Source: Acidobacteriota bacterium (GTDB taxonomy: Bacteria > Acidobacteriota > UBA4820 > DSQY01). From it: a stretch of 39,665 nt of DNA. The position numbers and the translations under genes were made by a program. Below the pieces are notes generated by a model that searched no databases, was not told where the DNA came from, and saw only the letters and a program-made list of their open reading frames with translations. The stretch is taken from positions 1-39,665 of the forward strand of contig JAKAKG010000010.1 in assembly GCA_021813555.1 (NCBI GenBank), read 5' to 3'. Below are positions 1 to 39,665 of the stretch, in pieces; position 1 is the first letter of the stretch, and every line of letters begins with the position of its first letter.

Positions 1-486
1 TGGGCACGGGTGGCCACCTACTCGCGGTCGGGCCAGGCGCGCGAGTGCCTGGCCTCGGCCCGGCACGCCGGGCTCCAGGGCGTCCTTCTCTCCGAGGCGC
101 GCCCCTCGGGCGAAGGAGTCATCCTGGCGAAGGAACTCAGAGGCGAGGGCCTGGAAGTGATCCTCACGGCCGATGCGGCCCTGCCGTCGCTCCTGGGCAA
201 GGTTCAGGCCGTGGTCGTGGGGGCCGATGCGTGCTTCGAGGAAGACTTCGCCAACAAGGTGGGCACGGCGGCCATCCTTCGCGAGGCCAGAGCCGCGGGT
301 CTGCCTGCCGTTGTCCTCACGGTTCCGGAGAAATCCCTGTTCGGTGAAGGGGCGCGCGCGTGGCGAAACCGCTCGCTACCAGCCCCGCCCAGACTCGGCA
401 AACTTCCCAAAGGCGTGGCCTGGGCCGGAGACCTCTTCGAGACGGTCCCCTGGACGCTGGCCACCCATCCCATCGGGCGGGCATAG
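1..486 (+). CDS. eIF-2B alpha/beta/delta-like protein, 3' part
   Basis: C-terminal part of a protein of the eIF-2B / methylthioribose-1-phosphate isomerase / ribose-1,5-bisphosphate isomerase superfamily. The frame is open from the first base, so the true start lies outside the window; the GTG at 10 falls within the conserved TYSRSG stretch and is unlikely to be the start. Family hallmarks are TYSRSG near residue 6 and a GADACFEEDFANKVGT segment, which carries the Asp and the Asn-Lys-x-Gly-Thr typical of the sugar-phosphate site. Bacterial members are sugar-phosphate isomerases or uncharacterised relatives, not translation factors. The exact substrate cannot be read from this fragment. The stop is TAG at 484-486. 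Confidence 0.75.
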   Translation, partial: WARVATYSRSGQARECLASARHAGLQGVLLSEARPSGEGVILAKELRGEGLEVILTADAALPSLLGKVQAVVVGADACFEEDFANKVGTAAILREARAAGLPAVVLTVPEKSLFGEGARAWRNRSLPAPPRLGKLPKGVAWAGDLFETVPWTLATHPIGRA

Positions 487-613
487 CAGGCCCTCGGATC
501 TTCCATGTGGTGGCTTCGCCCTCCCAAGGCCAAGCCTCTCTTGAGGTCAAGATGACGCTGGGGCGGAGTTCGGAGGGTCCGGTTCCGTGGTGCGAGGACC
601 CGGCTCCTGCCGC

Positions 614-1222
614 CTATTTCTGTTTCACGGCTTCCAGATCGATGGTGATCTCCACGTCGTCGCCCACGAGAGTACCGCCCTGGTCCAGGATCTTGTTCCA
701 GGTAATGCCGTAATCCTTCCGGTCCAAGGTCGTGGTTACCGAGAAGCCCGCCCGCTCGTTGCCCCACGGATCCTTGGCCAGGCCGGAGAAGGTCACGGGC
801 AGGGTGAGTTCCTTGGTGACTCCGTGCATGCTGAAGGTACCCGTCACGTCGTACTTGTCCCCGCCTTTGGGTACGATCTTGGTGCTCTTGAAAGTGATTT
901 CGGGGTATTTCTCTACATCGAAAAAGTTGGGAGATTTGAGGTCCGCGTCGCGCTGTGCGTTTTGCGTGTCGATGGAGGCGCTCTTGATCGTAAAGGTGAC
1001 AGAGGCGGCGGCGGGGTTCTTCGGATCACCCGTGATGGTGCCCGTGAAGTCCTTGAAGTCGCCGCTGACTTTGGAAATGAGGTGGCGGATCCTGAAAGCG
1101 ACGTGGGAATGGACGGGGTCCACCTTGAAGGTGGCGGGAGGTTCAGCGGCGAGAATGCCTATACCCAATAGAACCATGGCGCTTGAAATCAGCGCGAATC
1201 TGCGACGGGATCTTCCAACCAT
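614..1222 (-). CDS. YceI-family periplasmic lipid-binding protein
   Basis: A 202-aa YceI-like protein. The family forms a lipocalin-like beta barrel that binds polyisoprenoid or other lipophilic ligands in the periplasm. An N-terminal signal peptide (basic MVGRSRRRF followed by a hydrophobic stretch to about residue 26, LAAEP) precedes family motifs: KVDPVHSHVAFRIRHL, the D-K-SP-FFDVEKYPEITF segment, and GTFSMHGVTKEL. I chose the ATG at 1222 because AGGAGG lies just upstream; an in-frame ATG at 1264 has no comparable site and would put 14 extra residues before the signal peptide. It is divergent from the Spy/CpxP-like gene, with about 217 bp between the two starts, which suggests a shared envelope-related control region. 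The specific ligand is unknown. Confidence 0.9.
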   Translation of the reverse strand: MVGRSRRRFALISSAMVLLGIGILAAEPPATFKVDPVHSHVAFRIRHLISKVSGDFKDFTGTITGDPKNPAAASVTFTIKSASIDTQNAQRDADLKSPNFFDVEKYPEITFKSTKIVPKGGDKYDVTGTFSMHGVTKELTLPVTFSGLAKDPWGNERAGFSVTTTLDRKDYGITWNKILDQGGTLVGDDVEITIDLEAVKQK

Positions 1223-1439
1223 GCCTTCCTCCTGCGTAGGGGGTGTCTGCCTGTCATGGCCCACGACTGGGCGGGCGCCCTCGCCCGTCCTTTGCCCTCT
1301 AAACGGCAGAAGGCGCTCCTTTCATTCCGGCGAAAGGGCGAATCCATGCTTGCCGAGCGCCGTCCGCGCTCCGTTCGCGTCCCTCGCTAAACTTCCGGCG
1401 TGCCACACCGGTCTATGGAGCCTTGTATGGAGGTTCACC

Positions 1440-2048
1440 ATGAAACGAGTTTGGATCGCCGGAATCGCCGCAAGCCTCCTGGCCATCGGGTTCGCCGTGA
1501 TGGCCATGGATCCCTTCCAGAATCCCAAGGTCGTGCAGGCACTGGGGCTCACATCGGAGCAGCAGCAGAGTCTCGAGGCCCTTCGGTTCCAGCAGCAGAA
1601 GGAGATGATCAACCTTCGCAGGGACATGGCCCTCAAGCGCTTGGACCTGGAACAGGAGATGGACAAGGCCGCCCCGGACCGCCAGGTGGTGGACCGCCTG
1701 CTGGACGAGCAGGGCGCGCTCCGCTCCAAGATGATGAAAGCCCGGGTCAACCACCTCCTGGACGTAAGAAAGGTCCTCACACCGGAGCAGTGGGCCAAGG
1801 CCAAGGCTCATTTCCAGGCCATGCGCGCCAATGGAATGGGCGGCCGGCTCGGACGCGGGGGCCAGGGCCGCGGCTTCCTCCGGGGCGGCGGCCAAGGCAC
1901 GGGCCCGGGCTGCGGCATGGGCCAGGGCATGAGGCGCGGTGGCGGCCCGGGTTCGGGCCGGCCAGCGGGTCCTCCCGCTCAGGGTGGTCCTGGATTTGGT
2001 CCAGGCGCCGGCGCCGGTGCTCCGGGACCCGCTGAACCGGGTTCCTGA
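1440..2048 (+). CDS. Spy/CpxP/ZraP-like periplasmic protein with Gly-rich tail
   Basis: A 202-aa exported protein. A signal peptide covers about residues 1-22, followed by a helical region with two LTxxQ-type motifs (LTSEQQQ near residue 37 and LTPEQWAK near 117), the signature of the Spy/CpxP/ZraP periplasmic chaperone or metal-sensing family. From about residue 130 the chain is almost entirely Gly, Pro, Arg and Ala in GRG/GxG runs with no predicted fold. The start is the ATG at 1440, with GGAGG upstream; longer in-frame extensions run through the divergent intergenic region and are rejected. In relatives these proteins counter envelope stress or bind metal. The low-complexity tail is longer than in typical Spy proteins. 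Whether it binds metal is not evident. Confidence 0.8.
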   Translation: MKRVWIAGIAASLLAIGFAVMAMDPFQNPKVVQALGLTSEQQQSLEALRFQQQKEMINLRRDMALKRLDLEQEMDKAAPDRQVVDRLLDEQGALRSKMMKARVNHLLDVRKVLTPEQWAKAKAHFQAMRANGMGGRLGRGGQGRGFLRGGGQGTGPGCGMGQGMRRGGGPGSGRPAGPPAQGGPGFGPGAGAGAPGPAEPGS

Positions 2049-2084
2049 ACTTTACACCCTCTCACACTCCTTCTTTTCTCCACA

Positions 2085-2104
2085 GGGCGGGCTTCGGCCC
2101 GCCC
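2085..2104 (+). terminator. hairpin downstream of Spy-like gene
   Basis: Perfect 8-bp stem GGGCGGGC/GCCCGCCC closed by a C(TTCG)G tetraloop, 37 bp after the stop at 2048. No T-run follows, so it may be a 3'-end stabiliser or a weak terminator. Confidence 0.45.
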
Positions 2105-2112
2105 TTCGGCGT

Positions 2113-2243
2113 TAGCAGGCTGCTGAGGAACTCGCGTGGGCCGCGTTGCCAGCGCCACGGGCCCGCCTGCCGTGTTGCCGCTCCTAGACGATGTGCAAGG
2201 CATCGACGGCGTCGCGGCGCCTTGCATCCGGGCCCGTGGCGCT
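2113..2243. repeat. dispersed intergenic repeat, copy 1 (flippable core)
   Basis: About 131 bp. It begins with TAGCAGGCTGCTGA and a conserved left flank (2113-2150). Then come left arm AGCGCCACGGGCCCG (2151-2165), a 63-bp core (2166-2228) and right arm CGGGCCCGTGGCGCT (2229-2243). The two 15-bp arms are perfect inverted repeats. Copy 2 lies at 39413-39542. The left flanks agree in direct orientation (49 of 53 bases including the arm), but the core is inverted relative to copy 2, with a single mismatch. Inside the core a further inverted pair, TGCAAGGC/GCCTTGCA, can form a nested hairpin. No ORF is supported here. Confidence 0.9.
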
Positions 2244-2411
2244 TAACCCTCACTGCGCGGCTCCCTCGGAAGCCGGGCGATTTTTCTGGTATCCTTTCCC
2301 TTTAGACGACGAGGCGGCCCATTCGCGAAGAACTTTTTACTCCGCGTCCCCGTATGACCTCTCTCCGCGGAGCGTGTTCGTGCGCCCGCGGTCCCAGGGA
2401 AAGGAGCTTTC

Positions 2412-4352
2412 ATGATCCGACACGGTATAACCTTCTCTCTCGTGGTGGCGGTGATGGCCCTCGCGCCCGCCGTTGAGCGCCCGTTCTCCGCAACGGAGCG
2501 CTCCCAGGTTCCGGAGCGTCTGACCTGGAACCTGGCGGACCTCTACCCCTCTGACGCGGCTTGGACCGAGGCCAAGGACGCCTTTCAAAAGCGCCTGCCG
2601 GAGATGGCGCCCTACAAGGGCCACCTGGGCGATTCGCCGCAAAGCCTTTACGCCGGCCTCTCCACCATGATGAGCATGGACAAGGACCTGTCCCGGCTCA
2701 TGTCCTACGCCAGCCAGCTGGCCGATCAGGACACCAAGGTGTCGAAGAGCCAGGAGATGCTCCAAGGCATCGAGCAAGTGGCCGCCTCTTTCGGTGCCGC
2801 CGTGGCCTTCGTGCGCCCCGAGATCCTGAGCATGGACCCGGCCAAGGTGGACCAATTCGTGGCCGCCGAGCCCAAGCTGAAGGACTACAAGCCTTACCTG
2901 GACAACATCCTGCGCATGAAAGCCCATACCCTGAACGCGGAGGGTGAGAAGCTCGTGGCCCAGGCCAACGGCCAGATGGGCGGCTCCGCCGAATCCATCT
3001 ACAGCATCTTCACCAACGCCGACCTTCCCTATTCGAAGGACGTGAAACTCTCCACGGGCGAGACCATTCCCCTGCTGGACGCGGCCGCCTATACCAAATA
3101 TCGTGCCTCGAACAACCGCGCGGACCGGGACGAAGTTTTCAAGGCGTTCTGGACCCGGTACAACGACTTCCACCGCACCCTGGGCACGTCCCTCTACTCC
3201 CAGGTGAAGGCCCACATCTTCAACAAGGAAGCCCGGCACTACGATTCGTGTCTCCAGGCGGCGCTGGACCGGAATAACATTCCCGTAGAGGTGTACACGC
3301 AGCTCATCAGCGACGTCCACGCCAACCTGCCCACCCTGTACCGGTATCTCAAGCTCCGCCAGCGCATGATGGGCGTGGACCAGCTCCGCTACGAGGACCT
3401 CTACGCTTCCATCGTGAAGGACGTGGACCTCCACTACACGCCCGAGCAGGCCATGGACCTGACCCTCAAGGCCTGTGCCCCCCTGGGCAAGACGTACGTG
3501 GACGACCTGAAGAAGGGTTATGACAGCCGCTGGGTGGACTTCATGCCCTCCACGGGCAAGAAGTCGGGCGCCTACAGCAACGGCGCCGCCTACGACGTGC
3601 ATCCCTACCAGCTCTTGAACTTCATGGGCGGATACGACGACGTCTCCACCCTCGCCCACGAGTCGGGCCACTCCATGCACAGCTATCTCTCCAACACCCA
3701 CCAGCCCTACGTCACGGCGGACTACTCCATCTTCGTGGCGGAAGTGGCCTCCACGTGCAACGAGAACCTCCTCCTCCACTACATGCTCAAGAACGAAGCC
3801 AAGGACGACGCCACGCGCCTCTACCTCCTGGGCAGCTACCTGGATGGCCTTCGCCAGACCCTCTTCCGCCAGACCCTCTTCGCCGAATTCGAGATGAAGA
3901 TCCATCAGATGGCTGAGAAGGGTGAGACCCTCACGGGCGACAACCTCAGCAAGCTCTACCTGAGCCTCCTCAAGGAGTACTACGGGGACGCCCAGGGCGT
4001 GTGCAAGGTGGACGACCTTTACGGCGTGGAGTGGGCCTATATCCCCCACTTCTACTACAATTTCTACGTGTACCAGTACGCCACGAGCCTTGTGGCTTCC
4101 ACATCCATCGCCAACATGATCCGAGAGGGAGAGGCGGCCAAGCCGCCCAGCATGAAGGCCCGCGATGCCTATATCACCATGCTCTCCAGCGGATCCTCCA
4201 AGTACCCCATCGACCTGCTCAAGGGCGCAGGAGTGGACATGACTACGAGCGCCCCCTTCAGCGCCGCCATGAAGGAGATGAACAAGGTGATGGACGAGAT
4301 CGAAGCCATCCTCAACAAGCAGGCCGCGGCCAAAACGGCGGGGAGGAAGTAA
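2412..4352 (+). CDS. pepF: secreted M3-family oligoendopeptidase F
   Basis: A 646-aa zinc metallopeptidase of family M3 (oligoendopeptidase F type), which cleaves short peptides. The zinc site is HESGH at residues 416-420, and the third ligand is Glu444 in FVAEVAS. The N-terminal helical domain of the family precedes it, including the LTWNLADLYPS start seen in PepF proteins. Residues 1-21 (MIRHGITFSLVVAVMALAPA) look like a signal peptide, so this copy is probably exported, whereas many PepF enzymes are cytosolic. The start ATG at 2412 has AAGGAG about 6 bp upstream. A strong intrinsic terminator follows at 4403-4429, so it is probably monocistronic. Confidence 0.93.
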   Translation: MIRHGITFSLVVAVMALAPAVERPFSATERSQVPERLTWNLADLYPSDAAWTEAKDAFQKRLPEMAPYKGHLGDSPQSLYAGLSTMMSMDKDLSRLMSYASQLADQDTKVSKSQEMLQGIEQVAASFGAAVAFVRPEILSMDPAKVDQFVAAEPKLKDYKPYLDNILRMKAHTLNAEGEKLVAQANGQMGGSAESIYSIFTNADLPYSKDVKLSTGETIPLLDAAAYTKYRASNNRADRDEVFKAFWTRYNDFHRTLGTSLYSQVKAHIFNKEARHYDSCLQAALDRNNIPVEVYTQLISDVHANLPTLYRYLKLRQRMMGVDQLRYEDLYASIVKDVDLHYTPEQAMDLTLKACAPLGKTYVDDLKKGYDSRWVDFMPSTGKKSGAYSNGAAYDVHPYQLLNFMGGYDDVSTLAHESGHSMHSYLSNTHQPYVTADYSIFVAEVASTCNENLLLHYMLKNEAKDDATRLYLLGSYLDGLRQTLFRQTLFAEFEMKIHQMAEKGETLTGDNLSKLYLSLLKEYYGDAQGVCKVDDLYGVEWAYIPHFYYNFYVYQYATSLVASTSIANMIREGEAAKPPSMKARDAYITMLSSGSSKYPIDLLKGAGVDMTTSAPFSAAMKEMNKVMDEIEAILNKQAAAKTAGRK

Positions 4353-4359
4353 AGCGAAA

Positions 4360-4400
4360 CGCGAGACGCCAGACGCGAACCGCGAGACGCTAGACGCAAG
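4360..4400 (+). repeat. short imperfect tandem repeat
   Basis: Two roughly 20-bp units of the form CGCGAGACGCYAGACGCRA lie back to back between the pepF stop and its terminator. Low-complexity intergenic repeat; no function can be read from it. Confidence 0.6.
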
Positions 4401-4402
4401 GC

Positions 4403-4429
4403 GGGGCCCTCCGGGGCCCCTCTTGTTTT
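4403..4429 (+). terminator. intrinsic terminator of pepF
   Basis: 7-bp stem GGGGCCC/GGGCCCC with loop TCCG (4403-4420), followed by TCTTGTTTT. It ends pepF transcription just before phzF. Confidence 0.8.
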
Positions 4430-4456
4430 ATACTCGGCCATGCCAAGGAGGGACCC

Positions 4457-5248
4457 ATGGGCACCAGACTGATCCAGGTGGACGCCTTCACCGAGACGGC
4501 CTTCGCCGGCAATCCCGCGGCCGTGTGCCTGCTTGAGAAACCGAGGCCCGATGCGTGGATGCAGGACGTGGCGCGCGAGATGAACCTCTCCGAGACGGCC
4601 TTCGTGCTGCCGAGGGAGGACGGCTTTGCGCTGCGCTGGTTCACCCCCGCGGTGGAGGTGGACTTGTGCGGGCACGCCACCCTGGCCACCGCCCACGCCC
4701 TCTGGGAGGAGGGGATCGCTTCGCGCGATGAGGCCTTGCGGTTCCATACTCGAAGCGGGCTCCTTTTGGCCAGGAGTGAGGGAACGGGGATCGAACTGGA
4801 CTTCCCCGCCACGCCGGAGACGCCCTGCGACCTACCTCCCGGGTTGGCCGACGCCCTCGGTGCCCGGCCCGCCTACGTCGGGCAGAGCCTCTTTGATTAC
4901 CTCATTCTCATGAAGGACGCCGCAAGAGTGAGGGGCCTTCGCCCCGACATGGGCCGGCTGAGGGACCTCTCCACCCGCGGCGTTATGGTCACGGCGCTCT
5001 CGGACGATCCCCGGTTTGATTTCGTCTCCCGGTTCTTCGCGCCCGCGGCGGGGATCGACGAGGACCCCGTCACGGGCTCCGCGCACTGCTGCCTTGGCCC
5101 TTTCTGGGGGGGGCGCCTGGGCAAGGACCACATGACTGCGTTTCAAGCATCGGCCCGAGGCGGCGTGGTCCGGGTGCACCTGGAGGGCAGCCGCGTCCGG
5201 CTGGGCGGTAACGCCGTCACGGTCTTGAGAGGAGATCTCCTTGCCTGA
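4457..5248 (+). CDS. PhzF-family isomerase/epimerase-like protein
   Basis: A 263-aa protein of the PhzF phenazine-biosynthesis-like family (diaminopimelate-epimerase fold, two similar lobes). Visible signatures are VDAFTETAFAGNPAAVC at the N-terminus, the catalytic Glu46 in LSETAF, the VDLCGHATLATAHAL turn in lobe 1, and GIDEDPVTGSAHC in lobe 2. Family members isomerise small carboxylated substrates. There is no phenazine gene cluster here, so a generic metabolic role is more likely. The start ATG at 4457 has AAGGAGG a few bases upstream. It lies 97 bp before gcvT, but a strong promoter in that gap suggests separate transcription. The substrate is unknown. Confidence 0.9.
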   Translation: MGTRLIQVDAFTETAFAGNPAAVCLLEKPRPDAWMQDVAREMNLSETAFVLPREDGFALRWFTPAVEVDLCGHATLATAHALWEEGIASRDEALRFHTRSGLLLARSEGTGIELDFPATPETPCDLPPGLADALGARPAYVGQSLFDYLILMKDAARVRGLRPDMGRLRDLSTRGVMVTALSDDPRFDFVSRFFAPAAGIDEDPVTGSAHCCLGPFWGGRLGKDHMTAFQASARGGVVRVHLEGSRVRLGGNAVTVLRGDLLA

Positions 5249-5292
5249 GGCCACCCGACCAAACCCTGACCGTTCGGAGAGTTTCGAGGTGT

Positions 5293-5321
5293 TTGACCGG
5301 GCCGGGTCCCAGGCCTAAAAT
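5293..5321 (+). promoter_or_regulatory. sigma70-type promoter of the gcv operon
   Basis: -35 TTGACC (5293-5298), 17-bp spacer, -10 TAAAAT (5316-5321): 5/6 plus 5/6 matches to consensus. The predicted start near 5328 gives a leader of under 20 nt holding only the AAGGAGG ribosome site. No room remains for a glycine riboswitch. Confidence 0.65.
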
Positions 5322-5345
5322 GGGGGCTTTCAAGGAGGGGGTTCC

Positions 5346-6449
<1,104 letters not shown>

Positions 6450-6489
6450 CGGAGATCCTTGGCCAACAGCCAATAGCCGGAGGGTTACC

Positions 6490-6879
6490 ATGAATATCCC
6501 GAGCGACCTTAAGTACACCAAGAGCCACGAATGGATTCGAGTCGAAGGAAACGTAGGCACGGCGGGCATCACGGACTTCGCCCAGCAAGAATTGGGCGAC
6601 ATCGTCTTCGTGGAAGCTCCGGCGCAGGGCTCCGCCGTGGCGGCGGGCGCGCCCATGGGGAGCGTGGAAAGCGTCAAGGCGGTTTCCGAGATCAATGCCC
6701 CCGCGAGCGGTACGGTTTCCGCGGTGAACGCCGATCTGACCGACCATCCCGAGCTCCTGAACGCCGACCCCTACGGCAAGGGATGGATCCTCAAAATCAC
6801 CTTCGCCAACACCGGAGAGCTCTCGGGCCTCATGGACGCCGCGGCGTACGCGGCCTATGTGGCTGAATCGGCGCATTAA
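6490..6879 (+). CDS. gcvH: glycine cleavage H protein
   Basis: A 129-aa lipoyl carrier that shuttles the aminomethyl group between the P, T and L proteins. The lipoylated lysine is Lys63 in GSVESVKAVSEI. YTKSHEWI at the N-terminus and the NADPYGKGWILKI segment are typical. It starts 40 bp after gcvT; GGAGGG sits just upstream of the ATG. A 214-bp gap holding an inverted repeat separates it from gcvPA. No lipoate-protein ligase or dihydrolipoamide dehydrogenase (L protein) gene is present in the window. Confidence 0.96.
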   Translation: MNIPSDLKYTKSHEWIRVEGNVGTAGITDFAQQELGDIVFVEAPAQGSAVAAGAPMGSVESVKAVSEINAPASGTVSAVNADLTDHPELLNADPYGKGWILKITFANTGELSGLMDAAAYAAYVAESAH

Positions 6880-6920
6880 CTACTCTCACCTCGGAGCACG
6901 CGGTCGAAGGGGAAACCATC

Positions 6921-7028
6921 TCACCGCGAAGACGCAAAGAGCGCCAAGAAAGGAATGCGTTCGGATTGAACCGCCATGGGGGACCCTTGCTTACGGTTTT
7001 CTTTGTCCCCTTTGCGTCTTTGCGGTGA
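6921..7028. repeat. inverted repeat in gcvH-gcvPA gap
   Basis: The left arm near 6921-6952 begins TCACCGCGAAGACGCAAAG; the right arm near 6994-7028 ends TTTGCGTCTTTGCGGTGA. They are imperfect inverted repeats of about 33 bp separated by about 42 bp. Sequences of this TTTGCGTCTTTGCGGTGA type are a known dispersed intergenic repeat in many bacteria. It could fold into a long hairpin inside the gcv transcript. Confidence 0.75.
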
Positions 7029-7093
7029 ATTTGTTTCTTGACCTTCTGGATTTCTCCGCGGTCCGTGGTGAATAGTCTTTAGGGAGAACCCCC

Positions 7094-8437
7094 ATGCGAT
7101 ACCTTCCCGCGAGCGAGGAGGATATTCGGCAGATGCTGGGCGCCATCGGCGCGGAGCGCGTGTCGGACCTCTTCGCCTCCATCCCCGAGGATCTGCGCCT
7201 GAAAGGGCCGCTGGACCTGCCCGAAGCGGTGGCCGAGCCAGTCCTGCGCGAGCGCTTCGTGACGCGCTCCATCCGGAACAGCTCCCCCACCTGCCGGCCG
7301 TGCTTTTTGGGCGCGGGTGCCTATGACCACTACGCTCCCGCTCCCATCGACCAGCTCCTCATGCGGGCCGAGTTTTACACGGCCTACACGCCGTACCAGC
7401 CCGAAATGGCCCAGGGCACATTGCAGGCCATTTTCGAGTTTCAGACCATGATGGCGGACCTGACGGGGATGGACGTGTCCAACGCCTCCCTCTACGACGG
7501 CGCCTCCTCCGTGGCCGAGGCGGCCCTCATGGCCCACCGCATCCACAGGGGCAGCACGGTTCTGGTGGCTCGCTCCGTGCACCCGGCCTACCGGGAGGTC
7601 CTCCGCACCTACACCAAGCATCTCGGGTTCACCATCGCGGAGGTGCCTTACGGAGCCGACGGCCGCCTGGACTTGGCGGCCCTGAAGGGGGCCCTGAATC
7701 CCGACGTCTGCCTGGTCCTCGCGGGGCAGCCCAACTTCTTCGGCGTGGTGGAGGACCTCAAAGCCGTTGCGGGCGCGCTGGAGGGGGACAAGAAGCCCCT
7801 GCTCGGCGCCGTGGTAGCGGAGGCCCTCTCCCTGGCCCTCATCGAGCCCCCGGGCGCCTGCGGCGCCGACATGGTGTGCGGCGAGGCCCGGTCCTTCGGT
7901 TTGCCTCTGGGCTACGGCGGCCCCTACCTTGGATTCATCTCCACTCGGCAGGCCCACATGCGCCAGCTCCCCGGCCGTATCGTGGGCGAGACCGTGGACG
8001 CGGACAACCGGCGCGGCTTCGTGCTGACCCTCACCACCCGGGAGCAGCACATCCGGCGAGAGAAGGCCACCTCCAACATTTGCAGCAACGAAGGCCTCTG
8101 CATGCTCGCCGCCACCATCTACCTCGCCAGCATGGGCCGCAAGGGGCTCCGTGACCTGGCCCTCCAGAACCTGAGCAAGGCCGAATACCTGAAGGCGGCC
8201 CTTAGGGCCAAAGGGATTCAGCCCCTCTTCGGTGCCCCGACCTTCAACGAGTTCGCCGTCAGAGTGCCCTCGGCTGAGAAGGCCACGGACGCGGCCTACA
8301 AGGCGGACCTCCTGGGGGGCTACGACCTGGGCAGGGAGTATCCCGAGCTGGAGGGAGGCTATCTCCTGTGCGCCACGGAACGGGTTTCCAAGCTTGCCTG
8401 CGACCGCTTGGCGGCACTTTTGGGAGGACTCTCATGA
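7094..8437 (+). CDS. gcvPA: glycine dehydrogenase (decarboxylating) subunit 1
   Basis: A 447-aa N-terminal half of the P protein in its two-subunit form. Together with GcvPB it forms the PLP enzyme that decarboxylates glycine. It matches the family from RYLPASEEDIRQML onward: FLGAGAYDHYAPAPIDQLL, TAYTPYQPEMAQGTLQAIFEFQ, SLYDGASSVAEAALMA, and the late REQHIRREKATSNICSNE segment. This subunit lacks the PLP lysine, as expected. The start ATG at 7094 has a weak AGGGAG upstream. Its stop overlaps the gcvPB start (ATGA at 8434-8437), which implies translational coupling of the two subunits. Confidence 0.96.
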   Translation: MRYLPASEEDIRQMLGAIGAERVSDLFASIPEDLRLKGPLDLPEAVAEPVLRERFVTRSIRNSSPTCRPCFLGAGAYDHYAPAPIDQLLMRAEFYTAYTPYQPEMAQGTLQAIFEFQTMMADLTGMDVSNASLYDGASSVAEAALMAHRIHRGSTVLVARSVHPAYREVLRTYTKHLGFTIAEVPYGADGRLDLAALKGALNPDVCLVLAGQPNFFGVVEDLKAVAGALEGDKKPLLGAVVAEALSLALIEPPGACGADMVCGEARSFGLPLGYGGPYLGFISTRQAHMRQLPGRIVGETVDADNRRGFVLTLTTREQHIRREKATSNICSNEGLCMLAATIYLASMGRKGLRDLALQNLSKAEYLKAALRAKGIQPLFGAPTFNEFAVRVPSAEKATDAAYKADLLGGYDLGREYPELEGGYLLCATERVSKLACDRLAALLGGLS

Positions 8438-9888
8438 GCCGGCCCATCGAGGAAAAACTCCTGTTCGAGAAGGACCACCCGGGCCGCGTGGGAGCCTCCG
8501 TTCCACCCTCCGATGTGCCTGAGGTCGATCCCCGAACACTCTTCGGGGATATGGTCCGGGGGGCGGCTCCCGCCTTCCTGCCCGAGATGAGCGAGGTGGA
8601 TGTCGTGCGCCACTTCACCCGGCTGAGCACCTACAACTACGCGGTGGATTTCGGCCTTTACCCCCTCGGCTCCTGCACCATGAAGTACAACCCCAAGATC
8701 AACGAGGAGGTGGCGCGCCTGGAAGGCTTCGCCCGCCTCCATCCCCTCCAGCCCGAGTCCACCACCCAGGGGGCCCTGGAGCTCATGGCCACGCTCCAGA
8801 ACGCCCTGTGCGCCATCACCGGCATGGATGCCTGCACCCTCCAGCCCGCGGCGGGAGCCCACGGGGAGTTTACGGGAGTCCAGCTCATCCGCGCGTACCT
8901 GGAGAATCAGGGCGACGCCCGGAAGGTCATGCTCATCCCCGATTCGGCCCACGGCACGAACCCCGCCAGCGCTCACTTCTCGGGCTATGCCGTGGAGCAG
9001 ATCCAGAGCGGGCCCGACGGCTGCGTGGACCTGGAGGCCCTGAAAGCCCGCATGAAGCCCGACGTGGCGGCCATCATGCTCACGGTGCCCAACACCCTGG
9101 GCATTTTCGAGAAGAACATCGCGCAGATCTGCCGAATCCTTCACGCCAACGGCTCGCAAGTCTACGTGGACGGCGCCAACCTGAACGCCCTCATGGGCAT
9201 CACCCGGCCCGGGGATTGGGGCGCCGACGTGATGCACATCAACCTCCACAAGACCTTCAGCACGCCGCACGGCGGCGGAGGACCGGGGGCCGGCCCCGTG
9301 GCGTGCAAGGCCCACCTGGAGCCCTATCTTCCCCGCCCGGTCCTGGCCAAAAAGGAAGGCCGCTACCTCTGGGACCGAGACCGGCCCAAGAGCATCGGCA
9401 AGGTCCTCGGGTTTAACGGGAACTTCCTGGTTCTGGTGCGGGCCCTGTGCTACATCGAAACCATGGGCGCGGATGGGCTCAAGCGCGCCTCCGAGCTGGC
9501 CGTCCTGAACGCCAATTACATGCGGTCTAAGCTCAGGCCCCTTCTGGAGCTTGGCTTCGACGGGCCGACCCTTCACGAAGTCGTGTTCTGCGACAAGGGC
9601 CTGCCCGGCGGCGTCACCACGCTGGATCTGGCGAAGCGGCTCATCGACTACGGCTTCCACCCGCCCACCGTATATTTCCCCCTCATCGTCCACGGGGCCC
9701 TCATGATCGAGCCCACGGAGACGGAGCCCAGGGAAGAGATGGACCGGTTCGTGGAGGCGGTGGCGGCCATCGTGAAGGAGGCTGAGGAGAATCCCGCTTA
9801 CGTGAAGGCGGCTCCGCACAACGCCTACCGGCGGCGCCTCGACGAGGTGGCCGCTGCCCGAAACCCCAGGCTCACCTACAAGCCGTAA
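8434..9888 (+). CDS. gcvPB: glycine dehydrogenase (decarboxylating) subunit 2
   Basis: A 484-aa C-terminal half of the P protein carrying the catalytic site. The PLP-binding lysine is Lys273 in HINLHKTFSTPHGGGG. Other family segments are YPLGSCTMKYNPKINEE and PDSAHGTNPASAH. The start ATG at 8434 is preceded by GGGAGG and overlaps the gcvPA stop; an in-frame upstream ATG at 8368 would add 22 residues overlapping gcvPA and is rejected. It ends the operon at a clear intrinsic terminator (9918-9942). Confidence 0.96.
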   Translation: MSRPIEEKLLFEKDHPGRVGASVPPSDVPEVDPRTLFGDMVRGAAPAFLPEMSEVDVVRHFTRLSTYNYAVDFGLYPLGSCTMKYNPKINEEVARLEGFARLHPLQPESTTQGALELMATLQNALCAITGMDACTLQPAAGAHGEFTGVQLIRAYLENQGDARKVMLIPDSAHGTNPASAHFSGYAVEQIQSGPDGCVDLEALKARMKPDVAAIMLTVPNTLGIFEKNIAQICRILHANGSQVYVDGANLNALMGITRPGDWGADVMHINLHKTFSTPHGGGGPGAGPVACKAHLEPYLPRPVLAKKEGRYLWDRDRPKSIGKVLGFNGNFLVLVRALCYIETMGADGLKRASELAVLNANYMRSKLRPLLELGFDGPTLHEVVFCDKGLPGGVTTLDLAKRLIDYGFHPPTVYFPLIVHGALMIEPTETEPREEMDRFVEAVAAIVKEAEENPAYVKAAPHNAYRRRLDEVAAARNPRLTYKP

Positions 9889-9917
9889 CACTCATCCCCG
9901 CATCGTGAGTCGCCGGA

Positions 9918-9945
9918 GGCGGGCCCGCAAGGGTCCGCCTTTCAT
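9918..9945 (+). terminator. intrinsic terminator of gcv operon
   Basis: 9-bp stem GGCGGGCCC/GGGTCCGCC (one G-T pair) with loop GCAA, followed by TTTCATTT. It lies 29 bp past the gcvPB stop. Confidence 0.65.
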
Positions 9946-10486
9946 TTGGCCTGGCGTTCTGTAACAGCCGGTTCGCCGAATCAATCCGGACGGTTTGACA
10001 GGACACGAAGGGGTGCGGGGAAGGCACTTTCCCGCTCTTTCGAAGTAACAGCCTGCCGAAGTTATTAAGGTTCTTCTGAGGCGCCACACCAGCTGCGCGG
10101 CTCTCACCGGACCGGGCCGGAGGAAGACGGGACGGCACAGGCAAGCGAAGGTGTGCCTTCGCCCCGTCCCTTGGCTGAGACTCGGTACCCCGGCGGGGGA
10201 CCACGTACGCCGTGATGGAGTACGTCCAGTCGCGACGGACGCCAATGAAGGCAATTAGCTGAAATAGTATACAATTCGGAAGGGCTGCGTGGTGAAAGAG
10301 GCATTCGGCCTCGTTCCTCTAAGGGGGAAACGCCCCGTTGAGGATCTAGCTGAAGAGAAGCGTGATTGCAGCAGGGTTATTTGCCCCCGAGGTGGGGCAA
10401 ATGGCTCCAGACATTAAAGCCCCATTCGCTCTGTATGGCACTCTCGCCCCCCCCTCCTTACACTAATGGCCCGCTGCGGGGTTCCT
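9946..10486. other. long non-coding region with stable inverted repeats
   Basis: About 540 bp without a credible ORF. It contains a compound hairpin at 10129-10170 (outer GGGACGG/CCGTCCC, inner GCGAAGG/CCTTCGC with loop TGTG, and a 9-nt bulge). Other elements are a GCGGG/CCCGC hairpin near 10015-10035, an ACGTAC/GTACGT pair (10203-10225) and a perfect 9-bp inverted repeat at 10379-10402. It may hold regulatory sites for the cytochrome operon or an independent small RNA. I recognise no known riboswitch or RNA family. Confidence 0.5.
10379..10402. promoter_or_regulatory. candidate activator-binding palindrome
   Basis: Perfect inverted repeat ATTTGCCCC-N6-GGGGCAAAT. It sits about 85-108 bp upstream of the sigma54-type promoter at 10487, in the usual range for the upstream binding site of a sigma54 enhancer-binding protein. 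It could also be a plain hairpin, but no T-run follows on either strand. Confidence 0.45.
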
Positions 10487-10502
10487 TGGTATCGGCCTTG
10501 CT
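10487..10502 (+). promoter_or_regulatory. sigma54-type promoter of the cytochrome operon
   Basis: TGGTATCGGCCTTGCT: GG and GC elements exactly 10 bp apart, with the -12 half TTGCT matching consensus fully and TGG-A at the -24 half. Predicted start near 10514, giving a leader of about 50 nt before the ATG at 10563. Confidence 0.6.
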
Positions 10503-10562
10503 AAGGAACATCGCGCAGGGGCTTGGTTTAAGCACAACGATGACATCTGGGAGAGCGGCGTC

Positions 10563-12563
10563 ATGAACAACTCTGCATATCGGCTTTTCGTAGGCTTCGC
10601 CCTTGCTGGGCTTATCACCATGGGATCATCGGGTCCCGCGCGGGCGGCGGTTCCGGCGGCGCCCACGTCCGAAGACTGCCTCCAATGCCATGACGATCCC
10701 GGCATGGCCGCGACCAAGGCCGAGCGGCCAGGGGCGCTGGGCGCGACGGTGGTCGCCAAGGAGGGCCTCACCCTCCAAGTCACAAAGAGTGCGCTGAAGG
10801 GTTCGGTCCACGAGGGCCTCTCGTGCACGGATTGCCACACCGGCATTCAAGAACTGCCCCACGGGGACAAACTTCCTCCGCCCTCCTGTGACTGCCACTC
10901 GGATCTCCAGGCGGAGCTGAAGGAAGGCGTCCACGCCCCATCGGGGCCCGCCTCGGCCCTCGTGCCCCGCTGCGCCGATTGCCACGGCGCCCACCAGATC
11001 AGGGGTAAAAGCGATCCCGCGTCCTCCATCTATCCGGCGAACATTCCGTCCACATGCGGGGCCTGCCATGGCAACACGGAGGCCATGAAGGCCCTGGGCG
11101 TCCGGCAGAGCAATCCCCTGGAGAACTTCCTCAAGAGCGACCACTGGAAGTCCATCGAGGGAGGGGTGACACGCAAGGCGGCCACGTGCGCCGACTGCCA
11201 CGGCGCCCACAAGGTGCTCTCGGCGACCGATCCCAAATCTCCCGTGTACAAGACCAACGTTCCCGCGACCTGCGGAAAGTGCCACAGGGGAATCGAAGAA
11301 AAATACCTGGAGAGCATCCACGGCAGGGCCCTCGAGGAGGGCCACATGGAAGCCCCCTCGTGCACCGATTGCCACGGCGAGCACGACATCGAGAAAGCCA
11401 GCCGGTCCACGAGCCGGGTGAACGGAGCGAACCTGGCCACCGTGACCTGCGGAGAGTGCCATTCCTCCGTGCGCATGGCCAAGCGCTTCAGCCTGCCCCA
11501 GGGCATGGTCAAGTCCTACCAGGCGTCGTTCCACGGCCTCGCCACCAAGTACGGCGATACGGCGGTGGCCAACTGTGGAAGCTGCCACGGGGCCCACGAT
11601 ATCCTCCCCAGCAGCGACCCGAAGTCGAGCATCAATCCCAAAAACCTTCAGGCCACCTGCGGGAAGTGCCACCCCGGAGCGGGAGCGACCTTCGCGCAAA
11701 CGCCCATCCATCTGAAAGTGACGGCCTCCGACAGCCCCGTTCTTTACTGGCTGCAGCGCTTCTATATCATCCTCATCGTCCTCACGCTGGGCGGTATGGC
11801 GCTTCACAACTTGCTGGACTACATCCGCCACTACAAGGAAACCCTCAAGAAGCTTCGCCCCGTGGCGGTCTACCTGCGCATGACCAAGTCGGAGCGCATC
11901 CAGCACTTCTGCCTCCTTACGAGTTTCCTCACCCTCGTGGTGACGGGGTTCGCCCTCAAGTGGCCCGACTCCGTCTGGGCCGCGCCCTTCCAGGCCCTCC
12001 CGGGAGGGTTCGAAGCCCGCGGCCTGCTCCACCGGATCGCGGCCGTGGTCATGGTGGCGGACTCGTTGTACCACGTGGTCTATCTGCTGGCTACGAAGCG
12101 CGGGCGGCGGTTCATGAGGGACATGATCCCCACCCTGCAGGACGCGAAAGATCTCGTCATCCAGATCGGCTTCTACCTCGGGTACCGCGACCGCGGAGCC
12201 CGGTTCCCGCGCTTCAGCTACGCCGAGAAGGCCGAATACCTGGCCCTGGTGTGGGGCACCGCCGTCATGGTGGCGACGGGCTTCGTGCTGTGGTTCAAAA
12301 CCTTCTTTGTCCGCTTCCTGCCCGACTGGGGCTACTCGGCCTCGGAGATGGTCCATTTCTACGAGGCCGGACTCGCCTTCGGCGCCATCGTCATCTGGCA
12401 TTTTTATGCCGTGTTCAGCCACACGGAGAAGGCGCCCTACAACCCCACCTGGATCACCGGCCAGCTCACGCGGCACGAGATGGAGCGGTACCACCCCCGT
12501 GAGCTCGAGGAACTGCAGGCGCGGGAGCGCGAGGCGGCCAAGACGCCAGAGAAGAAGCCATGA
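10563..12563 (+). CDS. multihaem cytochrome c / cytochrome b fusion (CbcL-like)
   Basis: A 666-aa membrane electron-transfer protein. After a signal peptide (residues 1-29, PARA-AV), residues 38-385 hold ten CXXCH haem sites plus one CXCH (Cys109-Asp-Cys111-His112). A transmembrane anchor at about 393-418 follows, then a four-helix b-type module with His448, His490, His504 and His613 as likely ligands of two b haems. The layout matches inner-membrane quinol:cytochrome c oxidoreductases such as Geobacter CbcL, with the c domain in the periplasm and the b domain exchanging electrons with quinol. The c part plus first helix resembles the product of 13279-14382, and the b part resembles that of 14379-15332. 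First gene of a five-gene operon behind a sigma54-type promoter; its TGA overlaps the next ATG. Substrate and partner are inferred. Confidence 0.85.
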   Translation: MNNSAYRLFVGFALAGLITMGSSGPARAAVPAAPTSEDCLQCHDDPGMAATKAERPGALGATVVAKEGLTLQVTKSALKGSVHEGLSCTDCHTGIQELPHGDKLPPPSCDCHSDLQAELKEGVHAPSGPASALVPRCADCHGAHQIRGKSDPASSIYPANIPSTCGACHGNTEAMKALGVRQSNPLENFLKSDHWKSIEGGVTRKAATCADCHGAHKVLSATDPKSPVYKTNVPATCGKCHRGIEEKYLESIHGRALEEGHMEAPSCTDCHGEHDIEKASRSTSRVNGANLATVTCGECHSSVRMAKRFSLPQGMVKSYQASFHGLATKYGDTAVANCGSCHGAHDILPSSDPKSSINPKNLQATCGKCHPGAGATFAQTPIHLKVTASDSPVLYWLQRFYIILIVLTLGGMALHNLLDYIRHYKETLKKLRPVAVYLRMTKSERIQHFCLLTSFLTLVVTGFALKWPDSVWAAPFQALPGGFEARGLLHRIAAVVMVADSLYHVVYLLATKRGRRFMRDMIPTLQDAKDLVIQIGFYLGYRDRGARFPRFSYAEKAEYLALVWGTAVMVATGFVLWFKTFFVRFLPDWGYSASEMVHFYEAGLAFGAIVIWHFYAVFSHTEKAPYNPTWITGQLTRHEMERYHPRELEELQAREREAAKTPEKKP

Positions 12564-13282
12564 GCCAGTCACAACAGAAGGAGCGGGGCATGACGAAGCA
12601 GCGGCCGGTGCCCATGGTGGAGCGGATGTCCCTGTGGCAAAGGGTGGTGCACGGGATCCTCATTCTGGCCATCCTCATGCTGGTCGTTTCGGGCCTGGCT
12701 TTGGTTTACCACCAGCACGGCTGGGCCCAGGCCCTCATCGCCGCCATGGGCGGTCTCGGCGGCCGCGCCGCGGTCCACAAGGCGGGGGCGGTCCTCCTGG
12801 TCCTGGTGGGCCTCTCCCATCTCCTCAGCCTCATGGTCTCGCCCCGCTACCGGCGCGACATGCGTGAATCGGTACCGCGCCTGTCGGACCTGCGGCAGGG
12901 CTGGTCCGGGGTCCTCTGGCGCACGACGGGCAAGGGCCAGCCCCCGCGGTACGGCCGGTTTACGCCCATGCAGAAATTCCAGTACTGGGGCCTCCTCGCG
13001 TGCTGCCTCGTGATGGGCGCCTCGGGCGCGGTTCTCTGGTCGCCCCAGGCCTCCGTCGGCCTCTTCTCCAAGAGATTCGTGGATCTCATGCTCGTGGTCC
13101 ACTCCAGCCAAGCCCAGGTCATCTTTATCCTTTTTATCCTGTGGCACCTGTACGACATCCATCTGGCCGGGGGGAACTTCCCCATGAACCCCGCCTGGCT
13201 CACGGGCAAGATGCGCGAGGATCTCTTCAAGGCCCAACACGGCGCCGAATGGGATGCCATGCAGAAGGGGACCAAGGAATGA
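12560..13282 (+). CDS. di-haem cytochrome b subunit (FdnI/HydC-like)
   Basis: A 240-aa integral membrane protein with four hydrophobic segments. His31, His73, His87 and His196 sit at the positions used for two b haems in formate dehydrogenase gamma / Ni-Fe hydrogenase cytochrome b subunits. It shares the RYGRFTPMQKFQYW and LWHLYDIH landmarks with the b module of the first gene and the b protein of the fourth gene, so it is a third paralogue. The ATG at 12560 forms an ATGA overlap with the gene before. An ATG at 12590 has a better ribosome site (AGGAG 6 bp upstream) and may be the real start, removing ten hydrophilic residues. Likely the quinol-side partner of one of the multihaem proteins. 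Confidence 0.85.
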   Translation: MSQSQQKERGMTKQRPVPMVERMSLWQRVVHGILILAILMLVVSGLALVYHQHGWAQALIAAMGGLGGRAAVHKAGAVLLVLVGLSHLLSLMVSPRYRRDMRESVPRLSDLRQGWSGVLWRTTGKGQPPRYGRFTPMQKFQYWGLLACCLVMGASGAVLWSPQASVGLFSKRFVDLMLVVHSSQAQVIFILFILWHLYDIHLAGGNFPMNPAWLTGKMREDLFKAQHGAEWDAMQKGTKE

Positions 13283-14382
13283 CGGGCACCTCCATGCTTC
13301 GCCTGCGCCGGATCCTCTGGGCGGGCCTGGTGGCGGCCGCGTTCGCCACGGCAGCCTACGCCCAGGAAGACGTGCGCTGCCTGAGCTGCCACGGCAAGCC
13401 CGGCTTCCGAAAGACCCTGCCCTCGGGCCAGGTCCTCGAGCTCTTCGTGGACCCCAACCTCCTTCGGCTGTCGGTGCACAAGGACAAGCACTGCGTGGAC
13501 TGCCACGCGGACGTGAGCGAGGTCCCCCATCCCACCACGCCCCAACCGGTCAACTGCCGCCGCTGCCACTACAACGGCAACACGTCGGGGGCTCCACAGC
13601 TCGCCAAATACCTTGAATTCGAACGCAGCGTTCACGGGAAGGCGCTGGCGGCGGGAAACCCCAAGGCGCCCACGTGCCAGGACTGCCACGGCGGCCACTT
13701 CATTCTGCCCGGGTCTGATCTGCGCTCCCGGGTCTTTCGCACCAACATCCCCCAGGTGTGCGGTACGTGCCACCTGAAAATCTTCGCCGAGTACGAGGCG
13801 TCCATCCACGGAAAAGCCCTTGCCAAGGGAAATCCTGACGCCCCCGTGTGCACGAGCTGCCACGGCGAGCACAACATCGAGAAGCCCGAGGAAAAAACCT
13901 CCACGGTGAACCCCGGGCACGTGGCCAACACCTGCGCCAAGTGCCACGACAAGGTGGTCATCATGGAGAAATACGGCGTGAATGCCGAGCAGGTGGCCAC
14001 CTACGAGGAATCCTTCCATGGCATCGCCAACGAGTTCGGCGTGCTCAAGGCGGCCAATTGCGCGAGCTGCCACACGGCCCACGACATCCTGCCCCCCAGC
14101 GATCCTCTCTCCAGCGTGAATCCAGCCAACATCCCCAAGACGTGCGGCAAGTGCCACCCAGGGGCCAACGCCAATTTCGCCAACGGCCGGATCCACATCG
14201 ACGCCAAGGACAAATCGGCGGGCATCGTCTACTGGGTGGCCCTGGGGTTCAAGATCCTCACCCTGTCCACCCTGGCGGGCCTGTTCATCCACATCGGCCT
14301 GGACCTCTACCGCAAGATCCGCAACCACCAGAAGGCCGGCGGGGCAAAGCCCGGGGCCCCCTCCTCGGAGATTCAGCCATGA
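13279..14382 (+). CDS. nine-haem membrane-anchored cytochrome c
   Basis: A 367-aa protein. Signal peptide 1-28 (AYA-QE), nine CXXCH motifs between residues 34 and 293, and one C-terminal transmembrane helix (about 315-343) with a short basic tail. It aligns by eye with the c domain of the first gene: CTSCHGEHNIEK, an NCxSCHxAHDILPxSDPxSS block and xTCGKCHPGA occur in the same order, and both enter a helix beginning (V/L)YW. Where the first gene has a CXCH, this one has a normal CRRCH (residues 93-97). Its start overlaps the preceding stop and its stop overlaps the next start. With the next gene it appears to be the two-gene version of the fused first gene. Confidence 0.85.
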   Translation: MTGTSMLRLRRILWAGLVAAAFATAAYAQEDVRCLSCHGKPGFRKTLPSGQVLELFVDPNLLRLSVHKDKHCVDCHADVSEVPHPTTPQPVNCRRCHYNGNTSGAPQLAKYLEFERSVHGKALAAGNPKAPTCQDCHGGHFILPGSDLRSRVFRTNIPQVCGTCHLKIFAEYEASIHGKALAKGNPDAPVCTSCHGEHNIEKPEEKTSTVNPGHVANTCAKCHDKVVIMEKYGVNAEQVATYEESFHGIANEFGVLKAANCASCHTAHDILPPSDPLSSVNPANIPKTCGKCHPGANANFANGRIHIDAKDKSAGIVYWVALGFKILTLSTLAGLFIHIGLDLYRKIRNHQKAGGAKPGAPSSEIQP

Positions 14383-15332
14383 GCGAGGCTGTCAAGAAGG
14401 CGTGGAGCGACCAGGATACGCGCGCCGTGTCGGAAATCGTACAACAGGCGGCATCCTCGGCCCTTCAGGGAGAGATCCCTCCCGCCGTGACGGAGGATCA
14501 GGCCAAGCGCCTGCGCGAGACCCTCGCCTCCGCGCTCGCGACGGAGGTGGCCCTCGACGTCCGGCGCGCGGCCCACGCCTTCTTCGAGGAGGAGCGGAGG
14601 CGGGAGAAGGACGCCGCCAAGGAACGCGCCAAGGCGGGGAAAGACGCGGACATGGTGGAGCGCCTCAGCCTCCACGTCCGCCTTCAGCACATGGTCCTGT
14701 TTTCGTCCTGCATCCTCCTCATCCTCACGGGGCTGCCCATCAAGTTCCACGAGGCCGCCGTGTCGGTCTTCCTCATCGACATCATGGGGGGGCCCGACGT
14801 GACGAGGGTCCTGCACCGAATCGGGGCCGTAGCCCTCACGTTCATCGGCCTCTACCACCTGTTCTACTGCCTGGCCTTCGAGGAGGGGCGCAAGACCTTC
14901 GGCCAGCTCATCCCCAAGCCTCAGGACGCCAAGGATGCCCTCCATCAAATCCTTTACTTCCTCGGGATCAAGAAGGACCGACCCCTCTTCGGGAGGTTCT
15001 CCTACGTGGAGAAGTTCGACTACTGGGCCGTGTACTGGGGCATGGTGGTCATGATCACCTCCGGGTACATCCTCTGGTTCAAGGACGTGACCATCAACCA
15101 GTTCGGCAAGTTCGTCTTCGACATCGGCCGCGAAGCCCACTCGGACGAAGCCCTCCTGGCCACCCTGGCGATTGTGATCTGGCACTTCTACAACGTCCAC
15201 TTCAACCCTCACAAATTTCCCGGAAGCCTCACGTGGCTCAACGGAAAAATCACCCTGCGCGAGTTCAAGGAGGAGCACCCCCTGGAGTATGAGGAGTGGA
15301 AGGCCTCCCACGACAAGGGGAGCACGCCATGA
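14379..15332 (+). CDS. cytochrome b subunit with cytoplasmic helical extension
   Basis: A 317-aa protein. Residues 1-95 are hydrophilic, helical and charge-rich with no haem motif, probably cytoplasmic. Residues 100-275 form the four-helix b module with His104, His146, His160 and His269 as likely ligands for two haems. Landmarks shared with the first gene are VLHRIGAVAL, IPKPQDAKDAL, FGRFSYVEKFDYW, ILWFKD and IVIWHFYNV. The ATG at 14379 is set by the ATGA overlap; a longer upstream reading in this frame lies within the previous gene. It probably pairs with the nine-haem protein encoded just upstream to give a split counterpart of the fusion protein. The N-terminal extension is not present in the fused form. 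Confidence 0.83.
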   Translation: MSEAVKKAWSDQDTRAVSEIVQQAASSALQGEIPPAVTEDQAKRLRETLASALATEVALDVRRAAHAFFEEERRREKDAAKERAKAGKDADMVERLSLHVRLQHMVLFSSCILLILTGLPIKFHEAAVSVFLIDIMGGPDVTRVLHRIGAVALTFIGLYHLFYCLAFEEGRKTFGQLIPKPQDAKDALHQILYFLGIKKDRPLFGRFSYVEKFDYWAVYWGMVVMITSGYILWFKDVTINQFGKFVFDIGREAHSDEALLATLAIVIWHFYNVHFNPHKFPGSLTWLNGKITLREFKEEHPLEYEEWKASHDKGSTP

Positions 15333-17365
15333 GCCCTCGCACCCAAAAAATCATCTGGGGCGTGGCTGCGGCCGTGGTGGTTCTGTTCGCGGCGGGCTGG
15401 GCCTTCGTGGACGTCACCGCGCGGCGCGCCGCCTTCTGCCCCAAATGCCATTACATGCAGCCGTACGTTGACCAGTGGAAGGCCTCCAAACACAGCGGCG
15501 TGGAATGCGTGAAATGCCACCCCAGCGAGCGCCGCGCCATGTTCGGCCAGTTCGTCAAGTACGTCACCGGCACTTACAACCCCAAACCCCGGGCCTTCGT
15601 GCCCGACTCGGCGTGCCTGGCCAGCGGCTGCCACGCGGGCATGCAAGCCAACAAGGGCGTCAAGTTCCTCACGGTCACGTTCCCTCACCAGCCCCACCTC
15701 GTCAAGGACCGGCGCGGCATCGCCCTCCACTGCGCCTCGTGCCACGGCTCCTCCCAGGAGGCGGGCCACGTGAGCGTGGACCCCAAGGTGTGCTTCCTCT
15801 GCCACTTCAAGGGCCAGCCGCCGGGCGGCACCGTGGCCGGATGCGGGGCGTGCCACGGGGCGCCTGAAGGTATCTCCAAGCATGGAGGGTTCAGCTTCGA
15901 CATGAAGGCCTACGTGGACTCGGGCGTGGCGTGCAGCCGCTGCCACTTGTCGGTCCACGAGGGCGACGGCAGGGTCTCCAAGGACAAGTGCTACTCGTGC
16001 CACGTCTCCCGCCTTGAGAAGATCGGCCAGCCCGTCATGCTCCACGACGTGCACGTGGGCCGGAAGGAGATCCGGTGCCTGGAATGCCATGAGCCCATCC
16101 GCCACGGCAACATCAAGCTCATCTCCGTCATGGACGTCTCCTGCGAGTCCTGCCATCCCAACCTCCACGGCGGGCCAAAGGAGATGTATCTCGGCGTGGG
16201 AGGCAAGGGCGCCGCCTCCACTCCCAGCCGCATGTTCGCCGCCCAAATCAACTGCACCGGATGCCACACCCAAGTCACGACCCAGGGGAGCATGTCCTTT
16301 CTGGGCCAGGGCACGGCCAAGGCCGACCCCAAGGCCTGCGCCGCCTGCCACGACTCGCGCTACGTCCCCATGGTGGACCGCTGGAAATCGCAGGGGAAAC
16401 TCCTCGCCGCCGAGGCCCGCCGCATGGCTTCGGAGGGCTCGCGTTTGGCGGGCCGAGCACCCGCCGGATCGGAAGCCGCCAAGGCGGCGGCGGACCTGGA
16501 CTTCAACGCCCGGTTTCTCGAGACGGGCGAGCCCGTGCACAACATTGAATACGCCATCCGGGTCCTTCAGGGCAGCTCAGCCATTCTGAAAAAGCTGGGC
16601 GAGGCCCGAGGCGACAAGGAGGCGGGCGAGATCCGGGCCCCCTTCGCCAAGGGGCCCTTCACCTACTGCGCCGACACCTGCCACACGTTCATTCCCCGGC
16701 CCGAACCCTACGAATGGAAGGGCGTGGATTTCCCTCACACCTACCACGTTCAGAAAGCCGGCCTGAGCTGCGACACCTGTCACGCTGACACGCGCCACAC
16801 GGCCATGAATCTGGCCTCGCCCGCGGACTGTGCGGGATGCCATCACGACGATGCCAAGGCGGACTGCGCCCGGTGCCACGTGCGGCAGGCCGCACTCTTC
16901 AAGGGCACCGTTCCCGCGGCGCTCGGCCTCCACGCGCGGCCCGACGTCATGGCCGAGGCGGTGGGATGCGCGGACTGCCACGATCCCGCCAAGGCCGATG
17001 CGCTCAAGACCGTGGGGAAGGCCTGTGCCACATGCCACGACGCCAAGTACGAGGCGACCCTCCAGGACTGGAAGACCAAGCTCAAGGAGGGCCGGGATGC
17101 CGTGAACATTCTCACCGTGGAAGCCAGCCTCGCCGTGGCCAACCTCAAGCGGCAAGGCGCCGATGCCGGCTCCCTGGAGTCGAGGCTCGGGGCCGTCGAG
17201 GCGCGCATGGACTATTTGGACCGAGCTCGCGGCGTTCACAACATGACCGCCGCCCTCGCCGCCATGGACCAGGCGAAGAGGGATCTCCACGCCATCGAGG
17301 ACGCCGCCTCCAAGGGCGTGCTCTCGGCACCAGGATCTGCGGCCAAGCGGCCATCGGCGAAGTAA
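15329..17365 (+). CDS. 18-site multihaem cytochrome c with NapC-like N-terminus
   Basis: A 678-aa protein anchored by an N-terminal helix (residues 8-28), so it faces the periplasm from the inner membrane. It has 16 CXXCH motifs plus CX4CH (Cys96/Cys101-His102) and CX3CH (Cys447/Cys451-His452), 18 potential haem sites. The first pair, FCPKCHYMQPYVDQW then VECVKCH, resembles NapC/NirT quinol dehydrogenases. Two segments, 337-421 and 566-650, look like internal copies: each starts CHD-(S/A)-(R/K)-Y, contains a Trp and ends in a VHN-containing helical stretch. It ends the operon, with a terminator 26 bp downstream. Likely role: collects electrons from the b/c complexes and passes them outward. 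The terminal acceptor cannot be deduced. Confidence 0.83.
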   Translation: MSPRTQKIIWGVAAAVVVLFAAGWAFVDVTARRAAFCPKCHYMQPYVDQWKASKHSGVECVKCHPSERRAMFGQFVKYVTGTYNPKPRAFVPDSACLASGCHAGMQANKGVKFLTVTFPHQPHLVKDRRGIALHCASCHGSSQEAGHVSVDPKVCFLCHFKGQPPGGTVAGCGACHGAPEGISKHGGFSFDMKAYVDSGVACSRCHLSVHEGDGRVSKDKCYSCHVSRLEKIGQPVMLHDVHVGRKEIRCLECHEPIRHGNIKLISVMDVSCESCHPNLHGGPKEMYLGVGGKGAASTPSRMFAAQINCTGCHTQVTTQGSMSFLGQGTAKADPKACAACHDSRYVPMVDRWKSQGKLLAAEARRMASEGSRLAGRAPAGSEAAKAAADLDFNARFLETGEPVHNIEYAIRVLQGSSAILKKLGEARGDKEAGEIRAPFAKGPFTYCADTCHTFIPRPEPYEWKGVDFPHTYHVQKAGLSCDTCHADTRHTAMNLASPADCAGCHHDDAKADCARCHVRQAALFKGTVPAALGLHARPDVMAEAVGCADCHDPAKADALKTVGKACATCHDAKYEATLQDWKTKLKEGRDAVNILTVEASLAVANLKRQGADAGSLESRLGAVEARMDYLDRARGVHNMTAALAAMDQAKRDLHAIEDAASKGVLSAPGSAAKRPSAK

Positions 17366-17390
17366 GGAAACTCTGTCCCTAAAATTGAAA

Positions 17391-17415
17391 AGGGCAGGCC
17401 ACCGGGGCCTGCCCT
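17391..17415. terminator. bidirectional terminator
   Basis: Perfect 10-bp stem AGGGCAGGCC/GGCCTGCCCT with loop ACCGG, between the convergent cytochrome operon and SPFH gene. On the minus strand it is followed by TTTCAATTTTA, so termination of the SPFH transcript is better supported than that of the plus-strand operon. Confidence 0.65.
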
Positions 17416-17471
17416 CTTGCCCTAATCGACCGTGGTTCCTCGTGCCCTTGGCGCCTTGGTGGTGGCCTTTC

Positions 17472-18623
17472 TCAGGGCGCTATGGGCTTGCCGCAGGCGC
17501 TGCAAAAGCGCGCGCCCGCGAGGTTCTCGGTCCGGCAGGAGGGGCAGGTGACGGTGGCCGGAGCGAGGGGCTTGCCGCAGGCGCCGCAGAACTTGGCGCC
17601 GGGCGCGTTGGGTGTTTTGCAGGAGGGGCAGACGGTGCCGGGGGCAGCCAGGGGCTTGCCGCAGGCGTCGCAGAACTTGGCGCCGGGTGCGTTGGGCCTG
17701 CCGCACGCGGCGCACAGAACCGACGTGCCCGCGCCGCCGCCCTGAACCTGTGCCGCCTGCTGTGAGGCGGCCTGCTGGGCCTGGGCCATGGCTTGTCCCA
17801 CCATGCCAGGAATCATCATGCCCATGCCCGCGCCCATGCCTAGGCCCATGCCGCCAGCGGCGCCGCCGCTCGTATTCTTGGCCGCCTCCTCCATGGACTT
17901 GGCTGCCTTGAACTGCATGTAGGTGTTCATGTTGCCCACCGCGGCCATGCCCGAGCGTTCGTCGATGACTTTTTGAACTTCCTCGGGCGGCGTGATGGCA
18001 CCGATGAGGAAGTCCACCAATTCGAGGCCGTACTTCTTGAAGTCATCACGGACGCGGGCTTTGAGCGCTTCGCTCAGCTCGTCGTAGACCTTGGCCAGGT
18101 CCAGGATGGTCTTCATGTTCTCGCCCAGCACGTCGTTGAGCCGGGCCACGATCATGTCCTTGGTGTAGGACTCGACGCCGTCGCTGTCTTGAACACCGGC
18201 GCTTCCCACGTAGGTGGCGATGAAGAGCTGCGGTTCGGCCACGCGCACGGCGTATTTGCCGAAGGCCCGCAGGCGGATCATCTGGAACTCCGTGTCCCGG
18301 AACAGCACGGGCTCCTTGGTGCCCCACTTCATGTCCGTGAAGACCTTGCGGTTGACGTAGTAGACGTCCGCCCGGAAGGGGGACGTGCCCCCGAAAGGCA
18401 GGTTGATGAGCTTGCTCAGCAGGGGAACGTTGAGGGTGGTCAGCGTGTGGCGCCCCGGCCCGAACACGTCCAAGGCTTTGCCGTCTCTGAAGAAGACGGC
18501 CCACTGCGTCTCCTGCACCACGAGCTGGGCGCCCACCTTGATCTCGCCGCCCATCTCAAAGCGGTGGACCATCTCTTTTCCCGTGTCGTCCAGCCACTCG
18601 ATGACTTCAAGGTATTGGGCCAT
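17472..18623 (-). CDS. SPFH-domain protein with three zinc ribbons
   Basis: A 383-aa protein of the YdjI / virion-core-like SPFH family. Residues 1-225 form the SPFH-type region (start MAQYLEVIEWLDDTGKEMVHRF). A Gly-Met-rich flexible linker follows (GGMGLGMGAGMGMM). The tail then has three tandem CxxC...CxxC zinc ribbons (CAACGRPN...CDACGK, CPSCKTPN...CGACGK, CPSCRTEN...CSACGK). The start ATG at 18623 has GGAG 6 bp upstream; an ATG four codons earlier lacks a site. SPFH proteins scaffold membrane microdomains, and the ribbons suggest recruitment of partners. It is the last gene of the minus-strand run from the M23 peptidase gene and is followed by a terminator. The neighbouring 158-aa coiled-coil protein may be a partner. 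Confidence 0.85.
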   Translation of the reverse strand: MAQYLEVIEWLDDTGKEMVHRFEMGGEIKVGAQLVVQETQWAVFFRDGKALDVFGPGRHTLTTLNVPLLSKLINLPFGGTSPFRADVYYVNRKVFTDMKWGTKEPVLFRDTEFQMIRLRAFGKYAVRVAEPQLFIATYVGSAGVQDSDGVESYTKDMIVARLNDVLGENMKTILDLAKVYDELSEALKARVRDDFKKYGLELVDFLIGAITPPEEVQKVIDERSGMAAVGNMNTYMQFKAAKSMEEAAKNTSGGAAGGMGLGMGAGMGMMIPGMVGQAMAQAQQAASQQAAQVQGGGAGTSVLCAACGRPNAPGAKFCDACGKPLAAPGTVCPSCKTPNAPGAKFCGACGKPLAPATVTCPSCRTENLAGARFCSACGKPIAP

Positions 18624-18761
18624 TGGGCACTCCATAAATAGCAGTCAGCCATCCGCGGTCGGCTTTGGGCACAAGAGAACCGGGAGCGGGTAGCGGGGAG
18701 CTGGAAGGAACCCGCCATGCTCCAGCCCTGCCCTCATGCTGCCGACGACCTGCTCCCGAAC

Positions 18762-19238
18762 CTAGGCCGTAGGCGCATCCCACAGGTGTTTTCGCTCGGC
18801 CACCAGATCATCCAGCGCCTTCACCGCGGCGAGCGCGTCCGAAGGGGTGTGAGCCGGATCCTCGACGACCTTCTGGAGGGCGTCCACCGCGTCCACCATT
18901 TTCAGATCATAGGCATAGAGCTGATCCAGCTCGGCCTCTCGGATTTTCAACTGGTCGAAAAGGCCGGAGTATCCGTAGGAGGCGAACCGGATGGAGTCGG
19001 TGACGCCCTGAAGGCGGCGCTGGAGCAGGCCCACGTCGTTGAGCGCCTGCAGGTTCCCCGCGTTGGTGAGGGCCAGCTTTGCGTCTTCGATCCGGTCTTT
19101 CACTCGGTCCAGACGACCGGCGAGGAATTCGCGCAGGCGCTTGTCCGTGTCCCGCCTTCCCTCCCGGGCCTGGTAGCCCGAAAGGCCGGGGAGCTTGTCC
19201 GCCAGCTTCTCCAGCCAAGTCTTTTCGCTGATGTCCAT
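18762..19238 (-). CDS. hypothetical helical/coiled-coil protein
   Basis: A 158-aa protein with no signal peptide or membrane segment and no family I recognise. It is mostly helical and charged, with heptad-like stretches (DKRLREFLAGRLDRVKDRIEDAKLAL and the region around EAELDQLYAYDLKMVDAVDAL). There are no cysteines and no catalytic motif. The start ATG at 19238 has GGGAGGG 5 bp upstream, good support for a real gene. It lies 138 bp upstream of the SPFH/zinc-ribbon gene on the same strand, so the two may be co-expressed. Confidence 0.7.
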   Translation of the reverse strand: MDISEKTWLEKLADKLPGLSGYQAREGRRDTDKRLREFLAGRLDRVKDRIEDAKLALTNAGNLQALNDVGLLQRRLQGVTDSIRFASYGYSGLFDQLKIREAELDQLYAYDLKMVDAVDALQKVVEDPAHTPSDALAAVKALDDLVAERKHLWDAPTA

Positions 19239-19379
19239 AGGGCCCTCCCCAGGGAATAGTGCAGTGACCGGGTAACCGCGTGATCAAGTGACTTCTACGA
19301 GGGCGGGCCGAAGGGGGTTTCATGGGTGCGCCAAAGGCCCGTCGCCGAGTCCTTCTCCCCGGCCCTCTCGATGCCTCAG

Positions 19380-20075
19380 TTATCGTGCGTCTCCCGCCTT
19401 CCAGATGAGGTGGATGGCCCTATTGGCGGTGCGCACCATCTTGATCAGATCCTTCTCGGATGTGTACTTGGTCACCTGGAGGTTGATGACGATCTGGTAC
19501 CCCGTATGCTTGATGCGCAGGGGTTCGTCCTTGGCGAGCCCTTCCAGGGACGCGGCCACGGCCACGTTGTCCACCTCCTCGCCGTGCGCCGTCGGATGCA
19601 CCACGTGCCGGTGCTCCTCGGGAGGCAGGGAGGGCGTGCCGCCCTTCACCAGATCGATCTTGGCCTCCTGGGCGAGGTACTGAAAGAGCGGAAACGCCGA
19701 GTTGATGACCCGGTCGCTTAAGTCGTAGACCTCCTGGAAGCGCGTTTTGAGGGCGTCCAGATCGGCCGCGGGGAGAGGAACGGCCTCGAAAAAGTCCGAG
19801 TAGGCCTTCCGGACGAGGGCCTCCTGGGCCTTGACGTCGGGATTGTCCCGGTTGAAGGCCTGATGTGTGCCGGTGAGCTGGTCGTGCTCGTCCAGCACGC
19901 CGATAAACCGCAAGGCCGCGAGGGCGGGATAGGTGAGATGGGAGGAGAGGCCTCGCTTGTGCAACTCCTCTCGGGTCAAGAGATCGCCCTCTTTGCGGGC
20001 CTGGATGTGGTCCAAGACGGCCCGCAGGCCCTTGCGGGGAACGTAAGGAGGAGTGGCCGTTCGCTTCTTTGCCAT
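19380..20075 (-). CDS. DUF5343-family protein
   Basis: A 231-aa protein whose N-terminus, MAKKRTATPPYVPRKGLRAVLDHI, and winged-helix-like SHLTYPALAALRFIGVLDE segment match the DUF5343 family as I remember it. Members are uncharacterised; the N-terminal part looks like a small DNA- or protein-binding helical domain. Residues 140-230 form a mixed region ending in KYTSEKDLIKMVRTANRAIHLIW. It starts 55 bp after the secA stop on the same strand with a weak AAAGG site, so it could be read from the secA transcript. No function is proposed. Confidence 0.7.
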   Translation of the reverse strand: MAKKRTATPPYVPRKGLRAVLDHIQARKEGDLLTREELHKRGLSSHLTYPALAALRFIGVLDEHDQLTGTHQAFNRDNPDVKAQEALVRKAYSDFFEAVPLPAADLDALKTRFQEVYDLSDRVINSAFPLFQYLAQEAKIDLVKGGTPSLPPEEHRHVVHPTAHGEEVDNVAVAASLEGLAKDEPLRIKHTGYQIVINLQVTKYTSEKDLIKMVRTANRAIHLIWKAGDAR

Positions 20076-20130
20076 GGCGCGCCTTTCAAGCCTCGTAACG
20101 GAGTGAGCCTAACAGCGGCGGGGGCCGCCG

Positions 20131-22791
20131 TCAAGCGTTGGCCCCGTGACACTTCTTGTATTTCTTGCCGGACCCGCAGGGACAGGGGTCGTTGCGGCCG
20201 ATCTTTTCCGAGTGGGCCACCGGTTTGGAGGGCTTCTTCTCCTCCTTTTCCGGGGCCGAATAGGAGTAGCTTCGCTCTTTGCGCTCAACGCGCTTCTCCT
20301 CCTGGGCCACGGCCGGCTCGAGGAGGAACAGGTAGCGGACGATCTCGTCTTCCACGCGCTCCATCATGGCCGCGAACATCTCGAAGCCCTCGCGCTTGTA
20401 CTCCACCAGGGGATCCCTCTGGCTGTAGGCGCGGAGGCCCACTCCCTCTCGCAGGTGGTCCATGGAGAGGAGGTGGTCCTTCCACTGATTGTCGATGACC
20501 TGAAGCATGACCATGCGCTCGTAGTCGCGCATGACCTCGGGCGGGAGCCGGTGTTCCTTGGCTTCATATTTGGCCACGCAGGCCTGTAGGGTCCTTTCGC
20601 GGATCTCGTCGCGAGTGGCTTCGTCCAGGTTGAGCCCCACTTGGTCGAGGTCTACGCCGAAGTTGTAGGCCAGCTGCGTCTTGAGGCCCGGCAGGTCCCA
20701 CTCGCCGTTTCCGTTCTCGCCGCCCAGATACTGGTCCGCGAGGCCGTCCAGGATGAAACCGGCCGTCTCGAAGAGATACTCCCTGAGACCTTCCTTGGCG
20801 AGGATGCGGCGGCGCAGGCCGTAGACGGTCTCGCGCTGCTTGTTCATGACGTCGTCGTACTCGAGCAGGTGCTTGCGGATCTCGAAGTTCCTGCCTTCGA
20901 CGGAGGTTTGGGCGCGCTCGATGGATCTGCTGACCCACGGGTGTTCGATGGGCTCGCCGTCTTCCATCCCCAGCTTGCCCATCATGCCCTTGAGGCGGTC
21001 GCCGCCGAAGAGGCGCATGAGGTCGTCTTCGAGGGAGAGGTAAAACCGGGAGGAGCCCGGATCGCCCTGGCGGCCCGCGCGGCCCCGGAGCTGGTTGTCG
21101 ATGCGCCGGGACTCGTGCCGCTCCGTGCCCAGGATGTGGAGGCCGCCCAGACCCACCACTTCCTCGTGCTCCCTGGAGAAGGCCTCCATGAAGTGGGCAA
21201 GGTGCTTGGCGTAATCCTCGGGCTGGAGTTCGGGATTGGCCTTTGCCCTGGCTTGGCCTTCGGCGTTGCCGCCCAGCAGGATGTCGGTGCCTCGCCCGGC
21301 CATGTTGGTGGCGATGGTGACGGCGCCCTTCCGGCCCGCCTGGGCCACGATCTCCGCCTCCTTCTCGTGGAACTTGGCGTTGAGGACCACGTGGGGCACG
21401 CCGCGCTTTTTGAGGAGGGCGCTCATGCGTTCGCTCTTTTCGATGGAGACGGTGCCCACCAGGACAGGCTGTCCCTTCGCGTGCAGCTCCTCGATCTCGC
21501 TGGCGGCCGCGTCGAACTTCTCCTTGTCGGTCTTGTACACCGAATCCGCGAAATCCGTGCGGCCCAGGGGGCGGTTGGGAGGGATGACGACCACGTCCAG
21601 TTTGTAGATCTTGTCGAACTCAGCCGCCTCCGTGTCTGCCGTGCCCGTCATGCCCGCCAGTTTGGAATACAGGCGGAAGTAATTTTGGAAGGTGATGGTG
21701 GCCAGCGTCTGGTTCTCCTGCTGGATCTTCACGCCCTCCTTGGCCTCGATGGCCTGGTGGAGGCCGTCGCTCCAGCGGCGTCCCGGCATGACGCGGCCCG
21801 TGAACTCATCCACGATCAGGACCTCGTCGTCCTTGATCATGTACTGGTCGTCGCGGCGGTAGAGCTTGTGGGCTACGAGGGCCTGGTTGACGCAGTGCAG
21901 GATCTCCATGTTGACGGGGTCGTACAGGTTCTCCACGCCCAGCATCTTCTCGGCCCGCGCGATGCCCTCCTCCGTCAGGGTGGCCGTGCGCTGCTTCTCG
22001 TCCACCGCGAAGTCCTTCTCTTTCTGGAGGCTGGGGATGATGCTGTTGGCCGAGTAGTAGCGGTCCGTGCGCTCGTCCGAGGGGCCCGAAATGATGAGGG
22101 GCGTGCGGGCCTCGTCGATGAGGATGGAGTCCACCTCGTCCACCAGGGCGAAATGGTGGCCCCGCTGGACCATGTCTTCGATGCGGTACTTCATGTTGTC
22201 GCGCAGGTAGTCGAACCCGAACTCGTTGTTCTGGCCGTACGTCACGTCGGCGTTGTAGGCCACCTGCCGCTCCGGGTTGTCCATCTCCTGCTGGATGCAG
22301 CCCACCGTCAGGCCGAGGAACCGGTACACCTGGCCCATCCATTCGGCGTCGCGCCGGGCCAGGTAGTCGTTCACGGTGACCACGTGGACGCCCTTGCCCG
22401 CCAAGGCGTTGAGGTAGACGGGAAGGACCGCCACGAGGGTTTTTCCTTCGCCCGTTTTCATCTCGGCGATCTTGCCCTGGTGAAGGACAACGCCGCCGAT
22501 GACCTGAACGTCGAAGGGGCGCATACCGAGGGTCCGCTTGGCCGCCTCGCGGGCCGTGGCGAAGGCTTCGGGTAAGAGCTCCGTGAGGGCTTCCTGGAGC
22601 TCCAGGCCCTGTTCCTCCATGGCCGCCAGGCGCCCCTTGAAATCGGCGGTCTTGGCCCTCAAGTCCGCGTCGCTGAGTCCCGCGAGTTTGGGCTCCCATT
22701 CGTTCACGGCGAAGACCAGGGGCTGGATGGCTTTGATGTCGCGTTCGTGTTTCGTACCGAAAATGGCGGCGAGGGTTTTATCTAGGAGCAT
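20131..22791 (-). CDS. secA: preprotein translocase ATPase SecA
   Basis: An 886-aa SecA, the ATP-driven motor that pushes unfolded preproteins through SecYEG. Visible parts are Walker A in [10 protein letters not shown] (about residues 110-118), the [16 protein letters not shown] and [16 protein letters not shown] motifs, [19 protein letters not shown], the MTGTADTEA and [14 protein letters not shown] helicase motifs, and [31 protein letters not shown] (seen in parts). The C-terminal metal-binding tail [19 protein letters not shown] also serves SecB/ribosome contact. Length is typical. The start ATG at 22791 has GGAG upstream. It follows the M23 peptidase gene by 77 bp in a common secA neighbourhood. 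Confidence 0.98.
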
Positions 22792-22868
22792 AAGGCCGTT
22801 CTCCGTAAGGCGGCCCCCATCGTCCCCTGCAGAGGCGGGGGCCGGGCGGGTCCGCTGGGACGTCGGGG

Positions 22869-23774
22869 CTAAAAATGCAGGTAGCGCTGAGGATTGACGG
22901 GCTGGTCATGGCGGCGCACTTCGTAGTGAAGGTGGGGCCCCGTGGAGCGGCCGGACGTGCCCACCAACCCGATCTTCTGCCACCGCTTCACGTTCATCCC
23001 GGGTTTGACCAGAATCTTGCTCAGGTGCGCGTACCGGGTTACGAGGCCGCCGCCGTGGCTGATCTCCACGCAGTTCCCGTAGCCCTGCTTCCACCCGCAC
23101 CAGATAACGAGCCCTTCGGCGGGCGCCTGCACGGGGCTGCCGTAAGGCGCGGCGATATCAACCCCTTCATGATACTCGGTGCCCTCTTCGATGGGGTCCA
23201 CCCGCCGTCCGAAACCGGAGGTGATGAACCCCTTCACGGGCCACAGGTTGGGCGTGTGGGCGAGCTCGTCCAAATGGGGTTTGAGCACGTTGCCAACGCC
23301 CTGGGTCTCTTTGTAGATGAGGTCGGCCCGCTGCTTGAAGTCTGCGATGCCGGAGGCCAGGGTTCCCACCTCGGCCGAGGGGAGTGCGGGAGCCGCCACG
23401 GGATGCGGTGAGGGGCCGCCCATGCCGGCGGTCTTGGGCAGGACGAGGTTCTGCTGGCGGGCCAGCTCCTCCATGGAGGAGAGTTGCTCCTGGCTCTTGC
23501 TGAGGCGGGTCTGGGCTTCGTCTAAGGTTTTGGTGAGGACGGCCAGGGAGGCCTGGAGCTGAACGTCTCGCTTAGATAGCTGCTGGTTCCGGTGGAGGAG
23601 GCTGCCCGTCCAGCCGGCCATCATGACGGCGCTCACGCCGCACGCCACCAAGAGCCCCGCCGCACTGCCAAGAAACGTCAGATGGCGCCTCACCTGGAAC
23701 CACTCGAGGACGCGGTTGTGCACCTGCTTGCCGTCCTCGCGGATGATCATCACGTGATAACGCTTTCGCTTCAT
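22869..23774 (-). CDS. membrane-anchored M23 peptidase (LytM domain)
   Basis: A 301-aa protein with a short cytoplasmic N-terminus, one transmembrane helix at about residues 33-54, a periplasmic coiled coil (about 60-110, [13 protein letters not shown]...[14 protein letters not shown]), and a C-terminal M23/LytM domain. The zinc site appears intact: [12 protein letters not shown] supplies His and Asp, RYAHLSKI the middle His, and GPHLHYEV the HxH. It is therefore likely an active cell-wall endopeptidase, or a regulator acting through its coiled coil. The start ATG at 23774 is preceded by AAGGATG-like sequence only, but a good promoter lies at 23829-23857. It is first in a run with secA. Confidence 0.92.
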
Positions 23775-23828
23775 CCTTGTTCCTGTCTTTAGGAGATCCC
23801 CCCGCGGCGCGGATCCCGAACGGAGTTC

Positions 23829-23857
23829 AAGCTATCATGCCGTAAGTCCCATGTCAA
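23829..23857 (-). promoter_or_regulatory. sigma70-type promoter for M23-secA
   Basis: On the minus strand: -35 TTGACA (perfect; 23857-23852), 17-bp spacer ending in an extended -10 TGA, then TAGCTT (23834-23829). It gives a leader of about 50 nt to the M23 start. Confidence 0.55.
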
Positions 23858-23931
23858 GGTGGCATAAGTCCATGGCGGGCAATGAGTTGCGGGCGTATTA
23901 GGGGGCCGGGCCAGGAGGGGCGGCGGCACGG

Positions 23932-26037
23932 TCAGGCGTTTTGAACCGAGGGCTCTGGAACCTTGGGCCGCGCAGAGGAGCAGGGATCGAAGGGGTGTAT
24001 CTGCGCCATCGCGGCGTCGAGGGCGGCCACCAGATCGCTGGCCGTGGTGTACCTATCGCCGGGCTTGATTTGAAGCAGTTTGAGGACGATCGCGTCCAGG
24101 GCACGCGGAACGTCCGGGTTGAGGGACGAGGGAAGAGGGCGGTCCGCCAGTTGGTGCTTGCGGAACGTCTCCATGATCGTGTCCGCTTCGAAGGGGCGTT
24201 TGAGCGTGAGCATCTCGAAGAGGATCACACCAAGCGAATAGAGATCGCTCGAGGCGCCATACGGCTCTCCGATCAGAGGTTCAGGTGGAAGGTAATTGGG
24301 CGTACCGAAGATCTGCCCCGTTACGGTGAAGGAGGTGGCGTCCGAGAGCTTGGCGACGCCGAAATCGGCCACTTTCACATGGCGGGAGCCCCGGAGGATC
24401 ATGATATTATCCGGTTTTAAATCCCGATGAATAATCCCTTGAGCATGGGTGTAGTGCAGGATCATGGCAACCTCGCGGGCGATGCGAACCGCCTCCTGGG
24501 AGGGAAGCGGGGCCTCCAGCCCCGCCAAAAAGGCCTTCAGGCTCTCTCCCTCCGCGACTTCCATGGCGATGAAGAGCCGTCCTTCGGTCTGCCCTGTCTC
24601 GAAGATCCGGAGAATGCCTTCATGGATGAGCTGTTGGCCGATGGTCCCTTCTCGGATGAAGCGGCTGGCGAATCCCTCGTCGTCCACAAGACGCGGCTGG
24701 GGCACTTTGAGCGCCACTTGGCGGCCGGAGCGTTCGTCCGTGGCCAAGTAGACGTCGCCCATGCCGCCCGAGCCCAATTTTCGCTCGATCACGTAGGGGC
24801 CCAATCTCCCCGATGGGATGTCAAGGCCCGCCGGGGAGGGTTCGGAGGAGGAACCACGCCGGGCCCCCAGCCATGCCGGCAGCCACGGTATCCATCCGTA
24901 CCGGCGGAGAAGGAGGACGGCCAGCGCGGCCAAGAGCCCCGAGGCTCCAAAGGTGGCCGCCAGCCATGCGGATACCTTCGCCTGCGGTCTCAGCGAGCCT
25001 ACGGCGCCCGCCCGGTCCGAGGCGGGGCTCAGGTCCGTCTCGAAGTGAACCTGGACGCCTGCTTGGATGTGCACGACGAACGTCTTGTCCGAGTAGCCCG
25101 ACAGGTGGAGTTCGACACGGTGATCGCCGGGAGAGAGGCCCGAAAGGAGCAGGGGCTCCGTACCCGCCGTGCCCCTGGAGATCCCGTCCAGGACGACCGA
25201 CGCGCCGGGGGGACGAACTTCCAGGGCGAGGTCTCCCGTGAGAGGCTGGGAGGAAGCGCTTGGTGCGGCAGGCGCCGATTCCTTCAAAGGGAGGAGTTCA
25301 GCGGGGACGGTGAGTTTGTCGCCTGGACGGACCACGAAGGCCCGCTCGGCGGGGGAATAGCCGGGATGTTCGAAGCGGACGCGGTGGGGCCCTTCCGCCG
25401 CAGGGTCGAGGGTGAGGGGCGAGGCGCCAAGGGTTCGGCCATCCAGGCTCACGGTGGCTCCTTCCGGCGTGGACCAGAACACCACGGAGGCAGAAGGCGT
25501 TCCGGAAGGTCCCTTGGCTGATCCCTCTCCGGCGGGAGGCGCGGCCGTGGACGGCGCGGGTTCGTGGCTCGCGGCTTGAGAGGAGCCCTCGCCCGAGGGG
25601 GCGCCTCCTGCAGCCTCGGCGTTCCGGGCGGACTTGAGGAGGACCTTGATTCGGTCTTGGGGTTCCACCCCGGCGGCCAGGGCGCCCTCAAGCTCCCTCT
25701 GGGCGTCTCGCGTCCGTCCCAGTTTGAGGTAGGCGTAAGCCAGTTCGGTGTGGGGAAAGTAACCGTCCACGAAATTGGTGCCATAGAGCCGGACGCGCTT
25801 GGCGGACCCTGGCCTGAGGGCGATAGCCTGTTGGAGGGCCTCGGCGGCGGCCGGGTAGCGGGCTTCCTCGTTGGCCTTCTTCCCTGCCTGGAAGAACTCC
25901 CAGTACGTCGTCTGCGCCGGAACCGCTAAGGGTACGAGAACGGCAAAAAGCATGAAAAGGAAAAGGCGCGGTCCCAAGGGCCGCGGCAAGGATCCCGCGG
26001 GACCGCGGGATCCGGTTGGCGGTTTGCTGGGACCCAT
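23932..26037 (-). CDS. membrane Ser/Thr kinase with N-terminal TPR/PEGA sensor
   Basis: A 701-aa protein. In order: signal peptide (24-41, ending VPA-Q), TPR-like helices (about 50-123), a low-complexity linker, two PEGA domains (about 183-245 and 268-335), a transmembrane helix (about 355-377), and a Hanks-type kinase domain from residue 413 to about 680. Kinase motifs are complete: GSGGMG, Lys444 in VALK, HRDLKPDN (537-544) and DFG (558-560); the activation loop ends GTPNYLPPE instead of the usual APE. The sensor half is periplasmic and the kinase cytoplasmic, the reverse domain order of most bacterial membrane kinases. The ATG at 26037 follows the FadL-like gene by 5 bp; longer readings overlap that gene. 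Likely couples an envelope signal to phosphorylation. Confidence 0.88.
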   Translation of the reverse strand: MGPSKPPTGSRGPAGSLPRPLGPRLFLFMLFAVLVPLAVPAQTTYWEFFQAGKKANEEARYPAAAEALQQAIALRPGSAKRVRLYGTNFVDGYFPHTELAYAYLKLGRTRDAQRELEGALAAGVEPQDRIKVLLKSARNAEAAGGAPSGEGSSQAASHEPAPSTAAPPAGEGSAKGPSGTPSASVVFWSTPEGATVSLDGRTLGASPLTLDPAAEGPHRVRFEHPGYSPAERAFVVRPGDKLTVPAELLPLKESAPAAPSASSQPLTGDLALEVRPPGASVVLDGISRGTAGTEPLLLSGLSPGDHRVELHLSGYSDKTFVVHIQAGVQVHFETDLSPASDRAGAVGSLRPQAKVSAWLAATFGASGLLAALAVLLLRRYGWIPWLPAWLGARRGSSSEPSPAGLDIPSGRLGPYVIERKLGSGGMGDVYLATDERSGRQVALKVPQPRLVDDEGFASRFIREGTIGQQLIHEGILRIFETGQTEGRLFIAMEVAEGESLKAFLAGLEAPLPSQEAVRIAREVAMILHYTHAQGIIHRDLKPDNIMILRGSRHVKVADFGVAKLSDATSFTVTGQIFGTPNYLPPEPLIGEPYGASSDLYSLGVILFEMLTLKRPFEADTIMETFRKHQLADRPLPSSLNPDVPRALDAIVLKLLQIKPGDRYTTASDLVAALDAAMAQIHPFDPCSSARPKVPEPSVQNA

Positions 26038-26042
26038 GGCGG

Positions 26043-27458
26043 TCAGTCTCCCACGAAGACTTTGTGGAGGATTTTGGAGAGGCCCTCGGAGCGCGAGATC
26101 CGGTAGATCAACGACATGTTGACGCGCCATTCTTGGGCCCGGGCGCTCCCGAAAGCGTCGGGGGTACGGGGATAGCGGAGCATGCCTTCGGGTTCCATGA
26201 ACTGCCCCGTTCGAAAGTTCGCCCACCTGTACTGCACCGCCACGTCTAGCTTCCAGGCGTTGGTGTTGAATCCCGTTCCGCAGGCCAGCACCCAGTAGTT
26301 CACGGAGGAGCGAAGGGTGGGGTCCATGCCGCCCTGGGGTTCGTAAGCTATGCCGAAACGGATGGGGATGACCGAGTGCTCTCTCACGATAAGATATTCG
26401 GCGCCGGCGTTGGCGGAGAGCGTGTTGCGCGTGGAGGTGCTTCCCGCGGGCTGAAAATCGAGGAAATTGAGTTCGGGAAGGTCGGGCGGGACCGCCGCCA
26501 CGGTCATGTCCTTCCATTGGTTGTACTGGAGGTCCAGGGCCGCGGTCCATGTATCCGTCGGGTGCCAGGCGAACCCAAGGCCCAGGCGTTTGGGAAACCG
26601 CAGCGTCGTCTGCTGGCTCGTATCTCCCTGAAAAGGGTTCGGCAGGTTGGACAAGGTGGTCGTGGCGATCTGGTAGTCCGCGAAGAAGGGGCTGTGATAG
26701 ACGAGGCCCACGTTGAACTTGGGATAGGTGAAAAGGAGGCCCAAGCTGAAGTTGCGGCCGCTCATGTGGTTGGATTGCCTGAAGAAGAGGAAGTTGGAGG
26801 AGGGCGGCCCCCCGGCGATGCGATTCGCCTGAATGTCGGCCTGGGTGGACCAGTCGCCCTTCCAGATATTGAAGCTGGCGCCCAGGGCCATGCGCTGGGT
26901 GAGTTGAACGGCTCCGCTGAGCGAATAGAGACGGATGTCACCGGCCAGGTCCGTTCCTTGATGGAGGAGGAAGGTCTGGCTCGCCGCGCCTCCCGCGTTG
27001 ACCCGTTCAGTGATGAAGGGATCGGACTGGAAGTTAAGGTCGTACATGCGTTGCCAGCTTGCCTGGAGCGTAACGGGTTTGGAGAAGAGGTCGAGGGGGA
27101 TGGCCGCGCTGGCGAAATCGAGCATGCGGTTGGAGTCCGCTGCCCGGAAGGACGAGAATCGGCTCGATCCATCCAGGGCGGTGAAATCCTTCAGCGACAT
27201 GATCCGGTGGTTGCCCCCGAAGACCACGGAAAATTCGGGGGCCCTCAACTGGGCCAGCCCAGCGGGATTCCATGAGGCGGCGGTGCCATCGTCCGAGACG
27301 GCGATGAACGCGTCCGCCATGCCCGCGGCGCGCGCGCCCGCACCTGTGGGCGTGAAGGAGTAGCGCCAGAGGTTCGCAAGAATTTGCCCCTCCGGCACGT
27401 CGGCGCGCACCGGGGAGAACAGGAGGCAAAAGAACACACCCAGCCACGCCCGTCTCAT
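26043..27458 (-). CDS. FadL/OMPP1-type outer-membrane protein
   Basis: A 471-aa outer-membrane beta-barrel protein. Signal peptide 1-19 (SPVRA-DV), then the family's N-terminal hatch pattern YSFTPTGAGARAAGMADAFIAVSDDGTAASWNPAGLA. The rest alternates aromatic and polar residues in the manner of beta strands. FadL-type proteins carry hydrophobic compounds across the outer membrane; some relatives (PorV-like) act in secretion. The start ATG at 27458 has GGAGGG 6 bp upstream. It is 5 bp upstream of the kinase gene, so the two are translationally close and likely co-regulated. The substrate is unknown. Confidence 0.88.
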   Translation of the reverse strand: MRRAWLGVFFCLLFSPVRADVPEGQILANLWRYSFTPTGAGARAAGMADAFIAVSDDGTAASWNPAGLAQLRAPEFSVVFGGNHRIMSLKDFTALDGSSRFSSFRAADSNRMLDFASAAIPLDLFSKPVTLQASWQRMYDLNFQSDPFITERVNAGGAASQTFLLHQGTDLAGDIRLYSLSGAVQLTQRMALGASFNIWKGDWSTQADIQANRIAGGPPSSNFLFFRQSNHMSGRNFSLGLLFTYPKFNVGLVYHSPFFADYQIATTTLSNLPNPFQGDTSQQTTLRFPKRLGLGFAWHPTDTWTAALDLQYNQWKDMTVAAVPPDLPELNFLDFQPAGSTSTRNTLSANAGAEYLIVREHSVIPIRFGIAYEPQGGMDPTLRSSVNYWVLACGTGFNTNAWKLDVAVQYRWANFRTGQFMEPEGMLRYPRTPDAFGSARAQEWRVNMSLIYRISRSEGLSKILHKVFVGD

Positions 27459-27482
27459 GAGGGCCCTCCAAGGAGCACTCTC

Positions 27483-27511
27483 ACCATATCAGAATCGTTG
27501 AGGCGTTGCCA
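27483..27511 (-). promoter_or_regulatory. possible promoter for FadL-like/kinase pair
   Basis: On the minus strand: TGGCAA, 17-bp spacer, extended TGA before TATGGT. Only moderate agreement with sigma70 consensus; it gives a leader of about 20 nt. Confidence 0.3.
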
Positions 27512-27632
27512 GGAGGCGTGTCGGCGCCAGCGCCGGCTATCCAGCGCCGCAACGGCATGCGGGGGCCCAGGGATGGCCGGCGGGCGGGTGTACCCTCGTG
27601 CACGGGATAGGCAGGATCTCGTTCGCGAGACA

Positions 27633-27857
27633 TCAGCCCCGAAGGACGGACCGGTTCGCGGGTTGACAGCGGGTTTGGAAGCGGGCCTTCAGCAGGCAAA
27701 AGGCCTCTTCATCCCCTTCATGAAGCACGTCCATGGGGCAACGGTCCGCCAGGGAGGGATCGAGGGCGCACAAGAAGCTCGCGAGCATCTCGGGGTCCAT
27801 GGTTCCGCATGCCAGATCTATCAGTTCCGCGAGCCTCTCCAAGTCACGGTTTCCCAT
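27633..27857 (-). CDS. small hypothetical protein
   Basis: A 74-aa ORF with no recognised family. The start ATG at 27857 has AAAGGAG 9 bp upstream, better support than any longer in-frame start. The product is acidic in the N-terminal half (MGNRDLERLAELIDLA...) with four cysteines spread through it and a basic C-terminus. It lies 38 bp after the terminator of the secreted Ig-like gene and before the FadL-like gene on the same strand. It may be real, but composition alone does not prove it. Confidence 0.45.
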   Translation of the reverse strand: MGNRDLERLAELIDLACGTMDPEMLASFLCALDPSLADRCPMDVLHEGDEEAFCLLKARFQTRCQPANRSVLRG

Positions 27858-27896
27858 CGCGAGCGACTCCTTTGGATGTGGTTTGAGCACAAAGAA

Positions 27897-27924
27897 GGGG
27901 GGAGGAGCTTTGGCTCCACCCCCC
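27897..27924 (-). terminator. terminator of secreted Ig-like gene
   Basis: 12-bp arms (27897-27908 and 27913-27924) with one A-A mismatch and a 4-nt loop; on the minus strand TTCTTTG follows. It lies about 58 bp after the stop at 27983. Confidence 0.6.
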
Positions 27925-27982
27925 CAAGTTGGGCTGCTGGCACAAGGTTCGGGCCGCGCCTTGACGGCTTTCCGGCACGTTC

Positions 27983-28879
27983 TCAGTGGCGGGTATACGT
28001 GAAGCAGGCTGAGGTCTGGCCGTCTGCGTTTACGACCTTGACGCACATGGCCGTACCCTTGGGAAAGAGTCCGCGGAGGCTCTTTCCGTCCTTGTAAACG
28101 AGGGCTCCCTTTTTGGCCTTGTACGTCGCGGCAAGAGAGGCCGTGCCCACGGAAATCTTGGAAGTGGAGGCGAATCCCGTGCCGAATACCTTCAGCACCC
28201 ACCCACCCGCGTGGTGCAGTTTGACCTTGCTGATGGTTGGAGCCGCCAGCGCCACGAATTCGCGGGACTGGGCCACGGGGCGTCCAGCGTAGTCTTGCGC
28301 CAGGACATCCAGCCGGTGAAGCCCGGGGGCCAGCAGGCCCGTGTTGATGGCGTAGCTGAAGGGCGCGGCCGTGGCGGTTTTGCTCAGGTGGCCGTCCAGG
28401 TAGAAGTTGGCGGCGGTTACGCTGCCCGGCGAAGTGGCTTTCACCAGGAATTCAACCGTACCTGCCACGTCGGTGCCGTCTTGGGGGCCGTCCAACTGAG
28501 CCACGTCGTCAAAGTTGTCGCCGAATCCCGTGAAGTTGGCCTGCACTTCCTGAACCGACGCGGTGGCCGGCACGGTGACCGTCACCGGATTGGCGGTTCC
28601 TGAGGCGCCCTCGGACCAGAAGGCAAAGGTGCCTCCCGCCGCGGGCACGGCCGTGAAGGTCACGGTGGACCCGGCGGGGGGGCAAGGAGTAGAGGGGCTC
28701 ATGGTGACGGTGCCTCCCTGCTCGGGGTTGGCTGTGCCCTGGAGGCACCCTGAAGCCGGGTCGCTCGCCATCACGGCCATGGCCGAGGCGAGGACGAGCC
28801 CGCCTGCGAGGGCCAAACGGAGGAACAGTGGGGCCTGAGGCGATCGAGTCTGGTTCGCGCGTGATTGAGAAGCGTTCAT
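27983..28879 (-). CDS. secreted Ig-like domain protein
   Basis: A 298-aa exported protein with a signal peptide (about residues 1-38, ending VMASDP). Next is a stretch like the divergent InlB B-repeat domain (about 45-115: NPEQGGTVTMSP...AGGTFAFWSEG), then an Ig-like/cadherin-like segment (about 125-215) and a C-terminal IPT/TIG-like segment (about 215-298: APTISKVKLHH...GWVLKVFGTGF). Such domains bind surfaces or sugars; there is no catalytic motif. The start ATG at 28879 has AAAGGAG 9 bp upstream. A sigma54-type promoter lies about 79 bp upstream, and a sigma54 activator gene is divergent. It has its own terminator, so it is monocistronic. Confidence 0.8.
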   Translation of the reverse strand: MNASQSRANQTRSPQAPLFLRLALAGGLVLASAMAVMASDPASGCLQGTANPEQGGTVTMSPSTPCPPAGSTVTFTAVPAAGGTFAFWSEGASGTANPVTVTVPATASVQEVQANFTGFGDNFDDVAQLDGPQDGTDVAGTVEFLVKATSPGSVTAANFYLDGHLSKTATAAPFSYAINTGLLAPGLHRLDVLAQDYAGRPVAQSREFVALAAPTISKVKLHHAGGWVLKVFGTGFASTSKISVGTASLAATYKAKKGALVYKDGKSLRGLFPKGTAMCVKVVNADGQTSACFTYTRH

Positions 28880-28957
28880 TGTGGTTTTCTCCTTTCGTGT
28901 CAAAACAAGCGTGATTTCTAGAGGGTGCCCCGTCCAATGCCTTTCGGGGAGGTTCAA

Positions 28958-28973
28958 AGCACGTTCCGTGCCA
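28958..28973 (-). promoter_or_regulatory. sigma54-type promoter of secreted Ig-like gene
   Basis: Minus-strand TGGCACGGAACGTGCT: seven of seven at the -24 half and four of five at the -12 half, with the correct 10-bp GG-to-GC spacing. Predicted start near 28947, leader about 68 nt. Confidence 0.72.
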
Positions 28974-28982
28974 GTGCGCCTG

Positions 28983-28998
28983 CGCCTCGTCCGAGGCG
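28983..28998. promoter_or_regulatory. palindrome between divergent genes
   Basis: CGCCTCG-TC-CGAGGCG, a perfect 7-bp inverted repeat 10 bp upstream of the sigma54 -24 element and 44 bp before the activator start. Candidate operator for the divergent pair. Confidence 0.35.
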
Positions 28999-29041
28999 TG
29001 GCCGAACCTGGTTTATGGCATACTCCACGGGAGAGGTACGC

Positions 29042-30937
29042 ATGGCCCATCGGCCAAGTATGAAGCTGGTAGTTCTGGGCAAGGAGAAGGTCTCGCACCT
29101 TCTCAATAAGGATCTGTGGTTCCTGGGCCGCGTTGCCGGGAACGACGTAGTATTAAATTCCCCCACCGTTTCCGGGCACCACGCACGGCTCTTCTTCACG
29201 CCCGAGGGGTGGAGGATTCGGGACCTCAAGAGCCGAAACGGTTTGAGTCTGAAAGGGGTGAAGGGAGAGGAATTCCTCCTGGAGCCGGGAGATGAGATCA
29301 AGCTGGGTGACGTCATCCTCAGGCTCGAACCCGCTGCGGAAGATTCGCCTCCCCCGGAGGACAGCCTGGCCCTGGCGGCGGTCCCATTTTCGGAACAGTC
29401 CGGTTGTCCCAATTCTGGGAAACGCAGGGCTGTCACCGAAATGATCGAAGCGTTGGTGGCCGAAGACCCCACCGCCGAAGACCTGGATCACCGCCTGGCC
29501 CTTTCGCTCAGGCGGGAATTCGGCGCGGAAGGCGTATTTTTCTTCTCCGTGGTTGGTGGTGCCGGAGCACGGCAGGCGGCCGACGATGACGCGGTCTGCA
29601 AATACGAAGCCTCATCCGAAGGGGCGGGGGCTACGATCCTGAGCCACAGCACCCTCCGCGAAGCCCTCAGGCAGAAGAGCCCCCTCCTCTCCCCCGTGGA
29701 ACTGGCCAAACCCGGCCGAAGCCTGAAGGGGCTCACGGGTGCCCAGATCCTCATCTACCCACTGCTCGCGGGCCAAAACGTGATGGCGATCCTTTACATG
29801 GATTGGGGGCGTCCTTCGCCGGAGCTCATTCCGGCCATGCGCGAACTCGCCTCTTGGCCCGTATGGGCCACTCTTCTCTTGGGCTCCGTGTGGGGGCGGC
29901 GGGCCTTGGCCGCGCGAGTGGAAGAGGAGACCCGCCACCAGGAAAACCTCTCCCAGGCGTTCCGGCGCCAGATTGATCCCGGAGAAATTCTGGGGAACAG
30001 CTTGGCCCTGAAAGATTCTCTGGCCCTCGCGGCGGCGGCGGCGCCCTCTCCCTATCCTATCCTCCTGCTGGGAGAGACGGGCGTCGGCAAGGAGGTCTTC
30101 GCCCGCTGGATTCACCTCAACAGCGCCTGCGGAGGGGGGCCGTTTGTGGCGGTGAATTGTGCCGGCATCCCCGCGGGCACGGCCGAGAGCGAGCTTTTCG
30201 GCCACCGCCGCGGAGCGTTCACGGGGGCGGACCGGGATCACGCGGGGGTCTTCGAGCAGGCCGAGGGTGGGACCCTCCTGCTGGATGAAATCGGCGACAT
30301 GGACTTGGCCATGCAAGCCAAAGTGTTGCGGGCCATCCAGTTCGGGGTAGTGCGCCGCCTTGGAGATGATCGTGAGCGCCGCGTGGCCGTACGCCTCATC
30401 GCGGCGACCCACCAGGACCTTCGAGCGAAGATCGGGGAGAAGACGTTCCGGGAAGACCTCTTTTACCGCCTCACCACCTTTGAACTCAGGCTCCCCCCTC
30501 TCCGCGAACGCTCCTCGGACATCGCCTTGTTAGCTTCCAGCTTTTTGGCCAAAGCCTTTAAGAAGCCTGGAACCGCCGCGGGCTTCTCTCCGGGCGCCAT
30601 GAGAGCGCTGAGGGAGTTTTCGTGGCCCGGGAACGTGCGCCAGCTCCAGAGCGCCGTGAATCACCTGTCGGCCAGCGCCGCGGAAAGCCTCATCCAAGAA
30701 GATGACGCGCGGCGGCTGCTGGGCCTCGGGAAACCAACGCTCCATGAGTCCCCGGGAGAGATGGGGCTCCTCTCCTACAAGCATGCCTTGGAGCGGTTCA
30801 GGGCGGACTACTTGCGCTCGGTGCTCGACAGGGCGGGGGGCAATGCCGCGGAGGCGGCCCGCTCCAGCGGCTTGCCGCGAAGCACCTTCTACCGCCTCAT
30901 GGAGCGCCACCCCGAGGCCAAGATGCCCGAAGCCTAG
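29042..30937 (+). CDS. FHA-GAF-sigma54 enhancer-binding activator
   Basis: A 631-aa transcription activator. N-terminal FHA domain (about 7-95; GR at 29-30 and SGHH at 44-47) reads phosphothreonine, so a Ser/Thr kinase is the expected input. A GAF-like region (about 130-290) follows. The AAA+ core has Walker A GETGVGKE (about 343-350), ESELFGHRRGAFTGA (GAFTGA at 391-396, the sigma54 contact loop) and Walker B GGTLLLDEIGD. A Fis-type HTH ends the protein (NAAEAARSSGLPRSTFYRLM). The ATG at 29042 has GAGAGG upstream; longer in-frame starts run through the divergent promoter. It sits between two sigma54-type promoters and is a candidate regulator of both. Confidence 0.9.
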   Translation: MAHRPSMKLVVLGKEKVSHLLNKDLWFLGRVAGNDVVLNSPTVSGHHARLFFTPEGWRIRDLKSRNGLSLKGVKGEEFLLEPGDEIKLGDVILRLEPAAEDSPPPEDSLALAAVPFSEQSGCPNSGKRRAVTEMIEALVAEDPTAEDLDHRLALSLRREFGAEGVFFFSVVGGAGARQAADDDAVCKYEASSEGAGATILSHSTLREALRQKSPLLSPVELAKPGRSLKGLTGAQILIYPLLAGQNVMAILYMDWGRPSPELIPAMRELASWPVWATLLLGSVWGRRALAARVEEETRHQENLSQAFRRQIDPGEILGNSLALKDSLALAAAAAPSPYPILLLGETGVGKEVFARWIHLNSACGGGPFVAVNCAGIPAGTAESELFGHRRGAFTGADRDHAGVFEQAEGGTLLLDEIGDMDLAMQAKVLRAIQFGVVRRLGDDRERRVAVRLIAATHQDLRAKIGEKTFREDLFYRLTTFELRLPPLRERSSDIALLASSFLAKAFKKPGTAAGFSPGAMRALREFSWPGNVRQLQSAVNHLSASAAESLIQEDDARRLLGLGKPTLHESPGEMGLLSYKHALERFRADYLRSVLDRAGGNAAEAARSSGLPRSTFYRLMERHPEAKMPEA

Positions 30938-30982
30938 ATAGCCAGACTTCCAGCAAGAAGTCCTCCTCCACGGGAACAAACT

Positions 30983-30998
30983 TGGCATCATGTATGCT
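30983..30998 (+). promoter_or_regulatory. sigma54-type promoter of glycosyltransferase gene
   Basis: TGGCATCATGTATGCT: GG and GC spaced by 10 bp, TGGCA at -24 and ATGCT at -12. Predicted start near 31010, leader about 36 nt. A GACTTC-N6-GAAGTC inverted repeat (30945-30962) lies just upstream and could be an operator or the activator gene's terminator. Confidence 0.6.
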
Positions 30999-31045
30999 TA
31001 TGTAAGCTTCTGGAATATCCTTAAATATCCTTAGGGCCAAGGAGA

Positions 31046-32932
31046 ATGCATTTGGTGACTGCACTGCGCAAGATAGTCCCGGGGAAAGGGACCTGGTGGC
31101 ACCTGGTGCTCCTGGTGGCGCTCGCGGGGCCCTTCTTTTTCGTGGGCCAGGCGGGACGCTCCTATTGGCTCTGTGACGAGCCCTTCGTGGCGGAGGTTGG
31201 CCGCGAGATGGCGGCCTCGGGGGACTGGCTCATCCCGCGGCTGAACGGGCAGCCCTTCCTGGAAAAGCCTCCGTTGCACTACGATCTCGTGGCGGCCTCC
31301 TTCCGCCTTTTTGGGGAGACGCCCTTCGCCGCCCGCCTGCCCTCCGCCCTCGCGGGGCTTCTCACGGCGGCGGCGATTTACGCCCTGGGCCGGATGCTTC
31401 TGGGGCGCCGGGAAGGGTTCTTCGCCGCCCTGCTCTTTCCAGTGCTGTACCTCCCCTTCTACCTCGCCCACTACACCCTCGTGGATGCCAGCCTGGTTCT
31501 CTTCGTGACGGCGGGCCTGGCGGCCGCCGCCTTTGCCTGGAAGCACTCGTCTTCGTGGGCCGTGACCGCCATGTGGGCCTTCGCTGGCCTGGCTTACCTA
31601 GCTAAGGGGCCCGTTGGACCCGTCCTTTTGGGAGCTGGACTCGCAGCCTTTGCCCTCGCGGAGGGAAGGAAGGACATGCTTTCACCGAGGCGGCACATGG
31701 CGGGGATGGCCGTCTTTGTTTGCATGGCGATCCCGTGGTGGTTGGCCCTCTGGGCCGAAGGCGGATGGCCCTTCCTTCGGGAATCGCTCCTCGTGAACAC
31801 GCTCGGGCGGGCCTTCGCCATCCCCTCCATGGTGCCCGCCCATGATTCCCTAGGCACCCATGCTGCTCCTATCTACGATTACCTAGGAGGCCTTCTCGGA
31901 GATTTTCTTCCCTGGACCCCTTCGCTTCTGCTGGCCCTCGTACCGGCCCTCGCGGAAACGGTGGGGCCACTCCTTCGCCAGCGAAAAGAGGGCGGCGACG
32001 ATGAAGGCTTGCCCGCGGGCGTCCGGCTGCTTGCGTGGAGCTTTCTCGCCGGATTTATCCTGCTCAGCCTGGCGCACAGCAAGCGGTCCATGTATCTGGC
32101 GCCCCTCTTCCCCTCCCTGGCGCTGATCGTGGCTTGGCGTCTGGTGGGCCTGGGGACGCGGCCCTTGCGGCGCTGGGAACGCGCGTTGATGGCAACACAA
32201 GCGGCAGTGCTTGGGATCTTCCTGCTGGCCGTGCCCGCGGCGGGGATCTACCTGCAAGGCGCTCGTGAGTGGAGGAACCTGCCGGCGGGGACCTGGGCCC
32301 TCATGGGCCTCGTGTGGGCGGTCGCCTTGGGTGCCGGATGGTTCTCCCTCAGGTGGACGAGGCAAGCCCGGTTGGAGCGCCTTCCCTTTCTCTTCTGGGG
32401 AGAAGCGGCCGCCGGATTCCTGGCGCTCGTGGTGCTGTGCTTTCCTGCCATGGAACGGCAGAAGAGCTTTCGGGCATTCTTCGAAGAAGCCCGGGCCATG
32501 GAGACCGCCAGAAAATCGGTTCCCCGCCTGCTCACTCCGAACGAGAGCTACGTGGGGCTGGCGGGCCTCTACTTCGGGCGAACTCTGCTCCCCATGGAAG
32601 GCCCGGTCCCAGCCACTGAACTGGATGTGCTGACGGACGAGGATGGCCTCCGGGTTCTCCCGCCTCGCCGCCTGAATGTCTTGCTCTCCGAGGAGATCTC
32701 GGGGCCGGGGCAGCGGCGCGGCCTCTATCTCGCCCATATCGGACCCAAGGGGACGGGTCTCCCTCAAGGGACTCCCGTCTTGGAGCCCATGGCGGAAGAT
32801 CTGCCGCGAAAACCCACCCTGATCCGTCAACGTCCAGGGTGGACTTCGGCGGCCCGGTGGTCTATGTTGGCGGCGGAGGGGACCGGGCAGCCGCGGCGGG
32901 GTAACCTGCCGAGGAAAGTCCGGACTCCTTAG
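31046..32932 (+). CDS. ArnT/PMT-like membrane glycosyltransferase
   Basis: A 628-aa polytopic membrane protein of the ArnT / dolichyl-mannosyltransferase superfamily (GT-C fold). The first periplasmic loop has DEPFVAEVGREMAASGDWLIPRLNGQPFLEKPPLHY, with the Asp-Glu and EKPPLHY signatures typical of ArnT-like enzymes. At least eleven hydrophobic segments follow to about residue 475, then a soluble C-terminal domain. Such enzymes move a sugar from an undecaprenyl-phosphate donor to lipid A or another envelope acceptor. The start ATG at 31046 has AAGGAG upstream. The last 19 codons and the stop lie inside rnpB (from 32875), so the C-terminus (GTGQPRRGNLPRKVRTP) is dictated by RNase P RNA sequence. 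Acceptor and sugar are unknown. Confidence 0.88.
   Translation: MHLVTALRKIVPGKGTWWHLVLLVALAGPFFFVGQAGRSYWLCDEPFVAEVGREMAASGDWLIPRLNGQPFLEKPPLHYDLVAASFRLFGETPFAARLPSALAGLLTAAAIYALGRMLLGRREGFFAALLFPVLYLPFYLAHYTLVDASLVLFVTAGLAAAAFAWKHSSSWAVTAMWAFAGLAYLAKGPVGPVLLGAGLAAFALAEGRKDMLSPRRHMAGMAVFVCMAIPWWLALWAEGGWPFLRESLLVNTLGRAFAIPSMVPAHDSLGTHAAPIYDYLGGLLGDFLPWTPSLLLALVPALAETVGPLLRQRKEGGDDEGLPAGVRLLAWSFLAGFILLSLAHSKRSMYLAPLFPSLALIVAWRLVGLGTRPLRRWERALMATQAAVLGIFLLAVPAAGIYLQGAREWRNLPAGTWALMGLVWAVALGAGWFSLRWTRQARLERLPFLFWGEAAAGFLALVVLCFPAMERQKSFRAFFEEARAMETARKSVPRLLTPNESYVGLAGLYFGRTLLPMEGPVPATELDVLTDEDGLRVLPPRRLNVLLSEEISGPGQRRGLYLAHIGPKGTGLPQGTPVLEPMAEDLPRKPTLIRQRPGWTSAARWSMLAAEGTGQPRRGNLPRKVRTP
32840..32868 (+). 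promoter_or_regulatory. rnpB promoter inside the glycosyltransferase gene
   Basis: -35 TGGACT (32840-32845), 17-bp spacer, -10 TATGTT (32863-32868), each 4/6. Counting 7 bp from the -10 gives 32875, the first base of the RNase P RNA P1 helix. Confidence 0.5.
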
Positions 32933-33239
32933 GGCAGCAAGCCTGCTAACGGCAGGGCGGAGCGATCCGACGGAGAGTGCCACAGAAAAGATACCGCCTG
33001 CCTCGCCCTCGGGCGCGGCCGGTAAGGGTGAAAAGGCGGGGTAAGAGCCCACCGCTTCTCCGGTAACGGGGAAGGCACGGAAAACCCCTTGCGGAGCAAG
33101 GCCAAATAGGGAGGCGCACCAGGGCTTGCCCGGCCCAGGCCTCCGGGTAGGCCGCTTGAGGCCGCCGGCGACGGCGGTCCCAGAGGAATGGCTGCCACCC
33201 CGGCGACGGGGGACAGAATCCGGCTTACAGGTCCCCTCC
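32875..33239 (+). ncRNA. rnpB: RNase P RNA, bacterial type A
   Basis: About 365 nt. The P1 helix is a perfect 10-bp pairing, GGAGGGGACC (32875-32884) with GGTCCCCTCC (33230-33239). Conserved core segments appear in order: GAGGAAAGTCCGGACTCC, ACAGAAAAGATACCGCC, GGTAAGGGTGAAAAGGCGGG, GTAAGAGCCCACCG, GGAGCAAGGCCAAATAGGG, and GACAGAATCCGGCTTACAGG. This RNA is the catalytic part of the enzyme that trims tRNA 5' ends. Its first 58 nt overlap the 3' end of the glycosyltransferase gene on the same strand. Confidence 0.96.
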
Positions 33240-33250
33240 AAGAAGATCAA

Positions 33251-33313
33251 GGCGAGAGGGCGAGAGCGAGCCCATGCGGAGATGCCGCAACGCTCTCCCC
33301 CCTCGCCCTTCTT
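33251..33313 (+). terminator. hairpin downstream of rnpB
   Basis: Long imperfect stem: GGCGAG and GAGAGCG (33251-33268) pair with CGCTCTC and CTCGCC (33291-33307), followed by CTTCTT. Plausible rnpB terminator with a weak T-run. Confidence 0.45.
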
Positions 33314-33371
33314 GCCCAGGTTCCATCCGATCCTCTGCTGGCTCTACACCTCCCTGTGCTATCCTCAATCC

Positions 33372-34271
33372 ATGAGCGATCCTCCCGCTTACGCGGCCCC
33401 TAAGGCCATCCGTGTTGTCGCCCCGGCGGGGCCGGTGGCCGTGGACGATCTGGAGCGAGGCGTGGAGATCCTAAGACGGCGGGGCTTCACCGTTCGGGTC
33501 TCGCCCCACGTCGGAGAGCGCCTCGGTTATCTCGCCGGGGCCGATGAGGACCGCCTGAACGACCTGCAGGCAGCCCTCGATGACCCGAGCGCAGACGTGG
33601 TGTGGTTCGCGCGCGGCGGCTATGGAACCACGCGCCTTCTTCCCCGCCTCTCCCGCGAAGGTCTCGTCCGCCATCCCAAAACTCTCGCGGGGTTCTCCGA
33701 CGCCACCGCCCTCTTCGCCTGGGCCCAGGACGTTCCCGGAGTCCGGCGCCTCTACGCGCCGTCGGTGCAGGAGCTCGCCCGCGAAGGGGTGTGCGATATG
33801 GACTCCCTCTGGGCGGCTCTGGAAGGGAGAGACGTGCAGATACCCGCCGAAGGCACCCCCGACGAGCCCGCAGGGCCTTTTCCCGTGGCGGGCGGCTGTC
33901 TGACCCTTCTGTCCGTCTCCGTGGGCACGCCTTGGGAACCCGACGTTTCGGGGTGCTGGCTCTTCTTGGAGGACGTGGGCGAGCCCCTCTACCGGATCGA
34001 CCGGATGATGACGCACCTCCAGCAGGCGGGATGGTTCGGCCGCGCCGCGGGCTTGCTCCTGGGCGGGTTCACGGGCATGGGCGAAGGGGGATCGCCGTCC
34101 CAGGCGGCCCATCGGGCCCGGCAGCTCCTCGGCTCCCACAAGCCGCTCTTGACGGGCCTTCCCGTGGGCCACTTGAAGGGCAAGCGCGCATTGCCGCTCG
34201 GTTGTCCCGCGACATGGGACGGCTCGGCGCTGATCGTGGCCGGTGCCGGTACTCTCGTCCCTGAAACCTGA
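33372..34271 (+). CDS. S66 LD-carboxypeptidase
   Basis: A 299-aa serine peptidase of family S66 (LD-carboxypeptidase A / MccF), which removes the terminal D-alanine from murein tetrapeptides during recycling. The triad can be placed: Ser109 in AGFSDATAL, Glu200 in WLFLEDVGEPLYRID, His267 in PVGHLKGKRALPLG. The ARGGYGTTRLLP oxyanion-region motif precedes it. The usual GGNLTLL motif reads GGCLTLL here. There is no clear ribosome site before the ATG at 33372; the upstream sequence is the rnpB 3' region, so longer readings are rejected. It is convergent with kdtA, 12 bp apart. Confidence 0.9.
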   Translation: MSDPPAYAAPKAIRVVAPAGPVAVDDLERGVEILRRRGFTVRVSPHVGERLGYLAGADEDRLNDLQAALDDPSADVVWFARGGYGTTRLLPRLSREGLVRHPKTLAGFSDATALFAWAQDVPGVRRLYAPSVQELAREGVCDMDSLWAALEGRDVQIPAEGTPDEPAGPFPVAGGCLTLLSVSVGTPWEPDVSGCWLFLEDVGEPLYRIDRMMTHLQQAGWFGRAAGLLLGGFTGMGEGGSPSQAAHRARQLLGSHKPLLTGLPVGHLKGKRALPLGCPATWDGSALIVAGAGTLVPET

Positions 34272-34283
34272 ATGACGTGAGCC

Positions 34284-35519
34284 TTAGGGAGCGGGAAGGG
34301 TGTCCGCCAGCCAGCGGCTGACGCGCTCCAAGGCGCCTCGATGGTGCTCGGCCGCGAGGCGCGCCCGCTGGCCGCAGCCCCGAGCCAAGTCGGGGTCCGA
34401 CAGGAAGGCGGCGACGCGCCATCCCAGCTCGCCCGGAGTTTCCACACGAAAGCCGCCCCCCGAGGCGGAGAGCCGCTCCGTCTCCTCCTTGAAGTTTTCA
34501 GTGTGGGGACCATACAAGACGGGCTTGGAGAGGAAGGCGGGCTCCAGCACGTTTTGCCCCCCGAGAGGCACCAGGCTCCCCCCCACAAAGGCCGCTTCGC
34601 CCAGGTCGTAGGCGGACCAGAGCTCACCCATCGTATCCAGCACGAGCACGTCCCATCCGCCCGATGGGGAACTCGATCGCAGGGCGGCGGCAAACCCGCG
34701 TGCTCTGGCCTGCTCCAGGCACAGGGCGGCGCGATCCGGATGGCGGGGCGCCAGGATAAGACGGGCCTCGGGGAGGGAAGTTCGGACGGCGGAGAGGGCC
34801 TGGAGGACCAGGTCCTCCTCCCCCTCCCGCACGGAGCCCGCCACCCACAGGGGGCCCTGAGGCAGGAGGGCGCGAAGACGCTCCCGGGCTTCTTCAAAGC
34901 GCGGAGGAGGCGAGAGATCGTACTTGAGGTTGCCCAACACCTGAACACGTCCCGGGTAGGCGCCGAGGATCTTAAATCGCGCCGCGTGCTCCTCGCTCTG
35001 GGCCGCTATGTAAGCGTCCCTGAGCGCCCGGCCGTAGAGGGGCCTGAACCTTACGGTGCGGGTGAAGGCGCGTTCCGACAGGCGCCCGTTCACGATGAAG
35101 ACGGGCACCCCGCGGGACCGGGCTTCTCGAAACAGGGCGGGCCAGATCTCCGTCTCCACGAGTACGAGAGCCGCGGGGTTCCAGGCGGAGAAAGTCCGCC
35201 GGACGCAGGTGGGCAGATCCAAGGGAAACGCCGTGGGGGTGAGGCCGGCGGGACCCTCCCGCTCGGCCAAGGCCAGCCCCGTGGCGGTGGTGGACGTGAG
35301 CGCCACGGGAAGCCCCAGTTCCCTGAGCCTGGCGGCGAGGCGTAGGGCGATGCGCACTTCTCCCACGGACACGGCCTGGATCCAAATAGGGCTGTCGGTC
35401 CGTTCCGGCGCCCATCCCAGGCGCTCCTTCAGGCGGCGCCCGCCCCCCTGCTTCAGGGCGAGGGCCAGCAGCCAAAGGGGCGAGAGGAGTACGGTTAGGA
35501 TCCTATAGAGCCACCACAC
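34284..35519 (-). CDS. waaA: Kdo (3-deoxy-manno-octulosonate) transferase
   Basis: A 411-aa KdtA/WaaA, which adds Kdo to lipid A precursor in LPS synthesis. It has an N-terminal membrane helix (WWLYRILTVLLSPLWLLALAL) and family landmarks: WIQAVSVGEV, LVLVETEIWPALFREARSRGVPVFIVNGRLSERAF, KYDL, GGSLVPLGGQNVLEPAFLSKPVLYGPHTENF. I start it at GTG 35519, preceded by AGGAG 5 bp upstream; the ATG at 35570 would add 17 residues deep inside the upstream permease gene. It overlaps the permease gene by 17 bp. It implies a diderm with Kdo-containing LPS. Confidence 0.92.
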   Translation of the reverse strand: MWWLYRILTVLLSPLWLLALALKQGGGRRLKERLGWAPERTDSPIWIQAVSVGEVRIALRLAARLRELGLPVALTSTTATGLALAEREGPAGLTPTAFPLDLPTCVRRTFSAWNPAALVLVETEIWPALFREARSRGVPVFIVNGRLSERAFTRTVRFRPLYGRALRDAYIAAQSEEHAARFKILGAYPGRVQVLGNLKYDLSPPPRFEEARERLRALLPQGPLWVAGSVREGEEDLVLQALSAVRTSLPEARLILAPRHPDRAALCLEQARARGFAAALRSSSPSGGWDVLVLDTMGELWSAYDLGEAAFVGGSLVPLGGQNVLEPAFLSKPVLYGPHTENFKEETERLSASGGGFRVETPGELGWRVAAFLSDPDLARGCGQRARLAAEHHRGALERVSRWLADTLPAP

Positions 35520-36327
35520 GGGCACTCCTCTCGGGAGCGAGGTCTTGGGGAATGGACTCGCCAAGTACATTTAAGGCCCAGACGGCTCCAAAAATCAAAA
35601 GGCCCGGAACGAGAGCCAGATGGGGGGCCTCCAGCAGGACGTCGCATCCCGAGGCGAGCATCTCTCCCCACGAGGGATGGGGTGGTTGGACCCCCAGGCC
35701 CAAGAAGGACAGCCCCGCCTCGGATAACAGTACGCCGGCCCCCCCCGCCGCCGCCTGGACGGCGAGGACAGGGGCCGCCTGCGGCAGCAGGTGCCTGATG
35801 AGGATGTGCGCCGGTCCTGCTCCGGCGGCGCGGCTCGCCAGGACGAAATCGCGCTCCCGCAGGCTGAGGGCGAGCGAGCGCGCCATGCGGGCGTACCCAA
35901 CCCAGGCGGTGCACGAGAGGGCCAGGACCAGCGGAGCAAACCCTCTCCCCACGTAAGCCACGAGGGCGATGGCGACGAGGAGTCCAGGCAAGGCCAGGAG
36001 CACGTCCACCAGACGGCTCGCGGCCATATCCAGGATTCCGCCCACGTAACCGGACAGGAGCCCGAGGAGGGTGCCCAGGACCAGGGCGAGGACCAGGCTC
36101 ATTCCCGTCACGGCCAGGGACACGCGTCCTCCCACGAGGGCGCGCGAAAGGACGTCCCTTCCCAGGTCGTCGGTTCCGAGAAGGTGCCGAGCCGACGGGC
36201 CCTGGAGCCGGCTGGAAAGATCGGTGGCGGCGTAAGGATAGGGGGCGAGGAGGGGTGCCAGGAGGGCCGCCGCGGCCCAGAGAGCTATAAAACCGAGCGC
36301 CAGGCCTTTACGGCGGCTCTCATTCAT
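35503..36327 (-). CDS. peptide-type ABC permease (DppC-like)
   Basis: A 274-aa inner-membrane permease of the dipeptide/oligopeptide/nickel ABC family. Features are an N-terminal OppC_N-like segment, HLLGTDDLGRDVLSRALVGGRVSL, and the ATPase-contact loop FVLASRAAGAGPAHILIRHLLPQA. About six membrane helices. The ATG at 36327 overlaps the DppB-like stop by 8 bp. It forms the second half of the pore with DppB. No substrate-binding protein or ATPase gene is next to it. Confidence 0.9.
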   Translation of the reverse strand: MNESRRKGLALGFIALWAAAALLAPLLAPYPYAATDLSSRLQGPSARHLLGTDDLGRDVLSRALVGGRVSLAVTGMSLVLALVLGTLLGLLSGYVGGILDMAASRLVDVLLALPGLLVAIALVAYVGRGFAPLVLALSCTAWVGYARMARSLALSLRERDFVLASRAAGAGPAHILIRHLLPQAAPVLAVQAAAGGAGVLLSEAGLSFLGLGVQPPHPSWGEMLASGCDVLLEAPHLALVPGLLIFGAVWALNVLGESIPQDLAPERSARVVAL

Positions 36328-37240
36328 AACGCACCCGGGGGTCGGCCCACGCATATACCAGGTCCGCCGCGAGGCTGGACAGGAGTGCCGCCAGGGCGAA
36401 CACGATGACGGCGCCTTGAACGACGGGATAGTCGCGGCTCTTGATGGCAGTGATCACGAGGCTCCCCATCCCGGGCCAGCGGAAGATGCGTTCGGCGAGG
36501 ATGGCTCCCGTGAGCACGGCACCGGCCTGGAGCCCCAGCACCGTAATGGGCGGGAGGAGGGCGTTGCGCAGGGCGTGGACCCGGTAGACCCGGCCCTCGC
36601 TCAGGCCCTTCATGCGGGCGCACTGAAGGTAGTCCCGTCCACTCTCCATGACCAAGGAGGCTCGGATGACACGGGTGAGGACGGCGGCCAGGGGAAGGGA
36701 CAGGGTGACGGCGGGGAGGATGAGGCTGCCCGGCTCGTCCGAGCCCGACACGGGCAGGACCGGCCACAGGACGGCGAAGGCGAGCAACAGGAGGGGACCG
36801 ATGAAGAACGAGGGGAGCGAGAGGCCCACCGTCGTGAAGGTCCCCACGAGGCGGTCCGGCGCGCTCCCCGGGCGGCGCGCTGAGATGAGGCCCAGGGGGA
36901 AGGCGGCGGCGCAGGCGAGAAGGAAAGCCGCTCCGCCCAGTTCCGCGGTCATGGGAAAGGCGCGCGCCAGCTCCTCGGCCACGGGCCTGCGCGTCCTCAT
37001 GGACGTGCCCAGGTCACCCCGGAACAGGTCGTGGAGGAACCCGACATACTGGCTTCCCAGGGGTTCGTCCAGGCGAAGCTCCCGGCGCAGGGCGGCCCGG
37101 GCCTCCGGGGCCGCGTTGTCTCCCAGCATGAGCTCGGCGGGATCGCCGGGCAGGGCCCGCCCCAGGAAGAAGACGACGGTGAGCAGGCCCAGCATGGTGG
37201 GAATGAACAGGAGGAGCCGCCTGGCCGCGTATCGCCGCAT
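36320..37240 (-). CDS. peptide-type ABC permease (DppB-like)
   Basis: A 306-aa permease of the DppB/OppB family. It has the typical start (RRYAARRLLLFIPTMLGLLTVVFFLGRALPGDPAE), the soluble loop with LRLDEPLGSQYVGFLHDLFRGDLGTS, and the cytoplasmic coupling segment DYLQCARMKGLSEGRVYRVHALRNALLP. It pairs with the DppC-like protein. It starts 17 bp after the stop of a small uncharacterised gene on the same strand, so all four minus-strand genes down to kdtA could be one transcript. Confidence 0.92.
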   Translation of the reverse strand: MRRYAARRLLLFIPTMLGLLTVVFFLGRALPGDPAELMLGDNAAPEARAALRRELRLDEPLGSQYVGFLHDLFRGDLGTSMRTRRPVAEELARAFPMTAELGGAAFLLACAAAFPLGLISARRPGSAPDRLVGTFTTVGLSLPSFFIGPLLLLAFAVLWPVLPVSGSDEPGSLILPAVTLSLPLAAVLTRVIRASLVMESGRDYLQCARMKGLSEGRVYRVHALRNALLPPITVLGLQAGAVLTGAILAERIFRWPGMGSLVITAIKSRDYPVVQGAVIVFALAALLSSLAADLVYAWADPRVRYE

Positions 37241-37257
37241 CGTGTAGCCGCGGGGAC

Positions 37258-37707
37258 CTAACCCCCGAAGAGCGCTTCGGGAGAGCCCGGACCGGGACCG
37301 GGGAGCTGTGAGCGGGACGGCGGGGCGGAAAGGGAGCCGGGATTCACGTAAAGGAGCAGGTTGTTGTCCTCCGGGTCGAGGACCGTGACGAAAAAACCCT
37401 TGGACGCGTCCACATCGGCCTCCGGTACATCCCCGTAGATACGTTCTCCGTCCTTGAAGTCCAGCACGAGCACGCGGCCGTTCGGAGGGCGCGGCAGGTC
37501 GGCCGGATCTTTGATGGGGTCGTACTCGGGGTTGCCGGAGAAGGTGCGCACGTAGAAGACGGCTTTCAGTTCGTCCAGGGGAACCCGGAGCGGCAGGCCT
37601 CCGATATCCGCCACGGAGATGGGATCACTTCCGGCGTCGAAGATGGGGGCGAAGGCGGGCACGGTGCGCCCATCGAGATATCGGAGAATGACCTTCCGAA
37701 GCTCCAC
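37258..37707 (-). CDS. small conserved-looking protein of unknown function
   Basis: A 149-aa protein read from a GTG at 37707 with AGGAGG 6 bp upstream; longer in-frame readings extend into the microsatellite array and are rejected. It looks like two short beta-rich segments (VELRKVILRYLDGRTVPAF and GRVLVLDFKDGERIYGDVPEADVDASKGFFVTVLDPEDNNLLLYV). The second resembles small PilZ-associated or DUF6982-type domains, by memory only. There is no signal peptide and the last 20 residues are Pro/Ser/Gly-rich. It lies first in the run to the ABC permeases and KdtA. Confidence 0.65.
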   Translation of the reverse strand: MELRKVILRYLDGRTVPAFAPIFDAGSDPISVADIGGLPLRVPLDELKAVFYVRTFSGNPEYDPIKDPADLPRPPNGRVLVLDFKDGERIYGDVPEADVDASKGFFVTVLDPEDNNLLLYVNPGSLSAPPSRSQLPGPGPGSPEALFGG

Positions 37708-37782
37708 GTGCCGCCTCCTGCGGTGAGTATAGCGCAGGGGGAAAGGAGGGGACAGGGGACAGGGAGCGGTGAGCGGAGAGCG

Positions 37783-37866
37783 GGGAGCAGGGAGCGGGGA
37801 GCAGGGAGCAGGGAGCAGGGAGCGGGGAGCAGGGAGCGGGGAGCAGGGAGCAGGGAGCAGGGAGCA
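37783..37866. repeat. 7-bp tandem array GGGAGCR
   Basis: Twelve perfect 7-bp units (GGGAGCA or GGGAGCG) in tandem, with degenerate units before it from 37762. It lies between the divergent genes starting at 37707 and 38021. The G-rich strand could form a quadruplex. Degenerate GGGAGC units also occur near 18682-18702. Confidence 0.9.
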
Positions 37867-37904
37867 GGTGGCATTGCCACGGGTCCGCTCCACCTTCTAC
37901 CTCC

Positions 37905-37944
37905 CTTCTCCCTTTCTCCCTTTCTCCCTTTCTCCCTTTCTCCC
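37905..37944. repeat. 8-bp tandem array TTTCTCCC
   Basis: Four perfect TTTCTCCC units (37913-37944) plus one near-unit before them, pyrimidine-only on the plus strand. It lies 38 bp downstream of the purine-rich GGGAGCR array and 76 bp before the deacetylase start. Confidence 0.85.
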
Positions 37945-38020
37945 GTTCTACCTTCCTTGCCTCCTGACGCCACGTCCGCTCCCCTCCCCATCGGGCAGGC
38001 ATTTGCGGTACCTTCTACCC

Positions 38021-39415
38021 ATGGCGCGCGCGGCTGATGAGACCCCTCGCTGTTTTAGACATCCTACCGAGCCGGGCCGCCGGAAGTGCTACCACTGCAA
38101 GAAGCCCATCTGTCCTCAGTGCCAACAAAGGATCGAAGGCCACATCTTCTGCTCCGAGCACTGCGCCGCGGCGGAGCGCCGGAGGGGGCACTGGCGAAAG
38201 CTCCAGGCGTGGAACCGGACGGCTCTGGCGGGCATCTGGTTCAGGGTCGCTCTGTTTTCCGCCCTCCTCGTCTTGGGCGCCGCCACCATCTGGCTCGCGG
38301 CCCACGCGGACCTCTTCATCGCGGTGCCCGAGCAGGCGGCGGCCACCTTTAAAAAGCCCCGGGAGAAGGGGCTGGATTACGAGAAGCTCAACTGGGATGC
38401 GCCGGGGGCTGTAGTCATCGAATCACCGGCGCAGGGATCGGTCCTTCGAGACAACCGCGTCTCCGTGTCGGGCAAGGCCCCCGCCGAGGCCATGGTGGGG
38501 CTCTATGTGAATGGTGACAAGGTGGACGTCCAGATGTGCCGGGGAGGGAGTTGGCGGTTCGACGCCGTGCCTCTGACAGGAAGCCGAAACCTCATCCAGG
38601 CCCGCTATTTCGACAACCGGGGCAATTCCTCCTACTCGCCCGCCCTCCTCGTGGAGTTGCAGGCCTTGCCCGCGAAAATGATCCCCCTCCCCGTGGAAAC
38701 GGCCGCAGCGCCCGCCGCGGACCTGGCCAATCTCATCCGAGGTCCCGCGGACCGCCGCGAAGTCTTCCTCACCTTCGACGGAGGCTCCACGGCCAACGTG
38801 ACGGCCCAGATTCTGGACATCCTCAAGAAGGAAGACGTACGCGCCACGATTTTTCTCACGGGCGAGTACATGCAGCGCTACCCCGAGCTGACGCGCCGCA
38901 TCGCGGAGGAGGGCCACGTGGTGGGCAACCACACCTTCAGCCACCCCCACCTCACGACGTATTCGTTCAATGCCCGCCAGAACACCCTCGCGGGGGTCAC
39001 GCAGGACTTCCTCAAGGGCCAGCTCCAGCGTGCGGCGGACCTCTTCAAGATCATCACGGGGCGCAGCATGTCCCCCTACTGGCGGGCTCCCTTCGGGGAG
39101 TTCAACGGCCAGATCCTGGGCTGGGCCAAGGCCGCGGGGTACCGCCACGTCTACTGGACGCCCCACATGGATACCCTGGACTGGGTGGCCTCCCCGTCCG
39201 ATCCCCTCTTCAGAACCCCGGCGCAAATTCTCCAGGGACTCCTCGGGCGGGATAAGGCCGATCCTCACGGCCTTGACGGAGGCATCGTGCTGATGCACCT
39301 GGGGTCGGAGCGGGAGTCGGGCATGGAGGCCGACCGGATCCTTCCCGGCCTCATTGAGGGCCTGAGGCAAAAGGGGTACACCTTCGGGACCGTCAACGAA
39401 GCCGGGGCGAAATAG
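38021..39415 (+). CDS. zinc-finger / Ig-like / polysaccharide deacetylase fusion
   Basis: A 464-aa protein. Residues 10-52 form a B-box-like zinc-binding module (CFRHP...CYHCKKPICPQCQQ...CSEHC). A transmembrane helix follows (about 70-93), then an Ig-like domain (about 125-210) and a NodB polysaccharide deacetylase domain (about 245-460). NodB motifs are TFDGG (usually TFDDG), HTFSHPHL, RAPFGEFN, DTLDW and VLMHLG. The second Asp of motif 1, normally a metal ligand, is Gly here, so activity is uncertain. With the helix between them, the finger is cytoplasmic and the deacetylase periplasmic. The start ATG at 38021 has no clear ribosome site; upstream readings pass through the microsatellites. 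The TAG stop is the first three bases of the dispersed repeat. Confidence 0.85.
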   Translation: MARAADETPRCFRHPTEPGRRKCYHCKKPICPQCQQRIEGHIFCSEHCAAAERRRGHWRKLQAWNRTALAGIWFRVALFSALLVLGAATIWLAAHADLFIAVPEQAAATFKKPREKGLDYEKLNWDAPGAVVIESPAQGSVLRDNRVSVSGKAPAEAMVGLYVNGDKVDVQMCRGGSWRFDAVPLTGSRNLIQARYFDNRGNSSYSPALLVELQALPAKMIPLPVETAAAPAADLANLIRGPADRREVFLTFDGGSTANVTAQILDILKKEDVRATIFLTGEYMQRYPELTRRIAEEGHVVGNHTFSHPHLTTYSFNARQNTLAGVTQDFLKGQLQRAADLFKIITGRSMSPYWRAPFGEFNGQILGWAKAAGYRHVYWTPHMDTLDWVASPSDPLFRTPAQILQGLLGRDKADPHGLDGGIVLMHLGSERESGMEADRILPGLIEGLRQKGYTFGTVNEAGAK

Positions 39416-39542
39416 CAGGCTGCTGAAAAACTCCCGTGGGTCGCGTTGCCAGCGCCACGGGCCCGGATGCAAGGCGCCGCGACGCCGTCGATGCCTTGCA
39501 CATCGTCTAGGAGCGGCAACACAGCAGGCGGGCCCGTGCCGC
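39413..39542. repeat. dispersed intergenic repeat, copy 2 (core inverted vs copy 1)
   Basis: Same left flank as copy 1 in the same orientation (39413-39450) and left arm AGCGCCACGGGCCCG (39451-39465). The 63-bp core (39466-39528) is the reverse complement of the copy 1 core at 62 of 63 positions. The right arm, CGGGCCCGTGCCGC (39529-39542), is slightly degraded. The remaining 120 bp to the window end hold nothing I can identify. Confidence 0.9.
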
Positions 39543-39665
39543 GGCAACCCCCATCTCCTAAAGAGGCAAAAGGGGCGCAAAGGATTGGGGGCCATCTGCG
39601 TTGTTGAGGCTCCTGGGAAGGGGGCCCACCCTGCCGTCGTCGCCGCGCCTAACCTATGGCCCCCA

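Follow-up and report, generated by a model that had tools for sequence, protein, structure and literature searches.

Five overlapping genes of an Acidobacteriota bacterium (assembly GCA_021813555.1) are a trimmed form of a widespread six-gene respiratory operon. They occupy positions 10563-17365 on the forward strand of the window, by which we mean the whole stretch of 39,665 nucleotides that was analysed (contig JAKAKG010000010.1). The operon is real, well conserved, and assembled from known parts. We consider it probable that its products make up an inner-membrane, multi-module quinol:cytochrome c oxidoreductase, which is CbcL/CbcBA-like by architecture and feeds periplasmic and outer-membrane cytochromes.

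Organization of the operon and its haem sites

Re-derived coordinates place the 5 open reading frames in the order given by the original prediction, and all 4 junctions between them are 4-bp ATGA overlaps. Gene 1 (10563..12563, + strand, 666 aa) encodes a fused c-b cytochrome comprising a signal peptide, an 11-site c domain, the transmembrane (TM) helix TM0 (residues 392-427), and a 4-TM di-haem b domain (432-664). It is followed by gene 2 (12560..13282, +, 240 aa), a di-haem cytochrome b that belongs to module 2 and is left without a c partner in this genome, and by the 2 genes of module 3: gene 3 (13279..14382, +, 367 aa), a 9-haem c subunit with a C-terminal TM helix, and gene 4 (14379..15332, +, 317 aa), a di-haem cytochrome b with an N-terminal extension of approximately 90 residues. 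Gene 5 (15329..17365, +, 678 aa) encodes an 18-site c cytochrome that joins an NrfH-like, membrane-anchored N-terminus to an NrfA/MccA/OcwA-like helical C-terminal part. Scans for sigma-70 promoters and intrinsic terminators around the operon returned no match, which is a weak test in a GC-rich acidobacterium.

Genes 1 to 5 contain 10, 0, 9, 0, and 16 CXXCH motifs, respectively (35 in total), which together with a CX1CH in gene 1 as well as a CX4CH and a CX3CH in gene 5 make up the 38 potential c-haem sites counted previously. The variant in gene 1 reads CDCH (residues 109-112; 10887..10898, +) and occupies an alignment column that otherwise mostly holds CXXCH (93 of 102 aligned rows), with CX1CH in rows from 4 genomes of the window's family. 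The 2 Cys and the His of this variant site do not change across a 32-row alignment, and, judged by these alignments, the CXCH haem site looks kept, not lost, in this family. A limited literature search turned up no natural CXCH haem site, which does not prove absence. The CX4CH (residue 96; 15614..15634, +) and the CX3CH (residue 447; 16667..16684, +) of gene 5 are good haem-site candidates, because the same alignment positions hold CXXCH in 25 and 14, respectively, of 55 members of the gene 5 family. Conserved His residues outside the motifs match the haem sites of the c domains in number (11 of 11 for gene 1, 9 of 9 for gene 3), as expected of bis-His haems; gene 1 has one more conserved His, which lies within a membrane helix.

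Fused and split versions of the same c-b module

Gene 1 had been proposed to be a fusion homologous to genes 3 and 4, and profile alignments as well as haem spacings bear this out from end to end. The profile of the gene 1 c domain aligned to that of the gene 3 family with an E-value of 5e-112, although multihaem profiles score high partly through CXXCH, and the same profile reaches 3e-17 against the gene 5 family; direct landmarks therefore matter for the homology of the c domains. The haem spacings at the C-terminal end of the c domain read 28, 30, 29, 42, 28 in gene 1 and 28, 30, 28, 42, 28 in gene 3, and in both proteins a single TM helix follows the c domain. These spacings suggest that the 11 sites of gene 1 correspond to the 9 of gene 3 plus one additional pair. 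For the b domain of gene 1, profile alignment gave E-values of 3e-81 against the gene 4 family and 2e-75 against the gene 2 family, the latter in agreement with gene 2 being a third b paralogue.

Pfam places the b domains of genes 1, 2, and 4 in PF01292 and the c parts in Cytochrome_C7/c3 families. In all 3 genes, the di-haem b domain is of the FdnI/PF01292 type and has the full set of 4 haem-ligand His residues. The positions aligned with the haem ligands H18, H57, H155, and H169 of FdnI are invariant in each of the 3 b groups, including that of the orphan gene 2. The AlphaFold model of gene 1 (pLDDT 79.5) has one helix after the c domain and then a four-helix b bundle, and its b domain aligns with FdnI at Z 17.2 and 3.0 Å over 209 residues. 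Besides its 5 membrane helices (392-427 to 588-618), the model contains the helix of the signal peptide (4-20), and a prediction program would arrive at 6 by including it. The loop that joins the TM helix to the b domain contains many basic residues and is thus probably cytoplasmic. The split point between genes 3 and 4 corresponds to this loop, and, with the split in a cytoplasmic loop, the fused and split forms of the module should be equivalent.

Relatives and history of the operon

A search for relatives of gene 4 across 84,980 species genomes yielded 80 loci, the record titles of which span many phyla. The commonest full arrangement elsewhere has 6 genes (fused c11-b, c11, b, c9, b, c16), corresponding to 3 c-b modules and a large NrfH-headed cytochrome; the six-gene loci whose titles were inspected all stem from uncultured genomes. 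With locus labels taken from our own gene calls and phmmer/HMM searches, and with counts that depend on a home-made gene caller and may include truncated contigs, the fused gene, module 3, and the big cytochrome occur jointly in 30 loci; of these, 19 also encode the module 2 b subunit, and 14 the module 2 c subunit as well. The operon as a stand-alone novelty was discarded as a reading: 5 loci including the window share the five-gene order (the others being L043, L044, L096, and L100), and 14 loci hold all 3 modules and the big cytochrome.

Compared to the six-gene set (fused c-b, c and b subunits of module 2, c and b subunits of module 3, big c cytochrome), the operon of the window has 5 of the 6 genes. 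A search of the window's genome (98.6% complete, 235 contigs) with the module 2 c protein from a genome of the same family (G001) revealed no such subunit, matching only gene 1 and gene 3 at lower identity. Since the operon is intact on one contig, the subunit is absent from its slot. It is kept in G001 and in a genome of the same genus (G006), where it neighbours the fused gene at the edge of a contig. Probably, the ancestral operon had 3 complete modules, and the c subunit of module 2 was lost in the window's lineage while its b subunit was kept.

In the tree of 166 b domains, those of the fused proteins mostly fall together (39 of the 42 rows of their group, support 85), a starred group of 75 rows takes in the majority of the module 3 b domains, and most module 2 b domains lie outside both; the deepest forks of the tree are weak, and pairs of c7 and b genes from Clostridia/Bacillota adjoin the gene 4 clade. 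In the c tree, the corresponding groups comprise the fused proteins (36 of 38 rows; 95, starred), the module 2 c subunits (31 rows; 97, starred), and the module 3 c subunits (56 rows; 94). Both are quick builds with SH-aLRT support only, and their slot labels were assigned by gene neighbourhood and haem counts. Rows that the trees misplaced were dropped before the later family profiles were made. Since both trees sort mostly by operon slot, they support a history in which the 3 modules would have diverged before the operon spread among phyla, and they give no rooted order of events.

Among 396 sampled genomes of Acidobacteriota, 183 contain gene 1 homologues (E <= 1e-40), which in 20 inspected loci stand mostly alone or beside other cytochromes. 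Because the gene 1 homologue often occurs without modules 2 and 3 in this phylum, the modules need not form one complex. It is conceivable, at a clearly lower probability than our favoured reading, that the operon encodes 3 separate quinol dehydrogenases for different potentials, which are co-transcribed and share gene 5 as acceptor. Such an arrangement would be in line with the order and strand of the fused gene, which differ between loci, as well as with Geobacter, where ImcH, CbcL, and CbcBA are separate quinol oxidases at different potentials (PMC9129911). However, the tight translational coupling within the window and the recurrent co-occurrence of the modules with the big cytochrome argue against it.

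The large cytochrome encoded by gene 5

A NapC-like start had been recognized in gene 5, and indeed its first 66 residues match NrfH (NCBIfam E-value 2.3e-11; PDB E-value 2.3e-4), with a TM anchor followed by CXXCHxM, as in NrfH/NapC; a few relatives have CHYE in place of CHYM/CHIM/CHEM. Beyond the N-terminus, the model is weaker (pLDDT 76, pTM 0.46), and Foldseek returned no match for it at E <= 0.001. Residues 512-664 resemble MccA, OcwA, and octahaem nitrite reductases (VIA-align, Z ~10-11 over ~140 residues), although mostly helical models can reach such Z-values through a common arrangement and the gene 5 model is middling. The earlier statement that the operon contains no other enzyme subunit is therefore not fully safe, given that the C-terminal part of gene 5 resembles the helical half of NrfA/MccA/OcwA; in its favour, a motif scan of gene 5 revealed no CXXCK and no CX10-20CH catalytic-type haem site.

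The same features bear on the idea that gene 5 is a periplasmic reductase of a soluble substrate, so that the operon would encode an NrfHA-type reductase that depends on quinol and has been supplemented by further b modules. The NrfH-like N-terminus and the NrfA/MccA/OcwA-like C-terminal part (Z ~11, ~139 residues) would suit such an enzyme, but the lack of both catalytic-type motifs argues against it, and we consider it very unlikely. Moreover, OcwA, a cell-surface cytochrome and terminal metal reductase with the same fold as MccA, ties with MccA as a match to gene 5, and the fold is thus no specific pointer to nitrite or sulfite.

Proposed function

We infer the association of the products into one complex, the electron direction, the quinone site, and the acceptor. 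In the quinol:cytochrome c oxidoreductase that we favour, the four-helix b subunit of each module, with its 2 stacked b haems, would withdraw electrons from quinol and conduct them through the membrane; a multihaem c domain, anchored on the periplasmic side by one helix, would receive them there. The c-b units would probably hand electrons to gene 5, whose NrfH-like N-terminus may also contact the quinol pool from the periplasmic side, and from there they would continue to periplasmic carriers and decahaem/porin pairs. By analogy to FdnI, the quinone site would be near the cytoplasmic side, and with electrons passing out to the periplasm, quinol oxidation would cost membrane potential.

Electrons might also run the opposite way, from the periplasm or the cell exterior through the c-b modules to quinone, which we regard as unlikely. 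FdnI, the closest solved b subunit, operates in the quinone-reducing direction. Furthermore, a reverse function has been proposed for CbcBA in syntrophic sulfate reducers (PMC10553843) and for MtoC in Fe(II) oxidisers, and no feature separates quinol-oxidising from quinone-reducing members of CbcL/MtoC/MtrH (PMC6295460). The window, however, holds no pointer to an inorganic donor.

A role in extracellular or metal electron transfer had been suggested. This role is plausible, since 2 DmsE/MtrA-family decahaem genes in the same genome each lie beside a gene for a possible porin of ~650 residues with a porin-like end (C116 and C95). The putative porins match no Pfam family, and one has only a sub-cutoff NCBIfam match. 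The genome also encodes a haem-copper oxidase, so other electron sinks exist.

A more far-reaching idea, to which we assign a very low probability, is that all products assemble into a single membrane complex with two kinds of quinone contact: the FdnI-type b modules would have their quinone site on the cytoplasmic side and the NrfH-type head its quinol site on the periplasmic side, with a common haem network connecting them. If true, a single machine could couple quinol oxidation to the membrane potential in two opposite directions (loop or bifurcation), and the fused and split module copies would be non-equivalent arms.

The exit of electrons from the quinone pool to extracellular respiration is known in a few model bacteria. 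The operon suggests that the CbcL/CbcBA design has an old version with three modules across many uncultured phyla, and with one part missing from a nearby lineage, one can test if the modules work independently or interlock. Furthermore, it offers a specific marker by which quinol:cytochrome c oxidoreductases could be recognised in sediment genomes; taken singly, the genes match no more than general families there (cytochrome b561, cytochrome c7).

Comparison with known systems

The partial likeness to Geobacter Cbc proteins that had been noted is correct at the level of domain architecture. As in CbcL/MtoC/MtrH, a periplasmic multihaem c domain precedes a membrane di-haem b domain within the single polypeptide of gene 1; the likeness drawn here is one of architecture. 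Members of this family, whose identity ranges from 28.6 to 100%, mostly have 6 TM helices, with 4 or 5 in a few (PMC6295460). Geobacter CbcL combines a six-helix di-haem b domain (6 predicted TM helices) with 9 c haems and is needed for low-potential acceptors, e.g., electrodes at -100 mV (PMC9129911), whereas gene 1 has 11 sites and 5 modelled membrane helices and, unlike CbcL, shares its operon with 2 more b subunits. Because the modelled helix count is 5, or 6 with the signal-peptide helix, we call gene 1 CbcL-like, not CbcL.

Genes 3 and 4 form a split pair like CbcBA, with a multihaem c subunit that carries a membrane helix beside a di-haem b subunit, but CbcA has 7 haems compared to 9 in gene 3, and gene 4 has an N-terminal extension. 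Like CbcL, CbcBA is required by Geobacter for extracellular acceptors of low potential, and Fe(III) reduction depends on it in its final stages (PMC9129911); in the literature searched, we found no description of an NrfH-headed partner for it. Split c and b pairs of Carboxydocella (CFE_2192-2193) have been read as CbcL homologues (PMC6085454).

The Cbc5 (CbcEDCBA) and Cbc6 (CbcMNOPQR) systems of Geobacter are likewise membrane quinol:cytochrome c systems of multiple subunits, several of which are multihaem c cytochromes. Cbc5 has one cytochrome b and c subunits of 7, 11-12, and 1 haems, while the c subunits of Cbc6 have 12, 10, and 4-5; neither is listed with a fused c-b subunit or 3 b paralogues (PMC10989804, PMC9961858). 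Identity with either was ruled out, as haem counts and the number of b subunits differ.

Gene 5 begins like NrfH: a single TM helix comes first, then CXXCHxM and another CXXCH. Unlike NrfH/NapC, it goes on with 16 further haem sites and 2 helical modules. It contains neither the CXXCK nor the long CXnCH motif that marks the catalytic haem of NrfA, octahaem nitrite reductase, and MccA.

As for the gene set being new, no named complex with this gene order was found in the literature on Cbc-type systems that we searched, and to that extent the original prediction stands; the set is, however, an abridged version of an operon that has 6 genes and occurs in many phyla, and a matching composition has been reported, unnamed, in MBNT15. 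Cluster 1 of the MBNT15 bacterium SHF-111 contains 4 multihaem c genes (9-16 sites) and 2 cytochrome b genes and is proposed to oxidise quinol for Fe(III) reduction (PMC9386147). Its composition, compared here by description, is that of the six-gene form, although the iron-reduction section mentions no c-b fusion and the window has one c gene fewer (PMC9386147).

A variant candidate haem site and a conserved membrane histidine in the c-b cytochromes

The site at 10887-10898 in gene 1, which encodes the fused c-b cytochrome of the operon, reads CX1CH at a position where 93 of 102 aligned gene-1-type sequences carry CXXCH. The shortened motif occurs in four genomes of the window's family (the window itself and those of loci L040, L043 and L048), with the variants CDCH, CRCH and CTCH. 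In the window, both cysteines and the histidine of this candidate haem site are intact, and gene 1 retains all 11 of the 11 conserved non-motif histidines. The corresponding position is CX3CH in two Zixibacteria (L087 and L092).

Furthermore, a histidine is conserved within the membrane helix that follows the c domain, both in gene 1 (single helix TM0, 11736-11843) and in gene 3 (residue 338), with a conservation of 0.89 in the gene-1-type family and 0.80 in the gene-3-type c subunits. This residue possibly serves a further haem or a quinone site.

Module fusion and genomic neighbourhood

In other Acidobacteriota (L160, L167-L169, L173, L175 and L176), proteins with 19 to 21 or with 11 haem sites adjoin the gene-1 homologue and are either fused to a b domain or followed by one; judging from these loci, fusion of modules seems to be frequent. 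The five-gene form is also found in Bacteroidetes (L096 and L100), where the fused first gene bears 18 CXXCH motifs.

In two acidobacterial operons, the gene immediately 3' of the fused gene (L046, 4401-6158; L047, 3275-5035) reads, by eye, as a putative sensor histidine kinase, the sensor part of which contains one CXXCH. In the window, the cytochrome operon lies 674 bp downstream of a putative glycine cleavage operon (5346-9888), read as gcvT, gcvH and two gcvP halves.

The window's genome holds additional multihaem/NrfD and cytochrome b clusters on contigs C133 (L124), C44 (L126) and C187 (L127), including a 12-haem protein with an NrfH head together with NrfD. A decahaem gene of the DmsE/MtrA family adjoins a porin-like protein at L123 (4907-9597) and L125 (6901-12482), the latter pair being followed by a molybdopterin oxidoreductase.
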